Positions 1 through 64,000 of a stretch of DNA of 64,000 nt are shown here, piece by piece; positions within the stretch are counted from its first letter, which is position 1; each line of letters opens with the position of its first letter. Source of the DNA: Petrachloros mirabilis ULC683 (GTDB lineage Bacteria; Cyanobacteriota; Cyanobacteriia; Thermosynechococcales; Thermosynechococcaceae); assembly GCF_009939295.1 (NCBI RefSeq), contig NZ_WVIC01000005.1, positions 62,001 to 126,000 on the forward strand, read 5' to 3'. Position numbers and translations under genes: made by a program. Under the pieces are notes generated by a model that was given only the letters and a program-made list of their open reading frames with translations, did not search any database and was not told the DNA's origin.

Positions 1-61
1 GGTTGAATTGGAGTTTGAGAATATCCCCGCGTTCTGGAGTGGTGCCATCGATTTTTACCAA
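1..61 (-). CDS. MazF/PemK-like toxin, N-terminal fragment (cut by window edge)
   Basis: Reading leftward from a TTG at 61, the frame gives (M)VKIDGTTPERGDILKLQFN and runs off the window. The 'P-x-RGDI' segment near the N-terminus is what MazF/PemK-type endoribonucleases carry at the start of their beta-barrel. The reading frame begins 7 bases inside the 3' end of the antitoxin-like gene (stop at 57-55), the usual translational coupling of antitoxin-toxin pairs. Only about 20 codons are visible, so the toxin call rests on this motif and on the neighbour. Whether the gene is intact cannot be judged. Confidence 0.55.
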   Translation of the reverse strand, partial: MVKIDGTTPERGDILKLQFN

Positions 62-297
62 GCTTCGTCTCCTAACGGTTCGCCCCAATCAACTTCACTG
101 TGCTGCTGTTCAGGCTTTGCGTCTTTGAGAAGATCTCGCAGGGTGTATTTAGGGCTGACTGGAGAAAGTACGATTTTGTCCCCTTCAGTGGCAATTTTGA
201 CGATGGAGCCTGCTTTTAGTCCTATCTCTTGAACCATCGCTTGAGGCAGGCGAATGCCGAGAGAGTTACCCCAGAGGGCAATTTTTTGGGTGACCAT
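55..297 (-). CDS. AbrB/MazE-family antitoxin
   Basis: An 80-residue protein. Its first half (QKIALWGNSLGIRLPQAMVQE) is a classic AbrB/MazE swapped-hairpin DNA-binding domain with the W-GNS-GIRLP signature. The acidic C-terminal tail (SEVDWGEPLGDEAW) is the kind of flexible segment that wraps and inhibits a MazF-type toxin. Antitoxins of this fold bind their own promoter, so the region just upstream (about 298-340) is the expected operator. A MazF-like frame starts within its 3' end. The family call is firm; pairing with a working toxin is inferred, because the partner is cut by the window edge. Confidence 0.82.
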   Translation of the reverse strand: MVTQKIALWGNSLGIRLPQAMVQEIGLKAGSIVKIATEGDKIVLSPVSPKYTLRDLLKDAKPEQQHSEVDWGEPLGDEAW

Positions 298-455
298 AGG
301 GCGGTTTTTAGTGTAAAAAGCTCAAACCCGGTAGCCAGTCGTTAAACACTTCCGACGGGAGAAGCCCACATCGTATGCTTGCATTGATATCGGGAATATG
401 TCACATGTTTATACATTAAATATACATCAGAGTTGGTTTAGTTCACACCTGTCGA

Positions 456-2609
456 TCAGCCTTTGACGATGGCTCCAAAGTCACCAAGGATGCGACCATG
501 ATTGCGGAGCAGTCCTAGCAGATTGAGACGATTTTGCCGCAACGTGGGATCGTCCGCCATCACTAGGACACTATCTTCACCGTCGAAGAAGGCGCTGACA
601 AGGGGGGCAATCTCCTGTAGCTGTTTAACTAGGCGGTGATAGTCTCGTTCTGCTTGAGCCGCCTGGGTCTCGGGCAGCAGGTTGACCAGCGCCTCATAGA
701 ACGCCCGTTCGGAGTCTTGTTGCAGGGCTTCTGCTTGAATCGCCTCAGCCGGATCTAGACGGTGGGTGGGCAGATCGCCTTGTCGGGCTAGACGGGTGGC
801 GCGGTTGATGGTTTCATACAAAATGTTGAGGGTGCCGTCGGCACGGAGAGATTGCCAGAAGTGGGCGCGATCGCAGGCATCCACTGCATCTGCCAAAGCT
901 CGCTCAGCTAGTTCTGGGTCATCTTCGCCCAAGACTGCATTCACCAAGTCATAATCAACAGATTGTTCCTCTTGCAAGAGGGTCTGTAGGCGCTGCCGAA
1001 AAAAGTCTTTGAGTTGACCCACAAGCAGATCCAGCTCAGGGGCTTTGGCATAGGTCTGGGTAAAAGATTGAGCCGCTGCCATCAACACCTGAGATAGGTT
1101 CAGGGGCAGTTGGGCATCCCAGAGAATATTGACAATGCCGTTCGCGGCTCGACGTAAACCAAAGGGATCAGATGACCCTGTGGGCAACATTCCCAAGCCA
1201 AAAATACTCACCAGGGTATCGATGCGATCAGCGAGCGCCACCACCTGCCCAACCCGTGTTTGGGGGAGCGCATCATCAGCCCCTCGGGGCAAGTAATGCT
1301 CAAAGATGGCATCGGCCACTTGGGGTGGTTCTCCACTCAAGCGGGCATAGGTTTGTCCCATGCGGCCCTGCAACTCGGGAAACTCACCCACCATTTGGGT
1401 GACCAGATCTGCTTTGCACAGGTAAGCAGCCCGTTGAATCAAGGCTTGGCACTGGGGTTCAATGTGCAACTGTGTGGCAATGCTCTGGGCAATGGTTTGA
1501 ATCCGCTTGGTTTTGGCTAGAACCGAGCCTAAATCGGCCTGAAAAGTCACCGTTTCCAGTTGCGGCACATAGTCGGCCAGGGGTTTAGCCTGATCCGCTT
1601 GGTAAAAGAACTGGCCATCCGCCAACCGTGCCCGAATCACCCGCTCATTCCCAGAGGCAATATTTTGGGACTGGGCTGGATCCCCATTGGATACGGTAAT
1701 AAAGTAGGGCAGCAGTTGCTCGGGCTGATCCCCCTGATAGACAGGGAAGTAGCGCTGATGGCTGATCATCTCTGTAGTGATCACGTCCTGGGGAAGCTGC
1801 AAAAAATCTGTCTCAAAAGAGCCCACCACCGCAGTGGGCCACTCCACTAAGTCAACGACTTCGCTGAGCAGATCATCGGGGATCAGCGCTGTGCCGCCCA
1901 CGGACTTGGCCACCGCCTTGACCTGCTGCACAATCGTGTCTCTGCGAATCGCTGGGTCAACCTGAACAAAAGCAGCCCCTAGGGTGGCCACATAGTCTTG
2001 TGCATGGGTCAGCGCCACGGGCTCAGGATGCAAGACCCGATGGCCCCGAGAGGTGCGATCGCTCCCCATTGGAACCGACCCATTCATCCAGGCTACCGGG
2101 ATCACCTGATCATCCAGTAAGGCCAGCAACCAGCGCACCGGACGAGAAAAGCGCAGGCTGCCGTCCCCCCAACGCATGAACCGCTTACCCTCTAGCCCCC
2201 AAATCCAATCGGGTATTTGCTCAGCCAGCACCACGGAGGTAGGACGCCCCTGAATCAGTTTGCGGACAAACACAAACTCGCCTTTGTCCGTATCTCGCAA
2301 CTCCAGATCAGCGAGTTTTACGCCCTGTTTGCGGGCAAACCCCTCAGCCGCTTTGGTGGGGTGCCCGTCCTTAAAGGCAGCTTGAGACGGGGGGCCTTTT
2401 ACCTCTTCAACCTGATCGGGTTGTTGAGCTAGAAGTCCTTCCACGACCAGGGCTAGACGACGGGGGGTGCCATAGACCTTCACCTGGGTCGGGGTGAGGT
2501 TTAGGGCTTCCAACTGCTCAGGAAGCCGCTGTCGCCACTGTGCGATCGCAGCCGCCACAAAACTAGCCGGTAATTCTTCTGTTCCCACTTCCAGTAAAAA
2601 AGTCGCCAT
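456..2609 (-). CDS. glyS: Glycine--tRNA ligase beta subunit
   Basis: Beta subunit of the heterotetrameric bacterial glycyl-tRNA synthetase, which charges tRNA-Gly in the cytosol. The N-terminus [15 protein letters not shown] and the internal [11 protein letters not shown] (about residue 280) are family signatures, followed by an HD-type region and a C-terminal anticodon-binding-like domain. The length, about 717 residues, is normal for the family. An ATG five codons upstream (2624) is in frame, but the conserved N-terminus begins at MATFLLEVG, so 2609 is chosen. The alpha subunit gene glyQ is not in this window. The downstream 160 bases to the antitoxin carry no gene. Confidence 0.97.
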
Positions 2610-2737
2610 CCCCTCTGTATCCATTCAAGTCATCCATTCTGCACCGCCGCCGTAGCAGCGTTCACACTTGATTCAGACTCAGGGGCAAGCCCCAAACCAG
2701 ATCATTCCTGATCTCGACACTGAATCTTGCTCCACTT

Positions 2738-3472
2738 TTAAGTTGTCCAAGCTGGGTGATTCAGAAGCGCATTAAAAGTCTGGACGCCTCGCAGTTGATT
2801 GGAGAGCGGCAAATGCCCCCGAGGCGCACTCAAGTCCCAGGTAAAGCCATCGGGATAGCGCGTCCAGGCTTTGTCAGCTTTCCAGTTGATCTTGGGCCAC
2901 AGGATATCCCAGTTTTTACCCACACTCAACCACAACTGCCGTTGAACCCGGAAGCCAAACTTACCCTCAGAATGTACCGACCACAGGGCATCAATGGTCT
3001 GCAAATCTATTGCCGGAAAGCTTTCAACCTCTGTGAAGTACACCCACTTCCGACGAATGGCTGTGTCTCCGGCCAGTTCGCATAGCTTTTGCAGCGTCAG
3101 TCGGTCGGCCTCTAGAAAATCTTGAGCTGCCAATCGCTGCTGAAGTGGTTCATAGTCAATTCCGGCTTCAGAGCGCAGTGACACCACCCCCTGGGTAAAG
3201 TGGTGCGCCAGAAATGACTGCACCTCAGGACGATCCACCTGCAATAGCAATTCATAGGCTCGACCCTCCACAAAGGTCACGGCAAGTCCTTGCTGCTGCC
3301 GCGATTGCAAAAAGGACTGAATTACCTGCTGTCCCGGCACATCGGCTGCGATCAACTGAGCCAGCGCTTGCAATTGCATCTTTTCAGACCCCGATTCTAA
3401 CTGAGACTGAAGCTGGGTGAGATCGGTAGCCTCTGACGGTAGTTGTGTCGATGTGTTTACAAAGTCTGGCAT
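2738..3472 (-). CDS. gun4: GUN4 tetrapyrrole-binding regulator of Mg-chelatase
   Basis: GUN4 binds protoporphyrin IX and Mg-protoporphyrin and activates Mg-chelatase, the first committed step of chlorophyll synthesis. The protein has the cyanobacterial two-domain form. An N-terminal helical HEAT-like bundle (about residues 1-85) is followed by the GUN4 core with its hallmark stretches GIDYEPLQQ, LCELAG, WVYFTEVESFPAIDL, FGFRVQRQLW and TWDLSAPRGHLPLSNQLRG. The in-frame start at 3517 would add 15 residues of unconserved sequence, so MPDFVN at 3472 is preferred, giving 244 residues. It stands alone between glyS and a divergent DUF1400 gene. Confidence 0.95.
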   Translation of the reverse strand: MPDFVNTSTQLPSEATDLTQLQSQLESGSEKMQLQALAQLIAADVPGQQVIQSFLQSRQQQGLAVTFVEGRAYELLLQVDRPEVQSFLAHHFTQGVVSLRSEAGIDYEPLQQRLAAQDFLEADRLTLQKLCELAGDTAIRRKWVYFTEVESFPAIDLQTIDALWSVHSEGKFGFRVQRQLWLSVGKNWDILWPKINWKADKAWTRYPDGFTWDLSAPRGHLPLSNQLRGVQTFNALLNHPAWTT

Positions 3473-3894
3473 GAAGCCCTCATTGAGTAATGCATCTCCA
3501 TTTGTGAAGCCTAACAAGTTTGAGAGATGACTTGAGCAAGACAGGCAACCCTAGTCAGGAAATCCTGGCGGATTACTCCTCTAATATTCTCACCTGCTGG
3601 GTGCCAATCTCCAACTCCGAGGGGTGGCCTCGTAGTCTTGACTTCAGTTGAAGGCAAGGGGTTCAAGACGGGTGTGTACAGGGGAGTGGGTCAGGAGTGG
3701 GTCAGGGGCAACAGCGGCAGCCAGGGCTTATGCAGGGCGTCTTTATGCACAACTGATTTAGGATTGTGGGATCCTATATCTTTGGAACATTGCTACTTTT
3801 GAGGCAGTCATGAAGAACTCAGTGCGGTGCCTAAGCCTGGAGGCAAGCCTGCCTTGATTGGCACCTAAATTGATTGGCAGCCCAGGAGGCTTTG
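3473..3894. other. Intergenic region between gun4 and the DUF1400 gene
   Basis: About 420 bases with no convincing reading frame. It must hold the divergent promoters of gun4 and the DUF1400 gene. Two direct 11-base copies of GGAGTGGGTCA lie head to tail at 3683-3693 and 3694-3704. The sequence AGGCA-AGCC-TGCCT near 3841-3855 can form a small hairpin. No motif of a known regulator was recognised. Confidence 0.4.
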
Positions 3895-4497
3895 ATGAAA
3901 CTATTTGCACCCTCTCGAACACCCTGGCGTCAGCGGTGGCTCATCCTGGCCTTGGCGACAGTGCTCCCCTTGGGGGGAATGTGGGTTGAGCCTGCGATCG
4001 CAGCCGAACGTCTCATTCTCAAATACGGCCCCTTTCGCCGCTCTATCCCCGTCAGTGACTTACGCTATCTAGCCGATACGGGCCGACCCACCCCAGAGTT
4101 GGCTGCCTACCTGCGACTGGCTAAGCAAGACCCAGACCTATTGCGCCAGCGGCTCACCGAGCCTGTCGCTGCCGATCCGGTACAGTTAGATCGTCTCCTC
4201 AACAGCCCCCTGGGTCATGTTGCCCTAGATGAAGCCAGCCGCATCTTGCATACCCCAGCCAGACAAGCCGATCGGCAGGCGTTGAGAGCCGCTTTAATTT
4301 TGTCCGCCAGCCAAGACCAGGAAATTACGGTTCTCTCAACGCTAGAAAACTATCCCACCCCAGAAGTTGAACTCGATGGCAATCGCATGGTGCAACTGGC
4401 GCGACAGTTCAATCAACTGATGGCCTATCGTCAACGCCTAGATCCATGGGTTGAAAGGCTGATGACCCCCATACGCTCACTTTTGAACATTCGCTAG
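3895..4497 (+). CDS. Exported DUF1400-domain protein
   Basis: A 200-residue protein with a cleavable signal peptide: WLILALATVLPLGGMW followed by an AIA-A cleavage site near residue 30. The mature part (AERLILKYGPFRRSIPVSDL) is the DUF1400 domain, a cyanobacterial module often found fused in front of alpha/beta hydrolases. Here it stands alone with no hydrolase domain. It is probably periplasmic; its function is unknown. The ATG at 3895 is chosen over an upstream in-frame TTG (3874) because CAGGAGG lies 6-12 bases ahead of it. It is followed by a strong hairpin and then gshA. Confidence 0.8.
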   Translation: MKLFAPSRTPWRQRWLILALATVLPLGGMWVEPAIAAERLILKYGPFRRSIPVSDLRYLADTGRPTPELAAYLRLAKQDPDLLRQRLTEPVAADPVQLDRLLNSPLGHVALDEASRILHTPARQADRQALRAALILSASQDQEITVLSTLENYPTPEVELDGNRMVQLARQFNQLMAYRQRLDPWVERLMTPIRSLLNIR

Positions 4498-4522
4498 GAA
4501 CCCCCAGTTTAGACTTGGCATT

Positions 4523-4578
4523 GCCCCAGAGTTGTCCCGATTTCCGCTCTCAGAGTGCAATTGGGGTAACTCTGGGGC
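4523..4578. terminator. Long-stem hairpin after the DUF1400 gene
   Basis: GCCCCAGAGTT (4523-4533) and AACTCTGGGGC (4568-4578) form a perfect 11-bp inverted repeat around a 34-base loop. It starts about 25 bases after the DUF1400 stop codon. There is only a short, weak T stretch on either side (CAATTTTGAG to the right), so it may be a terminator or a processing hairpin between this gene and gshA. Confidence 0.4.
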
Positions 4579-4716
4579 CAATTTTGAGCGACCATGAAAT
4601 TTTTCGGTGAGATTTTTCACAGTACTCTCACCTTGGGGAACTACGATGGATGAAGAACACTGAGATTGTTACGCATCAAATCTGGCTACCCAGCTTCCCC
4701 AGAGAGGATCCCGGTC

Positions 4717-5859
4717 ATGCTTTCCAAAGGCTTTGAAGTTGAACTCTATACTGGCACGGCTCAAGGTCAAATCATTGGATTCTCTGACAAAATTGTGGCC
4801 ACTTTGGAGGGCTATGTCCGAGAACCCGACAGTCGCAATGTCGAGTACACTACGGCTCCTTCCTTTGCTTACGATCCATTGCTGTGCGATTTATTGCGGC
4901 CTCGCTTGCGACTGCGGCAATATCTCAGCCAACTGGGAGATTATACGCTCATTCCTGGCAGCACGCTGTCTCTCGGGGATAGCACCCGCTTTGATCGCTC
5001 TGATCCGAACAACCCCTACCATACCTATATCGAGCAGACCTATGGTTCTAAAGTTGTAACCGCCAGTATTCATATCAATATTGGCATCAGTGATGTTGAG
5101 TTGCTGCTGAGAGCCTGTCGCTTAATACGCCTGGAAGCCCCTTTGTTTTTGGCGTTAAGTGCTTCTTCTCCCTTTCTGGACGCAGAGGCCACGGGCTACC
5201 ACTCCACCCGCTGGGCAGTATTTCCCAAGACCCCTGCCTATGTGCCGTTGTTTCGAGATCATCAGCACTTTGTGGCGTGGACCCAAGAGCAACTGGTCGC
5301 AGGTACGATGCAAAATGTCCGACATCTTTGGAGTGCAGTGCGCCCCAATGGGAACCGCCGTCCCTACAGTCTCAATCGCCTTGAACTCCGCATCTGTGAC
5401 TTGGTGAGCAGCCCGATCCATCTGTTGGCCATTACTGCTCTCCTAGAAGCCCGAATCACCCAACTTCTGGATGATCCAACTTTAGACCCCCTGGTTAGCA
5501 GCATCTTTCGAGAGGATCCAGAGCAACTGGTTGCGATCGCAGATGCCAATGAGCAAGCGGTCGCCCATCACAGCCTAGACGCCACCCTCACCCACTGGCA
5601 AGACGGACGACCCCTCTTGGCTAAAGACTGGGTAGAAGAGCTCTTTACCGAAGTGTGGCCCACTGCTCAACAGCAGGGCTATCGGTGTTTCCTGTCGCCC
5701 CTAGAGCAGATCCTTCAAGATGGCAACGAGGCTCAGCAGTGGCTCCAGCAACACCAGCAAGGAAGACCCATTCCAGCCATTATCGAAGGTGCGATCGCCG
5801 CCATGCTGGCCGAAGAGCTAGAACTCAAAGAAAAGCTCTGTAACCCTGTGGCAGTCTAG
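4717..5859 (+). CDS. gshA: Glutamate--cysteine ligase, cyanobacterial type
   Basis: First step of glutathione synthesis: ATP-dependent joining of glutamate and cysteine. The sequence fits the cyanobacteria-specific glutamate-cysteine ligase family: MLSKGFEVELYTG at the start, REPDSRNVEYTTAPS near residue 40, GSKVVTASIHINIG near 125 and NRLELRICDLV near 235. The length from the chosen start is 380 residues, as expected. A frame-open extension back to 4666 starts at a TTG; the ATG at 4717 sits after AGAGAGGA and begins at the conserved N-terminus. trmL starts 10 bases after the stop, so the two are probably co-transcribed. Confidence 0.93.
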   Translation: MLSKGFEVELYTGTAQGQIIGFSDKIVATLEGYVREPDSRNVEYTTAPSFAYDPLLCDLLRPRLRLRQYLSQLGDYTLIPGSTLSLGDSTRFDRSDPNNPYHTYIEQTYGSKVVTASIHINIGISDVELLLRACRLIRLEAPLFLALSASSPFLDAEATGYHSTRWAVFPKTPAYVPLFRDHQHFVAWTQEQLVAGTMQNVRHLWSAVRPNGNRRPYSLNRLELRICDLVSSPIHLLAITALLEARITQLLDDPTLDPLVSSIFREDPEQLVAIADANEQAVAHHSLDATLTHWQDGRPLLAKDWVEELFTEVWPTAQQQGYRCFLSPLEQILQDGNEAQQWLQQHQQGRPIPAIIEGAIAAMLAEELELKEKLCNPVAV

Positions 5860-5868
5860 GGCACCCCC

Positions 5869-6330
5869 ATGGTTCGGATTGTTTTAGTCTACCCTCAGAT
5901 TCCGCCCAACACAGGTAACGTAGCCCGCACCTGTGCTGCCACCCAAACCGAGCTGCACCTAGTGGAACCCCTAGGCTTTGAGATTACAGATCGCCGTCTC
6001 AAGCGGGCAGGGCTAGACTACTGGCCCTACGTTCAAGTCTATTGTCATGGCTCGTGGGATGCCTTTCAGGCCAGTGCACAACATCAGGGGGGCCGCTGCA
6101 TCGGTTTCAGCACCCGCGGAAGCGTCAATTATCTCAGCTTTCAATTTGAGCCAGACGACTGGCTGCTATTTGGCAGTGAAAGCCAAGGACTCCCCGAAGA
6201 AATTTTAGCCAACTGTAGTGCCACCGTGCATATCCCCATGGTTGAGCCCCAAGTGCGTAGCCTCAACCTCTCCGTTAGCGCCGCTCTCGGGCTGTTTGAA
6301 GCACGCCGCCAGTTGGGATTACTCCGTTAA
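5869..6330 (+). CDS. trmL: tRNA (cytidine(34)-2'-O)-methyltransferase
   Basis: A SPOUT-fold (knotted) methyltransferase that modifies the ribose of the wobble base of tRNA-Leu isoacceptors using S-adenosylmethionine. Features seen are the N-terminal IVLVYPQIPPNTGNVARTC, then LFGSESQGLP (cofactor loop, about residue 104) and the C-terminal PMVEPQVRSLNLSVSAA, which forms the trefoil knot. At 153 residues it is the normal size for TrmL, which lacks extra RNA-binding domains. It follows gshA by 10 bases. Downstream comes repetitive DNA, not a gene. Confidence 0.93.
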   Translation: MVRIVLVYPQIPPNTGNVARTCAATQTELHLVEPLGFEITDRRLKRAGLDYWPYVQVYCHGSWDAFQASAQHQGGRCIGFSTRGSVNYLSFQFEPDDWLLFGSESQGLPEEILANCSATVHIPMVEPQVRSLNLSVSAALGLFEARRQLGLLR

Positions 6331-6398
6331 GTCAGAGCGTTGCTCAAGGTGAGTTTGATAGCGATCACCCGCCCTCAGCAGGTCAACGTTGCCTAGAA

Positions 6399-6552
6399 AC
6401 GTGAGTTCGACGACTTATCCGCCCTCACCCCCTAGCCCCCTCTCCCAACATTGGGAGAGGGGGAACAGAGCAGAAATTCAACGTTTTAGCCCCTCTCCCA
6501 GGATTGGGAGAGGGGTTGGGGTGAGGGCAGACGAGAGCTGTCGAACTCACGT
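6399..6552. mobile_element. MITE of 154 bp with 13-bp terminal inverted repeats and target duplication
   Basis: The ends ACGTGAGTTCGAC (6399-6411) and GTCGAACTCACGT (6540-6552) are perfect inverted repeats. The 5-base direct repeat TAGAA flanks them at 6394-6398 and 6553-6557, as expected for a transposition target duplication. Subterminal GCCCTCACCCC (6421-6431) and GGGGTGAGGGC (6518-6528) extend the symmetry. The interior holds two hairpins made of CCCTCTCCCA/TTGGGAGAGG-type arms. There is no coding capacity, so it must have been moved by a transposase elsewhere in the genome. The transposase family is not identified. Confidence 0.8.
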
Positions 6553-6563
6553 TAGAAGGATCC

Positions 6564-6639
6564 CTGAGTGTCAAAAGTTCATGGAGGATGAATTTTGAGG
6601 ATCTGCAACCCCTCAAAATTTTCCGGACGGAACACTCAG
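6564..6639 (+). repeat. 76-bp dispersed palindromic repeat, copy 1
   Basis: An imperfect palindrome starting CTGAGTG and ending CACTCAG, with a central hairpin built on TTTTGAGG...CCTCAAAA and a conserved tail GACGGAACACT. Related copies lie at 11234-11309 and, reversed, at 45543-45619. This copy is the most diverged in the left half and starts only 7 bases after the target duplication of the neighbouring MITE. Confidence 0.75.
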
Positions 6640-6804
6640 TCAGACCCTTGACCCATATTTTGCCATAGCCACTTTTAAGGAAAATAAATCTCTTGAAGGC
6701 CACTTGAAACCCTTGTGGAGCTTAGGGTTGGCAGAACTCGTTTCAAGAGACTGCTGGATAAATCCGTATTTCTACGGAATAGATCGGTTGCCGACTTGGG
6801 GAAA

Positions 6805-6975
6805 GTTAGGGTAAAGTCGCTCTGTTATAAGGGATCGCTTTTGATCCCCACCCCTAAAAACAACCCACTTTGGGTAGACCCGGGGAAACCGTAACAGATG
6901 ACCGCTCTAAATTTTCGTGGTTGGAGGAAGTCCGTCTCAAATCTGTAATCTACCTCAATCATAGAGATGAAGCTG
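6805..6975 (+). ncRNA. Structured 5' leader; candidate ydaO-yuaA type (c-di-AMP) riboswitch
   Basis: This lies about 140 bases ahead of the LysM/M23 hydrolase gene, within roughly 470 bases of otherwise non-coding DNA. Visible pairings: CTGTTA (6822-6827) with TAACAG (6892-6897), enclosing the hairpin GGGATC-GCTTTT-GATCCC (6831-6848) and CCCA-CTT-TGGG. GACCCGGGGAAACCG (6878-6891) resembles the conserved CCGGGGGA.CC core of the ydaO class. GGAGGAAGTCCG followed by AATCTGTAATCTACCTC (6923-6955) resembles its 3' AATCCGTCAGCTAACCTC element. The class is known upstream of wall-hydrolase genes in cyanobacteria. The P1 closing stem (CGCT with AGCG) is not evident, so this is a candidate, not a proven member. 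Confidence 0.45.
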
Positions 6976-7111
6976 GTTTCGGCACCCCATCGAAGTCAAG
7001 AAAACTTTACATTCTAAAAAGACTTCGATACTCTGTCTTGAGGTAGTTGACTCCTGGATTGGCAATTTAGCATCCAAGCTGTGAGTCACTAGTAACTTTA
7101 GGAGGTCCTCA

Positions 7112-8920
7112 TTGAAACGAGAAATTCCGCAGAAGGTTGAAGCCTACGACAGTCAAAGCCCAATGGGACAAACATCGAAAGCGTCAGCCCTCTTCCGTCG
7201 AACTCGTTCTTCGGTTGTAATCGGATGTACAGTTGCCCTGAGCGCCACAGGCTCAGTTTTATCCCAAACTCCGAGTTTGGCTACCACCGGGTCGTTACCC
7301 TCAGCTTTAGGTACAGTTCAACCTTCGTACCATCTGGCTCCTGCGACGGGTGTGGCATCTTCCCCTTCTAGCCAGTCTGAAGGCGTTCGTGAAGACGCGA
7401 CTAAGGGCTTTGCGCCTGTAACCGTCAGCTTTCAGGCTAGCCCTTCGTTTGATTTCTCGGCAGCCACAGCTCCCATATTTACGACTACGGCTCCGACTCG
7501 GATTGCCTCTAGCATGGATGTAGAGGCATTGCTCCCGGCGCTGGATTCAACCTCTAAGCCCTCCACCGTTGAATTTGCTCCCCTAGCAACCCAGTTAGAA
7601 GCCCCTGAGTTGGCTGGGACGTTTAAGCCCAACAATCCGGACTGGCGTAACCTGGCGGCATTGCTATCTTCCAAAGATGAAGCTGAACCCCTAAAAGTCA
7701 GTCTTTCTAGCCCAAATCCGTTATTCTCTTCCCTTCCCAGCGAAGCATCGTTAATCTTGGCCGCTAGCCCTACGCCGCTGCTATCGGTTTCGCCCACAGA
7801 TTTAGTAAATCAGCATAGCCTCAGTTCAGGAACTGCACTTAAAGCGCCTGCTAAGGCGTCTGCCGAAACCAATCAGTCATCCCCAGACTCAGCTCCGAAA
7901 GCCATTATTCCCAATCCAGATCAAGCTGTACTCGCTGAATCTGGTGCTGTAGTTCACCAGGTTCAGCCCGGTGAAACTTTGAATGACATTGCAGCCACCT
8001 ATGCAGTCAAGCCAGAAGAGATTGCTAAGGTCAATCGCATTCAAGATTCCAGTGCCCTTGATGACCGTAAGACCTTACGGATTCCAGCCCAGGCTAATCG
8101 ACTCGTGGAAGGGGATAAAGTGACTCCTGAGCTGCCACCATCGCCGCAGCTCAAGGATAATTTGCCAGCAGCTACCGAGAACCCTGATTGGCTGATGGCC
8201 CTAAAGCCCAATGCAGATGCCCTTGAGTCTCAATCTACAGCTCCTCGGAGTGGTCTTACCGCAAATGAGACGGCATTGCCTAACTCTGGGGGGGCTCAGT
8301 TCTCAGCTTTGACAGATAAGCTCTCAACGGATCCGTTGAGTGATGCAGAGTTAGAGGCACTGGTGGCTCAACCCCAGACGCTAGCGTCGGCGCTAACAGC
8401 ATCTCGATTTCAAGCCTCGTCGTCATCTTCCTTAACCTCGCCCCTGGCCAGTCGGGTTACCCTGCCCCGGATTCCCACCTTAGATCTGCCACCCCTGGCC
8501 GACGTGGACAACTATTTACCCGACAGCATGTTGACGGGATCTGGGCGGTTTATTTGGCCCGCTCAGGGTGTGTTTACCTCTGGCTATGGCCCTCGTTGGG
8601 GGCGAATGCACCGGGGCATTGATATTGCCGCACCAGTGGGAACCCCTGTGATGGCCTCTGCCCCTGGGGTGGTCTCCTTTGCGGGGTGGAACAGTGGTGG
8701 GTTTGGCTATTTGGTCGAGCTTCGCCATCCGGATGGCAGCCTCACCCTGTATGCTCACAACAATCGCATTTTGGTGCGCCAGGGGCAGCAAGTGCGTCAA
8801 GGGCAACAAATTGCCGATATGGGCAGCACGGGTCGGAGCACGGGGCCACATACTCATTTTGAGATTCATCCAACGGGTCGAGGGGCTGTGAATCCGTTGC
8901 AGTTCCTAACGCGTGGTTAA
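7112..8920 (+). CDS. Exported LysM and M23 metallopeptidase (NlpD-like cell-wall hydrolase or activator)
   Basis: A 602-residue envelope protein. An N-terminal hydrophobic segment (SVVIGCTVALSATGSVL, about residues 31-47) probably serves as export signal. A long Ser/Ala/Pro-rich linker follows. A LysM domain (HQVQPGETLNDIAATY, about 287-302) binds peptidoglycan glycan. The C-terminal M23 domain (about 475-600) keeps the Zn ligands in MHRGIDIA and HTHFEIHP. The start is a TTG with an excellent Shine-Dalgarno (AGGAGGT at 7100-7106); the next in-frame ATG (MGQTSK, residue 18) is less well placed. It probably cleaves peptide cross-links or activates an amidase. A long structured leader suggests riboswitch control. 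Confidence 0.88.
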   Translation: MKREIPQKVEAYDSQSPMGQTSKASALFRRTRSSVVIGCTVALSATGSVLSQTPSLATTGSLPSALGTVQPSYHLAPATGVASSPSSQSEGVREDATKGFAPVTVSFQASPSFDFSAATAPIFTTTAPTRIASSMDVEALLPALDSTSKPSTVEFAPLATQLEAPELAGTFKPNNPDWRNLAALLSSKDEAEPLKVSLSSPNPLFSSLPSEASLILAASPTPLLSVSPTDLVNQHSLSSGTALKAPAKASAETNQSSPDSAPKAIIPNPDQAVLAESGAVVHQVQPGETLNDIAATYAVKPEEIAKVNRIQDSSALDDRKTLRIPAQANRLVEGDKVTPELPPSPQLKDNLPAATENPDWLMALKPNADALESQSTAPRSGLTANETALPNSGGAQFSALTDKLSTDPLSDAELEALVAQPQTLASALTASRFQASSSSSLTSPLASRVTLPRIPTLDLPPLADVDNYLPDSMLTGSGRFIWPAQGVFTSGYGPRWGRMHRGIDIAAPVGTPVMASAPGVVSFAGWNSGGFGYLVELRHPDGSLTLYAHNNRILVRQGQQVRQGQQIADMGSTGRSTGPHTHFEIHPTGRGAVNPLQFLTRG

Positions 8921-8963
8921 CCTGCCTTTCTGGTATCCAGGTTGATCTAAACCCTGAACTATC

Positions 8964-8990
8964 AGCACTTGGCTAGCCCAGGTGCTTTTT
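8964..8990 (+). terminator. Rho-independent terminator of the M23 hydrolase gene
   Basis: AGCACTTGG (8964-8972) pairs with CCAGGTGCT (8978-8986), with one G-U pair and a 5-base loop, and is followed by TTTTT (8986-8990). It overlaps the last codons of the convergent NlpC/P60 gene, so the sequence both encodes that protein's C-terminus and terminates the opposite transcript. Confidence 0.65.
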
Positions 8991-9773
8991 GGTGTGTGGG
9001 GCAGCTTCAGGGCTATAGCAGGTCACAATTCGTCCGGCTCCGCGCACCTGGGTATAGTAGGCTTGACTGACCGGATCGAGGCTGTCTGGACACAGGGTGT
9101 CAATGCCAATGCCATCCCGCCCTTGGGCTTGCCCAGAGCTATGGATGTACTGTCCGTCCCCCAGGTGGAGGGCAACATGAGTTGCTTGTTGGGGTGTTCC
9201 AAAAAAAATCAGGTCGCCGGTGATAAGCTCAGGAATTAAGGCTTCAGGGGTGCTGCCAGGATTCTGAATTGGCTGGGTAAAGGCTTCCTGTTGGTAGGCA
9301 TCTCGGGGTAGCCAAATACCCTGGGCGGCAAAGGCGGCTTGCATCAAGCCGGAACAGTCATAGTCGGGGCTGATGGTGCCACCCCACAAGTATCGGTTGG
9401 AAAGGGTCATGGCCTGTTGGGTAAATGCGATCGCACCCCCTATCCGCGCCTGAATCTGTCCAGCCGATACCACTGGAGCCACGTAAAGGGCATCGGCCAT
9501 TTTCAGAACTACCAAGTCTTGGACAGCGATCCATCCCGGATAGTCATCCTCACACAACTTGACTGGTAGGGCTTGTGGAGCATGGGGCAATCGGAGCTCT
9601 GTTTGCAGTGGGGTTGTGCTCTCAGGGCAGGAACGCAGATGTCTGCCGGGCCAAGCCTGGGTTGCCAAAGTCTTGAGTTGCGGTGAATCATAGAGATTTA
9701 AGTTTGCCTGCACAACCCACTCGGTGAGCGGTTGGTCAGCACAACAGACCTGCCATTCCGCGAGGGAAACCAT
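8973..9773 (-). CDS. NlpC/P60 endopeptidase with N-terminal SH3-like domain
   Basis: Cysteine peptidase of the cyanobacterial gamma-D-glutamyl-L-diamino acid endopeptidase type, which recycles or cuts peptidoglycan stem peptides. The first about 110 residues are a bacterial SH3-like targeting domain (ANLNLYDSPQLKTLATQA). The catalytic NlpC/P60 domain (about 125-255) shows the Cys in YDCSGLMQ, the His in THVALHLGDG, and the third polar residue, His, in YIHSSGQA. YLWGGT precedes the nucleophile, as is typical. No signal peptide is obvious, consistent with characterised cyanobacterial relatives. It is convergent with the M23 hydrolase and about 18 bases downstream of mreD on the same strand, so it may ride on the mre transcript. 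Confidence 0.92.
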   Translation of the reverse strand: MVSLAEWQVCCADQPLTEWVVQANLNLYDSPQLKTLATQAWPGRHLRSCPESTTPLQTELRLPHAPQALPVKLCEDDYPGWIAVQDLVVLKMADALYVAPVVSAGQIQARIGGAIAFTQQAMTLSNRYLWGGTISPDYDCSGLMQAAFAAQGIWLPRDAYQQEAFTQPIQNPGSTPEALIPELITGDLIFFGTPQQATHVALHLGDGQYIHSSGQAQGRDGIGIDTLCPDSLDPVSQAYYTQVRGAGRIVTCYSPEAAPHTKKHLG

Positions 9774-9791
9774 ACCAATCTCCTGGCTTAT

Positions 9792-10337
9792 TTAGCTCAG
9801 TAATTTGTGGACATGTTGCCACCACCGGTTCAAGGGGTAGTATACGACTGGTGTCCATAAACTGCTCAGCAAGGCGGAGCTGAGGGCAACTTGGGGCTGG
9901 CGTTCCCACAGTTCGGTCAAGGTGCGATCGCCCATCAAGGCAAACTGAGCCATCAACACCCCTTCCACTACAAAAGCCATAACAAAGACAATCAACGCCA
10001 CTGAAATCAGGTCTTCTTGAATAAATCGTTGTTTATTGAGGCCGCTGGTGAGAATACCGACTAGGGCTAAGCTAAGGGTATGAGTGGGTTGGGGGGCTGT
10101 CAGGCCATCTTGGATCAGTCCCAGGCAGAGACCTGCGATCGCACCTTGTAGTGGTGAGCGCTTAACACTCCAAGTCACCACCCAAATCAGGAGCCAATGG
10201 GGGCTGATGCCTGCCAACTCCAGCCCAGGAAACCGAAGCGGCAGAGCCAAGGCACAGAGCAACACCGACCCAGCCGTAATCCCATAATTGAGCAGATTAA
10301 GGCTCGGAGGTGACCAATGCTTCAGAGGTTTGACCAT
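9792..10337 (-). CDS. mreD: Rod shape-determining protein MreD
   Basis: A small polytopic membrane protein of the elongasome. From the chosen start it has 181 residues with five or so hydrophobic segments (ITAGSVLLCALALPL, WLLIWVVTWSV, AIVGL-type and LIVFVMAFVV stretches). The motif HWLLIWVVTWSVKRSPLQG, followed by GLCLGLIQDGL, is typical of cyanobacterial MreD. An open frame extends back to 10415, but that part overlaps the end of mreC and lacks family character; MVKPLKHW at 10337 still overlaps mreC by 41 bases. It is translated from the mreC transcript. Confidence 0.88.
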   Translation of the reverse strand: MVKPLKHWSPPSLNLLNYGITAGSVLLCALALPLRFPGLELAGISPHWLLIWVVTWSVKRSPLQGAIAGLCLGLIQDGLTAPQPTHTLSLALVGILTSGLNKQRFIQEDLISVALIVFVMAFVVEGVLMAQFALMGDRTLTELWERQPQVALSSALLSSLWTPVVYYPLNRWWQHVHKLLS

Positions 10338-11067
10338 CGAGATATATGCTGACCCACTCCAGGTTGGCAATGGGCACGGAGAATTCCACCACAGCTTGGG
10401 GGCCAGAGGCCGCATCCAACTGCAACTCTTGAATCTGTCCCACTGGAACCCCAGGCGGGAAGAGACGACTCAGTGTCGAAGTGACCACAATATCACCCTC
10501 GCGGACATCTGGATCTTTCTCAAAGAAATCAATTCGACCGACCCGTTCGTCTTGGCCTCGCAAAATCCCCATCCGCCGACTCCGGCTAATGGTCACGCCC
10601 AGACGACTACTGGGATCGCTCACCAATAACACCCGACTGGTATGGGGTGAAACTTGGGTAACGCGCCCCACCAAGCCACCGGGGGCTGCCACAACAGCGC
10701 CAACCTGAATTCCATCTTGCGACCCCCTGCCCAGGGTTATTTGATGCCACCAGTGGTCAGCACTGCGACCAATCACAGCCGCTGAAATCGCCCGATCCTG
10801 CTGAATTTGTGGATCTTCAAGAAGAGACTGTAGCGCTTGATTACGAGCTTCTAATTCCTGAAGACGCTGTTGCAATTCCCAGGTACGAGCATTGATTAAT
10901 TGTTCTTGCTTGGCTGTATTGGGCTGTACCGGTAGCGTCATCAACCGATACAACTCCACAATTCCAGCTCCCTCGGTGCGCCGAATTGACCAAGCCAAAG
11001 CAATACACAGCAGGGTCAAGACAACCACGACACGATATCGACCCCACCAACGATAGAGGAAATACAT
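10297..11067 (-). CDS. mreC: Rod shape-determining protein MreC
   Basis: Bitopic scaffold of the cell-elongation machinery. It has a short cytoplasmic N-terminus, one membrane helix (VVVLTLLCIALAW, about residues 14-26), a coiled coil (ELQQRLQELEARNQALQSLL) and a C-terminal double beta-barrel domain with the familiar GSQDGIQVGAVVAAPGGLVG and VSDPSSRLGV. Its 256 residues match the family. mreD follows with an overlapping frame. mreB, usually directly upstream, is absent: the upstream DNA is a repeat-containing gap followed by an unrelated gene on the other strand. Confidence 0.95.
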   Translation of the reverse strand: MYFLYRWWGRYRVVVVLTLLCIALAWSIRRTEGAGIVELYRLMTLPVQPNTAKQEQLINARTWELQQRLQELEARNQALQSLLEDPQIQQDRAISAAVIGRSADHWWHQITLGRGSQDGIQVGAVVAAPGGLVGRVTQVSPHTSRVLLVSDPSSRLGVTISRSRRMGILRGQDERVGRIDFFEKDPDVREGDIVVTSTLSRLFPPGVPVGQIQELQLDAASGPQAVVEFSVPIANLEWVSIYLDGQTSEALVTSEP

Positions 11068-11453
11068 AGGGAACCCACCGTGAACTGGGCGTCAACGACG
11101 ATGAATAATCGTAGCATTGGATGATCAGCATGGCTTGCCCAAACTGTACCAGGGGTTCAGGTGCAACTCCACCCATGACCTGAGAGTCTGCTATCACTGT
11201 CTAGTGGCCTGTCAGCTTTGATTTGATGGGTACCTGAGTGCCGGAAAGTTGAATGGGGTTAAATTTTGAGGGTCTACGACCCGTCAAAATTTCCCTGACG
11301 GAACACTAGGGATGCTGAGTGTTTGTTTTTTGGGCCGACGCTGAAGGGGCGTTGCCTACCCCTCTATCAAGCTAGCAAATCAAGATGCAGCTTTGGGTAA
11401 CTCTGTCGCTCAGGGATCCTCAAAATAACGGCAGCTAGACAGACTGTGCCAAA
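11068..11453. other. Intergenic region between mreC and the helicase-like gene
   Basis: About 386 bases between divergent genes. It holds copy 2 of the 76-bp palindromic repeat (11234-11309) and otherwise no recognisable gene. The mreC promoter should lie just right of 11067 and that of the helicase-like gene just left of 11454. No operator was recognised. Confidence 0.4.
11234..11309 (+). repeat. 76-bp dispersed palindromic repeat, copy 2
   Basis: It begins CTGAGTGCCGGAAAGTTG, has the central hairpin TTTTGAGGGTC...GACCCGTCAAAA, and ends in CTGACGGAACACT. It matches the copy at 45543-45619 (opposite strand) closely over its whole length and the copy at 6564-6639 more loosely. Confidence 0.8.
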
Positions 11454-13025
11454 ATGAAGGTCGTTCCCTTTCTCGTATTCAAGCCTATTGTGATTGAGGT
11501 TGAAGTCCACCAGCAGTTACATGCCTTTCTCCGCGAACAGGGGGAAGCAACTTGGCCGCATCATCTCACGATTGCGCGACTGGTGGCTCGTGCGCTCCGA
11601 CTTCAGCGCAGTGCCTTGATTCAGGTGAGCGCCTCAGCTAGCTACCAGGGTCGCTATCGCCTCAGCTACCTAGCTTCCATAATGCTGTGGCCGGGTTCTG
11701 TGATGGTGGTGGTGCCTGAACCGATTAGACAGCAGTTGCTTCAGTGCGAGATTCCTCGTCTCAGTGAATGGATGCGGGTTGAAAAGCCCCTTTGTTTGGG
11801 CTTCCCTGACCCTAGTTTCGGGGGAGCGATCTTTGTTTCACCTCAGGAGTGGCTGGCCGATCACCTCAGTCCTCAGCCCCAGCTACCCGCTACCATTCCT
11901 CTGATTTTGGATGGCGCGGATGCCTTAGAAGAGTGGGTCTGTGATCACGTTACGGCTGTTCTTCAACCGCACCATTGGGATGCCCTGCTCTGGACTTGCC
12001 CTTCTTTGGCTGCTCAGATTCGGAATTTGAGGGTGGCCTTAACCCACGCCTTGTTTCAGCATCCCGACAATCCCTACCGATGTAGCCTCATTGAAGCACC
12101 GGAGCAGGAAATTCTGATCCGTCTGCATCATCTGCTCCAAGAGCATCGTGGGTTTCGCCACTGTCCTCCCTGGCCGAGCTTTTGGCAGCAATTTCTAGAC
12201 CCAGAGTCTCTGAAGTGGGCTGAAGTGAATCGGGAGAAGGGAACTTTTAGTCTTCATGCTGCGCCGGTTTCTTGCTCCGAGGTGTTCCAAGGGCTCTGGT
12301 CACAACGGGCTGTGGTGTTATTGGGCAGCCACTTAGATTCAGAGCCTGATGCTACAACATTTCGCCAGCGGGTTGGGCTAGAAGCTCTCACCTGTGTGCA
12401 ATTTGGGGCAGAACAACAGACTGAAGCCATTCAACTTTATCTGCCAGATGGGTTGCCGATGCCCAACACACCCCAGTTTCAGGCCGCTCTTGTCCAGCAT
12501 CTCCAACGGCTGCTGCTGGCCAGTGTCTCTTCTGCCCACCCCACGATCTTGATTGTGGATGATCTGCCCCTGAAAGGACAGATTGCTACGGTGTTAGCAT
12601 CCTATTTTGGCTCACGAGTGCGGGTGGAAACCCTCGAACTTAGAGGGGGTAATATTTTGGTGACGGGCTGGGAGTTCTGGCAACAAGCTCAGCAATATAT
12701 CCCCCCTCCCCAGTTGTTGGTGATTGCGACGTTGCCCATCCCTTCTCCAGAAGACCCCAGGGTGGCAGGCCGAATGGCATACTATAAGCGGCGGCGGCAG
12801 GACTGGTTTCGCTTATTTCTGCTGCCTGAGGCACTCCGCACGTTACAGCGTGCGATCGCACCCCTACGGGAGCGACAGGGCGTGGTCGCACTCTTGGACA
12901 ATCGAGTCCTGCATCGCAGCTATGGGCAACAGGTTCTGAGCGCGTTAAGTCCCTATGGACGGCTAGACTACGTTGATGAGACCCTATTTCAAGGAGAGAA
13001 TCTAACCCTCGTAGATCGAGCCTAA
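11454..13025 (+). CDS. Degenerate DinG/XPD-like helicase protein (cyanobacterial)
   Basis: A 523-residue protein. Its C-terminal half resembles the helicase C-terminal domain of the DinG/Rad3 (XPD) superfamily 2 group. TLPIPSPEDPRV (about residue 425) matches the 'LPFpsP.DP' segment, and LRTLQRAIAPLRERQGVVALLDNRVLHRSYG sits where motif VI (Q-GR-IR...G.V..LD.R) should be. Motif VI is degenerate: the expected Gly and Arg are replaced. RSALIQVSASASYQGRYRLSY (about residues 52-72) stands where the Walker A loop belongs but has no GxGKS/T. ATP hydrolysis is therefore doubtful. It could be a structural or DNA-binding relative. The ATG follows a repeat-containing gap; DUF2839 follows 45 bases later. 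Confidence 0.65.
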   Translation: MKVVPFLVFKPIVIEVEVHQQLHAFLREQGEATWPHHLTIARLVARALRLQRSALIQVSASASYQGRYRLSYLASIMLWPGSVMVVVPEPIRQQLLQCEIPRLSEWMRVEKPLCLGFPDPSFGGAIFVSPQEWLADHLSPQPQLPATIPLILDGADALEEWVCDHVTAVLQPHHWDALLWTCPSLAAQIRNLRVALTHALFQHPDNPYRCSLIEAPEQEILIRLHHLLQEHRGFRHCPPWPSFWQQFLDPESLKWAEVNREKGTFSLHAAPVSCSEVFQGLWSQRAVVLLGSHLDSEPDATTFRQRVGLEALTCVQFGAEQQTEAIQLYLPDGLPMPNTPQFQAALVQHLQRLLLASVSSAHPTILIVDDLPLKGQIATVLASYFGSRVRVETLELRGGNILVTGWEFWQQAQQYIPPPQLLVIATLPIPSPEDPRVAGRMAYYKRRRQDWFRLFLLPEALRTLQRAIAPLRERQGVVALLDNRVLHRSYGQQVLSALSPYGRLDYVDETLFQGENLTLVDRA

Positions 13026-13070
13026 CCGTAAATTTCTGACCCTGATTATTTAATTTTGGAGGCATTCAGT

Positions 13071-13283
13071 ATGGGCGAAGCTAAGCGTCGCAAAGAATCC
13101 CTAGGTGAAGATTACGGAAAAGAACAACCCATTTTGCCCTGGCTCCCCATCAAGAAAAGCCAGGCTGAAAAATTTATAAACTGGACAACCCGAGGAACCT
13201 GGATCTCTATCGGTCTGGTGGTGGTTTTCTGGCTAGTGGTGCGCCTAGTGGGGCCTGCGTTTGGCTGGTGGCAAGTCGATTGA
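13071..13283 (+). CDS. DUF2839 small membrane protein
   Basis: A 70-residue cyanobacterial protein. It begins with the family signature MGEAKRRKESLGEDYGK and has one membrane helix (WISIGLVVVFWLVVRLVG, about residues 44-61) near the C-terminus. Function unknown. The ATG at 13071 is preferred to an upstream in-frame TTG (13056), because the conserved N-terminus starts here and TTTGGAGG lies 8-15 bases ahead. It ends 7 bases from the convergent cupS. Confidence 0.85.
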   Translation: MGEAKRRKESLGEDYGKEQPILPWLPIKKSQAEKFINWTTRGTWISIGLVVVFWLVVRLVGPAFGWWQVD

Positions 13284-13290
13284 CGCACTA

Positions 13291-13692
13291 CTAGCCCATT
13301 AAGATGACCGAGTCCAGGACGTGAATGATGCCATTGTCAGCTTCAATGTCAGCGGCGATCACTGTGGCGTTCTTGACTTCAAAGCCATCTGAGGTGTCAA
13401 TCCGAATCGGGGAACCCTCGACAGAAGTGAGGGTGTCCACCTGTTGCAGATCAGTCTGAGTCCATTTGCCCGGAACCACATGGAAGGCTAGAATGCGCGC
13501 CAGTTGAGGCGGATTCTGGACGAGGGTCTGGATGGTGCCCGGCGGCAGCTTGGCAAAGGCGTCGTCGTTGGGGGCAAAGACGGTAAATGGGCCAGGGCTT
13601 TTGAGGGTTTCCACTAAATTGGCGGCCTGCACCGCAGCGACCAGGGTTTTGAATCCTGGGGCATTGACAGCAATATCGACAATATCAGCCAT
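13291..13692 (-). CDS. cupS: CupS, fasciclin-fold subunit of the inducible CO2-uptake NDH-1 complex
   Basis: A 133-residue single fasciclin (FAS1) domain with the two conserved boxes: [14 protein letters not shown] (about residues 39-52) and [13 protein letters not shown] near the C-terminus, plus the central 'H' segment FHVVPGKW. In the operon order ndhF3-ndhD3-cupA-cupS this is the small subunit bound to CupA on the NDH-1MS complex of the thylakoid. An open frame extends to 13776, but MADIVDIAV at 13692 is the natural start and leaves a 100-base gap to cupA. No signal peptide is seen, consistent with a cytoplasmic-side location. Confidence 0.88.
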
Positions 13693-13792
13693 GGGTTTTA
13701 CGGAATCTGTTAAGGGTAGGGGGTCAACAGCCAGGAAGATCCGGCTGGACATCTGTGCGGCGATCGCAGTTCTCAACCGCAGAAGTCAAGCG

Positions 13793-15085
13793 CTAGCGAT
13801 AGCTTTGATCCTGAATGTCTCGCAGGCGCGCTTCTGGACGCCGGAAGCGGTCGAGCTGGGCCTCAAAAAACTGGCGATTGGCCTGTAGGTGCTTGGGGTT
13901 CGGGTCATCCAGGGGATAGAGCAGGGCGGTGCGGAGCGCCTGAATCACTGCTGAGGTGACGTTATACATGGAGCGCTGAAAGCTGATGCCCAATTGAATC
14001 AGCATGTCTTCTTCCCCCCGGCAATGTTCTTGGTAGTAGTCCACCAAGTAGGGGGGCAAGAAATGCAGCATATCCTGCATCAATAGGGTCGGCGGAATCC
14101 CGGCAGAACCCACTGGAAAGACATCGGCGTAGAGAATGCCGTAGTGAAAGTCTTTCTGGTCAGCCGGAACTTCTCGGGCCTGGGCATTGTAGGATTTGGT
14201 GCCTCGAAAAGGCGACGTTCGGTAAAACACAGCTTCTACATAGGGGAGGGCGGCTTCGTAGAGCCACATAAAGCCTTTGGACTTGGGAATAATCTCGTAG
14301 CACTCGCCGCGAATATAGACGTGGTGATAAATGGGACGACCTGCGATCGCAAAGATACCGTTGACCAGAAAATTCATCGCCTCCGGTACGGTGGTGATTT
14401 TGCCCTCATCGTAGAGATCCGACATTTCAAAGAAAACGGGAGCCATCACCTCCCAAAACAGCCCCAGATTAGCGTAGTAGGAGAGCTCCCGCACCTGCTC
14501 CACAAACAGATCGGGAAAGAGCCGATACAGCCCCAGCATCACCGGATTGCCCTGGAAATAGGCCCGAATGGCGCGATCGGCATTGGCTTTGTACTCTTCG
14601 CTATCCAGGTAGGGGTCAAATTGACCCCCCATGCCCCGGTGCCAGAACATCGCCCGGGCACAGGCTTCGGCAAATTCCATATTGATGCGATCGTGCCAGA
14701 GATGGTGCAGCAGCTTCGGCAACTTTTTCTGCACTTCCCCTTTTTCTATAAAGGCCAGCAACTCTGGATGGGCGGTGGCCTCACCCCGCCAAACGCGCAG
14801 ATCGGCAGTCTCGCCCGCGTAGTGATTAGGCAAGTCCAGATAGGACTGGGGCAGAAAATATTTAAAGGCTGGCAGCGGATTCAGAAATACCCGCTCAGCG
14901 ATGTAGAGCAAATCGCGCCAGTAGAAGTCCATGGGGACAGCATAGGCTTTATAAATGCCGATGATCTGCATCAGATTCTCGGGGGTATCGGGCAGCATCG
15001 CCCCCCCGGCCTCCAGGCGGTGAATAATCTCAGCAAATTCGTGGGTAGAAGGGGGCAACGTCGGTCGTTGTAGGGTAGTCGTCAT
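13793..15085 (-). CDS. cupA: CupA/ChpY CO2 hydration protein
   Basis: A 430-residue member of the CO2 hydration protein family that occurs only with specialised NDH-1 complexes. Bound to the NdhD3/NdhF3 module, it converts CO2 to bicarbonate using energy from electron flow, so CO2 leaking from or entering the cell is trapped. The family sequence is seen in MDFYWRDLLYIAERVFL (about residue 52), LHHLWHDRINMEFAEACARAM (about 127) and the C-terminal GISFQRSMYNVTSAVIQALRTALLYPL. It is separated from ndhD3 by only 7 bases. The presence of cupS next door identifies it as the inducible high-affinity form (CupA) rather than the constitutive CupB. Confidence 0.95.
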   Translation of the reverse strand: MTTTLQRPTLPPSTHEFAEIIHRLEAGGAMLPDTPENLMQIIGIYKAYAVPMDFYWRDLLYIAERVFLNPLPAFKYFLPQSYLDLPNHYAGETADLRVWRGEATAHPELLAFIEKGEVQKKLPKLLHHLWHDRINMEFAEACARAMFWHRGMGGQFDPYLDSEEYKANADRAIRAYFQGNPVMLGLYRLFPDLFVEQVRELSYYANLGLFWEVMAPVFFEMSDLYDEGKITTVPEAMNFLVNGIFAIAGRPIYHHVYIRGECYEIIPKSKGFMWLYEAALPYVEAVFYRTSPFRGTKSYNAQAREVPADQKDFHYGILYADVFPVGSAGIPPTLLMQDMLHFLPPYLVDYYQEHCRGEEDMLIQLGISFQRSMYNVTSAVIQALRTALLYPLDDPNPKHLQANRQFFEAQLDRFRRPEARLRDIQDQSYR

Positions 15086-15092
15086 GGGGGTC

Positions 15093-16589
15093 TTATTCGC
15101 GATCTAAAACTTGAGCCAGGGTGGTCACTTGCGTCACCGGTGGCAGCACCGCCACCATCGCATGGGTACTGGCTTCGCTCCAGCGCACCAGCCAGGTGGG
15201 TTGCAGTCCCAAAAACAGAATGGTCAGACTCAGAATCAAGGCAGGGACGCGCTCTCGCCACTCGACCTTGGGGAAATCGGCAATGGCATTGTCCAGCTTG
15301 CCAAAGCAGGTGCGGTTGAGCAAAATCACGAAATAAACGGCGGTCAAACCAGTCCCCACCACGCACAAGAGGGTTTGCAGCGGAAACACCGCATAGCTGC
15401 CCTGGAACACCAGAAACTCAGACACAAAGCCCACCAGGCCAGGGATGCCCGCACTGGCCATTCCCCCTAAAACCAAGAGGGCACTCACCAAGGGCAATCC
15501 TCGCAGGGGATTCATTAAGCCATTGAGCACATCCAGTTCCCGAGTGCCCACTTTGGCTTCCACCATACCGACCAAGTGAAACAAAATCGCCAGAATCAAG
15601 CCATGGGCAAACATCTGGGCCACCGCTCCCACCAGACTTAATTCCGTCAAGGCCGCCCCACCCAAAAGAATGTAGCCCATGTGACCCACAGAACTATAGG
15701 CCACCATCCGCTTGATGTCTTTTTGGGCAATGGCCACCGTGGCCCCATAGAGCACACTCACGGTGGCCCAGGTAGCCAATCCCGGTGCCAGGGTTCCCCA
15801 CGCCTCTGGAAACAACCCCAGACCAAAGCGAAAAATGCCGTAGGTTCCCAACTTAGCCAGAACCCCCCCTAGGAGCATGGCAATGGGTGCTGAGGCCGCC
15901 ACATAGGTATCCGGCAACCAGGTATGGAGGGGCACTAGGGGAATCTTGATGCCAAAGCCAATCAGCACAAACGCCAGCAGAATCAACTGTTGCCAGAGGG
16001 GCAAGGTATTCCCAGCCAGAGCCGTATAGGCAAAACTATCGGCTCCTTGCAGCCAGACCAGCCCCACAAAGGCCACAAAGATCAATGCCCCAGACACAGC
16101 GGTGTAGAGCAGGAACTTCATGGCAGCATAGCTTTTCTTTTCACTGCCCCAAATCGCAATCAGCAGATAGAAGGGCACCAGCTCAATTTCATAGAACAGG
16201 AAAAACAACAGCAGATTTTGCGCCAAAAAGGCACCGGAAACCGCACCACTGATCAGCAGCACCAAGCCGTAAAACAGCCTGGGTCGCTCGGTGGCTTCGG
16301 GGCTACTGTAGATGGCAATCCAGGTCAGCAGCGTATTGAGGATAATCAGCGGCAGAGACAGCCCATCCACCCCCAGTTGGTAGTTCAAACCTAGGGTTGC
16401 CAGCCAGGGCAGGTCTTCCCGGAACTGGATCAGGGGTTGAGTGATGTCAAACTGATAGGCAATCCAAAGGGACCCCAGCAGAATGCTACCGCTGAGGATC
16501 AGAGCCGCCCACTTGAGGTAACGGGACGGCACCAAGGCCAGGGCGATCGCGCCCAGGATTGGAAACCAGATGAGGGTGCTTAGGATCAT
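15093..16589 (-). CDS. ndhD3: NAD(P)H-quinone oxidoreductase subunit NdhD3
   Basis: A proton-pumping antiporter-like (Nqo13/NuoM family) subunit of the thylakoid NDH-1 complex, with 498 residues and about 14 membrane segments. Typical signatures are NYQLGVDGLSLPLI near residue 50, FFLFYEIELVPFYLLIAIWG with the conserved membrane Glu, PLHTWLPDTYVAA, and the lysine-bearing AIAQKDIKRMVAYSSVGHMG. Its position between ndhF3 and cupA makes it the D3 paralogue of the CO2-uptake complex, not the respiratory D1. Spacing is 20 bases to ndhF3 and 7 to cupA. Confidence 0.95.
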   Translation of the reverse strand: MILSTLIWFPILGAIALALVPSRYLKWAALILSGSILLGSLWIAYQFDITQPLIQFREDLPWLATLGLNYQLGVDGLSLPLIILNTLLTWIAIYSSPEATERPRLFYGLVLLISGAVSGAFLAQNLLLFFLFYEIELVPFYLLIAIWGSEKKSYAAMKFLLYTAVSGALIFVAFVGLVWLQGADSFAYTALAGNTLPLWQQLILLAFVLIGFGIKIPLVPLHTWLPDTYVAASAPIAMLLGGVLAKLGTYGIFRFGLGLFPEAWGTLAPGLATWATVSVLYGATVAIAQKDIKRMVAYSSVGHMGYILLGGAALTELSLVGAVAQMFAHGLILAILFHLVGMVEAKVGTRELDVLNGLMNPLRGLPLVSALLVLGGMASAGIPGLVGFVSEFLVFQGSYAVFPLQTLLCVVGTGLTAVYFVILLNRTCFGKLDNAIADFPKVEWRERVPALILSLTILFLGLQPTWLVRWSEASTHAMVAVLPPVTQVTTLAQVLDRE

Positions 16590-16609
16590 GGGGTGCGCTC
16601 AAACTCCAG

Positions 16610-18466
16610 TCAGGGGGTTAACAAGTAGGGCCAGACAAAAGACCAGCCTAGGCTCAGGGCAATGGTGGTGAGGCCAACGGCAATGGTGAGAATGTAAAAC
16701 TGCCCCTGCCCAGAGTTGCTGTACTTGAGAGCCTGACCGCTGAAAAGTGAGACCCAGCCCACAAAGTTCACCACCCCATCGACCACCTGCCGATCAAACC
16801 AATCGGTCAATCGGGAGGCTTTATCGACAACCCCGACAATGCTGGCCCGGTAGAGTTGTGGCGTGTAGAGGTCAAAAGCAAACAGGTCTTGCAGCCGTTT
16901 CCAGGGCAGTTGAATCGGCTTAGGAATACTGTGACCGACGTAGACCACAGCCCCAATGCCAATGCCGGTCACACTCGACCACAGGAGCAACAGCGCCATA
17001 TCTTTGTTGAGGTCGGCCCAGTGGGGCAGCAGCCCCAGGGACTGCAAGATCAGGGGTAAATGCAGGGTGAATCCCAACAGCACCATCATCGGCAGCGTCA
17101 CCAGCCAGAAATTTTCGGGGGAGCGCTCGGTCATCTGACTGGGGGAACCCGCAAAAATCAAGCCAAACTCTCGGGTCATGCTGAAGGCGGTGAGCCCGTT
17201 GACGAGCAGCAAAACCGCAATCAGGGCAGGCTGGGTGGCCCAGAGTCCATCCGCCAGCTCCAGCAAGGCCCAAAATCCACCCAGGGGAGGGAACCCAATC
17301 AACCCAGCAACGCCAACCAGATAGCTAATGCCAGAGATGGGTCTTCGTCGCCAGAGACCACCCAACTGGGTCAAATCTTGGGTAATGCTGTTGAGAACAA
17401 TGGAACCCGTACTCATGACCAGGAGCGCCTGGGCAATGGCATGGCTGAGAACCAAAAGTAAGGCCGCCTCAGTTTGTCCGGTACCGACAGCGATGAAAAC
17501 CAGCCCCATGAAGGTGCTGACCGAGTAAGACAGTGCCCGCTTAATGTCAATCTGGGCGATGGCAATCAGGGTACCCCCCACTGCCGTGATTGCCCCAATG
17601 GTGATCATGGCCGTCAAGACCACTGGCGACAACGCCAGCACGGGTTCTAGCTTAATCAGCACCCAGGCCCCTGTTGCCACCACCACCGAGTTCCGCAACA
17701 CCGTGCTGGGAATTGGCCCTTCCATGGCTTCATCCAACCACAGGTGCAAGGGAAATTGAGCACACTTGCCCATGGGTCCAGCCAGCAACGCTAGTCCGAC
17801 CAGAGTAGCCACGGTCGGGTTAACCTGAGCGGTGGCTGCCCATTGCCCCAACTGATCAAAGTCCCAGGTGCCCGCCAGGGGGTAAATCGCCAGCACTCCC
17901 ATGAGCAGAAACAGGTCACCCACCCGTTTGGTCAAGAAGGCATCCCGTGCCCCAGTCACCACCAGAGATTGGTTATACCAGGTGCCCACAATCAAATAGG
18001 TGCCCAGGGTGAGAATTTCCAGAACGATATAGGCAAAAAATAGAGAATTACACAGCACTAGGCTGCACATCCCAGCCTCAAACAGTGCCAGCATGGCAAA
18101 AAACCGGGACCAGCCCCAGTCCATCTCCAGATAGCCAATGGCATAGGTTTGTGCCAGCAGGTTTAACCCCGTGACCAGCAGGGTGGCCCCCACCGTCACC
18201 GCTGAAATCTCCAGGGACAGGGTTAGATCTAAGCCCGCCACTTGCAACCAGGAAACAGACCACTGTTCAGCAGGCTGCTGCCACACCTGGACAAAGACTG
18301 ACAGGCTGTGAACAAAGGCTAGAAGGGTCATCAACAAGTTAAGATAGCCAGCCGGACGAGGCCCAGTTTGACGAATCAAGGCTGGAGACCACAGACCTGA
18401 TGCGATCGCGCCCACAAAGGCGTAGCAGGGAATCAACCAAACTGTGTGTAACAGAAATTGAGTCAT
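16610..18466 (-). CDS. ndhF3: NAD(P)H-quinone oxidoreductase subunit NdhF3
   Basis: First gene of the CO2-uptake operon: a 618-residue NuoL-family membrane subunit that carries the long lateral helix at its C-terminus (amphipathic region around FDLYTPQLYRASIVGVVDKASRLTDWFDR, then a final membrane segment). Core signatures are GYLEMDWGWSRFFAMLALFEAGM, KCAQFPLHLWLDEAMEGPIPSTVL and AIAQIDIKRALSYSVSTFMG. F3 rather than F1/F4 is inferred from operon context. In relatives the operon is repressed by the LysR-type regulator NdhR/CcmR at high CO2 and induced at low CO2; a candidate LysR site lies upstream. Confidence 0.95.
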   Translation of the reverse strand: MTQFLLHTVWLIPCYAFVGAIASGLWSPALIRQTGPRPAGYLNLLMTLLAFVHSLSVFVQVWQQPAEQWSVSWLQVAGLDLTLSLEISAVTVGATLLVTGLNLLAQTYAIGYLEMDWGWSRFFAMLALFEAGMCSLVLCNSLFFAYIVLEILTLGTYLIVGTWYNQSLVVTGARDAFLTKRVGDLFLLMGVLAIYPLAGTWDFDQLGQWAATAQVNPTVATLVGLALLAGPMGKCAQFPLHLWLDEAMEGPIPSTVLRNSVVVATGAWVLIKLEPVLALSPVVLTAMITIGAITAVGGTLIAIAQIDIKRALSYSVSTFMGLVFIAVGTGQTEAALLLVLSHAIAQALLVMSTGSIVLNSITQDLTQLGGLWRRRPISGISYLVGVAGLIGFPPLGGFWALLELADGLWATQPALIAVLLLVNGLTAFSMTREFGLIFAGSPSQMTERSPENFWLVTLPMMVLLGFTLHLPLILQSLGLLPHWADLNKDMALLLLWSSVTGIGIGAVVYVGHSIPKPIQLPWKRLQDLFAFDLYTPQLYRASIVGVVDKASRLTDWFDRQVVDGVVNFVGWVSLFSGQALKYSNSGQGQFYILTIAVGLTTIALSLGWSFVWPYLLTP

Positions 18467-18872
18467 ACCGAAGGTCGTACAAACAGCAGACAGATAGAGA
18501 CAGCAAGCTAGCTCAACGCCGCACCGTTAAGCCTCAGAAACAAACAGATTCAGGTTTTGAAATCCGTTCAATTTACGAATAGGTAACTGCGGGGCGCTCT
18601 TCGCCGCAATCCGAAGCACCTCCAGTAAACATCCGCAGCGCTATTAGGCAGCAGTACAGAATCAAATCCAGCATCAAGATCATTGCTTCAATCAATAGTT
18701 TATCTAAAAAGACTTAATATAAGTCTATGCTAAGAACAATGTAGCGAGACCCCTTCAAAAAATCAATAAAATCCTGATAGAGAGTTGTTATGCCAGACCC
18801 TAAGTTTTGCTTATTCCCCAAACTGGCCGTCTCTGCTGCAGGTCAAAACATTCCGACTCATGTGAGGTGACA
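18467..18872. other. Long upstream region of the ndhF3 operon
   Basis: About 400 bases without a supported gene. It should contain the inducible promoter of ndhF3 and its operator(s), including the LysR-type candidate at 18682-18696. The segment 18588-18612 (TGCGGGGCG-CTCTT-CGCCGCA) can fold into a short hairpin. No open frame has family features. Confidence 0.4.
18682..18696 (-). promoter_or_regulatory. Candidate LysR-type (NdhR/CcmR) operator
   Basis: ATTGCTTCAATCAAT is an interrupted palindrome (ATTG, 7 bases, CAAT) with the T-N11-A spacing of LysR-family sites. It lies about 215 bases upstream of the ndhF3 start. It resembles the AT-rich TCAATG/ATCAAT half-sites reported for NdhR. This is a low-information match. 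The regulator gene is not in the window. Confidence 0.3.
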
Positions 18873-18938
18873 AAGCAGCACCCAGGCGCTCTCAAGAGAG
18901 CGGTTACACCAACTCTTGAGAGCGCCTGGGTGCTGCTT
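18873..18938. repeat. Perfect 26-bp inverted repeat with 14-base loop
   Basis: The arm at 18873-18898 (starting AAGCAGCACCCAGGCGCTCT) is the exact reverse complement of the arm at 18913-18938. The 14-base loop is AGCGGTTACACCAA. Neither side has a T-run typical of a terminator. It lies about 30 bases ahead of the small membrane-protein gene at 18971 and at the far end of the ndhF3 upstream region. It would form a very stable hairpin in either transcript. Confidence 0.85.
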
Positions 18939-18970
18939 ATCCTACGGGCTGCGATAAACTAAAGGCAATG

Positions 18971-19360
18971 ATGAGTGTTAATCTGCAAACTCTCGTTACT
19001 ATCCTCACTGCCCTGTTGGTCTTTGCCACCGGCATTCTCCTGCGCTATGACCAAATCCAACTGCGACAATACACCTTCCCCATCCCTCCCTGGGTCGGAC
19101 TCAGCCTCGCAGCCGTTACCTTTTTCTTGGTGGCAGTGGATCAAGTCCTACGGGGGCTTGTCCGACTTGAGGAAATACAACGCCGAGCTGAAGAAGCAGA
19201 ACGTCGAGCTAAAGAATCAGAATGCGCATCTCGCCGAGCTAGAATCCAAGCTCGATGCAGTGCTGCCCAAATTCGGTTCCAGCTCGACCCCAGCCCCACC
19301 CACCAACAACAGCTAAGCGCCGTCCTTACCTTTCTCGAAGAATATGGTGATACATTGTAG
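18971..19360 (+). CDS. Small membrane protein with two TM helices and a charged coiled coil
   Basis: A 129-residue protein. It has two hydrophobic helices (LVTILTALLVFATGILL, about residues 8-24; WVGLSLAAVTFFLVAVDQVL, about 41-60) followed by a highly charged heptad-like segment (RLEEIQRRAEEAERRAKESE, about 66-85) and a tail (RFQLDPSPTHQQQLSAVLTFLEEYGDTL). I recall similar tails in uncharacterised cyanobacterial proteins, but I cannot name a family. An in-frame ATG one codon earlier (18968) is equally possible. The same stretch in the +3 frame also looks coil-like, but lacks the membrane helices. A strong inverted repeat precedes it. Confidence 0.6.
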   Translation: MSVNLQTLVTILTALLVFATGILLRYDQIQLRQYTFPIPPWVGLSLAAVTFFLVAVDQVLRGLVRLEEIQRRAEEAERRAKESECASRRARIQARCSAAQIRFQLDPSPTHQQQLSAVLTFLEEYGDTL

Positions 19361-19507
19361 CTGCTTTAGTGCCAAGATCCATCTGCTGTATCTAACCAAG
19401 TCGTGATTGATCTAGAGCTGCCAGGGGCATTAGCCTAAGGCTGCTTTAGAACCATTCAGAGGGTTGTTCCCATAAACGGATTACTAGGTAGAGATGTTTG
19501 ATTTCCC

Positions 19508-22129
19508 CTAAGAGGTGGTCAGCATTTCGGTGGGGAGGCGCTTGAAGCTGATGCGTTCGTTTTCGACATCAACAAAGAGGGTATCACCTTCACCAAATTC
19601 ACCCCGGAGAATGGACTTGGCCAGTTGGGTTTCCAGTTCGCGCTGAATTGCCCGCTTCAGGGGACGAGCGCCGTAAACGGGGTCGTAGCCGACTTCGGCC
19701 AGAAAGGTAACGGCGGCATCGGAAAGCTTCAGGGTCATCTTGCGCTCGGCTAGGCGCTGCTCTAGGCGCACCACTTGCAGTTTCACGATTTCGCGGAGCT
19801 GTTCGCGGAGCAGGCCATGGAAGATGATTACTTCGTCGATGCGGTTGAGAAACTCGGGTCGGAAGTGGGTGCGCATGGCATCCATGACCCGCGATCGCAT
19901 CTCGCTATAGCGGCTATCATCCCCAGCCAAATCCAGAATGAACTGGGAGCCGATGTTGCTGGTCATGATGATCACCGTGTTTTTGAAGTCCACGGTGCGG
20001 CCCTGGGCATCGGTGACCCGGCCATCATCAAGAATTTGCAGCATGATGTTGAAGACATCGGGGTGAGCCTTCTCGATTTCGTCAAAGAGAATCACCGCGT
20101 AGGGGCGACGGCGGATGGCTTCGGTGAGCTGACCGCCTTCGTCGTAGCCCACATAGCCGGGAGGCGCACCAATCATGCGGGCGACGGCATGTTTTTCCAT
20201 GTATTCGGACATGTCGATGCGCACCATGGCTTCTTCGGTGTCAAAGAGATAGGCCGCCAGAGCCTTGGCCAGCTCGGTTTTACCCACCCCCGTGGGACCC
20301 AGGAAAATAAAGCTGGCAATGGGACGGTTGGGGTCAGCCAACCCAGCTCGGGAGCGCTGAATCGAATCGGCGACGGCGGTGACGGCTTCCTCTTGACCCA
20401 CCACTCGCTGGTGCAGTTCGTTTTCTAAATGGAGGAGCTTCTCCATTTCAGATTCAACCAGCTTGCTAACGGGGATGCCCGTCCACTTGGAAATAATTTC
20501 GGCGATGTCTTCTTCGGTGACTTCTTCGCGCAGGAGGGAGCGCCCACTGGTCTGGGTCTGGGTGAGGCGGGTTTCAGCTTCTTCGAGCTGGCGCTGGAGA
20601 TTGGTGAGGGTGCCGTACTTGAGCTCGGCAGCCCGGTTGAGATCGTAGCTGCGCTCGGCCTGCTGAATCTCAACGTTAACGCGGTCGATTTCTTCTTTGA
20701 TGGTTTGAATATTGTCGATTACCTGCTTTTCGGACTGCCACTGGGCATTGAGCTGAGACTGTTCTTCTTTAAGATCAGCTAGCTCTTTTTCCAGGCGCTC
20801 TAGGCGCTCCTGGGAGGCGCGATCGCTCTCTTTTTGCAGGGACAGCCACTCCATTTCGAGCTGGAGAACCTTGCGGTCAATTTCGTCTAAATCTTCGGGT
20901 TTGGAAGTGATTTCCATTTTCAGCTTGGCGGCGGCTTCATCCACTAGGTCAATGGCCTTATCGGGCAAGAAGCGATCGCTGATGTAGCGAGTCGAGAGCG
21001 TCGCCGCCGCCACCAGGGAACTGTCGGAAATTTTGACCCCGTGGTGAACTTCGTAGCGCTCTTTCAGCCCCCGCAAAATCGAAATCGTATCTTCAATGGA
21101 GGGCTGGTCGATATAGACCTGCTGGAAGCGGCGCTCTAGGGCGGCATCTTTTTCGATGTATTTGCGGTACTCGTCCAGAGTGGTCGCCCCAATACAGCGC
21201 AGCTCACCCCGAGCCAGCATTGGTTTGAGGAGATTGCCAGCATCCATGGCACCCTGGGTGGCTCCCGCCCCCACAACGGTATGGATTTCGTCAATAAAGA
21301 GAATAATTTGCCCCTCGGATTCGGTGACTTCTTTGAGGACGGCTTTGAGGCGTTCTTCAAACTCGCCTCGGTACTTGGCACCGGCAATCAAAGCGCCCAT
21401 ATCCAGGGCAATCAGGCGGCGATCGCGCAGGGACTCGGGCACATCCCCGGCCACAATCCGCTGGGCCAGCCCTTCGGCAATGGCGGTTTTACCTACCCCT
21501 GGCTCCCCAATCAGCACCGGGTTATTTTTGGTGCGTCGAGAGAGAATTTGAATGGTACGGCGAATTTCATCATCTCGACCAATCACCGGGTCAAGCTTCC
21601 CGGAACGGGCCAGTTGGGTCAGATCCCGGCCATATTTTTCTAAGGATTCGTATTTGCCTTCAGGGTTTTGATCCGTCACTTTTTGACTTCCGCGAATTTG
21701 CTCAATGATTTGCTTCAGTTTGGCTTCATCTAGCCCCACTTCTCTAAACAGGGCTTGGCCAAACCGCTCATCTTTAGCGTAGGCCAACACCAGATGTTCG
21801 ATGGAAATAAACTCATCTTCAAGTTGCTGGCGATGGGTGTCAGCCCGATCTAGGAGGGTGTCCAAGCTACGTCCTAGATAGACCGAACTACTGGGGCTGC
21901 TGAGTTTGGGCTGGCGGTTGATGAACTCAGCGGTGCGATCTCTGAGCCGTTGGACATTAACCCCGGCCTTATTGAAAATGCTGCTGGCTAACCCTTCCTG
22001 CTCTAGGAGAGCCTGCATCAGGTGCTCACTTTCAATTTGCTGTTGCAGTGCCTCTTTGACAATATCCGGGGTGCGGACAATGGCTTCCCAGGCTTTCTCG
22101 GTGAACTGGTTGGGATTAGTAGGTTGCAT
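19508..22129 (-). CDS. clpB: ClpB disaggregase
   Basis: A hexameric AAA+ Hsp100 chaperone that pulls aggregated proteins apart together with DnaK/DnaJ/GrpE (also in this window). Its 873 residues hold the N-domain (about 1-150), AAA1 with Walker [10 protein letters not shown] (about 206) and Walker [10 protein letters not shown], the long M-domain coiled coil (about 400-525), AAA2 with [10 protein letters not shown] (about 606) and [24 protein letters not shown], and a small C-domain. The M-domain and the lack of a ClpP-binding loop separate it from Clp[10 protein letters not shown] at 22129 has AAGGAG upstream and is preferred to 22156. Confidence 0.96.
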
Positions 22130-22305
22130 TGAAAGAGATTCTCCTTGCGATCGCACTGCAACAGATCGGCTCCATTGCCATCCAATGCCAGGGCTGAGCC
22201 GTTGCCTACTGCCATTTTAAGGAGTGATGATCATCCTCTAGGATCGGTGTTTACGCCCTCGAACAGGGGTATTGCCGCCCTCAAGTGGAGCTGCGATCGC
22301 CTAAA

Positions 22306-22569
22306 TCACTCTGCATCTTGGTCTTCTTGCCTACCTAGAAGGAAACGACGCTCAACTTTCAGCAAAGCATTCTCTAAACGCAAAGCAAGCTTTTCCCTTT
22401 CATGAGAGTCATTCTCACTATTGCGATTAACTACATATACCAACCTTTGTACAGCAGCAGTAAGTTCCTTTAAGTCTTGGCGTAATTCTTTTATATCTTG
22501 TGTATTGTTCTAGACTTGAATTTTAAGAGTCAGTAGTCGCTTGCCAAACTCAAATATCTTTTGCCACAT
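22306..22569 (-). pseudogene. Small coiled-coil protein gene with an in-frame amber stop
   Basis: The frame runs from ATG at 22569-22567 to TGA at 22308-22306 and would give 87 residues: MWQKIFEFGKRLLTLKIQV, then TAG (22512-22510), then NNTQDIKELRQDLKELTAAV and on to a charged, helical C-terminus ending GRQEDQDAE. The coding character is continuous across the TAG, and a single C-to-T change (CAG to TAG) would explain it. The protein resembles a small cyanobacterial coiled-coil family with an 'MWQKIFE' start, recalled but unnamed. Its ATG overlaps the stop of the upstream gene (TAATG), so the pair was translationally coupled. It is either a recent pseudogene, a readthrough case or a sequencing error. 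Confidence 0.7.
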
Positions 22570-22943
22570 TAATTTGCTATTACAGGTAACGTGGCCAGCA
22601 TTTCTTTTGTCTCTATTTTTAAGCTGTCAATACTGTCTTGATTTTCTTTAATACGATCATCTGCACTTGAAAGTTCGTCAAGGAGGTTGTCGATCTCATA
22701 TGCTAAAGCTTCTGAGTTGTCTAGGTCAAAGGAATTAGCTTCAAACGATTTTCCCATGAGACAATAAAATACAGCTATCTCTAAAGGAGCATCATGACCC
22801 CAGTCAGGCTTCTCCTTTATGCCACCAAATACTACTTCAACTTGATTGATGATCGCCAAGAAATCTTTACTCGGGATTTTCTGAGCCTCGCCCTGGATCA
22901 AGTCTTTGATCTGTTTGCCAGCCTTGTCAGGAGTGTTTGTCAT
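22569..22943 (-). CDS. Hypothetical protein upstream of the interrupted coiled-coil gene
   Basis: A 124-residue protein with no membrane segment and no family I recognise. It starts MTNTPDKAGKQIKDLIQGEAQKIP and is acidic in its second half, ending in a predicted helical stretch (DDRIKENQDSIDSLKIETKEML). The frame can start at 22964, but the seven extra residues (MTKHHHN) look spurious. The codon and base composition is AT-richer than the surrounding clpB and antiporter genes, suggesting an acquired two-gene unit. The TAA stop shares one base with the ATG of the next gene. Confidence 0.6.
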   Translation of the reverse strand: MTNTPDKAGKQIKDLIQGEAQKIPSKDFLAIINQVEVVFGGIKEKPDWGHDAPLEIAVFYCLMGKSFEANSFDLDNSEALAYEIDNLLDELSSADDRIKENQDSIDSLKIETKEMLATLPVIAN

Positions 22944-23084
22944 ATTATGATGATGCTTCGTCATATTTTAAATTTTATCATTCCAGAATATGCCTTGATA
23001 GCTCAATCAATGTAAAAATTGACAAGACATCCATTGGCGATTTTTTGAACTTGTGAAGGGTAAGCCTGCGGCGCGCGGCACTCC

Positions 23085-23102
23085 GGGGAGCTGTAAGTCC
23101 CC
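23085..23102. other. Small GC-rich hairpin in the gap before the antiporter 3' end
   Basis: GGGGA-GCTGTAAG-TCCCC lies in a 230-base gap, within a GC-rich patch (about 23057-23130) that contrasts with the AT-rich DNA to its left. The patch faintly resembles structured ends of IS200/IS605-type elements, but no transposase or partner end is visible. It could also serve as a terminator-like structure between the antiporter gene (ending at 23176 on the minus strand) and the gene at 22943. Confidence 0.25.
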
Positions 23103-23175
23103 CGTTGTCCCCGTAAGGTCAGCGTCGGGAGAATATCACGGCACTCTTAGAACAAATCCTTTCCCTAGATCTCAG

Positions 23176-25044
23176 CTACACAACAGACGACACCTTGGAA
23201 GGGGTTGCCGCTATCCCCTGGGCTGCAAAGCTCGGCTTGGGCACATGCAGCCCGTAAGTGACCTGATCGCCCCGTTGCCACTGCTCATCGGCTCGGGGAA
23301 TTCTCAATTGTTCTTGGCGCAAAATCAATAGCGGCACCAGCTTGCCTGTGTTGATCAACGCCTTGAGATGATCGCGCTGGCGCTCAAACTTGGCCTCGTC
23401 CTCATCCAGGATGACTTCACTCAGTCGCACTTCATCCGCACTCAGATAGCGATTCCATTTCTTGATCGACAGTTGAGACGAAAAGGCAGGCTTGATCTGG
23501 GCACTGGCTAGCTTTTCCGTAGGAACGCCTTGAGGCTGCTCCGGGGCACTCAGCACTGCCAACACCCGAGGTGGACTAAATTCTTCTTTGACCCGCTGAG
23601 CCAGCACCGAATTTACTTCGGCATTACTGGTGGTCGTCAGAAACGTACCCACTGTAGAGACACCAGCCTCACTCAGAACCGCCATATCTAGGGCGCTGCT
23701 CAAATAAACCGGCAAATGCTCAGCTTCAGCCTGACGGCAATATTCAGGATTGGCATCAATCATCACCACCGATTCTCCCCGCGCCTGAATCAGTCGAGCC
23801 ACCAAACGTCCAAAGGGACTACAGCCCACAATCATGGCACCCTTAGCTTCGTCTGAGCGCACCCGCAGCCAATTGGCAATCCAGCGCGCGGTGAGGCCCT
23901 GCAAAAATACCGTCAAAATAATGGTCAAAAACACCAGGGCTTTGATGGCATCTCCGCCATTAATGCCTTGATTGGTGAGGGTAATTGAAAACAAAGAGGC
24001 TACCGAAGCCGCCACAATTCCCCGTGGAGCCACCCAGGACAAAAACGCTTTTTGCCGCCAGTTTAGATCGCTGCGCCAAGTTGACATCAAGATATTGATC
24101 GGTCGCACCACCACCATCAACACTCCCACGGTCAAGATGCCGCCCCAGCCAAGGGCAAACATACTGGCAATGGATAGATCCGCCGACAGCAAAATAAATA
24201 AAACCGAGATGGCCAGGATGCTGAGCTGGTTCTTAAACCGTCGCAGCAGCCGTTCCTCATGCAAATCTGCCACTCGTAGCATGATACCGGCTGCCACAGC
24301 AGTCATCAGCCCAGACTCACTGATTAGCATCTGAGAGAGGCCAAACAGCCCCCAAATGCCCGCCAGCACGGTGAGGTTTTTTAGATCTTCCGACAAAAAA
24401 CGCGCGGTCTTTAAAAACCAGCCCAGCAACCACCCACCCAATACCCCAATGGCTCCCCCTAGTGCTAGTCGAGACACCAGCCCCATGGCAATCGTGAGGG
24501 GATCGGTATTGCCCTGCAAAACAATATTCAGCACCACTACGGCCAAAATGGCACCGATGGGGTCAATTAACACCCCTTCCCCTTCCAAGAGCGTGGAAAC
24601 CAGACGATCGGCCTGCACTTGCTTGAGTAAGGGGGCGATTACAGTTGGCCCAGTCACCACCACTAGAGAGGCATACAAAAAGGCAATTTGCCAGGGAAAC
24701 TCGCCCAACCAATGCGCCGCCATCCCACCTCCCACCAGCGTGATGCCAGCACCGAGCGTAACCAGGTTGCGGAGGCTGCTTGAGACTTCTTTGACCTCTC
24801 GCAATTGCAGGTTGAGGCCACCCTCAAACAAAATTAGGGCAACAGATAAAGAGACGATGACTTCTAATCCATGTCCAAGAAGCGCTGGGTGGAGTAGGTT
24901 GACCCCACTCGGTCCTAGCAAAATGCCAAAAGATAACAAAAAGACAATGCTAGGGACTTTGAGATAGTCAGCAATAACTTGAGCTGAAATCCCTGCGACC
25001 ACAGTGATTACCATGAGCAGGGTTATCTCCAGATTGCCTTCCAT
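23176..25044 (-). CDS. CPA-type cation/proton antiporter with C-terminal TrkA-N-like domain
   Basis: A 622-residue membrane transporter. About 12 hydrophobic segments span residues 5-390, including LSFGILLGPSGVNLLHP, SVALILFEGGLNL and the ion-site region EGEGVLIDPIGAILAVVVLN (CPA1-like 'D-P' motif). A soluble C-terminal region (about 400-520) looks like a TrkA-N nucleotide-binding domain: GAMIVGCSPFGRLVARLIQARGESVVMIDANPE. After it comes a TrkA-C-like tail. It probably exchanges Na+ or K+ for H+ and is gated by a bound nucleotide; the exact ion cannot be told. It is divergent from susA. A sodium/salt role beside sucrose metabolism would fit osmotic adaptation, but that is inference. Confidence 0.88.
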   Translation of the reverse strand: MEGNLEITLLMVITVVAGISAQVIADYLKVPSIVFLLSFGILLGPSGVNLLHPALLGHGLEVIVSLSVALILFEGGLNLQLREVKEVSSSLRNLVTLGAGITLVGGGMAAHWLGEFPWQIAFLYASLVVVTGPTVIAPLLKQVQADRLVSTLLEGEGVLIDPIGAILAVVVLNIVLQGNTDPLTIAMGLVSRLALGGAIGVLGGWLLGWFLKTARFLSEDLKNLTVLAGIWGLFGLSQMLISESGLMTAVAAGIMLRVADLHEERLLRRFKNQLSILAISVLFILLSADLSIASMFALGWGGILTVGVLMVVVRPINILMSTWRSDLNWRQKAFLSWVAPRGIVAASVASLFSITLTNQGINGGDAIKALVFLTIILTVFLQGLTARWIANWLRVRSDEAKGAMIVGCSPFGRLVARLIQARGESVVMIDANPEYCRQAEAEHLPVYLSSALDMAVLSEAGVSTVGTFLTTTSNAEVNSVLAQRVKEEFSPPRVLAVLSAPEQPQGVPTEKLASAQIKPAFSSQLSIKKWNRYLSADEVRLSEVILDEDEAKFERQRDHLKALINTGKLVPLLILRQEQLRIPRADEQWQRGDQVTYGLHVPKPSFAAQGIAATPSKVSSVV

Positions 25045-25207
25045 GTCTAGACCACGTGGGGAACAACTGCTGCGATCGCATCAAAGCGAGGCTCGATGGA
25101 CTTGGACTCAATCACATCCAGAACACAACAGGTCTGTGGGCAAACCATTGCGACTGGCTAATCATAACGAGTTTGAGTCGATGGTGGCCAACGCATAACT
25201 TCCTGAG

Positions 25208-25231
25208 GTGATGGGACTTAGGTCCCATCGC
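25208..25231. promoter_or_regulatory. Perfect hairpin between the antiporter and susA promoters
   Basis: GATGGGAC (25210-25217) and GTCCCATC (25222-25229) are perfectly complementary around TTAG, and the outer bases extend the stem. It lies about 85 bases ahead of susA in the divergent intergenic region. It could be an operator or a 5' leader hairpin; no known regulator motif was recognised. Confidence 0.35.
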
Positions 25232-25314
25232 CAGCCTCTTACTCATCAGCAATCGAGTCTACCGTAAGCATCAGGGTACAATAGCATTGCCCTCCAGACC
25301 TGACCACCTTGCTC

Positions 25315-27738
25315 ATGTCTCCACTGATCCAAGCTGTTCTGCGCGACGAAGACAAAGCTGATTTTCGACAATTCCTGCGCGAACTTCAGCACCAAGATCA
25401 ACCTTACCTACTGCGCAACGATATCCTCACAGCTTTTGCCTCTTACTGTAGCAAGCATGAAAAACCATCTCTTTATGAGAGCACCTCTAATTTTCACAAG
25501 CTGATTTACTATACGCAAGAAATTATTGTTGAAGACGAACGTATCTATTTTATTGTTCGCCCCAAAATAGCCTGTCAAGAGGTCTACTGCATCGACCCGC
25601 GAGAGCTCACCCATGAAAAAGTTTCAGTGGAGCAGCTCTTAGATCTTCGAGACCGGTTTGTAGGTCGGCATCATCCCCAAGAAGGAGACATTCTAGAGCT
25701 AGATTTCCAGCCTTTCTATGACTATTCCCCCTCAATTCGAGACTCCAAAAATATTGGCCGTGGCGTCCAGTTTTTGAATCGCTACCTTTCCAGTAAGCTC
25801 TTTCAAGATCCACGGCAGTGGCTTAATGCCCTATTTGACTTTTTGCGCCTCCATTCCTACGAAGGAACACAGTTACTGATCAATCAGCGCATCCAGACCC
25901 AGCAGCAACTTTCAGACTGCGTTAAGCAAGCGATTAGCTTTGTCGGTGGATTACCCAGAAATCAATCCTATGAAGAATTTCGCTTTAATCTACAAGAGCT
26001 TGGATTTGAACCAGGATGGGGTAATACAGCAGCCCGAGTGCTAGAAACCCTTGAAATTTTAGATGAGTTAATTGACTCTCCCGATGACGAAGGCTTAGAA
26101 GCCTTTATCTCTCGGATTCCCATGATTTTTAAAATCGTATTGGTATCTGTCCATGGATATTTTGGTCAAGAGGGGGTACTGGGTCGTCCTGACACTGGTG
26201 GACAAGTTGTCTATGTGTTAGACCAAGCAAAGAGTTTAGAGCAGCAGTTGTTTGAAGATATTAAACTGGCTGGGCTTGAGTCTCTGAACGTTGTGCCCAA
26301 GATCATCATTTTGTCACGATTAATCCCCAATAGTGAGGGAACGCTCTGTAATGAACGCCTCGAAAAAGTTCATGGAACCCAAAATGCCTGGATTCTTCGA
26401 GTTCCATTTCGAGAATTTAATGCCAAAATCACTCAAAATTGGATTTCTCGCTTTGAAATTTGGCCCTACCTAGAAACCTATGCCATTGATGCTGAACGAG
26501 AACTACTAGCTGAACTTCGAGGACTGCCCGATCTGATTGTTGGCAACTACTCCGACGGCAACTTAGTCGCCTTCTTACTATCACGTCGGTTGGGAATCAC
26601 TCAGTGTAATGTTGCCCACGCCCTAGAGAAGTCTAAATATCTGTTTAGTAACCTCTATTGGCAAGATCTGGAAGAAACCTATCATTTCTCACTTCAGTTC
26701 ACCACTGATCTCATGGTGATGAATGCAGCCAACTTTATCGTGACCAGTACCTATCAAGAAATTGTCGGAAAGTCAGATAGCATCGGGCAGTATGAGTCCT
26801 ATCAGTCCTTTACCATGCCTGACCTTTACCATGTCGTGTACGGCGTGGAGCTTTTTAGCCCAAAGTTCAATGTGGTGCCCCCTGGTGTCAATGAAAATGT
26901 TTACTTCCCCTATACCCGCAGTGGCGATCGCGTTGAATCCGATGCTGAGCGGCTGGAAGAGCTTCTGTTTACCCTAGAAGATCCAGAGCAAGTGTATGGT
27001 AAGCTGAATGACCCTACTAAGCGCCCCTTATTTTCGATGGCGCGCCTGGATCGGATTAAAAATTTAACTGGACTTGCGGAATGCTTTGGTCAAAATCCCG
27101 ATCTACAAGACCACTACAACTTAATTTTGGTGGCGGGCAAACTTCGGACTAATGACTCCTCAGATCACGAAGAAATTAGTGAAATTGAAAAGCTTTATAG
27201 CCTGATTGACCAATATAACCTCCATGGTAAGTTTCGCTGGCTGGGAGTGCGCTTCTCAAAAAGTGACTCTGGGGAAGTCTATCGGGTGATTGCTGATCAC
27301 CAGGGAATTTTTGTCCAACCTGCGCTCTTTGAAGCCTTTGGACTGACTGTCTTAGAAGCCATGATCTCCGGACTTCCTACCTTTGCGACCCAATTTGGAG
27401 GGCCCCTAGAAATCATTCAAGATGGCGTGAATGGGTTTTATATCAATCCTACCCATGCTCCTGAAATGGCCGAGAAGCTGTCGAAGTTTGCTGCTGACTG
27501 TGAACAAAACCCTGGCTATTGGGAAATGTTATCTCAGCAAGCTATTGAGCGGGTGTACAGCACCTATACATGGCGAATTCATACCTCTCGACTATTATCC
27601 TTGGCCAAGATTTATGGCTTTTGGAACTATGCCTCCCGAGAAAACCGAGAGGATATGCTGCGCTACATTGAAATGCTGTTTTATTTGCTATATCGTCCCA
27701 TGGCTAAACGCTTGCTAGAAAAACACCTTGCTAGTTAG
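25315..27738 (+). CDS. susA: Sucrose synthase
   Basis: An 807-residue GT4-family glycosyltransferase that reversibly converts sucrose plus NDP to NDP-glucose and fructose. The N-terminal regulatory region (about 1-260) is of the sucrose synthase type (QPYLLRNDILTAFASYC). The catalytic core begins with VSVHGYFGQEGVLGRPDTGGQVVYVLDQ (about 280-307). The donor-site motif E-x7-E is EAFGLTVLE (about 680), followed by FGGPLEIIQDG. The start MSPLIQAVL at 25315 matches other cyanobacterial enzymes better than the in-frame TTG at 25309. In cyanobacteria the enzyme mainly cleaves sucrose and feeds ADP-glucose to glycogen. The gene ends 8 bases inside the convergent cpcF. Confidence 0.96.
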   Translation: MSPLIQAVLRDEDKADFRQFLRELQHQDQPYLLRNDILTAFASYCSKHEKPSLYESTSNFHKLIYYTQEIIVEDERIYFIVRPKIACQEVYCIDPRELTHEKVSVEQLLDLRDRFVGRHHPQEGDILELDFQPFYDYSPSIRDSKNIGRGVQFLNRYLSSKLFQDPRQWLNALFDFLRLHSYEGTQLLINQRIQTQQQLSDCVKQAISFVGGLPRNQSYEEFRFNLQELGFEPGWGNTAARVLETLEILDELIDSPDDEGLEAFISRIPMIFKIVLVSVHGYFGQEGVLGRPDTGGQVVYVLDQAKSLEQQLFEDIKLAGLESLNVVPKIIILSRLIPNSEGTLCNERLEKVHGTQNAWILRVPFREFNAKITQNWISRFEIWPYLETYAIDAERELLAELRGLPDLIVGNYSDGNLVAFLLSRRLGITQCNVAHALEKSKYLFSNLYWQDLEETYHFSLQFTTDLMVMNAANFIVTSTYQEIVGKSDSIGQYESYQSFTMPDLYHVVYGVELFSPKFNVVPPGVNENVYFPYTRSGDRVESDAERLEELLFTLEDPEQVYGKLNDPTKRPLFSMARLDRIKNLTGLAECFGQNPDLQDHYNLILVAGKLRTNDSSDHEEISEIEKLYSLIDQYNLHGKFRWLGVRFSKSDSGEVYRVIADHQGIFVQPALFEAFGLTVLEAMISGLPTFATQFGGPLEIIQDGVNGFYINPTHAPEMAEKLSKFAADCEQNPGYWEMLSQQAIERVYSTYTWRIHTSRLLSLAKIYGFWNYASRENREDMLRYIEMLFYLLYRPMAKRLLEKHLAS

Positions 27739-28378
27739 TAGCGATTTGCAACTGTTGCTGAGCCAGCCATGTCCGAGCTTGAACGGTTAGATGTTCATCT
27801 TCTTGAGCCAGCGTTTGTAGCTGGATCTGAATCTCTGTTAACCTCTGGCTCTGGGTTTCTGGAAGCGCAGCGGCTAAGCCTTGCAAGCCAACCACCGCAG
27901 CATAGCGGACAATCCATTCTGGGTCTTGAGTGCCCTGCAACAAAGCGTCAAGAGCCTGTCCTTGAGACGGTTCTAACTCTTCAGGTGAGAGTCGATGCCA
28001 ATGCAGGGTGCCTAACCCCCGAGCTGCGGCTCGGCGTACACTCATGGCAAAGTCTGACTGGAGGGCATCCACAAGGATGTCTAAGCCCCGAGGGTCACCA
28101 ATGCCAGCCAAGGCTCTGACAGCCCAAGCTCTAGCTCCGTAATTGTAGCCATCTAACTTATCCAGCAAGGGGCGCACGGCAGGTTCTCCTAAGGCCACTA
28201 AGCCATCTACTGCGGCAACGGCAGCACCGGGATTGTTGTACCCCAGAACGGCAATCAGGGTGGGAATGCTGGCCTCTAAACGAGCTGCGGCTAGGGCTTC
28301 AACTGCCGCCAAGAGTGAGGCTCCTGAGTCAGCCCCATCCACAGCCTGGATCAAAGGATGGATAGACGATGAGTTCAT
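27731..28378 (-). CDS. cpcF: CpcF-like phycocyanobilin lyase subunit (HEAT repeats)
   Basis: A 215-residue HEAT-like repeat protein of the E/F bilin lyase clan. CpcE/CpcF heterodimers attach phycocyanobilin to Cys-84 of phycocyanin alpha. Signatures of CpcF are IPTLIAVLGYNNPGAAVAAVDGLVALG (about residues 38-64) and GYNYGARAWAVRALAGIGDPRGLDIL (about 79-104), then SVRRAAARGLG. MNSSSIHPLIQAV at 28378 is preferred to the open extension to 28432. No cpcE or phycocyanin genes are nearby, so it is detached from the usual cpc operon. Paralogous lyase chaperones (PecF- or NblB-like) remain possible. Confidence 0.82.
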   Translation of the reverse strand: MNSSSIHPLIQAVDGADSGASLLAAVEALAAARLEASIPTLIAVLGYNNPGAAVAAVDGLVALGEPAVRPLLDKLDGYNYGARAWAVRALAGIGDPRGLDILVDALQSDFAMSVRRAAARGLGTLHWHRLSPEELEPSQGQALDALLQGTQDPEWIVRYAAVVGLQGLAAALPETQSQRLTEIQIQLQTLAQEDEHLTVQARTWLAQQQLQIATN

Positions 28379-28474
28379 GAGATCACAGCTCAAGACGACA
28401 GGGATAGGCACACAGCTTCTTGAAGCCTTCACCTGAGGCTTCCGTTTCCCACTTTAGCGCCCCTGGGAACCTAG

Positions 28475-29164
28475 TCAGCAAGAGAGATCTTTTGCTGAAG
28501 TACTGGTTTCACAGACCCGGTTCTGTGGCTGGGGAAGCGCCCCAAGGGAGTCTGGCTCCAGAAAGATCTGGGTGACGTAATAGGTTTGTCCTTGCCGCCA
28601 AATCCCGACTCCTGTTTCTGATGCCTGGGGCAATAAAATATTGCGGCGGTGCCCAGAACTGTTCATCCAGCTTCGAATAGACACAGGCACGGGATCCGAG
28701 ATGCGGGTACTCATAAATAGATTTTCCCCCACCAGACGAGCTTGGACTCCGGCAGACTCAACCCGCTGGCGGGGGGTGCTCCCCTCAGGGCTACTATGGC
28801 TAAAAAATCGGCGCTCAGCCATTTGTTGGCTATAGCGCCGAGCCACCCCTGTAAGCTGAGGCTGCGATCGCAAAGGTTGCAATCCCTGGCGAACTCGAAT
28901 TTGATTGATATCCTGCAAAATCCGAGCTTCCATTTTTTCGGTCGTCATAGACTGAGCCACTAAATCCATCTCGGCTTCTAGGGTGGCTCCGCCTATCCCC
29001 ATACGAAATTCATACTCACAGTCTTCAAAGGTTAAGCTGCCTTCAAAGGCAGAGGTGGGTCTAATTCCTGTCAGCAGCAGCACACCCGAAAGGATGGGCA
29101 GCCAGACTAAGCTGGCGCGCCTCAGGCGCACCATTCTGGGTAAGGTCATTCTCACAATCCTCAA
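28475..29164 (-). CDS. Exported CAP (SCP/PR-1) domain protein
   Basis: A 229-residue secreted protein. The signal peptide has LVWLPILSGVLLLTG and probable cleavage after TSA near residue 39. The mature part has a CAP domain (about 80-205) with DINQIRVRQGLQPL, the His of FFSHSSPEGSTPRQRV, GENLFM and GHRRNILLPQASETGVGI. CAP proteins occur outside the cell in bacteria and their activity is mostly unknown. Two cysteines lie at each end of the mature chain (DCEYEF; VCET and SC at the C-terminus) and may form disulfides. Several ATGs lie close together at the N-terminus, so the start is uncertain by about 10 residues. Confidence 0.85.
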   Translation of the reverse strand: MRIVRMTLPRMVRLRRASLVWLPILSGVLLLTGIRPTSAFEGSLTFEDCEYEFRMGIGGATLEAEMDLVAQSMTTEKMEARILQDINQIRVRQGLQPLRSQPQLTGVARRYSQQMAERRFFSHSSPEGSTPRQRVESAGVQARLVGENLFMSTRISDPVPVSIRSWMNSSGHRRNILLPQASETGVGIWRQGQTYYVTQIFLEPDSLGALPQPQNRVCETSTSAKDLSC

Positions 29165-29466
29165 TGTTCGTCGTCAAACTGACCCCGGAGACGCGTTGCC
29201 GCATCTTGAGGTTCCCAGAGCGCTTCTCCTAGGGTGCCCCTCGTCTATTCGGAATGGCATCACATTCTGTTACAAAACGGGGTAATTCTTGACGTCACCA
29301 GAGTGATAAGCGTAACTTAACAAGTAAAGTGGCTGCGCTTGCTTGCGAAACTTTTGTTATCATGCGGGCGAAGACACCCCCTTTCGTAAAGGCAGCGTGA
29401 CCTCCTGCGGATAGCGTTTAGCCTTCACGACTGGTTCAGCTCACCGATTCACTCTCCCTCATTTTT
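29165..29466. other. Divergent promoter region between the CAP gene and DUF2997
   Basis: About 300 bases with no gene seen. It should hold the promoters of the CAP gene (leftward) and of the DUF2997-ycf35-ferredoxin group (rightward). No operator or structured leader was recognised. Confidence 0.4.
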
Positions 29467-29679
29467 ATGGAAACCCTTGAATTCGTTATTTTTCCGGATG
29501 GCCGAGTACAAGAGAAGGTTACTGGAATTGTGGGATCATCCTGTGCAGAAGTAACAGCGGCCATTGAAGCCCAGTTAGGTCGCGTTCTGAACTATCAAGC
29601 AACCTCAGATTTTTTTGCCCAAAATTCGGTAGCAGAAGCTGCCCAAATCACCTCGCAACTCCATTACAGTCAATGGTAG
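29467..29679 (+). CDS. DUF2997 family protein
   Basis: A 70-residue protein of the DUF2997 family: METLEFVIFPDGRVQEKVTGIVGSSC at the N-terminus and an acidic helix ending LGRVLNYQATSDFF. It has the length and layout seen across cyanobacteria, where it travels with ycf35 and a ferredoxin-like gene, as here (ycf35 starts 88 bases later). Function unknown; a role with the adjacent Fe-S protein is only suggested by conservation of the neighbourhood. Confidence 0.85.
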   Translation: METLEFVIFPDGRVQEKVTGIVGSSCAEVTAAIEAQLGRVLNYQATSDFFAQNSVAEAAQITSQLHYSQW

Positions 29680-29766
29680 AAAGTGCTTTGGGTGAGGGGC
29701 TGTCTCTGTATAGCGGGTTTATCTGTTTGAACGCTTTATTAATAAACGCTTTGAGAAAAGGTTACC

Positions 29767-30153
29767 ATGTCACATTTCAGCCAAATTAAAACTCAAATTC
29801 GCAACTTGCCCGCCCTAGAATCTGCGCTCAGTGACCTGAGTGTCAATTGGAAGTCGGGTCCGCTGCCAGTTCGCGGCTACCAAGGGCAAACCCGCAATGC
29901 TGAGTTGGTGATTGCCCAAGAAAATGGCTATGATCTTGGCTTTAGTTGGAATGGCAGTGAGTACGAACTGGTTGCAGATACAGAATTTTGGCAGCAGGCT
30001 TGGTCGGTTGAGCGATTTTTACAAAAGGTAACCCAGCGTTACGCCTATCACACTGTGGTCAACACCACAACATCTCAAGGATTTCAGGTCACTGAACAAG
30101 CTCAAAATGCTGACGGCAGCATTCGTCTGGTTGTCCAACGCTGGCGAGCTTAG
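29767..30153 (+). CDS. ycf35: Ycf35 (DUF1257) protein
   Basis: A 128-residue member of the DUF1257/Ycf35 family, encoded in cyanobacteria and in red-algal plastids. Seen are MSHFSQIKTQIRNLPALESAL at the start and FLQKVTQRYAYHTVVNTTTSQGF near residue 84. It has no membrane segment. Function unknown. The preceding AGAAAAGGTTACC carries a weak ribosome site. It lies in a compact group with DUF2997 upstream and a ferredoxin 12 bases downstream. Confidence 0.9.
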   Translation: MSHFSQIKTQIRNLPALESALSDLSVNWKSGPLPVRGYQGQTRNAELVIAQENGYDLGFSWNGSEYELVADTEFWQQAWSVERFLQKVTQRYAYHTVVNTTTSQGFQVTEQAQNADGSIRLVVQRWRA

Positions 30154-30165
30154 CCCAGATCGGTT

Positions 30166-30585
30166 ATGGATTCTGATGTGAACCTTGATTTGAATCGGTC
30201 TGGTTTTGAACCAGAGCTAGGCGGAGTCTGGCGCGGACAAGTGTCCCGAACTGGACTAGAGCCAGAGTTAGGTGGCTCGCTTCGCCAAAAGGGGGTTTAT
30301 GTTGATGAAGTCACTTGTATCGGGTGTAAGCACTGTGCCCATGTTGCTCGCAATACCTTTTTTATTGAAGACAGCTACGGCAGGTCACGGGTGTTTCGCC
30401 AGGATGGAGATTCGGAAGCCGTCATCCAAGAAGCGATTGATACCTGTCCGGTGGATTGTATCCACTGGGTGGGCTACCCTGAGCTCAAGCGATTAGAGGC
30501 TGAGCGCCCGCAGCAGGAAATTAGCCTGCCGGGTGATCCTGTGAAGACGCCACTCAAAAACCGTCGTCGCAGGCGTCTTTCTTAG
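30166..30585 (+). CDS. Ferredoxin-like Fe-S protein
   Basis: A 139-residue protein with a ferredoxin core at about residues 45-110. CIGCKHC (C-x2-C-x2-C) is followed much later by CPVDC, so one [4Fe-4S] cluster can be formed from the three N-terminal cysteines and a C-terminal one; the fourth Cys usual in a two-cluster type (position after HC) is replaced by VA. The first 40 residues repeat a short motif (SGFEPELGGVWRG and TGLEPELGGSLRQ), and the tail is basic (RRRRRLS). Probably a soluble electron carrier; the partner is unknown. Last gene of the DUF2997-ycf35 group; a terminator follows. Confidence 0.88.
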   Translation: MDSDVNLDLNRSGFEPELGGVWRGQVSRTGLEPELGGSLRQKGVYVDEVTCIGCKHCAHVARNTFFIEDSYGRSRVFRQDGDSEAVIQEAIDTCPVDCIHWVGYPELKRLEAERPQQEISLPGDPVKTPLKNRRRRRLS

Positions 30586-30617
30586 GCGTCGCTGTCTTGA
30601 TTCTCTAACCCTACAAA

Positions 30618-30645
30618 CAAGGGAGCTTGTGCCCCTTGTTTTTTT
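30618..30645 (+). terminator. Rho-independent terminator after the ferredoxin gene
   Basis: CAAGGG (30618-30623) pairs with CCCTTG (30633-30638), followed by seven Ts (30639-30645). It ends 16 bases ahead of the folC start, so folC probably has its own promoter within or just after the hairpin. Confidence 0.8.
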
Positions 30646-30661
30646 ACGCCTTGGCTGACTT

Positions 30662-31990
30662 ATGACCCTTGAACAGTCTTCTGTTGCCGACCTGTTGCAG
30701 CATTACGATCGCTTTGGCATTGAGTTGGGGCTAAGGCGCATCCAAACGCTGCTGCACGCTTTAGGAGCGCCCCACCAACGTGTGCCCCTCATTCATGTGG
30801 CGGGAACCAACGGCAAAGGATCGGTCTGTGCCTATTTGTCTTCGGTGTTGACGGCGGCTGGCTTTCGGGTGGGGCGCTATACTTCCCCCCACCTAGTCCA
30901 CTGGACAGAGCGGATTTGCTTGAATGAGCAGCCCGTCTCAGAGCAGCAACTCCTGAGCGCCTTGCACCAAGTTGAGGAAGCGGTTGATCCCAACCTTCCC
31001 TCGCCGACTCAGTTTGAAGTGCTCACCGCCGCCGCTTGGTTGATTTTTGCCCAGGCACAGGTTGATCTGGCCGTTATTGAAGTGGGTCTCGGGGGACGGC
31101 TGGATGCGACGAATGTGTGCGATCGCACCCTAGTCAGCGTCATTACTTCGATCAGCCGTGACCATTGGCAACGACTCGGGGATAGTTTAGGTGCGATCGC
31201 AGCCGAGAAAGCGGGCATCCTAAAACAGGGCTGTCCCGCCGTCATTGGGCCATTGCCCCCCGAGGCTGCCGCCATCGTCCAGCAACGCCTGGTTGACCTA
31301 GACTGTCCCGCAGTTTGGGCCACCCCCGCACAGCCGCATCCCGCCCCAGCCGCCAGCCCATTCCCCTGGGCCATGGTCAACGACCTGTGCTATCCACTGT
31401 CTCTTGAGGGAGACATGCAGTTGATCAATTCTGCCGTGGCCATTGCGGTACTGCAACAATTGCGAACCCAAGGATGGCACATTTCTGAGGCCGCTTTGGT
31501 CACGGGCATGGCACAGACGCAATGGCCGGGGCGGCTGCAATGGACAGAGTGGAACGGCTTTCCCCTGCTAGTAGATGGAGCCCACAACACTGCGGCAGCG
31601 CAAGTGCTTCGGCACTACGTTGACCAAGCCCTGGGGTCTGAGGGCTCCAGTCCTGGGGGAACTGTTACCTGGCTGATGGGTCTGCTCTCCACCAAAGATC
31701 ACAGGGGAATTTTTAAAGCGCTGCTGCGACCCGGAGACTGTCTGGTGTTAGTGCCTGTTCCGGATCACAGCAGCGCCGATCCAAACACCCTAGCCACCCT
31801 AGCCACCACCCTCTGTCCTAAGCTAGCCACTTGCCAAGTCTTGCCAAACTCGCAGGCAGGGTTAGTCGCAGCAAGCGGCCATCAAAGTCGGGTAAGGGTA
31901 TTGTGTGGCTCTCTCTACCTGGTGGGAGCCTTTGCCCAACATGCCCGACCCATGGCTGATACTGGCGTATCGCCTCGAACTTCTCCTTGA
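30662..31990 (+). CDS. folC: Folylpolyglutamate synthase / dihydrofolate synthase
   Basis: A Mur-ligase-fold enzyme that adds glutamate to dihydropteroate and to folates. Its 442 residues carry the P-loop HVAGTNGKGSVCAYL (about residues 45-59), the folate-site VIEVGLGGRLDATN (about 139-152), an Mg-binding HWQRLGDSL and the C-terminal DGAHN of the Mur ligase C domain (about 311-315). The C-terminal 30 residues (QHARPMADTGVSPRTSP) are unconserved. Single gene, with a terminator directly upstream. Confidence 0.95.
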   Translation: MTLEQSSVADLLQHYDRFGIELGLRRIQTLLHALGAPHQRVPLIHVAGTNGKGSVCAYLSSVLTAAGFRVGRYTSPHLVHWTERICLNEQPVSEQQLLSALHQVEEAVDPNLPSPTQFEVLTAAAWLIFAQAQVDLAVIEVGLGGRLDATNVCDRTLVSVITSISRDHWQRLGDSLGAIAAEKAGILKQGCPAVIGPLPPEAAAIVQQRLVDLDCPAVWATPAQPHPAPAASPFPWAMVNDLCYPLSLEGDMQLINSAVAIAVLQQLRTQGWHISEAALVTGMAQTQWPGRLQWTEWNGFPLLVDGAHNTAAAQVLRHYVDQALGSEGSSPGGTVTWLMGLLSTKDHRGIFKALLRPGDCLVLVPVPDHSSADPNTLATLATTLCPKLATCQVLPNSQAGLVAASGHQSRVRVLCGSLYLVGAFAQHARPMADTGVSPRTSP

Positions 31991-32432
31991 GGACAAACCC
32001 AAAAAACTCAATTAGAAATTGGCCATCTGCTTCTATTCGTCTTTGCCGTACAGGATGATTCGACTGACCAAAATTTTGATTGTGACTGTTTTTCAAGCTC
32101 AACCGGGGTTGATCCCAGGCTTTTTAACTCCGATCAAACCCCTCAATCGGCTGATCCCTGCCCGTAAACTCAAGCAAGAAAGTTGCGTTTAGCCGCCATA
32201 TCCCCTCAACGATAGATCCTCGTCGAGGAAATTTATATTATTTTTTAAGAGTTGATCTAATGCCAGATTCAATTATCTGTGTCAATAATAGTAATAAGCA
32301 CATCAACGCCATTGATTCATGACATTCTGATTTTGGTATCTGATTCAAAGCCATTACCCAGGAAATTTGGCTTAAAAAACTTAAGAAAGATTTAATTTAT
32401 TTCTTCGAGTTATTAAAACAAGGTTACTTCAA
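31991..32432. other. Gap between folC and the zinc-ribbon gene
   Basis: About 440 bases. The first half is moderately GC-rich with no supported gene. The second half (from about 32220) is strikingly AT-rich, with runs such as ATTATTTTTTAAGAG, and marks the start of the AT-rich accessory stretch. A 45-codon frame at 32055 (MIRLTKILIVTVF) has no ribosome site and is not called. Confidence 0.4.
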
Positions 32433-32627
32433 ATGAATTACGTAGAGAATATAAGGTGTCCCAATTGTGGTAGTTATGGCGAACGTCATCACCTTCTTGA
32501 CTGCAACCTAGTCCGAACCCAGTGTCCCGAATGTGACTATCTGATGGTGACCTGCGGCGTCACAGGCAAGGTGGTTGAAGCCTATGCCCCTGGCCTTTCC
32601 TTGGAGCACTTTATTTGTCGCGTCTAG
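32433..32627 (+). CDS. Small zinc-ribbon protein (cyanobacterial, often mislabelled as PriA)
   Basis: A 64-residue protein with two Cys pairs, RCPNCGS (about residues 8-14) and QCPECDY (about 30-36), spaced as in a treble-clef/zinc ribbon, then LMVTC and VVEAYAPG. This small family is conserved in cyanobacteria; its members are sometimes annotated as PriA helicase from a local match to PriA zinc motifs, which is not justified at this length. Likely a nucleic-acid- or protein-binding zinc protein; function unknown. Confidence 0.8.
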   Translation: MNYVENIRCPNCGSYGERHHLLDCNLVRTQCPECDYLMVTCGVTGKVVEAYAPGLSLEHFICRV

Positions 32628-32665
32628 CCGATGATGATTCAGTGCCGAAGTTCAGCTACATCAAA

Positions 32666-32687
32666 AAGGCCACCCTAGGGTAGCCTT
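32666..32687. terminator. Hairpin after the zinc-ribbon gene
   Basis: AAGGC-C-ACCC-TA-GGGT-A-GCCTT is a near-perfect palindrome (one C:A mismatch). A run of five As lies to its left (so Ts on the minus strand) and TTTAG to its right. It could end the zinc-ribbon transcript and, more convincingly, any leftward transcript. Confidence 0.5.
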
Positions 32688-33347
32688 TAGCTTGGGTGCC
32701 TCACCTTTCCGTAGCCCTCACCTAAATCTGGTTCCCCTTGTATCTTAAGACTACAGAGATAGACCGTGACTCCTTAGATGCTAGACATCGTGGAGAAGCT
32801 TCTCCCAAAAGGGGCTAGGGTGTAAACATAAGTCTGAGAGAAAAACGATTTCACCCTGCATTCGCCCCCTACATCCCCCATTCTGGGGGACTGTGAGATA
32901 TTCAGAACCCCCCAAATTGGGATTGAGCCGAGATACGTGTAAAAAGTGATCATATCTCGCTCAAAACCCTGCCATGTCTACTCTTCCGGCTTGTTACCTT
33001 CAAGACTCGGCATTGTTAAAAATGTTCGAAAGAGAGTTTACAGCCTGTTCCAAATAAACTCGTCTATAAAGAGGCTCTTAAAGCATTACCTGATCCGGAA
33101 TAGCCCACAAGTATTTGCTTAGCTAAACTTAACAGATCTATGGGAACAAGTCTGCCAACTAACTTAAGAAAGTTACAAATCAGAAGATAAAAGCTTATTT
33201 TTTAGTTGTTCCGCTAAATAAACTTTATTTGGTAGATTTAGCTAGCTATTTGCTTAATTTACTTGCGATGGATAGCTGCTAATTATGGAGTTGCTTCTAA
33301 AATGACATTAAAGCAGAAAAGACTTATGACTATCAGCAAGGCTTCTC
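32688..33347. other. Gene-free AT-rich gap with GC-run repeat debris
   Basis: About 660 bases with no supported gene. From 32850 to 32930 there are runs of the cyanobacterial MITE type: CCCCCATTCTGGGGG (32876-32890) and CCCCCCAAATTGGG (32908-32921). GAGATA...TATCTC (about 32931-32956) forms an imperfect hairpin. The rest (33000-33340) is AT-rich and must contain the promoter of the exported-protein pair that follows. Confidence 0.4.
32908..32921 (+). repeat. 14-bp repeat, left copy (CCCCCCAAATTGGG)
   Basis: An exact inverted copy occurs at 36564-36577. Together they bracket the AT-rich accessory stretch with the unknown exported proteins and the transposase remnants. The sequence type (GC runs around AATT) is common in cyanobacterial MITEs, so the match may be two MITE remnants rather than ends of one element. 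Confidence 0.5.
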
Positions 33348-34178
33348 ATGAATTCTAGATATTACTTCTTCTTGGGTATTCCAGCCGTGTTCTTGGGCGT
33401 GTTAGCTGCTTTTGGTAGCATATCACTCAAAGCTCAGACTCAAATATCTAACCCTCCGTCTCTACCACAAACACTAACCCCTTCCGTCTCTTTTCAAATA
33501 GAAAATATTCCATCACCTGCAGAGAGGATTAATCAGTGGTCGCAGAATAATTCAGGGGAACCCATGCCAGCCAGCATTGCCTTCGAGCGGCCTACACCTG
33601 ATCCTCAAGTTCTTCAACTTATGCGACGTTATAACTTAAAGCCAGAAGCTATCTTTATGGCAGCTGCTGGCATGATTGGCACACACGACGTTACTGAAGG
33701 TCAAGACGCGGCGAGTGCTGTCGCGGCAGCCCGTCAGAAAACCATCCAAATGATGCAAGAAGACCTAGATAGTGTTCCACAAAGATTCAAGGACTTTATA
33801 GAAAATCATCCAAAACAGGAAATTGTAGAGCCATCTAGCGAAGATACTGAACAAGCCCTAGCGAGATCATTATTAGAAGGTATTGAAAAATCAGAGGTTA
33901 CGCTTTCTAGAGCTAGAGGTGGGCAGCCTCTGATTACTGGTGTAAAGGTGACTGGTAGCGTTGATGATCTTAAGAAGCTAGCTAATGATCCTAAAGTCAA
34001 GGAGTTTGAGCCTGGAATAGTGATTAATGGTAATGTTTTTGTCCCAACACCAACAGCCCAACCCTACCAATCTCAAACTTCTCAAGATATTGCCGACCGT
34101 GTTCAAGTTATTAAAGGATTAAGTGCAGATGAAATATATACCCGTATCCAAAATCGTTCTATAAGGAGCAATCCTTAA
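33348..34178 (+). CDS. Exported or membrane-anchored hypothetical protein
   Basis: A 276-residue protein of no family I recognise. The N-terminus (FFLGIPAVFLGVLAAFGSIS, about residues 7-26) is a signal peptide or anchor, so most of the chain is outside the cytoplasm. Then come a Pro/Ser-rich linker (32-60), a helical region (LMRRYNLKPEAIFMAAAGM; SAVAAARQKTIQMMQEDL, about 91-140) and a compact alpha/beta-like piece (ITGVKVTGSVDDLKKLANDP, about 196-215), reminiscent of small inhibitor-type or propeptide folds. No cysteines are present. It is followed after 3 bases by another exported protein. Base composition is AT-rich relative to the window. Confidence 0.65.
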   Translation: MNSRYYFFLGIPAVFLGVLAAFGSISLKAQTQISNPPSLPQTLTPSVSFQIENIPSPAERINQWSQNNSGEPMPASIAFERPTPDPQVLQLMRRYNLKPEAIFMAAAGMIGTHDVTEGQDAASAVAAARQKTIQMMQEDLDSVPQRFKDFIENHPKQEIVEPSSEDTEQALARSLLEGIEKSEVTLSRARGGQPLITGVKVTGSVDDLKKLANDPKVKEFEPGIVINGNVFVPTPTAQPYQSQTSQDIADRVQVIKGLSADEIYTRIQNRSIRSNP

Positions 34179-34181
34179 CAA

Positions 34182-34772
34182 ATGAGAGATTTCACACACC
34201 TTTTCGCAGGGGCAGCTCTAAGCCTATCGTCATTTCTGATTCTTTTTGCTTCTCCTGTTTTTGGTAGCCATCGTCCAGATGTCACACGTTTTCCTAACGA
34301 AGGTAATCTCACTTACAATGGTGCCTCCTCTGCACAAGCATACTTCTACTGGCATAAAGTAGGTGGCTGGCGGGGACAAAACGTTAGACCCGGCATTGAA
34401 TTTGACATAGCTCTAGAAAATGCAAAGTTTTTTGAGTCATGTACAAGCTGGTCAGATTTACCTTATAAAAACTATAGCGATTGTGGGACCGCAGGAGCCT
34501 CTGAGCCAGAAGGAGGTAAGAATTTTGGTATTGGTACATACGATGCTAAGAACATTCAGAACTACCGTTGGTACCGGGGGCAATGGTCTTTCAGTGGCGG
34601 CTCAGGTTCTTCTTCCTTTGCAAGGTTAACTTGGCAAGAGGTTGATCATAATCTTTGCCCTTTTGATTATCCATGGTGTATGGGAGGGATCCCGGGTGAT
34701 GGAAATGCTGGGGTTTTAAGAAGCGGCACTTTTGTTAGAGGACAAAGCTTCTACCAAAGATATTACTTCTAG
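34182..34772 (+). CDS. Exported hypothetical protein with four cysteines
   Basis: A 196-residue protein with a clear signal peptide (LFAGAALSLSSFLILFASPVFG, probable cleavage near residue 28). The mature part is rich in aromatic residues and glycine and has four cysteines (about 87, 101, 159, 166), which could form two disulfides. It ends in aromatic residues (FYQRYYF), a C-terminal pattern also seen in outer-membrane-targeted beta proteins. No family recognised. AAGGAG lies about 15 bases upstream, inside the end of the preceding gene, so the two are probably translationally coupled. Confidence 0.65.
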   Translation: MRDFTHLFAGAALSLSSFLILFASPVFGSHRPDVTRFPNEGNLTYNGASSAQAYFYWHKVGGWRGQNVRPGIEFDIALENAKFFESCTSWSDLPYKNYSDCGTAGASEPEGGKNFGIGTYDAKNIQNYRWYRGQWSFSGGSGSSSFARLTWQEVDHNLCPFDYPWCMGGIPGDGNAGVLRSGTFVRGQSFYQRYYF

Positions 34773-34885
34773 AGCAACTATAACGCAGGGGAATCATTGC
34801 ATGAAAAAGGATATCTGACTTACTGAAATCATATGCATGGATTTAATGGAGCTTTGCAGACAGACTAAAAGTCAAAAATATGCCT

Positions 34886-35116
34886 TTAGTCCGTTTGTTT
34901 TCTTCTGGCAAGGTGCAATCCAATGCCCAGAATAAGAGTAATAGCAGTTGCATTGGCTGCTAAAGCCAATGTCAAAGACTTGTTTTGAGCCGCCAATGTA
35001 ATTGCTTGCTCTACAAGATGGTCAGGATTGTGGTATGCGTAAGCTTTCTGAGGAGCCAACAAATAGCTTGAAAGAACAACGGAAATAATAAGATTTAGGG
35101 AAAGGATGAACTTCAT
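34886..35116 (-). CDS. Small exported protein with C-terminal membrane helix
   Basis: A 76-residue protein, convergent with the previous pair. It has a signal peptide (FILSLNLIISVVLSSYLLAP, probable cleavage after AYA near residue 27), then a short hydrophilic segment (HNPDHLVEQAITLAAQNKS), a hydrophobic helix (ATAITLILGIGLHLA, about 56-70) and a basic end (RRKQTD). This signal-linker-helix-basic order resembles a sorting-signal layout, but no sortase-type motif is visible. Function unknown. It is AT-rich like its neighbours. Confidence 0.55.
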   Translation of the reverse strand: MKFILSLNLIISVVLSSYLLAPQKAYAYHNPDHLVEQAITLAAQNKSLTLALAANATAITLILGIGLHLARRKQTD

Positions 35117-35333
35117 GGCTCTTTTGATAAATATAATACTTATTAAAACTTCTGGAGTTTTCAGATTTTAAGCTTTAAAAAGCTAAGGATTTGACTATTT
35201 TTGTTATACTTCTTTTTGCCACCTCTGATCAATCAAGTCAACCATTATCTTTACTCTAACTGAGAATACCTTTGAAGGATAGACTCAAAGTAAGTTCAAG
35301 ATAGCAGATAATGAACTGGCAAGCCTTCTGTGT

Positions 35334-35963
35334 CTAACTTCCGATAATTCCAAATGGCAAAGAAATGGCCCCTTCAAATGGTTGAGGGACTGTTTCCAGG
35401 TCCACAACGTACTCCCCATAGCGCTTCAAATGACGGGTGATGTAGGGGCTCAGGGTTGACAGAGCCTCCCGGTCAATGGGGTATCCTTGGGCACTTAGCG
35501 CTTGCACCGCTAAGGATATATCCACTGCATTCTGGAAAATGACCGCACTGGCAACCAGATCTAGATACTTCAACCACTTCTCCTGATCCTCGGGGTCATT
35601 CTCGGTGATCACCCCCTCCTTTCCAAAAAACAGCCAATCCAGAAAGCGGTGAAAGTCTTCGACAATATTGGTGCAGGCCGTGATCTGCTGCCGGCTTGCG
35701 GGCTCTGAGATGTACTTCAGGAGAAACAGGGTTCGCCCTACCCGTCCTAGCTCCTGGAGAGCCTGGTAGAGGCGGTTCTTGGCACTGTAGCTGTTCAATT
35801 TCCGCAGCAGGGTGGAGGGCATCAACTTACCGGCCTTAATCGAGAGCACCACCCGCATCAGATCCTGCCAGTGGGTCTGGAGCAGCTTCCAGTCCACCAC
35901 GTCTTTGAACAGGGGGTCGAGGTACTCGTAAACTGCCCAAACCCTGCTGGAAACCTTAAGCAT
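35334..35963 (-). pseudogene. Tn3-family transposase, C-terminal fragment
   Basis: A 209-residue open frame matching the C-terminal part of Tn3-family transposases: SRVWAVYEYLDPLFKDVVDW at the start, HWQDLMRVVLSIKAGKL, LQELGRVGRTLFLLKYI (about 87-103), then AVIFQNAVDISLAVQALSAQGYP and LSPYITRHLKRYGEYV. A full transposase is about 1000 residues, so only the last fifth remains. The upstream part is cut at about 35945, where sequence of a second, unrelated transposase begins on the other strand. Cannot be active. Confidence 0.85.
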
Positions 35964-36553
35964 CCAGGGAGCCTGCTTAAGTCTGGATGCGTTACATACT
36001 CAAAAAAACACTTGAGCAGATAATCTCCAGTGGCAATAATTACCTGGTTGCAGTCAAAGCAAATCAGCCCAAGCTATTCAATGAGATTGCACGACAGTTT
36101 GAGCAAGCCCCGATACTCAGTGTTCAAACTGAGACTGAAAAAACCAGAACTCGTCAAACCCAGCGAAGCGTCATGATCATCAACACCGTTGAGGGCATTG
36201 ACTCAGACTGGGTTGGGGTGGAGCGATTCATCCGAGTGCAGCGCTCTGATACTAGGGATAATGAGCCCTATGACCAAACCGTGTTTTACATGAGTTCTTT
36301 AAGCTTCGATGCAGGAGGGTTTGCTGAATATATTCGAGCCCATTGGCAGATTGAGAATTGCCTGCATTGACCCAAAGATTTTGTTTTTAAGGAGGATACC
36401 GCTGCTGTGTGCGATGGATATGCCCCTATCAACTTTTCTATTGTGCGAACGATTGCCATAAATTTATTTCGTCATCATGGATTCACCTCTATCACCAAAG
36501 GGCTCAGACAGCTTGCTCACGATATCCCTCATCTTTTTTCCTTTTTTAAATAA
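35944..36553 (+). pseudogene. ISAs1-family transposase remnant with a frameshift and a nonsense codon
   Basis: C-terminal part of an ISAs1-type DDE transposase. From about 35944 one frame reads LLETLSIQGACLSLDALHTQK. In the run of seven As at 36002-36008 the reading must shift to continue as TLEQIISSGNNYLVAVKANQ, up to the catalytic-Glu motif YIRAHWQIENCLH. There a TGA (36368-36370) replaces the Trp codon expected after LH. The frame then continues with KDFVFKEDTAAVCDG and IVRTIAINLFRHHGF to a natural stop at 36551-36553. Two independent disablements plus loss of the 5' half make it a dead copy. Confidence 0.85.
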
Positions 36554-36563
36554 ACCAGCCCTG

Positions 36564-36577
36564 CCCAAATTGGGGGG
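36564..36577 (-). repeat. 14-bp repeat, right copy (CCCAAATTGGGGGG)
   Basis: Exact reverse complement of 32908-32921. It begins 10 bases after the stop of the ISAs1 remnant and may be part of that element's end or of a neighbouring MITE. Confidence 0.5.
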
Positions 36578-36602
36578 TGAGGACAACAGAGACCCAAGAG
36601 CA

Positions 36603-39077
36603 TTAGGATTCTGAGCCTTGGGGTAGCAGCTCCCGTCGTTCACTGGGAAGCACCTTTACTTTCCCTTCCTCATTGACATCGACAACGGTTTTATCGCCAG
36701 CCTTAACTCGTCCAGTCAGAATCTCTTCCGCCAGACTATCTTCAAGGAGGCGCATAATGGCACGCCGTAAAGGACGAGCCCCGTAGCTGGGGTTATACCC
36801 CTCTTCTACTAGGCGATCCTTGAAGCGCTCGGTGACTTCCAAGGTGATCTCTTTTTCGGCCAATCGGTCAAACACTTCCTTGAGCAAGATATCGGCAATA
36901 TCTTTGACCTCGTCCTTGGTGAGCTGCCGGAAGACAATGATTTCATCTAGGCGGTTCAAGAACTCGGGTCGGAAGTACTGCTTCAATTCTTCGTTGACCA
37001 AGGAGCGGATGCGATTGTACTGGTTGTCCGCCTCGGTGCCACCGTCAAAGTCAAAGCCAAGGCCACCCCCACCTTTCTCGATCACCTTCGAGCCAATGTT
37101 GGAGGTCATAATCAGCAGGGTGTTCTTGAAATCAACGGTTCGACCCTTAGCATCGGTGAGCCGCCCGTCTTCTAAAATTTGCAGCAGCAAATTGAAGACA
37201 TCTGGGTGGGCTTTTTCAATTTCGTCAAAGAGTACCACGGTGTAAGGTCGGCGACGAACGGCTTCTGTGAGCTGGCCACCTTCGTTATAGCCTACGTATC
37301 CCGGTGGAGACCCAATCAGCTTCGACACGGTGTGTCGCTCCATATACTCCGACATATCCAGGCGAATCATGGCCTCTTCAGAACCAAAGAAGTAAGCTGC
37401 CAGAGCTTTGGTCAGCTCGGTTTTGCCGACCCCCGTTGGCCCGGAGAAGATGAAGCTCGCAATGGGGCGATTGGGATTTTTTAGTCCCACCCGCGCTCGA
37501 CGGATAGCCCGAGAGATGGCTTTGACGGCTTCGTCTTGACCAATCAACCGCTGGTGCAGGGTTTCTTCCATGTGCATCAGCCGCTCCGACTCAGATTCGG
37601 TGAGCTTGCTGACCGGAACCCCAGTCCAGGAGGCAACGATGCCCGCAATATCTTCTTCAGTGACGACGGGTGAGTCATCGACGTTGCTAGACTCAGATTT
37701 TTTGTTCTGGGCAATCGCTTTGATCTCGGCTTTGATTTCCATTTCGCGATCGCGCAGTCCCCCCGCCTTGTCAAAGTCTTGGGCGCGCACAGCATCATCT
37801 TTCTCTTTAAGAACCTGACGCAATTCTTTATCGAGTTCCTTGGCTGCTGGTGGCAGTTGGGAGTTAATCAGCCGCACCCGAGACCCTGCCTCATCCATCA
37901 GATCGATGGCTTTATCTGGCATGTAGCGATCGGAAATATAGCGATCTGAGAGCTTGGCGGCAGCTTCTAGGGCTTCGTCTAAGATCTTGAGCTTGTGGTG
38001 TTTCTCATAGCGCTCGCGGAGGCCATAGAGAATTTCGATGGTTTCGGCTACCGAGGGTTCGCCCACCATCACCGGCTGGAACCGACGCTCTAAGGCGGCG
38101 TCTCGCTCGATATGTTTGCGGTATTCATCCAGGGTGGTGGCTCCAATGCACTGGAGTTCCCCCCGAGCTAGAGCCGGTTTCAGGATATTAGCAGCATCGA
38201 TGGCACCTTCAGCGGCACCTGCTCCAATCAAGGTATGAACTTCGTCGATCACCAGCACCACGTTTGAGGCTTGGCGAATTTCATCCATGATTTTTTTGAG
38301 GCGCTCTTCAAATTCACCTCGGTACTTAGTGCCCGCAACCAACAAGCCGATGTCAAGGGTGACGACCCGCTTTTCTTGCAAAATGTCGGGAATATCCCCG
38401 TTGGCAATGCGCTGCGCTAGGCCTTCTGCGATCGCAGTTTTACCCACGCCCGGCTCACCAATCAACACGGGATTGTTTTTAGTGCGGCGACCCAGAATTT
38501 GAATCACCCGCTCGATTTCTTTTTGGCGACCCACCACCGGATCCAGTTTGCCTTCAGTGGCCATTTGGGTCAGATTTGCCCCAAATTCATCTAGAGTCGG
38601 GGTTTTGGTGCGTCCTTGACTGCCCCCAGCCGAGACCTCAGCGGTTTCACCCAGCATCCGAATCACTTGGGTGCGAACTTTGGAGAGATCAACCCCGAGA
38701 TTTTCCAGAACACGGGCAGCAACCCCTTCCCCTTCTCGGATAAGCCCCAAGAGCAGGTGCTCAGTGCCAATATAGTTGTGACCCAGTTGACGGGCTTCTT
38801 CCAGGGATAACTCTAGAACTCGCTTAGCGCGTGGGGTAAACGGAATTTCCACAGCAACAAAGCCAGAGCCTCGACCGATAATTTTTTCCACCTCAACACG
38901 GGCATCTTTAAGATTGACCCCCATGGATTTGAGAACCTTGGCCGCGACGCCCGTACCCTCTCCTATCAGACCCAAAAGGATCTGCTCTGTGCCGACAAAG
39001 TTGTGACCCAAGCGTCGGGCTTCTTCTTGGGCCAGCATAATCACCTTGATGGCTTTTTCTGTGAAGCGTTCAAACAT
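36603..39077 (-). CDS. clpC: ClpC ATPase
   Basis: An 824-residue Hsp100/AAA+ unfoldase that feeds proteins to ClpP/ClpR. It has two N-terminal Clp repeats ([20 protein letters not shown] and [20 protein letters not shown]), AAA1 with [13 protein letters not shown] (about residue 210), a short UVR-containing middle region ([19 protein letters not shown]) and AAA2 with [12 protein letters not shown] (about 548) and [24 protein letters not shown]. The short middle region and the UVR motif identify ClpC rather than ClpB. It is essential in many cyanobacteria. rimI lies upstream on the same strand, 185 bases away. Confidence 0.96.
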
Positions 39078-39262
39078 GGCGAGTTCCCATTACCTGCTGC
39101 GTGCTGGTACCCCCAATCTTAACATAGAGAAAATTGACAAACTGACGCATTGGCAAGGGTAGCGCTGCGATCCCAGAATCTGTGCAAGGCACAATCATGG
39201 GGAACTCCTTGGGGTGCATTGAGTCACAATGGTTCTCGGGTTAAGAAGAGGTGAATTTGGTC

Positions 39263-39937
39263 TTACTTTATTCTACGGGGATGCTTTGGCGCTGGGCACG
39301 CCACCGCCAGGTATTTTGGGTGGGTGATCCCCCCTGCCAGGGGCGGAGTTCCGAACTCAGGGGTGGGTAGGTGCCAGCCGCCTTGCCCGAGTCGCTGTTG
39401 GCTGGCCGCCTGCCAAGCCCGCAATTGCTGTCCAAAGGCTGGCCGCTGTAGCCCTCGACACCATAAAATTAGGGCATCTTCATCAGGATTTTGGTAGTAG
39501 TGAGGACGCTGCCCCACCCCCTGAAAGCCCAGCTTCCCATAAAGCTGGCGAGCAATGGCATTAGAGGCGCGCACTTCCAAGGTGGCACAGGCCGCGCCCC
39601 GTTGATGAGCCTGGGTTAGTAATCCCAGCAAAACTCGTAGACCCAGCCCTTGACTGCGATAGTGGGGGTGCACCATCAGTAAGATAATGTGGGCTTCGTC
39701 TAGGATGAGCCACTGGCAGCCCAGGCCGAGCAGGTCAGGAGGGGCTAAAGAATCGGAGGCTAGGGACTGGGTCGTGGGGTGGGCAAACAGCCCAATCAAG
39801 TCACTGCTATCGCGGTCTAACTCGTTCCGATAGCTTTGCTCTCCCCACCACCCCCCTAAACAGAGGTGATCGAGGGCGACGGCAGCTGACAGGTGCGAAG
39901 ACTCTAAGGGTCTCAAGGTCAGCTCAGTTTCAGCCAT
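39263..39937 (-). CDS. rimI: GNAT acetyltransferase, RimI-like
   Basis: A GNAT-fold N-acetyltransferase of the type that acetylates the N-terminal Ala of ribosomal protein S18. The acetyl-CoA loop is VHPHYRSQGLGLRVLLGLL (about residues 93-111). ATLEVRASNAIARQLYGKLGFQGVGQRPHYYQNPDEDALIL (about 123-163) is typical of RimI. It has 224 residues from MAETELTL (39937), with about 55 unconserved residues at the C-terminus beyond the usual 150-160. The open frame to 39982 lacks family character, and AAGGA precedes the chosen start. Divergent from lysA. Confidence 0.85.
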   Translation of the reverse strand: MAETELTLRPLESSHLSAAVALDHLCLGGWWGEQSYRNELDRDSSDLIGLFAHPTTQSLASDSLAPPDLLGLGCQWLILDEAHIILLMVHPHYRSQGLGLRVLLGLLTQAHQRGAACATLEVRASNAIARQLYGKLGFQGVGQRPHYYQNPDEDALILWCRGLQRPAFGQQLRAWQAASQQRLGQGGWHLPTPEFGTPPLAGGITHPKYLAVACPAPKHPRRIK

Positions 39938-40049
39938 TCTTGATCCTTTTTTCCTGGGAACCATAACCGCCAAATTGTACACTGAAGTATTGACCTTATT
40001 GGGTCAGCCCTCTGCTCTTTACGACTTGGCTTCCTTACCTCTGATTTCT

Positions 40050-41426
40050 ATGGTACTTCTGCATCCTCAAGTGACTCTCATTCCATCTGCTTCTGCTGAC
40101 GCTGAGTCACCCAATCAGCAGATTTTACCGCTGACAGCGGATGTGACCGCTTCGGGCTCTCTCATGGTGGGAGGGTGTGAGGTGGTTGAGCTGGTGCGTC
40201 AGTTTGGCTCTCCGCTCTACATCCTCGATGAGGCAACGGTACGGGCGGCAGCGCGCCAGTATCGGCAGTCCTTTGCTCAGTTCTACCCTGGTGAGGTTCA
40301 GGTGCTCTATGCCTCCAAGGCTTGGAGTTGTCTAGCAGTGTGTGCGATCGCAGCCAGTGAAGGTCTAGGCATCGATGTTGTGTCTGGGGGAGAGCTGCAA
40401 ACCGCACTGCAAGCCGGAGTCCCTGCCGCAAATATTTATTTCCACGGCAATAATAAATCCCAGGGTGAATTAGCTTTGGCTGTGCAACAGGGTTGTACCC
40501 TAATTGCCGATAATTGGCTGGAATTAGAGCAGATTGCCGAGCAAGCAGGTCAGAATGGGCAACGGCCTCGGGTGATGATCCGAATCACCCCCGGCATTGA
40601 ATGTCATACCCACGAATACATTCGTACAGGGCACTTAGACAGTAAATTTGGCTTTGATCCCGACCAACTCAGTGACGTGTTGGTCTTTGCCCAAGCCCAT
40701 CCCGAACTCGATTGGATTGGGTTTCACGCCCATATTGGCTCCCAAATTTTTGAGCTGAAGCCCCACCAAGATCTCACCCAAGTCATTGTCGATTGGTTGG
40801 TACAAGCCCAACAAGTGGGACTCCCCATGCAGGAGCTCAATGTAGGCGGTGGTTTGGGGATCCGTTACGTAGAAACTGACAATCCTCCCAGCATCGCAGC
40901 CTGGGTTAAGGTCATCTGTGAAGGCATCGTAAACGCCTGTGCAGCGGTGAATTTGCCCTTACCTAAACTGCTCTGTGAACCTGGCCGTTCCCTGATTGGC
41001 AGTGCCTGCGTGACCGCCTATCGGGTGGGGAGCCGCAAGCATATTCCCAATCTTCGCACCTACGTATCTGTAGATGGCGGCATGTCCGATAACCCCCGTC
41101 CCATTACCTACCAATCTCAGTATTCAGCGGTGGTGGCCAACCGTATGCATGACCCCACCCAGGAAATCGTCACCGTAGCCGGTAAGCATTGCGAGTCCGG
41201 GGATATTCTGCTCAAGGACATCAGCCTACCCCAGACCCAACCGGGAGATATCCTGACAGTTTTCGGTACGGGGGCTTATAACTACAGCATGGCCTCAAAC
41301 TACAATCGACTGCCCCGTCCGGCAGCGGTATTGGTTCAAGACGGCCATGCTGAACTCATGATCGAACGGGAAACCTACACGGATTTATTGCGTCAGGATC
41401 GGCTTCCGGCGCGACTAGTCCGTTGA
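40050..41426 (+). CDS. lysA: Diaminopimelate decarboxylase
   Basis: A PLP-dependent fold-III enzyme converting meso-diaminopimelate to lysine. It draws from the same pool that supplies peptidoglycan, made here by the neighbouring mur genes' pathway. YASKAWSCLAVCAIAASEGLGIDVVSGGEL (about residues 87-116) contains the PLP lysine in YASKA. HGNNKS and HAHIGSQI follow, then ELNVGGGLGIRY, LLCEPGRSLIGSA and GKHCESGDIL with the catalytic Cys. It has 458 residues from MVLLHPQVT; the in-frame TTG at 39975 would add unconserved residues. It leads the lysA-cdaA-uppS series. Confidence 0.95.
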   Translation: MVLLHPQVTLIPSASADAESPNQQILPLTADVTASGSLMVGGCEVVELVRQFGSPLYILDEATVRAAARQYRQSFAQFYPGEVQVLYASKAWSCLAVCAIAASEGLGIDVVSGGELQTALQAGVPAANIYFHGNNKSQGELALAVQQGCTLIADNWLELEQIAEQAGQNGQRPRVMIRITPGIECHTHEYIRTGHLDSKFGFDPDQLSDVLVFAQAHPELDWIGFHAHIGSQIFELKPHQDLTQVIVDWLVQAQQVGLPMQELNVGGGLGIRYVETDNPPSIAAWVKVICEGIVNACAAVNLPLPKLLCEPGRSLIGSACVTAYRVGSRKHIPNLRTYVSVDGGMSDNPRPITYQSQYSAVVANRMHDPTQEIVTVAGKHCESGDILLKDISLPQTQPGDILTVFGTGAYNYSMASNYNRLPRPAAVLVQDGHAELMIERETYTDLLRQDRLPARLVR

Positions 41427-41562
41427 GCTAGCCCCCTCAACTTCCATCAATTCACTTCTGTGGTGACTGTCCATGAGCAGACGAATGGGGGTTGAGTCTA
41501 AATCATGACTGCGACTTGACGCACGTTTGCACCATCTCTGAATAAGGGTTTCACCAATAAGC

Positions 41563-42477
41563 ATGGAAGGGGTAAGGCAATGGCTGATGAACCAAAATTG
41601 GACTCAGTCCTTGCTTTTGATAATCGACTTGGGTCTGGTTCTGGCGCTGACCTACATTGTGCTATTGGTGATTGCCGAGCGGCGAACCCTGTGGATGGTA
41701 CGGGGGTTTATTGTTTTAATTGTGGCGGCTGCCCTTAGCAATCGCCTGGGCTTTCAGTTGCTAAGTTTTGTCCTGAGTAACTTAGTAATTGGCTCGGCGG
41801 TGGCTATGGCAGTGATTTTGCAGTCCGAAGCCCGACGTTTTTTAGAAAATTTAGGGCGAGGCAATCTTTTACAGCTTTTGCGGCCCAACACCCAAAGTAG
41901 TCAAAGTCCTGACAGCGTATTGGATGAAATTGTAGATGCGGTTAAAGAGCTGTCGCAAAACCGCACTGGGGCTCTTTTGATCATTGAGACGGGTCCGATT
42001 CCCATTGACGAGCGCGACTTTTCAGTGCCCGGAGTTAAGCTGAATGCTGAGATTTCCCGAGAACTCATTCAAACGATCTTTCAAACCTCCACGCTGCTTC
42101 ATGATGGTGCGTTGCTGCTGCGGGGGGATAAGGTGGTGGCCGCAGGGGTAATTTTGCCCATTTCTGAGGAAACGGCCTCACGGCGACTGGGAACCCGGCA
42201 CCGGGCTGCTATGGGGATCACTGAGCGGGTCGAAAACTGCGCTTGCGTAGTCGTTTCGGAAGAAACAGGCTCAATTTCTCTGGCTGAGAAGGGGATGCTA
42301 AACCGGCCTTTAACGGGCAGTAAACTGAAGGAATTGCTGGAGTCTCGGCTAATATCATCGATGGATCGAGAAACTGTCACCCCCAGCGTGAGAGACTTGG
42401 TGCGTCGCATCTTTCGTCAAAGTTGGGCAGTTGGTTCCCAATTGCTGCGTTTGTTGACTCCTCGCAAGAAAATATGA
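41563..42477 (+). CDS. cdaA: Diadenylate cyclase CdaA (c-di-AMP synthase)
   Basis: Makes cyclic di-AMP from two ATP at the membrane. Three N-terminal helices ([54 protein letters not shown], about residues 16-88) are followed by a DAC domain (about 115-245). The DAC domain has the two catalytic motifs: [22 protein letters not shown] (DGA) and [13 protein letters not shown] (RHR). It has 304 residues. Its stop overlaps the uppS ATG (ATGA), so the two are translationally coupled. c-di-AMP controls potassium, osmolytes and wall growth in other bacteria. A candidate c-di-AMP riboswitch lies at 6805-6975 in the same window. Confidence 0.94.
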
Positions 42478-43223
42478 CTGCAAAACCCTCTGTATTGAAC
42501 GATCTCCCTGCTGACCTTGATCGACAGAAACTGCCTCACCACGTTGCGGTGATTATGGATGGCAATGGTCGCTGGGCAAATCACAAGGGGCTGCCGCGAA
42601 TTGTGGGGCACCAGCGGGGGGTAGATGCGCTCAAGGCGCTGCTGCGCTGCTGCAAGGATTGGGGCATCGAGGCTCTGACGGCCTATGCGTTTTCGACGGA
42701 AAACTGGGGGCGGCCTTTGACTGAGGTGGATTTTCTCATGACCCTGTTTGAGCGGGTGCTGCGACGAGAACTCCAGGAAATGATTGCGGAAGGGGTGTGC
42801 ATTCGCTTTATTGGGGATCTGAGTGCCCTGCCAATATCGCTCCAGGAAGAAATTGGCCGCGCCATGGAGGCGACCCGTGAGAGTGAAAACATTCAGTTTA
42901 ATGTGGCAACGAACTATGGGGGGCGTCGAGAAATTTTGCAGGCGTGCCGCGCGATCGCAGCCCAAGTTAAAGCCAACCAGCTCAACCTAGAGGAGATTGA
43001 TGAAGCCATCTTCGAGAAACACCTCTATACGGCAGGTCTCACAAATCCCGATCTGTTGATTCGCACCAGTGGTGAACTGCGAGTAAGTAACTTTTTACTC
43101 TGGCAGGTTGCCTATGCTGAGATCTATGTGACTAATACCCTCTGGCCTGACTTTGATCGTCACGCCTTTCACCAAGCTCTTTCTGATTACCAAAATCGCC
43201 ATCGCCGGTTTGGCAAACTTTAG
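42474..43223 (+). CDS. uppS: Isoprenyl (undecaprenyl) diphosphate synthase
   Basis: cis-Prenyltransferase that elongates farnesyl diphosphate with isopentenyl diphosphate to make the lipid carrier for peptidoglycan and glycans. [27 protein letters not shown] (about residues 24-50) is the substrate-phosphate site; [12 protein letters not shown] and [22 protein letters not shown] (about 199-220) complete the signature. It has 249 residues from [10 protein letters not shown], whose ATG shares three bases with the cdaA stop. A frame-open extension to 42423 lies inside cdaA and is rejected. Confidence 0.95.
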
Positions 43224-43245
43224 GGGATGAATGTTAGAGAGGGCT

Positions 43246-43536
43246 TCAAGGACCAGAAAAAATAGCGTCCTCCACATCTTGACGACTGAGAGAGTACTTA
43301 AATGCGCGCTTCACCGAGGCACTCTCGTCAGCCCCTTGACTCGGTTGATAAACCACGGTCAGGGCCTCAATGTCCAGCCAGAGATCAGCACACCAACTGG
43401 GGCGACGGATCTGCCAATGATGGAGTTCCTCAGGGTCTTGAGCACAGCCTTGATCTTGCAGCCACTGCTCAATATCGGGGAGTCGGTGATTGTACAGCGG
43501 CGTTTCAGGTACGGGGAGAGACAGAGGGTTGATCAT
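43246..43536 (-). CDS. DUF3143 family protein
   Basis: A 96-residue cyanobacterial protein of the DUF3143 family: MINPLSLPVPETPLYNHRLPDIEQWLQ at the start, ADLWLDIEALTVVYQ in the middle and a helical C-terminus (SLSRQDVEDAIFSGP). Function unknown. It starts 32 bases inside the 3' end of the J-domain gene, so the two are probably translated together; this pairing is common in cyanobacteria. An earlier ATG at 43578 is possible but would deepen the overlap. Confidence 0.8.
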   Translation of the reverse strand: MINPLSLPVPETPLYNHRLPDIEQWLQDQGCAQDPEELHHWQIRRPSWCADLWLDIEALTVVYQPSQGADESASVKRAFKYSLSRQDVEDAIFSGP

Positions 43537-44173
43537 CGGTTCTAGAGGATGAAGGGTCAGTTGCAAAACACTGGTCAAGGTGGGGGAATTGGCAACGGGG
43601 CTGAAACTGCGGCAAAGCAGTGGTCGGGTACAACTCCAGGCTCAGCCCATCGGGGGCACCCCCCTGGGTCTGAACTGGGGGTGCCTGGGAAAACAGGGGA
43701 GTTCCCTGCATCAGCATTTCTCCGCGCATCACACCGACCACAATGGCTAAGACCAGACACCCCACGAAGGTAATCCCCAAAATAAACAGAGCAAACAACT
43801 CCCCAGGGGAGAGAGGGCGATCGCGCGCATCCAAATAGGCCGAAGAGAGTCGAGTTGCCGAGGGGCGGTATCTCTGCCCTGGTAAGCCCGACCCAAACTT
43901 CCCTGACCCAAGCTGCCGGTCATAACGCTGGCGGCGCTCTACATTGCTGAGCGTTGCATAGGCTTCATTGAGCCACTGAAACTGAGCCTTGGCCACGTCC
44001 GGTGGCAAGGTGGTGGTATCCGGATGAAATTGCTTGCTCTTGCGCCGATAGGCCTGTCGAATTTCCTCCGAAGAGGCAGAGGTATTTAAATCTAGCAACT
44101 GATAGTAGGTGAGAGAAGAGGGCTTTGAATCTAGGGGATTGCCGTACATGCTAGGTATAAACTGCCGCGACAT
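43505..44173 (-). CDS. Membrane J-domain protein
   Basis: A 222-residue type of DnaJ-like co-chaperone. The J-domain at about residues 22-88 has QAYRRKSKQFHPDTTT with the essential HPD, then LNEAYATLSNVERRQRYDR. A linker and one membrane helix (ALFILGITFVGCLVLAIVVGVM, about 128-149) follow, then a Pro/Ser-rich tail. The J-domain would sit on the cytoplasmic side and recruit DnaK to the membrane. It has no zinc or C-terminal substrate domains, so it is not DnaJ itself. Coupled to DUF3143. Confidence 0.85.
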   Translation of the reverse strand: MSRQFIPSMYGNPLDSKPSSLTYYQLLDLNTSASSEEIRQAYRRKSKQFHPDTTTLPPDVAKAQFQWLNEAYATLSNVERRQRYDRQLGSGKFGSGLPGQRYRPSATRLSSAYLDARDRPLSPGELFALFILGITFVGCLVLAIVVGVMRGEMLMQGTPLFSQAPPVQTQGGAPDGLSLELYPTTALPQFQPRCQFPHLDQCFATDPSSSRTDDQPSVSPRT

Positions 44174-44262
44174 CAGACCAAGGGTTGCTGCTGCTATTCT
44201 GACATCCTCCCATGCAGGCGCGCAGCCGCAACTTAACCAATCCCTGAAACGATGGCGCGGCT

Positions 44263-45483
44263 CTAACTCACCAAATCGAAGATCTTGAACATGGGCAGGT
44301 ACATGGCAATCAAAATTGACCCCACCATGCCGCCTAAAACCGCAATCATCAGCGGCTCCATGACGCTGGTCATGGCTTTCACCGCCTGCTCCACCTCATC
44401 TTCGTAAAAGTCAGCTACTTTCATGAGCATTTTGTCCAGTTCGCCAGTTTCTTCGCCAACGTTAATCATCTGGGTGGCCAGGACTGGAAAGACTTTTTCT
44501 TTTTGCAAGGCCAAGCTTAACATCCCCCCCCCTTGCACTTCTCGACGAGATTCATCCACAGCGTTGGCAATAATTTGATTGCCAGCGGTATCTCGAACAA
44601 TCTCCAGGGCGGTTAAAATCGGCACCCCTGAGCGGGACAAGGAGCCAAAGGTGCGACAAAACCGAGCCACCGCCGTTTTGCGGATTAAGTCGCCAAACAG
44701 GGGCAGTTGCAGCGAAATCCGATCAATGGTTTCACGCCCGACACGGGTTTTGTAATATTGCTGGAACCCAAAACCAATGCCAATGAAAATCAGAAACAAG
44801 CCAATGCCATATTGGGGCGTGCGCAGAAACTCGCTCAGGTTGACCATGATTTGGGTGAAGGCTGGCAAATCCCCTCCCAACTGCTGGAAAATGCCCTCAA
44901 AGACTGGGATCAGAAAAATCACCATCCCCAGAAAAATGGCCACCGCAATAATTGACACCACGACTGGGTAGGCCAGTGCCGACTTAATTTGGTTATTGAG
45001 TCGAGCTTGATCTTCCAGCAGTTTTGAGAGGCGATTCAGGACTTCATCAAGAACCCCGCCAGTCTCCCCCGCTTGAATCATGGCCACGTAGAGATTATCA
45101 AAGGCTTCGGGGTGCGATCGCATCGCCTCCGATAGGGTCATCCCCTGCTGCACATCAGAATTAATATCGAGGAGAGCCTTCTTAAGCTTAGTATTGGTAC
45201 ATTGCTCCGCCATCACCCCTAGCCCGCGCACTAGGGCGACCCCAGCATTGACCAACGCCGAGAACTGACGCGAAAACAAAGCCTTGTCCTTCACCGTGAT
45301 CGGCGTCAGGAACCCCAGATCGAGATCTGTCTTCAGGCTTAACTTTTCAGCCTCTTTAACATCAAGCACAAAGAGTCCTTGACGCTGCAAGGTTGAGCGC
45401 GCCTCTCTAGGAGAGTTGGCATTCACCTTTTTACGACTTGACTTGCCCTGGGGCGTCCGCGCCCGAACAACATAGGTTGGCAT
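44263..45483 (-). CDS. pilC: Type IV pilus inner-membrane platform protein PilC
   Basis: Polytopic GspF/PilC platform on which the pilus motors PilB and PilT act. Its 406 residues have two repeated cytoplasmic GspF domains (about 70-195 and 275-395), each preceding membrane helices (VVVSIIAVAIFLGMVIFLI; FLIFIGIGFGFQ; MIAVLGGMVGSILIAMYLPMF). FSRQFSALVNAGVALVRGL and FCRTFGSLSRSGVPILTALEI are the repeat signatures. It is last in the series pilB-pilT-pilC. A copy of the 76-bp palindromic repeat separates it from pilT. Confidence 0.95.
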   Translation of the reverse strand: MPTYVVRARTPQGKSSRKKVNANSPREARSTLQRQGLFVLDVKEAEKLSLKTDLDLGFLTPITVKDKALFSRQFSALVNAGVALVRGLGVMAEQCTNTKLKKALLDINSDVQQGMTLSEAMRSHPEAFDNLYVAMIQAGETGGVLDEVLNRLSKLLEDQARLNNQIKSALAYPVVVSIIAVAIFLGMVIFLIPVFEGIFQQLGGDLPAFTQIMVNLSEFLRTPQYGIGLFLIFIGIGFGFQQYYKTRVGRETIDRISLQLPLFGDLIRKTAVARFCRTFGSLSRSGVPILTALEIVRDTAGNQIIANAVDESRREVQGGGMLSLALQKEKVFPVLATQMINVGEETGELDKMLMKVADFYEDEVEQAVKAMTSVMEPLMIAVLGGMVGSILIAMYLPMFKIFDLVS

Positions 45484-45542
45484 AGCAGCACGCTTGAAAA
45501 AATATAAAGAATGGAAACAATCAACCCATTAACCCAGCCAGA

Positions 45543-45619
45543 CTCAGTGTTCCATCAGGAAAATTTTAATGGGTCGCAGACCCTCAAAAATTAACCCCTA
45601 TCAACTTTCCAGCACTCAG
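45543..45619 (-). repeat. 76-bp dispersed palindromic repeat, copy 3
   Basis: On the minus strand it begins CTGAGTGCTGGAAAGTTGAT, has the hairpin core GGGTCTGCGACCC and ends CCTGATGGAACACTGAG. Closest to the copy at 11234-11309. It lies in the pilT-pilC gap and will be transcribed as a hairpin if the pil genes form one operon. Confidence 0.8.
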
Positions 45620-45660
45620 GCATCCCTTAAGACAAAGCTTGCAGGCCAGCAGTCAAGGGG

Positions 45661-46782
45661 CTAGCGTCTGCGCGCCATATTGCCCTCCATGGCCTGAGCG
45701 CCCATTTGCACAGACCCAATGAGTCGCTGAAGCTCATCAGGCCGCGACGTTTTCGACATCGCCGACTCAAAAGAAATGACACCCGCCTTATAGTGATCCG
45801 CCAAAACCTTCTCCAGAGTCACCATCCCTAACTTACCCCCAGTCTGAATGGCTGAATAGATCTGAGAGGTTTTTCCCTCTCGAATCAGATTGGAAATAGC
45901 AGGGGTCACCACCATAATTTCCTGAGCCATCACCCGGCCAAACTCCCCTGGCTTGGGATTTTGGCGGGGTACCAGGGTTTGACTAAAGACCGCTACTAAA
46001 GAGTTAGACAACTGCACCCGCACCTGGGTTTGTTGTTCAGGTGGAAAAACATCTACCATCCGGTCTACGGTTTGAGCCGCAGAACTCGTATGCAACGTGC
46101 CAAAGACTAAGTGTCCGGTTTCAGCAGCAGAAATGGCCAACTGAATCGTTTCCAAGTCACGCATTTCCCCTACCAAAATCACATCAGGGTCTTCGCGCAG
46201 CGCCGCCCGCAGCGCATTGGCAAAGCTCTTGGTGTCTTCCCCCACCTGCCGTTGGTGCACAAGGCTCTTAATGGGCTCATAGACAAATTCAATGGGATCC
46301 TCAACCGTGAGAATATGTTCAGCCCGGGTAATGTTGATGCTGTTAATCATGGAAGCCAAAGTAGTAGACTTCCCAGAGCCAGTCGGTCCAGTCACTAGCA
46401 CCAGCCCTCGGGGCTTTTCCGACATCTCCCGGACAATATTGGGCAGCGCCAACTGATCAATGGTGGGAATTTTAGAGCTGAGTGCCCGCAGTGCCGCAGC
46501 GTAGGTGCCCCGATCTTTGTAAACATTAACCCGAAACCGGGCTAACCCTCGCACCCCATAGGAGCAGTCGAGCTCCCAGGTCTGCTCTAGGTGTTTCCGT
46601 TGGGTATTATTGAGCATGCTAAAGATTAATCGTTGACACTGCTCCGCAGTCAAGGGGTCATAATCAGTGGGAGTGAGTTTGCCATTGACGCGAATATAGG
46701 GGGGCAACCCCACAGAAAGATGGAGATCGGAGCCGCCTTTTTCGACCACTTCCTCCATCAAATCTTCAATCATGTAGTCCAT
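45661..46782 (-). CDS. pilT: Pilus retraction ATPase PilT
   Basis: Hexameric secretion-family ATPase that depolymerises type IV pili for twitching, phototaxis and DNA uptake. It has 373 residues: an N-terminal PAS-like domain (GGSDLHLSVGLPPYIRVNG, about 16-34), Walker A GPTGSGKSTTLASMI (about 131), the Asp box ILTVEDPIEF, Walker B DVILVGEMRDLET and His box GHLVFGTLHTSSA. It is 73 bases after pilB. The C-terminal AIRMEG-like region reads LIREGKTSQIYSAIQTGG. Confidence 0.96.
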   Translation of the reverse strand: MDYMIEDLMEEVVEKGGSDLHLSVGLPPYIRVNGKLTPTDYDPLTAEQCQRLIFSMLNNTQRKHLEQTWELDCSYGVRGLARFRVNVYKDRGTYAAALRALSSKIPTIDQLALPNIVREMSEKPRGLVLVTGPTGSGKSTTLASMINSINITRAEHILTVEDPIEFVYEPIKSLVHQRQVGEDTKSFANALRAALREDPDVILVGEMRDLETIQLAISAAETGHLVFGTLHTSSAAQTVDRMVDVFPPEQQTQVRVQLSNSLVAVFSQTLVPRQNPKPGEFGRVMAQEIMVVTPAISNLIREGKTSQIYSAIQTGGKLGMVTLEKVLADHYKAGVISFESAMSKTSRPDELQRLIGSVQMGAQAMEGNMARRR

Positions 46783-46855
46783 AACGACATCCTTAAACGT
46801 AAAACGTAAGCGTACTGGGGTTTTAATTGACTAGGCGAATGGGCTGCTCCTGAAA

Positions 46856-48868
46856 TTAATCTTCAAAGCGAGGCGTTGTACAGTAGGGGCAGTCGAGCCA
46901 CTCAGGCTTGAGATCGGCCTTACACACACGGCAGGTGAGGGAAGATTTTCGTTTGGCCTTAATTTCGGCTTCGAGGCCACTGTCTGTAAAGGTGACACGC
47001 TCCACTTCATCTAGGGTGGTTTCGCCTCGCTTTACCAAATTCAAACTGTAGGCCAGCAGGGTTTGCATACCCTCTTCAACGGCTATTTCTTTGATGCGCT
47101 CCGTGGGCGCACCTTCTGTAATCAAAGATTGCAAAACCTCAGTAACGCGCATAATTTCGTAGACCCCGCAACGGCCTCTGTAGCCAATGCCCTTACAGTT
47201 GGAGCAAATGGGCTGGTTCGTGGCCTGGGCAGCTTGAATTTCGTCGGGGGTGAGGGCATTGGCTTTGTACAGCGTAATCTCAGTCCCCGCAGAAACACTG
47301 AGGCCAAAGCGGGCGAGTTCAGCCGGGGTGGGTTGATAGGGCACGCGACATTCTGAGCAAACGCGTCGGACTAACCGCTGTGCCACGACACCAATCAATG
47401 ACGCAGACACCATGAAAGGTTCCACTTCCATTTCCGCTAGGCGGGCGATGGCACTGGCTGCATCATTGGTGTGCAATGTAGTCAACACCAAGTGTCCGGT
47501 TAGAGCCGCCTCAATGGCAGTCTTCGCCGTTTCCTTATCTCGGGTCTCACCCACCAGAATTACATCTGGATCCTGTCGCAGAAACGCACGCAGGATCGAG
47601 GCAAAATCCATTCCTTTTTCCCGAATCACCTGCACCTGCGTCAATCCGGGCAAGGTGTACTCAATGGGATCTTCCGCAGTGCTAATGTTGACCCCTGGGT
47701 CATTACATTCTGCCAAAGCGGAGTAGAGCGTCGTCGTCTTCCCGGATCCCGTTGGCCCGGTCACCAAAATCAATCCAAAGGGGCGGCTCACCATTTCTCG
47801 GACAATATCGAGACTGTAGGGGTCGGTAATTAACTTATCCAGCCCCAACTGGGTCGAGGAGTTGTCTAGAATTCGTAACACCACTTTTTCGCCATAGCGG
47901 CTCGGCAGGGTGTTGACCCGAAAATCCACTTTGCGGCCCTGGAACAACCGCCGAATTCGGCCATCTTGAGGCAATCGGCGCTCGGCAATATCGAGGTCGG
48001 CAATAATCTTAAATCGAGAAATGACGGCTGGAATGATCCGACGGGGGAGGGGTTCAAAGGCTTGGTGCAAGACCCCATCTTTGCGGAAGCGAATCCGTAA
48101 ATGATCTTCTTGAGGTTCAATGTGAATATCAGAAACCCCATCCTGGAGCGCCTTAGCAAGCACTTTATTCACTAGACCAATAATGGGCGCTGCATCCGCA
48201 TCCTGAAGCGCAGCCCCAAGATCAGTATCGCCTTCATCGGAGGATAAATCTTCAATGCCCACAAAGGCATCGAGATCATCGCCAATGTCAAAATCAACCT
48301 CGACTAGGGCTTTGGTTTGTTCCTGGTGCTTGACCTGCTCATCGAGATATTTGGCAATGAGGCCCTGATAGTCTTCTAGGGCAATCACAATCCGCTGAAG
48401 GGCAATGCTTTGAGGGCGCAAAATGCGGTTGAGATCATCCAATGCACCCAGGTTGTCTGGGTCAACCATGGCCACCAGCAGGCAGGGTGGATCAACAGTG
48501 TGGTTGAGCATCAAGGGAATCAACTGATACCGTCGGCAAATATCCAACGGTATCAGTGTATTGATCAGCTCTTCAATTTGATCGGTGGGAATTTGACTCA
48601 GTTCAGGATCAAGGGAGTCAATGCCATAGATGATTTTGAGTTCAAAGAGTTGTTGGCGCTTATATTGACGCAACAGCTCTGGTGAGAGCGCCTTCCCTGT
48701 GATTCCCTGAACGATCTCAACCAGCGACTTCCCAGTCTGGCGACTTTTCATGACGGCTTCGCGCATCTGCTCCTGGTCAACATAACCAGCTGCAATGAGC
48801 TTGTTGCCAAAGGGCGAAAAGTTTTGCCGTGTTACCAGTGCCCGTCTAGGAGAAGAAGAATGAACCAT
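46856..48868 (-). CDS. pilB: Pilus assembly ATPase PilB
   Basis: Assembly motor of type IV pili. It has 670 residues: an N-terminal GspE/MshE-like domain (about 1-190), then the ATPase with Walker A LVTGPTGSGKTTTLYSAL (about 375), Asp box ISTAEDPIEY, Walker B DVILVGETRDKETA and the tetracysteine zinc site (CSEC with later CSNC, about 510-560). An extra zinc-ribbon-like tail (CRVC...CPYC) ends the protein, as in other cyanobacterial PilB proteins. The open frame reaches 49063, but MVHSSSPRRALVTRQNF at 48868 is the natural start. Confidence 0.95.
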   Translation of the reverse strand: MVHSSSPRRALVTRQNFSPFGNKLIAAGYVDQEQMREAVMKSRQTGKSLVEIVQGITGKALSPELLRQYKRQQLFELKIIYGIDSLDPELSQIPTDQIEELINTLIPLDICRRYQLIPLMLNHTVDPPCLLVAMVDPDNLGALDDLNRILRPQSIALQRIVIALEDYQGLIAKYLDEQVKHQEQTKALVEVDFDIGDDLDAFVGIEDLSSDEGDTDLGAALQDADAAPIIGLVNKVLAKALQDGVSDIHIEPQEDHLRIRFRKDGVLHQAFEPLPRRIIPAVISRFKIIADLDIAERRLPQDGRIRRLFQGRKVDFRVNTLPSRYGEKVVLRILDNSSTQLGLDKLITDPYSLDIVREMVSRPFGLILVTGPTGSGKTTTLYSALAECNDPGVNISTAEDPIEYTLPGLTQVQVIREKGMDFASILRAFLRQDPDVILVGETRDKETAKTAIEAALTGHLVLTTLHTNDAASAIARLAEMEVEPFMVSASLIGVVAQRLVRRVCSECRVPYQPTPAELARFGLSVSAGTEITLYKANALTPDEIQAAQATNQPICSNCKGIGYRGRCGVYEIMRVTEVLQSLITEGAPTERIKEIAVEEGMQTLLAYSLNLVKRGETTLDEVERVTFTDSGLEAEIKAKRKSSLTCRVCKADLKPEWLDCPYCTTPRFED

Positions 48869-49298
48869 AGTTGGGGTGGGAATAAATACACTTAAGAATA
48901 GAGGATCTGAGCTTGGATGTCCCCAGGTTGGGCTGGAACTGCCGCAACGGTACCATGATGGCGGTATTGTTCTCATCATGCCCAGTTCTGATAAAAGTTG
49001 TGACATCTTGCCCCAACCTCGGTGCAGTTTTTCGGGGAATGTCAACGGCTGCCCATCGACCAATCGGTTTGGTTGACTCTAAAATAGGAGGCGAACTACA
49101 GAAGGTCTGCGATTATAAGCTGACCTCTGTCAACTGCTGGTTGCAGTTTGCGGCCTGTTGCAATTGAGGTTGCGCCGGCCTGAGTTCTGTTGAGTTAAAT
49201 GTCCTTTTCAGATTGATACGATTCTGTTCATTTCTTTTGAACAATGAATTCAATTATCCTCCTGCCGAAGGTCAGTGACTTTGTGGAGCCGCAATACA
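48869..49298. other. Divergent promoter region between pilB and grpE
   Basis: About 430 bases with no supported gene. It must serve both the pil series (leftward) and grpE (rightward). No CIRCE-type operator (TTAGCACTC...GAGTGCTAA) was found in it, so HrcA control of grpE is not indicated. The segment near 49200-49260 is AT-rich, as expected for a promoter. Confidence 0.45.
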
Positions 49299-50054
49299 AT
49301 GAGTAAGGAAGATAAACAGTCGTCTGGTCTGCATGATGAAGCCATGGAAGAATCTGTTGTGAACTACGAAGAAGCATCCCCAAGCCTTATTCCTGAGCCT
49401 GCGGGGCAAGCGGGAGATCCTCCCCCAATTGATCTTGAAGAATTGCAGCCCAGCCCAGATGGGCTTGAACCCCATGGCAGCCCATCTGGGCTACCTGCTG
49501 CATCTGCGGCGGTTGCCGATCGAGAACAAGCCCTTGAGCTGCTCGCTGCGGAGGTGGAGTCGCTGCGGTTACAGCTAGAGGAGCGCAACGCTCACTATAT
49601 GAGGATTGCGGCTGACTTCGACAATTTCCGTAAACGCAATGCTCGGGAAAAAGAAGAGCTGGAGCAGCATGTTAAGCGCCATACTCTGTCGGAACTGCTC
49701 CCTGTCATTGATAGCTTTGAGCGGGCGCGATCGCAAATCAAGCCCAAGACCGATGGCGAGACTGTCGTACATAACAACTATCAAGGCGTTTACAAACAAC
49801 TGGTTGAATGCCTGAAGCGGATTGGGGTTTCCCCCATGCGTCCCAAAGGCCAGCCCTTTGACCCCAACTACCATGATGCGGTCATGCGCGAAGCCACCGA
49901 TCAACATCCAGAGGGCACCGTTCTCGAAGAACTCCAGCAGGGTTATCTTTTAGGAGACAAGGTCTTGCGCCATGCCATGGTCAAAGTAGCCACAGCCCCA
50001 GAAGATGGCTCTGCAACCAGTGCCCATGATGTTCCTGAGGAGACCCCAGAGTAG
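49299..50054 (+). CDS. grpE: Nucleotide exchange factor GrpE
   Basis: Dimeric exchange factor that releases ADP from DnaK. It has 251 residues: an acidic, disordered N-terminus (about 1-75), a long coiled coil ([42 protein letters not shown], about 80-121) and the C-terminal beta domain with [30 protein letters not shown] and [26 protein letters not shown]. The frame opens at a GTG (49275), but MSKEDKQSS at 49299 has GGAG upstream. It is followed by dnaK, dnaJ, tusA and rsgA in the same orientation. Confidence 0.95.
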
Positions 50055-50105
50055 GAATGCAAATGACATACACTTGATTATCAGCGAGGCACACCCAAAA
50101 AATTT

Positions 50106-50141
50106 TGCCGCAATTGATGGAATTCATAACAAATTGCGGCA
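50106..50141. promoter_or_regulatory. Perfect inverted repeat in the grpE-dnaK gap
   Basis: TGCCGCAATT (50106-50115) and AATTGCGGCA (50132-50141) are perfect inverted repeats around a 16-base loop. They lie about 80 bases ahead of dnaK and 52 after grpE. No T-run follows, so it may be an operator or an attenuating leader hairpin for dnaK. It does not match CIRCE. Confidence 0.5.
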
Positions 50142-50221
50142 TGCTACTAATCAGCAACCTGAATCTTGACCCACTGAGATTCGGACAAAATGTCTGTTAT
50201 TGCCGTTAGCCAAATAAATCT

Positions 50222-52186
50222 ATGGGTAAGGTCATCGGAATTGATCTCGGAACCACAAATAGTTGTGTTGCAGTCCTAGAAGGTGGGCAGCCTGTGGTTA
50301 TCCCCAGTGCTGAGGGGGGTCGGACAACACCCAGCATCGTAGGATTTGGCAAATCTGACGAACGGCTTATCGGTCAATTGGCAAAACGCCAAGCCGTCAC
50401 CAACTCTGAAAATACCATCTTTAGTATTAAGCGATTTATTGGTCGCCGTTGGCAAGAAACCGAAGTGGAACGCTCTCGGGTGGCTTATGTCTGTATTTCC
50501 GGTCGAGATGACACGGTAGATGTACAGATCCGTGGCAAAGCCTTCACCCCCCAGGAACTCTCTGCCATGATTTTGCAGAAGTTAAAGCAAGACGCAGAAG
50601 ACTACCTGGGCGAATCAGTCTCTCAAGCCGTGATTACGGTTCCAGCCTATTTCAGTGATGCCCAGCGCCAAGCCACCAAAGATGCTGGCAGCATTGCTGG
50701 CTTAGAAGTGCTTCGCATTATCAACGAACCCACGGCGGCAGCCCTCTCCTACGGATTAGACAAGCAAGAACAAGAGCAGTGCGTGTTAGTGTTCGATTTG
50801 GGGGGGGGAACCTTTGACGTCTCCATTTTGCAGCTTGGAGACGGCATTTTCGAAGTCAAAGCCACAGCGGGCAACAACCATCTTGGGGGCGATGATTTTG
50901 ACGAATGCATCCTGCGCTGGATGCTGAAAAACTTTCAGGAGACCGAAAATATTGATCTTGCCAAAGACAAAATGGCGTTGCAACGGCTGCGAGAGGCGGC
51001 TGAGAAAGCAAAGGTCGAACTCTCTGGCACCATCAGTACCTCCATTAATCTGCCGTTTATTACGGCGGATGAAACCGGGCCGAAGCATCTGGAAACCGAG
51101 TTGACCCGAGCCAAATTTGAGGAGTTGGCGGCTGACTTAATTAAGGCCACTCTAGAGCCCATGGAGCAAGCACTGGAAGATAGTGATCTCACCCCAGAAG
51201 GCATTGATCGTATTCTGTTAGTCGGGGGTTCGACTCGAATTCCGGCTGTCCAAGACGCCGTGCGCCAATTCTTTAAGGGCAAAGCCCCCGACCGCTCTGT
51301 AAACCCGGATGAAGCGGTTGCCTTAGGTGCTGCCATTCAGGCCGGAGTGCTGGGGGGTGAAGTCAAAGACTTGCTGCTGCTTGATATTACACCTCTGTCC
51401 ATGGGGATTGAGACCCTAGGCGGGGTTTTCACCAAGATTATTGAGCGCAACACCACCTTGCCCACCAGTCGTTCCCAAAACTTTTCAACAGCGACCGATG
51501 GCCAAACTACCGTGGAAATCCAGGTTTTCCAGGGGGAACGTGCCATGGTAAAAGACAACAAGTGTCTGGGGCAATTTGAGCTAACCGGCATCCCTGCGGC
51601 TCCCCGAGGTGTTCCTCAGATTGAAGTCACTTTTGACATTGATGCCAATGGCATTCTGAATGTTTCTGCCCAAGACAAAGGAACAGGACGCAAGCAAAGC
51701 ATTCGGATTTCTAATACGGGGGGACTCAGCAGCTTTGAAGTGGAGCGCATGCGCCAAGAAGCCCAAATCTATGCCGATCAAGATCGCAAACAGCAAGAAA
51801 TAGCCCAGCTCAAGAATCAAGTGGATAGCTTAATTTACAATTACACTTCCACGCTTGAAGAAAATGGTGCTGCACTCAGTCCAGATTTGAAGCAGCATGC
51901 CGATCAAGTCGTTCAAGCCGTCCAAAGTAGTCTGAGCCAGCCCAGCCTGAGCGCTGACCTGCTGCGCCAAAAAATCGATGAGCTGCAACAATTGTTGTTG
52001 GGCATTGGTGCCGCAGTCTACCAAGCCCCCAGTACCAAAGCAGGACCGACACCTCCCCAGGCCGCCCTCTCTCATTCCTCAATTCCCGACTTTGACTCTT
52101 TTTCAAGCGTTGCTTTGGAAGATGAAGCCACGGTGATTGGCGACTTTGATGAAACCATTGTGACTGACTATGAAGCAGTTGACTAA
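50222..52186 (+). CDS. dnaK: Chaperone DnaK (DnaK2-type)
   Basis: Hsp70 chaperone with 654 residues: ATPase domain (about 1-380) beginning [20 protein letters not shown], with [31 protein letters not shown] and [13 protein letters not shown]; substrate-binding domain (about 390-505) with [18 protein letters not shown] and [19 protein letters not shown]; a helical lid and an acidic tail. Cyanobacteria have several DnaK paralogues; the location beside grpE and dnaJ and the tail suggest the main, DnaK2-like, form. It partners with GrpE, DnaJ, the membrane J-domain protein and ClpB of this window. Confidence 0.95.
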
Positions 52187-52233
52187 CTGCGCTATGGTCA
52201 AGAGAGTATGTTGTCTATCTGAATGCAACATTT

Positions 52234-53370
52234 ATGGCTCGTGATTATTACGATCTTCTCGGTGTTTCGCGGAGTGCTGATCCGGACGAGCTCAAGCGTG
52301 CCTATCGCCGCTTAGCCCGAAAGTATCATCCTGATGTCAATAAAGAGGCAGGTGCCGAGGATCGGTTCAAGGAAATCAACCGAGCCTACGAAGTCCTCTC
52401 TGACTCAGAAATGCGGGCTCGCTATGACCGATTTGGTGAGGCGGGAGTGGGTGCAGCAGGCGCTACACCGGGGGGCTTTCAAGACTTTGGAGATATGGGT
52501 GGCTTTGCCGATATCTTTGAAAGTTTTTTCAGTGGTTTTGGTGGAACTGCCACCCAAGGAACCCGGCGACGTGCCGGCCCTACCCGGGGAGATGATTTGC
52601 GCTATGACCTGAAACTAGAGTTTCGAGAGGCTATTTTTGGGGGTGAAAAGCAAATTCGGATCACCCATTTAGAAACCTGTTCAGTGTGTCAGGGATCGGG
52701 GGCGAAGTCTGGCACCCGACCGCAAACCTGTGGCACCTGTGGTGGGAGTGGTCAAGTTCGACGAGCTGCCCGCACGCCATTTGGCAGTTTTACCCAAGTT
52801 TCGGTGTGCCCCACCTGCGAAGGCAGTGGTCAAACTATTGCCGAAAAGTGTGATGCCTGCGGCGGCAAAGGTCACAACCAGGTCAGTAAAAAGCTAAAAA
52901 TTACGATTCCCGGTGGCGTTGATACGGGAACGCGTCTACGGGTACTCAACGAGGGGGATGCAGGTCTGCGGGGCGGTCCCCCTGGAGATCTCTATGTCTA
53001 CTTGTTTGTCGATCAAGATGCTGAGTTTCGGCGCGAAGGCGACAATATCTTATCTGATCTCACCATTGGCTATCTTCAAGCTATTTTGGGGGGACAGGTG
53101 CCGGTGAACACGGTGGACGGCGAAACGCTGCTGACGATTCCACCGGGAACCCAGTCGGGGACGGTCTTAACTCTGGAAAAGCAGGGGGCTCGTCGTGTCG
53201 GTAATCCTGTGGATCGCGGCGATCATCTGATTACCATTGCCGTGGAAATTCCCACGCGCATTTCGGCAGAGGAGCGCGAGTTGTTAGAAAAGCTGGCGCA
53301 GATTCGAGCCGAAAAAATGAATAAGGGGGGGGTTGAAGGCTTCCTAGGAGGCTTATTTGGGGGGCGCTAA
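52234..53370 (+). CDS. dnaJ: Chaperone DnaJ
   Basis: Type I Hsp40 with 378 residues. The J-domain has [16 protein letters not shown] (about 23-38; HPD present). A Gly/Phe-rich region (about 70-115) follows, then the zinc domain with four Cys repeats ([32 protein letters not shown], about 150-215), and the C-terminal substrate domains ([34 protein letters not shown]). It stimulates the ATPase of DnaK encoded just upstream (47 bases). The tusA gene follows after 3 bases. Confidence 0.96.
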
Positions 53371-53373
53371 GTC

Positions 53374-53634
53374 ATGAGTTTGTCCTCAGCGTTTGCCAGC
53401 CCGGAGACGTTGGATCTCAGGGGCACGCCTTGTCCGCTTAATTTTGTGCGAACGAAACTGCGGTTACAGCAAATGCACCCCGGTGCCTTATTAGAAGTGT
53501 GGTTAGATGGCGGGGAGCCCATTGCCCAAGTGCCTGACAGCTTAAGGATGTCGGGCTATGTGATTGAGGCAATAGAAGCGCGCGCAGAATATTTTGCGCT
53601 CCAGGTTCGTTGTCCGGGGGGAGAAGCTGGGTGA
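53374..53634 (+). CDS. tusA: TusA-family sulfur carrier
   Basis: An 86-residue protein with the TusA-like core LDLRGTPCPLNFVRTKLRLQQM (about residues 14-35). The active-site Cys is in RGTPCP, the position used for persulfide transfer. The second conserved element is the small acidic beta-strand LLEVWLDGGEPIAQVP. The function is probably sulfur delivery to tRNA thiolation or cofactor synthesis; the partner is not visible. It lies 3 bases after dnaJ, and its TGA overlaps the GTG start of rsgA, so the three are coupled. Similar small TusA-like genes occur at this position in other cyanobacteria. Confidence 0.88.
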   Translation: MSLSSAFASPETLDLRGTPCPLNFVRTKLRLQQMHPGALLEVWLDGGEPIAQVPDSLRMSGYVIEAIEARAEYFALQVRCPGGEAG

Positions 53635-54740
53635 GCACTAGGGCAAATCGACCTGGTTTCATTGAGCCTATCCAGGGAACTGTATTGGCGGTTCAGGCCA
53701 ATTTTTATCGCGTGCGACTGCAATTGGCGGACTCAGTTGATGGGGTGGGGTTGCCGCCAAGGGAGTTGTTGTGCACTCGCCGCTCAAGACTGAAGAAAAT
53801 GGGTCAGCAAGTCATGGTGGGTGATCAGGTGCGAATTGAGGAACCTGACTGGCAGGGTGGGCGGGGGGCAATTGCTGAGGTCTTGCCGCGGGGCTTGGTT
53901 TTGCAGCGGCCTCCAGTTGCCAATGCTCAACAGGTCTTGTTGTTGTTTGCCTTGGTTGATCCGCCCTTGGATCTGCAACAGTTGACCCGTTTTTTGGTCA
54001 CGGTGGAGGCCACGGGGCTCCAGGTGCGCCTCTGTTTCAATAAATGTGATTTGGTGGATCAAACTGAACAGCAAGATTGGTGCGATCGCGTCCACCAATG
54101 GGGCTACCCAGCCCACCTGATCAGTTTGTACCAGCAGAGGGGGCTAGAGGGCATCCAAACCTCGCTCAAGCATCGAGTCACCGTATTGGCTGGCCCCTCT
54201 GGGGTCGGCAAATCCAGTCTCATTCACCACCTTCTCCCCCATGCAGAGCTTCGCGTTGGAGAAATTTCGCACCGGTGGCGACGGGGTCAGCATACGACCC
54301 GCCACGTCGAATTATTTGAATTACCCCAAGGGGGGCTGATTGCTGACACCCCTGGCTTTAATCAACCCGCACTCACCTGTGAACCATCAGCCCTGGCCCA
54401 TTGTTTTCCAGAGATTCGCCAACGATTACAGCAAGGGCAATGTCAATTTAAAGATTGTCTGCACCGAGATGAGCCCCATTGCATGGTTCGGGGATCTTGG
54501 GAGCGCTACCCCTATTATCTAACCCTTTTAGAAGAAGCCATGACCCTGGAGGCCGAGCGCAATGCAACGGCCAACCCAGAAGTCAACCTGAAGACAAAAC
54601 CGACCCGGGGGGGAAGCACCCACCCCGAACCCAAACTGATGGCAAAGCGCTATCGTCGGAGTGCTCGCAAAACAGAGCACCAAACCCTACAGCACCTTTA
54701 CCAAGAAGCCGAAGAGCAGTGGAGTAGCCCTGAGCGCTAG
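53631..54740 (+). CDS. rsgA: Ribosome biogenesis GTPase RsgA
   Basis: A circularly permuted GTPase that matures the 30S subunit. It has 369 residues: N-terminal OB fold (GTVLAVQANFYRVRLQL), then the permuted G domain in the order G4 NKCDLVD (about 138), G1 GPSGVGKSSLIHHL (about 188), G2 HTTRHVELFEL, G3 DTPGFNQP, and a C-terminal zinc site (CQFKDCLHRDEPHCMV). The GTG at 53631 overlaps the tusA stop (GTGA) and follows GGGGGGAG. An in-frame TTG at 53610 is possible. The C-terminal basic extension (RYRRSARKTEHQ) may bind rRNA. Convergent with a SRPBCC gene with 4 overlapping bases. Confidence 0.93.
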   Translation: MSTRANRPGFIEPIQGTVLAVQANFYRVRLQLADSVDGVGLPPRELLCTRRSRLKKMGQQVMVGDQVRIEEPDWQGGRGAIAEVLPRGLVLQRPPVANAQQVLLLFALVDPPLDLQQLTRFLVTVEATGLQVRLCFNKCDLVDQTEQQDWCDRVHQWGYPAHLISLYQQRGLEGIQTSLKHRVTVLAGPSGVGKSSLIHHLLPHAELRVGEISHRWRRGQHTTRHVELFELPQGGLIADTPGFNQPALTCEPSALAHCFPEIRQRLQQGQCQFKDCLHRDEPHCMVRGSWERYPYYLTLLEEAMTLEAERNATANPEVNLKTKPTRGGSTHPEPKLMAKRYRRSARKTEHQTLQHLYQEAEEQWSSPER

Positions 54741-55387
54741 TCTTGAGGCTCCGCCGCACTTAACTCATTCAAAGGATATAGGGTCGCCAAGCGATCCCGA
54801 ATTGCCATCAAGTTGTTGGGCAAGTCTTTGCGCAATCGCCGCTCTACAGCAATCACAGGCATCGTTCGTTTAGGATGCACTTGCACCGCATAGGTCAATT
54901 CCGTCCCAGGATCCTGGGCATGGCCAAGGGGCAACGAGCGCAGTCGCCAGCCTCCCTCAAAGGCCGTAAAGTCACCTTCTACCATGGTAAAACCCAGGGT
55001 ATGCGGAAACTGCTCTTGCATTTCTAAGACGACCCGCGCTGAAAACTTCAGAAACAGGGCATCCTGCACCCCAACCTGCTCCAGCAAAATGCAACCCTCC
55101 TCTGAGGGTAAGCACTTACTTTTGGCCAAATTGGGAATAAAGTCAGCCAACCGTTCATAATCTGTGAGCACCTGCCAAACTTTCTCGGGAGCATGGGGGA
55201 GCAGTAGCTTGGCTTCAATGTACCGCTGACGCCCCTCTCGTTTCTGTAACCACAGGGAAACCTGATCGCTCAGCGACTCAACGGTTTCTAGATCCGCTTC
55301 GGCCTCCGTGGTTGGCTCAGATGTCGCTGGCTGGGGGTCTGTAGCCAGCGGATTCAGCGCCATATCCAAGGAAGAAAAGTCTGGCAT
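54737..55387 (-). CDS. SRPBCC (START-like) domain protein
   Basis: A 216-residue protein. A disordered acidic N-terminus (about 1-45) is followed by a SRPBCC/COQ10-type lipid-binding fold (about 55-205): IEAKLLLPHAPEKVWQVLTDYERLADFIPNLAKS is the cyclase/dehydrase signature start, and the C-terminal helix is VERRLRKDLPNNLMAIRDRL. Such proteins bind hydrophobic ligands such as quinones or bilins; the ligand here is unknown. No signal peptide. Its 3' end overlaps rsgA by 4 bases. Confidence 0.85.
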   Translation of the reverse strand: MPDFSSLDMALNPLATDPQPATSEPTTEAEADLETVESLSDQVSLWLQKREGRQRYIEAKLLLPHAPEKVWQVLTDYERLADFIPNLAKSKCLPSEEGCILLEQVGVQDALFLKFSARVVLEMQEQFPHTLGFTMVEGDFTAFEGGWRLRSLPLGHAQDPGTELTYAVQVHPKRTMPVIAVERRLRKDLPNNLMAIRDRLATLYPLNELSAAEPQD

Positions 55388-55622
55388 AGATCAACCCCGA
55401 TCAACACACTTCAAAAGACCATCTCAACAAATGCCCCAGCCCAAAGGCGTTAAATTGAGCTGACAAATCACCGTCAAAAGTCCCCAAGAAACCAGTTCAG
55501 CCATGAACTAGACTGGCATTGATCCCCCAGGGCTGCCACCCTACTGCAAGCAGTGCTTTGCTTAGGATACCCACCCGCGCCCGATCTACCTCAAAATATG
55601 ACTTCTCTAACTTGCCCACCTC
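55388..55622. other. Gap between the SRPBCC and Lon-domain genes
   Basis: About 235 bases with no gene seen. It contains the probable promoter of the SRPBCC gene. No notable structure was found. Confidence 0.35.
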
Positions 55623-56279
55623 TCAAGCCGACTCATCAGCCTGGAAGGTATCTTTTAGAGCAGTACGGGCTGCTAGGTGATTTCGGGTAGAGGTCAAAAT
55701 TTCAATTTCGCGTTTCAGACGCATTGCCGTATCTTGTAGTTCCAGAAGACTCTGCTGTTCAGGCGCTGCACCATAGAAATTGCTTGCCACCCAGTAGGAC
55801 AATTCCACCGGTAAACTCGGCACCTCTTCAGGCATACTGATATCTTGCTCGGTGAGCTTGGCAGAGAGATGAACCACATCTTTGAACAACTGCAATACAT
55901 CCTTGGCCAAGCCTCTGAGATCCTCTTGAGGTGGGTCATCCTCGATCCACTCCACCAAGCCCACCCGATAGGGCTTTTCCCTAACGTAGTCCAAAACCCG
56001 GAACCGCTGTTGACCTAGGGTTAACACCATCATCCGATCATCAGGGAGCCGCTCAAACCGAACAATTTCTGCACAGCAACCAATATTGACCGCCCGCCCT
56101 TGCTCTGGATCCCACATAAGTACGCCAAACCTGCGATCGCATTCCAGGATTGTATTCATCATGATTCGGTAGCGAAACTCAAAAATATGCAACGGCAAGG
56201 GTCGACCTGGAAAAAGCACAATCTCAGGTAACGGAAAAAGAGGCAACTCACGAACGGCAATAGAAGATGATGATGGCAT
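55623..56279 (-). CDS. Lon substrate-binding (LAN/PUA-like) domain protein
   Basis: A 218-residue protein made of one Lon N-terminal domain, without AAA or protease domains. ELPLFPLPEIVLFPGRPLPLHIFEFRYR (about 11-38) is the signature; VLTLGQQRFRVLDYV and the helical C-terminus (KREIEILTSTRNHLAARTAL) follow. It is of unknown function. In many cyanobacteria it follows the str operon (tuf-rpsJ) as here, so it may be co-regulated with translation genes. A repeat-rich 360-base gap separates it from rpsJ. Confidence 0.88.
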   Translation of the reverse strand: MPSSSSIAVRELPLFPLPEIVLFPGRPLPLHIFEFRYRIMMNTILECDRRFGVLMWDPEQGRAVNIGCCAEIVRFERLPDDRMMVLTLGQQRFRVLDYVREKPYRVGLVEWIEDDPPQEDLRGLAKDVLQLFKDVVHLSAKLTEQDISMPEEVPSLPVELSYWVASNFYGAAPEQQSLLELQDTAMRLKREIEILTSTRNHLAARTALKDTFQADESA

Positions 56280-56370
56280 GCTGCAAACTATGACTCAATG
56301 CAAATCAATAAGCTTTCCTAACACTGTAACGAAGGAATTTAAAAGCTGCTAAGCCCATTCCAAAGCATAA

Positions 56371-56396
56371 CCCCGTAGAAGACACACTTCACGGGG
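56371..56396 (-). terminator. Hairpin downstream of the rpsJ end
   Basis: CCCCGTAGAAG and CTTCACGGGG pair around ACACA with one bulge. On the minus strand it reads GACCCCGTGAAG...CTTCTACGGGGTTATGCTTTGG. It may end the str operon transcript ahead of the Lon-domain gene. The following T content is weak. Confidence 0.4.
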
Positions 56397-56398
56397 TC

Positions 56399-56579
56399 AG
56401 AGCTTGTTTGAGAAGTTGCTTAGACCTTGCACTTGCCCCCCTAGCCCCCCCTCGCGCAGCGTGCCCGCAGGGCGTAATTCTGGGGGGAAATGAGCAGATT
56501 TTTTGGCTTTCTCCCCCCAATTTTGGGGGGTCGGGGGGGCTAATGCGGGGATAAATGAGGCTTTTCAGACAGCCTCTCA
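56399..56579. mobile_element. MITE-like GC-run element
   Basis: A roughly 180-bp segment. Imperfect terminal similarity exists between its left end AGAGCTTGTTTGAGAAG and the reverse complement of its right end, AGAGGCTGTCTGAAAAG. The inside has runs of C and G (CCCCCCTAGCCCCCC; TCCCCCCAATTTTGGGGGG). No coding capacity. No clear target duplication. It sits between rpsJ and the Lon-domain gene. Confidence 0.5.
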
Positions 56580-56640
56580 CACAATTCAAAATCAAGGATG
56601 CAGGTAGCAGCATCGGAGTCCCAATGGCTCCAACTGTTTT

Positions 56641-56958
56641 CTAGAGCTTAACCTCAATATCTACCCCTGCAGGTAGATCCAACTTCATCAGGGCGTCAAT
56701 AGTTTTAGGAGAAGGCTGATAAATATCAATAATCCGGCGATGGGTTCGGGTTTCAAAATGCTCTCGAGAATCCTTATCCACATGGGGAGAGCGCAACACA
56801 CAATAAATGCGGCGGCGAGTAGGTAACGGAATCGGGCCAACCGGAGAAGCACTAGTGCGCCGCGCAGTTTCGACAATTTTGTCGCAAGAGGTATCTAAAA
56901 GCTTATGATCAAAAGCTTTCAGGCGAATCCGAATCTTTTGTTGCTGGAGAGTAGCCAT
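56641..56958 (-). CDS. rpsJ: 30S ribosomal protein S10
   Basis: Ribosomal protein S10 (NusE), 105 residues: [27 protein letters not shown] at the start, [31 protein letters not shown] (about 43-73) and the C-terminal [13 protein letters not shown]. It is part of the ribosome and of NusB-dependent antitermination. The placement directly after tuf in the str operon is typical of cyanobacteria and differs from the S10 operon of enterobacteria. Confidence 0.98.
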
Positions 56959-57103
56959 AGGATATTGTTGTTAAGTTTTCAAGGTTCAAAAGCATCGCAG
57001 CCGCTTCGGGAAGGAATCACCGCCCCTAAGCATCCCGCCCATGGGCAGCAGAAAGGGCAGCTATAATCAGCACACAGCGTGCCCTTTCTGGCCATGGAGG
57101 CAG

Positions 57104-58333
57104 CTATTTCAGAATTTTGGACACCACACCAGCACCGATAGTGCGTCCACCCTCACGAATGGCAAAGCGCATCCCTTGCTCAATGGCAATGGGGTTAATC
57201 AACTCCACAGTCATTTTAATTCGGTCACCGGGCATAACCATTTCGGCTTCGCTGCCATCATCGGCCGTAAAAGCGCTGATAGTTCCGGTCACATCGGTCG
57301 TCCGTACATAGAATTGAGGACGGTAGCCTGGGAAAAAGGGGGTATGACGGCCACCTTCATCCTTTTTGAGCACATAGACCTCAGACTCAAACTGAGTGTG
57401 GGGGGTAATTGAACCCGGCTTGGCAATCACCATACCGCGCTCAATATCATTTTTTTGAATCCCCCGCAGCAATACCCCAACATTATCCCCCGCCATCCCT
57501 TCATCTAGGATTTTCTGGAACATTTCCACCCCAGTGACGGTGGTGCTGCGGGTATCTCTAATGCCGACCAATTCAACAGTTTCCTGCACTTTGACCTTAC
57601 CGCGCTCAATCCGGCCTGTGGCCACGGTACCCCGACCGGTAATAGAAAACACATCTTCCACGGCCATCAGAAAAGGCTTGTCAATATCCCGCTCAGGGGT
57701 GGGAATATAGGCATCTACTTCATCCATCAAGGCGTAGATTTTGTCAATCCACTCGTTGTCCCCCTTTTTGGCGCTAGCATTTGAAGTCAACGCTTCAACA
57801 GCCTGTAGGGCAGACCCCGAGACAATGGGAATGTCATCGCCAGGGAAATCATAGCTGCTCAGTAATTCCCGAACTTCTAACTCAACCAGTTCGAGCAACT
57901 CGTCGTCATCCACCTGATCTTGCTTATTTAAGAAGACCACAATATTGGGCACCCCCACTTGCTTAGCCAAGAGAATATGCTCACGGGTTTGAGGCATGGG
58001 ACCATCCGCCGCAGACACCACCAAAATAGCGCCATCCATTTGGGCAGCTCCGGTGATCATGTTTTTCACGTAGTCTGCGTGTCCTGGGCAGTCCACGTGG
58101 GCATAGTGACGATCTGGGGTTTCGTACTCAACGTGGGCAGTGTTGATGGTGATGCCTCTTGCCTTTTCTTCAGGAGCAGCATCAATCTCATCGTATTTTC
58201 TGGCCTTTGCTGAGCCGGCAGCCGCCAGAGCCATGGTAATTGCAGCCGTCAACGTGGTCTTGCCATGGTCAACATGGCCAATGGTGCCAATGTTGACGTG
58301 GGGTTTGTTTCGTTCAAATTTTGCGCGTGCCAT
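57104..58333 (-). CDS. tuf: Elongation factor Tu
   Basis: A translational GTPase that brings aminoacyl-tRNA to the ribosome. It has 409 residues with G1 [10 protein letters not shown] (about 19), [39 protein letters not shown] (about 81-119), NKQD (about 136) and SGSAL, followed by two beta-barrel domains ([21 protein letters not shown]). The cyanobacterial insert of about 10 residues ([12 protein letters not shown]) follows the G domain. It lies 25 bases after fusA. Confidence 0.99.
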
Positions 58334-58358
58334 GAATCAACAATTCCTCTTCGATGAT

Positions 58359-60434
58359 CTATGCGTTCCCTTTGTTTTTTTCGATGATTGGCTCAGCCAC
58401 ACTTCGAGGAACCTCGTCATAATGGCTGAACTCCATGGAAAATATACCTCGACCCTGAGTCATCGACCGGATGTCCGTGGCATACCCAAACATGGTGGCC
58501 AAAGGCACTTTAGCGGTGACCTTTGCCAGTCCCTGATCGACTTCCTGGCCTTCAATGTGGCCACGACGGGAAATCAGGTCACCCATCACGCCCCCCAGGA
58601 AATCCTCAGGAACTTCTACTTCTACCTTCATCATAGGCTCAAGTAGGGCGGGTGAAGCTTTTGTAACCCCCTCTTTGATGGCCATTGAGCCAGCAATCTT
58701 AAAGGCCATTTCCGAGGAGTCAACATCATGGTAAGAGCCGTCAATCAGCGTTGCCCTGACATCAATGAGGGGATAGCCTGCCAAAATACCCGATGCACAA
58801 GCTTCCTTCATCCCTTGGGCGGCGGGATTAATATATTCCTTGGGAACCGTGCCACCGACAATCTTAGAGATAAATTCAAAGCCAGTGCCCGGATCTCCTG
58901 GTTCTAGTTCAATGACCACATGGCCATACTGGCCTTTGCCACCGCTTTGGCGAATAAATTTGCCTTCTGCTTGAACGGCTTTGCGAATGGTTTCTCGGTA
59001 GGCAACCTGAGGTGCGCCGACATTGGCCTCCACCTTGAATTCACGAAGCATCCGATCCACCAAAATTTCTAGGTGGAGTTCTCCCATGCCAGCAATCACG
59101 GTCTGGTTGGTTTCGGGGTCAACACTCACCCGAAAGGTAGGGTCTTCTTCTGACAAGGACTGGAGCGCCTTGGACAGCTTTTCCATATCTTGCTTGGTCT
59201 TGGGTTCAACCGCCACGGAAATCACAGGTTCAGGAATATAGAGAGATTCTAGGAGAACAGACTCTCCTTCATCACACAGGGTATCACCGGTGAAGGTATC
59301 TTTGAGACCCAAGGCTGCTCCCAAATCTCCAGCCCGCAATTCGTCTACTTCAATGCGCTCGTCAGCCTTCAGGACAATGAGCCGAGAGATCCGCTCTTTT
59401 TTATTTTTGGTGGTGTTGAGAACGTAGCTACCTTTCTTGAGAATGCCAGAGTAGACCCGTAAAAATGTGAGTCGCCCGTAGGGATCAGACATGATCTTAA
59501 AGGCCAGAGCCGATAACGGCTCGTCATCATTGGCGTGGCGTTCGATCACAGTGCCGTCAGCCAGGGTGCCCTTGATAGGGGGCACATCAAGGGGTGCGGG
59601 CAAATAGTCAATGACCGCATCTAGGAGTAGCTGTACCCCTTTATTCTTAAAGGCCGATCCACAGAGCATGGGAACAATGGTTCCGGAAATGGTGCCTTGG
59701 CGGAGCGCGTCTCGAATTTCAGCTTCAGAAAGGGTTTCACCTTCGAGGTATTTTTCCATTAAGCTGTCATCAGACTCAGCAACCGCTTCTACGAGTTGAG
59801 TGCGAAATTTTTGGGAGATTTCCTGCATTTCTTCCGGAATTTCGACCTGTTGAATATCTGTGCCTAAGTCGTTGTTGTAGAGATAGGCTTTTAGAGCCAC
59901 TAAGTCAATGATGCCGCGCAGGTTATTTTCACTGCCGATGGGCAGTTGTATGGGGACGGCATTCGCTCGCAGGCGATCACGAATTTGGTGATAAACCCGA
60001 TAAAAGTCGGCACCGGTTCGATCCATTTTGTTGACAAAGACAATCCGAGGGACGGCATAGCGATCTGCTTGTCGCCAGACGGTCTCAGACTGCGGTTGCA
60101 CACCACCCACGGAGCAAAAAACAGCAATGACCCCATCGAGAACCCGCATGGATCGCTCAACTTCAATGGTGAAGTCAACATGTCCTGGGGTGTCAATGAT
60201 GTTAATTTGATAATCTTTCCAGTTGGTAGTAATGGCCGCAGCTGTAATCGTAATGCCCCGCTCACGTTCTTGAGCCATCCAGTCGGTTACGGTGTTGCCA
60301 TCGTGAACCTCGCCAATTTTATGAACCACACCCGAGTAAAATAAAATTCGTTCGGTGGTGGTTGTTTTACCTGCATCAATATGAGCCGCAATTCCGATAT
60401 TACGCACTCGTTTAAGGGGGACGGAACGTGCCAC
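58359..60434 (-). CDS. fusA: Elongation factor G
   Basis: Translocation GTPase of 691 residues. G1 [15 protein letters not shown] (about 17-31), [26 protein letters not shown], then domains II-V with [15 protein letters not shown] and the C-terminal [13 protein letters not shown]. Four domains follow in the usual order. Typical str operon member between rpsG and tuf. No second paralogue in the window. Confidence 0.99.
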
Positions 60435-60587
60435 AGCTACCTCCTTCGTCCTAGCAATGCCATTCGCAATACGTTAATGACGGCAATTCTGTAACAATTC
60501 TATACTTTTGCAAAAAACAAGGTGGGCTACTAGAGGTGGGTGGCTGCTGAGCCGATAAGAGGTGGATAGCATTAACTGCCGCCTACT

Positions 60588-61058
60588 TTAGTAGCGATAG
60601 TGGGCAAAGGCCTTGTTGGACTCAGCCATGCGGTGGGTTTCTTCCCGCTTGCGAATGGTGCCGCCCGTTTCATTGGCGGCGTCAATCAGTTCGTTGGCCA
60701 ACTTCGCGGTCATGGAGCGCCCCGGACGCTGACGCGAAAACTGCACCAACCAGCGCAGGGCTAGGGCAACCCCACGCTCTGATCTCACTTCCATGGGAAC
60801 CTGATAGGTGGCTCCGCCCACTCGTCGCGGTTTGACCTCAACCAGTGGGGTAGCGTTACGAACGGCGGTTTCAAAGACTTCGAGGGCTTCTCGTCCCGTC
60901 CGTTCCTCGACGACTTTGAGGGCGTCATACAGAATACGTGACGCCAAAGATTTTTTGCCGCTTTTCATGAGACGACGCACGGTCATGGTGATCAGACGGC
61001 TGTTGTAGACAGGGTCAGAGGGGATGGGTCGCTTGGGCGCACGGACACGACGAGACAT
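60588..61058 (-). CDS. rpsG: 30S ribosomal protein S7
   Basis: 156 residues: [24 protein letters not shown] at the start, [26 protein letters not shown] (about 31-56), [21 protein letters not shown] (about 72-92) and the C-terminal [20 protein letters not shown]. It binds the 16S 3' major domain. It is 215 bases after rpsL and 150 before fusA. Confidence 0.98.
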
Positions 61059-61273
61059 GGATAACCTTTAAGTGATGAACGACAATGGTGTAATCAATGG
61101 GGGTTGAGACAGGTCTGGAGTCATAAACACCCCAAATGCTCTCGACCCAGCAGGACTTGAAGAACTGAATGGGGGCTAGAGTCGGGCAGAAAATTGGAGA
61201 CGATGGCTGTAGGCTGGTCTTTGACCATCGCCCCCTCAAGCGTCAACACCAAGCACAATAAGCTCGGTCTAGG

Positions 61274-61648
61274 CTATTGCTTGGGACGTTTGGCACCGTA
61301 TTTAGACCGTCCTTGACGTCGATCTTTGACGCCAGCAGTATCCAGAGTGCCTCGAATAATGTGATAGCGAACCCCCGGCAGATCCTTGACCCGGCCACCT
61401 CGGATCATTACCACTGAATGCTCCTGAAGGTTATGTCCAATGCCAGGAATATAGGCTGTAACTTCAAAACCAGAAGTCAACCGAACCCGTGCCACCTTGC
61501 GCAACGCTGAATTAGGTTTCTTGGGAGTGGTCGTGTAGACACGGGTGCAAACGCCCCGACGCTGCGGACAGCTCTTTAGAGCTGGGGACTTTGTCTTTTT
61601 CTGAGCTTTTTGGCGTTCGTTGCGAATGAGTTGCTGGATTGTGGGCAT
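61274..61648 (-). CDS. rpsL: 30S ribosomal protein S12
   Basis: 124 residues: [53 protein letters not shown] (about 28-56), [33 protein letters not shown] (about 75-107). The Lys at the TPKKPNS position (site of streptomycin resistance changes) is wild type. First gene of the str operon; its promoter should be in 61649-61750. Confidence 0.98.
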
Positions 61649-61822
61649 GGGAGTCAGGAGACTAGAAGGGGATGGTGAGTAATTTCTACCAAATCCTAAC
61701 TATATCGAGGTGAGGGGACAGTTGTCAAATGTTAAATCTAGAGACACCTGACAACCTGTCTGGGGAACAAGTTTCCTCACCCAGATTTAGGACAGATTCA
61801 AAAAGACTTCAGTTCACAGTCT

Positions 61823-61839
61823 CCAGAGATGACCTCTGG
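61823..61839 (-). terminator. Hairpin downstream of ebfC
   Basis: On the minus strand CCAGAG-GTCAT-CTCTGG, with flanking bases extending the stem, lies about 40 bases after the ebfC stop. A T-run (TCTTTTTG) follows about 18 bases later. A modest terminator candidate. Confidence 0.35.
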
Positions 61840-61879
61840 GGAGGCTATGCCGAACATCGACTGAGTTGACGATCTGAGC

Positions 61880-62227
61880 TTAGCTAAGACCGGGCAAGTT
61901 CAGGCCATCGGTGAGGGATTCCATGCGTTCGCGCATGGTGGTGGTGGACTTTTGGTAGGAGTCTTGCATGGCTGTCAGCACCAGATCAGATAGCACTTCA
62001 ACACCTTCTGCTAGAGCATCCTGGGAAATTTCAACGCGCAAGGGCTCTTGATTGCCGCTCATCACAACTTTGACGAGGCCGCCGCCAGCGTCGCCCTCAA
62101 TTTCCATGCTTTCTAGATCTTCTTGAAGCTGCTTGGCACCTTCTTGAACTTGCTGTGCTTTTTTGATGGCGTCAGCGAGTTCTTTCATTTTGCCGAGGCC
62201 AAATCCAAATCCTTGTCCTTGTGCCAT
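61880..62227 (-). CDS. ebfC: YbaB/EbfC nucleoid-associated protein
   Basis: A 115-residue DNA-binding protein of the YbaB/EbfC family, which coats DNA as a dimer. [26 protein letters not shown] (about 13-38) is the N-terminal helix and [26 protein letters not shown] (about 41-67) the beta core. The open frame reaches 62263; [12 protein letters not shown] at 62227 matches relatives better. It lies 70 bases after murB and probably shares its transcript. Confidence 0.93.
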
Positions 62228-62298
62228 AGTCTGTTGTGTGTTACTAAAGGTCTTCGGTGCCATGATGCCAAGGTGACTTGGGGCTTTCTGAGCTGGAA

Positions 62299-63270
62299 TT
62301 ATGACGTTACAGTCCCAGTGACAGTCCCAGTGTCCAAGCCGTCTTCGGTCACCGCATCAAATATACCCAACATTTTAACTTCAGGGTGCAGCAATACGCC
62401 CCAGCGGGCTTGAACCCGTGCCTGGATCTCGTAAATGAGGGTATGGATGTCTTGGGCAGTGGCGTGGCCGCGATTGAGAATAAAATTGGCATGTTTTTCA
62501 GAGACTTGGGCTCCGCCAATTTGATGCCCCTTCAACCCGGTTTGTTCGATCAGCCAGCCAGCAGTTTGCGGCTGTGGATTCCGAAACACACTGCCGCAGC
62601 TGGGATGATCGTAGGGCTGGGTTTGCAGCCGGTGATCAAGGTGGGACTGGGTGAGCGCAGAAATCTCTGCGGGAGACTGCCCTGGCATGAGCTGTAAAAC
62701 AGCCCGAACTAACACTTGGGGGGACTGTTGCAAAATGGAGGTTCGATAGCCATATTTCAGGTCATCTTTGGTGAGGATCTGGAGTCTGCCACTTTGGCTG
62801 ATCACATGGGCTTCAACAAGGCTATCGGCCATGCAGCCTCCGTGGGCGCCAGCGTTCATGACGACAGCACCCCCCACGGTGCCGGGGATGCCCACTGCCC
62901 ATTCAAGCCCAGACCACCCGCGTCGGGCGACTTGCCAAGCTAGTCGGGGCAGGGGCTTGCCGGCTTCGACGCAGAGCCGTCCAGTGGGTTCGAGGGTTTG
63001 CTGGCGCAGATGGCGAGTCGAGAGGATCAGTCCAGAAAGGCCGCGATCGCTAATCAGTAAGTTGGAGCCAGCGCCGATGAGCATGACTGGCAAGCCTTGG
63101 TCGCTGGCCCAAGCATAACAAGCCTGGATCTCCTCTACAGAATGAGGGGAGGCCAGCCATTCGGCCTTGCCGCCAACTCGAAAGGTGGTTAAGTTTGCCA
63201 AGCTGGCGTTGGCTTGAATGGGCAGATCAATCTCAGGCAATGGTAAGGGTGAAGACAATGCCTGGGTCAT
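62299..63270 (-). CDS. murB: UDP-N-acetylmuramate dehydrogenase
   Basis: FAD enzyme that reduces UDP-GlcNAc-enolpyruvate to UDP-MurNAc. Its 323 residues include [12 protein letters not shown], the FAD site [23 protein letters not shown] (about 59-81), [25 protein letters not shown] and the catalytic Ser in [11 protein letters not shown] (about 223-233). The C-terminus ends in a Thr/Val repeat ([11 protein letters not shown]), probably unstructured. Its ATG shares one base with the murC stop (TAATG). Confidence 0.96.
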
Positions 63271-64000
63271 TATGCCACCGCCTCTGCCAAGGAATGTCCC
63301 ATGGATTCCAGTTGTTCAAAAAAAGTGACTAAATCTGAAATGATGCTGTTCAGGCTGCCAGCCCCTAAGAATATCACCAAATCTCCTGGCTGTAGGTGTT
63401 GTTCCAAGTAAGTTGAAACTTCGGCCAGGGTGGGTTGATAGGTTACTTGGGGATGGTGGGTGGCAATGGACTGGCTGACGAGATCGCCATTGAGTCGGGT
63501 GTGGTTAGATTCTCCCGCACTGTAAATGTCGGTGACGACGACTTGATCGGCGTCTCCAAAAGATTGGCTAAAGTCATCCAAAAAGGTGTGGATGCGGCTG
63601 TAGCGATGGGGTTGAAACACGGCAACCACGCGATGGGGATACTCTCGTCGTCCTGGTTTGACTTGGAGCCGGGCAGAGGCCAGGGTGACGCGGACTTCGC
63701 TGGGATGGTGGGCATAGTCGTCAATGAAGCGAATACCATGGGCTTCACCGCGCAATTCAAATCGTCGTTGTGCCCCTCGAAAGCTGGTGATCGCAGTTAC
63801 GAGGCTGGAGAACTCAGTTCCCAGATGACGTGCCACAGCGACAGCAGCCAGGGCATTGCTGAGATTATGTTGGCCGAGTAGCTGGAGCTGCAACTGCCCT
63901 AGATTCACCCCTCGTTCGATAAGCTGGGCGGTGGTGCCTTCAGAGCCGTAGCAAACTTGGTCAACGGTGTAGTCGGCACCGCTGTTGGGGTCGAGGCTAT
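63270..64000 (-). CDS. murC: UDP-N-acetylmuramate--L-alanine ligase, C-terminal part (cut by window edge)
   Basis: The C-terminal two thirds of MurC, which adds L-Ala to UDP-MurNAc. The frame is open to the window edge. LGQHNLSNALAAVAVARHLG and RRFELRGEAHGIRFIDDYAHHPSEV (with the conserved YAHHP) lead to AVFQPHRYSRIHTFLDDF, TDIYSAGE and LGAGS. murB is directly coupled downstream (stop TAA overlaps the murB ATG), giving the order murC-murB-ebfC. The N-terminal nucleotide-binding part is outside the window. Confidence 0.95.
   Translation of the reverse strand, partial: SLDPNSGADYTVDQVCYGSEGTTAQLIERGVNLGQLQLQLLGQHNLSNALAAVAVARHLGTEFSSLVTAITSFRGAQRRFELRGEAHGIRFIDDYAHHPSEVRVTLASARLQVKPGRREYPHRVVAVFQPHRYSRIHTFLDDFSQSFGDADQVVVTDIYSAGESNHTRLNGDLVSQSIATHHPQVTYQPTLAEVSTYLEQHLQPGDLVIFLGAGSLNSIISDLVTFFEQLESMGHSLAEAVA

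What the first reader, a model, noticed from the sequence alone, without database searches (positions are those of the whole stretch)
33348..34772. Unrecognised exported two-protein unit in an AT-rich island
Two genes with signal peptides, 3 bases apart: a cysteine-free helical/linker protein with an inhibitor-like alpha/beta piece (ITGVKVTGSVDDLKKLANDP) and an aromatic, four-cysteine protein ending in aromatic residues. A secreted effector with its periplasmic partner or chaperone is one reading. The neighbourhood has transposase remnants, so lateral acquisition is plausible. This is the best candidate for an undescribed system in the window.
Basis: partly seen in the sequence, partly recalled or inferred. 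Interest (0 to 1): 0.6.

Follow-up and report, generated by a model that had tools for sequence, protein, structure and literature searches.

The report
Orphan exported gene pair, transposon-flanked
Two adjacent genes of a cyanobacterium, each with an export signal, are real but have no detectable relatives in any collection searched; they sit in a small AT-rich patch littered with broken transposons, so they look like a lineage-restricted acquired pair whose job cannot be read from sequence.

Summary
The anatomy is confirmed. Two open frames lie at 33348-34178 (276 aa, no cysteine) and 34182-34772 (196 aa, four cysteines, 18.5% aromatic), 3 bases apart, each with an N-terminal hydrophobic export segment. 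Both show strong period-3 coding signal (9.5 and 4.7; 99% of shuffles under 3). No family, solved structure, plasmid or phage record matches. No convincing relative turned up in about 390 genomes of the class, about 385 of the phylum, or two collection scans, while a diverged secreted control protein was found in 20 of 24 relatives. Co-occurrence therefore cannot be tested. Single-sequence structure models are worthless (pLDDT 34 and 40). Insertion is supported: in two relatives of other genera the flanking zinc-ribbon gene and clpC are neighbours 160-180 bp apart; here 4 kb separates them, holding the pair, a Tn3-family inverted-repeat end newly found at 32920-32945, a small membrane protein gene, and Tn3 and ISAs1 transposase fragments. 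The inhibitor-like piece has no statistical support; effector plus chaperone is untested. Best reading: an acquired or fast-diverged two-gene operon making two Sec-exported proteins, perhaps a periplasmic helical partner for a disulfide-bonded beta-rich surface protein. Modest interest.

The parts
33348..34178 (+). P1: 276-aa exported or signal-anchored, acidic (mature pI about 5.0), cysteine-free protein; mostly helix, with a beta-alpha-beta-like piece at residues 199-231 (low-confidence model)
34182..34772 (+). P2: 196-aa exported protein, four cysteines, aromatic and glycine rich, probably beta (inference)
34163..34168 (+). AAGGAG ribosome-binding-like motif for P2 inside the end of P1 (13 nt before the ATG, longer than ideal)
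   Evidence: sequence
34886..35116 (-). P3: 76-aa small protein with signal peptide and C-terminal membrane helix, convergent to P2; has distant cyanobacterial relatives that lie elsewhere without P1/P2; probably not part of the unit
32920..32945 (+). Outer end of a Tn3-family terminal inverted repeat, pointing toward P1
   Evidence: E 2.4e-7 in the window with a model of 17 repeats from cyanobacterial Tn3 elements
32946..32968 (-). Degenerate inverted copy of the same repeat, making a palindrome with it (possible internally deleted element)
   Evidence: fold z-score -4.2
35334..35963 (-). C-terminal fragment of a Tn3-family transposase (pseudogene)
35987..36563 (+). ISAs1-family transposase fragment with probable right end CAGCCCTG
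   Evidence: the end motif is from general knowledge
32799..32921 (+). About 120-bp interspersed repeat with dozens of copies in this genome, abutting the Tn3 end
32433..32627 (+). Zinc-ribbon small protein gene, left border of the insert; next to clpC in two relatives
36603..39077 (-). clpC, right border of the insert

Best explanation
P1 and P2 form a lineage-restricted two-gene operon, brought in with (or lodged among) mobile elements between a zinc-ribbon gene and clpC of a cyanobacterium. Shown: both frames are coding, they run in one direction 3 bases apart, they lack detectable relatives, and the 4-kb segment is absent between the same neighbours in two relatives. Inferred: both proteins leave the cytoplasm by the Sec route; P2 folds as a disulfide-stabilised, aromatic beta-rich protein at the surface or outside the cell; P1, an acidic helical protein, stays in the periplasm or membrane and assists or regulates P2. 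Direct pairing of the two proteins is a guess from gene order alone.
For: Coding signal and ORF length; hydrophobic N-termini and four cysteines only in P2; no terminator-like site on the + strand in the region; composition unlike the neighbours; zinc-ribbon and clpC adjacent in relatives from two other genera, with gaps of 176 and 159 bp against 3,975 bp here; Tn3 end, Tn3 fragment and ISAs1 fragment around the pair; absence from relatives despite a working control.
Against: No homolog, so neither conservation nor co-occurrence supports a joint function. The neighbour P3 has cyanobacterial relatives, so not everything in the segment is foreign. No promoter-like site was found on the + strand (the scan is crude). 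The structure models carry no information. Most relatives show neither arrangement at clpC (8 of 10 loci lacked the zinc-ribbon gene nearby), so the inserted state is inferred from two genomes.
Confidence: 0.4

Rival explanations
1. Two unrelated orphan genes that merely landed side by side; each is exported but they do not act together.
For: Only gene order links them; no shared sequence and no co-occurrence evidence exists. Segments rich in mobile-element debris collect unrelated genes.
Against: Same strand, 3-base gap, P2 ribosome site inside P1, both with export segments: typical of a co-translated operon.
Confidence: 0.3
2. Secreted effector (P2) with a periplasmic chaperone, inhibitor or immunity partner (P1); a toxin-immunity or protease-inhibitor-like pair.
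For: Exported pair, four cysteines in the second protein, a beta-alpha-beta-like piece in the first, mobile-element setting.
Against: No match to any toxin, immunity, inhibitor or defence model; the beta-alpha-beta piece gives no significant match. No secretion-system gene was recognised in the open frames read at 28-41 kb.
Confidence: 0.12
3. Native, fast-evolving genes of this genus (not acquired): secreted proteins diverged beyond recognition in a poorly sampled lineage.
For: No other genome of the genus was among those searched; secreted proteins diverge fast; P3 next door has only 28%-identical relatives in the class.
Against: Composition differs clearly from neighbours; the segment is missing at the same place in two relatives of the same family; transposon remnants on both sides.
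Confidence: 0.18

Closest known systems
ORFan genes in recently acquired integrative-element regions (Genome Biol 2009, PMC2718499, abstract only)
   Same: No homologs, atypical composition, next to transposon remnants in a small insert between core genes
   Different: No integrase or intact element boundary enclosing the pair could be shown here
Cyanobacterial Tn3-family elements with a tyrosine recombinase (plasmid examples L071, L073, L078)
   Same: Terminal repeat sequence and transposase C-terminus match
   Different: In intact elements the transposase ends a few tens of bases from the repeat; here the pair lies between one relic end and the transposase fragment, 2.4 kb apart, and probably outside any single element
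Tn3-like mobile insertion cassettes of Xanthomonas (PMC6304161 and related papers; title/abstract and general knowledge)
   Same: Passenger genes beside Tn3-type ends without an intact transposase
   Different: No second inward-facing terminal repeat found on the far side of the pair

Membership tests
   No I9 match in Pfam for the whole protein or the fragment, even at E 10
Sigma factor regulator C-terminal (PF13791) | Score at or above the gathering cut-off of 25 bits | tested here: not met
   13.7-15.0 bits, E 0.03-0.08
Anti-phage defence or phage protein | Match to PADLOC or PHROGs models | tested here: not met
Cargo of a Tn3-family element or mobile insertion cassette | Inward-facing terminal repeats on both sides of the genes | tested here: not met
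   Only the left end at 32920-32945 is significant; no right partner; a degenerate repeat beside the transposase would face away from the pair and is not significant
Cargo of a Tn3-family element or mobile insertion cassette | Target-site duplication | tested here: inconclusive
   AAATT occurs left of the repeat and again at 36567-36571, but the right end is lost and the palindromic repeat makes this a likely coincidence
Effector-immunity or effector-chaperone pair | Co-occurrence of the two genes across genomes | not testable with these tools
   No homolog of either gene found
Sec-exported proteins | Cleavable signal peptide | tested here: inconclusive
   Hydrophobic N-terminal segments and plausible cleavage motifs; no predictor or experiment available

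The most novel reading that the evidence does not exclude
P1 and P2 are a previously undescribed family of paired exported proteins (a surface or secreted beta-rich protein with a dedicated periplasmic partner) spread by mobile elements among poorly sampled bacteria.
Probability: 0.12. Interest if true: 0.5.

Novelty: new member of a known kind. Interest (0 to 1): 0.22.

Why it matters
If the pair acts together it would be a new exported protein system in cyanobacteria, and a concrete case of how orphan secreted genes settle among transposon debris next to core genes. As it stands it is one more orphan pair in a mobile-element segment, a common kind of thing.

Tried and rejected
Weak matches to P1 (L002, L003, L004, E 0.0007-0.008; L082, E 0.004) and P2 (L006, L063, E 0.006-0.009) rejected as chance: L002 and L004 were read and hold unrelated frames with no P2-like neighbour; L003 and L082 carry internal stops; the L006 match lies in a short spurious frame; L063 lies in a 4754-aa frame. 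PDB matches of the P1 fragment to designed PPR proteins and cytochrome b562 rejected: summed repeat scores or short helices with no individual significance. Tested whether the pair is inside a Tn3 element: first the left end at 32920 suggested it, then the inverted copy beside it and the position of the transposase argued that the pair lies between two relics instead. A split terminal repeat (outer half at 32920, inner half near 35297) was considered, but alignment of the right part was not clearly better than shuffles. Structure search was not run because the models are meaningless. No way was found to reach genomes of other phyla beyond the fixed collections.

Full report
Observation. The two frames are exactly as described: P1 33348-34178 (276 aa) and P2 34182-34772 (196 aa) on the + strand, separated by CAA. 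They are genes and not chance frames: shuffled versions of the region reach 196 stop-free codons once in 2000 trials and never 276. The period-3 signal is 9.5 for P1 and 4.7 for P2, against 4.7-5.9 for segments of folC and clpC and 0.6-0.8 for nearby intergenic DNA. Codon usage fits the host poorly: in-frame scores are below those of the flanking core genes, and for P2 barely above other frames, consistent with foreign or relaxed composition. P1 has no cysteine and an acidic mature part; P2 has four cysteines and 18.5% aromatic residues. Each has a single hydrophobic segment, at the N-terminus.

Known families. Neither protein matches Pfam, NCBIfam, PHROGs or PADLOC. PDB sequence searches give only insignificant matches for the whole proteins, and the lowest E-value for the P1 fragment (0.003) is a sum over repeats with no significant single stretch. 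Single-sequence AlphaFold models have mean pLDDT 34 and 40 and say nothing about the fold.

Relatives elsewhere. P1 was sought in 58 relatives, 390 genomes of the class and 382 of the phylum, P2 in 390 of the class, 29 of the order and 386 of the phylum. Both were sought in GTDB and IMG/VR contigs and in plasmids, P2 also in phages, up to E 10. Only the window's own copy is convincing. As a control, a diverged secreted CAP-domain protein from the same window was found in 20 of 24 genomes, down to 25-27% identity, so the searches have power. The class and phylum draws overlap, the GTDB and IMG/VR scans reach close relatives only, and metagenome contigs could not be searched, so relatives may exist outside the sampled sets.

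Setting. In relatives G006 and G003, of two other genera of the family, the zinc-ribbon gene (window 32433-32627) lies 176 and 159 bp from clpC, convergent with it. In the window 3,975 bp separate them. The other eight relatives examined show no zinc-ribbon gene near clpC. The insert holds, left to right: a copy of a roughly 120-bp repeat that occurs dozens of times in this genome; a Tn3-type terminal repeat end at 32920-32945, E 2.4e-7 with a model built from 17 repeats of cyanobacterial Tn3 elements, followed by a degenerate inverted copy (fold z -4.2); P1; P2; P3; a C-terminal Tn3 transposase fragment; and an ISAs1 fragment. In intact elements the transposase ends a few tens of bases from its repeat. 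Here the pair lies between a relic end and the transposase fragment, and no second inward-facing end encloses it. So mobile elements surround the pair, but it cannot be called the cargo of one defined element.

P3. The small convergent gene at 34886-35116 has the same signal-peptide plus membrane-helix layout as 78-89-aa proteins in another cyanobacterial genus (28% identity, shared LLAP...A.A.H..P.H and helix), which lie next to the amidotransferase gene gatA without P1 or P2 (gatA named from its sequence by general knowledge). P3 is thus probably a separate gene, and the segment is a patchwork.

Mechanism. The best-supported statement is limited: a co-oriented, probably co-translated pair of Sec-exported proteins, restricted to this lineage. 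That P2 is a disulfide-stabilised surface or extracellular protein and P1 its periplasmic partner is inference from composition and gene order. Confidence is 0.4 for the whole and higher (about 0.75) for 'acquired or rapidly diverged exported gene pair' without the partnership. An effector-chaperone or effector-immunity role is possible but has no evidence.

Verdict. Interest is modest because ORFans beside mobile elements are common (PMC2718499, from its abstract) and nothing found here makes a function testable from sequence alone.

Noticed in passing
window 32799-32921: A roughly 120-bp repeat with CCCCCATTCTGGGGG and CCCCCCAAATTG motifs occurs about 40 times in this genome at 87-97% identity, several copies sharing a fixed extension GAAGTTTTGTCAGTCAACCAG: probably an abundant non-autonomous element.
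   Followed up: partly
window 32920-32968: Two Tn3-type terminal repeats head to head within 49 bp, the only copy of this repeat in the genome: possibly an internally deleted Tn3 relic.
   Followed up: partly
window 34886-35116: Small signal-peptide plus membrane-helix protein with distant relatives in one other cyanobacterial genus and in no protein library.
   Followed up: partly
window 36564-36578: CCCAAATTGGGGGGT, an inverted partner of the repeat end at 32907-32921, lies just beyond the ISAs1 fragment; the whole insert is bracketed by these 15-nt inverted ends (possibly coincidence).
   Followed up: no
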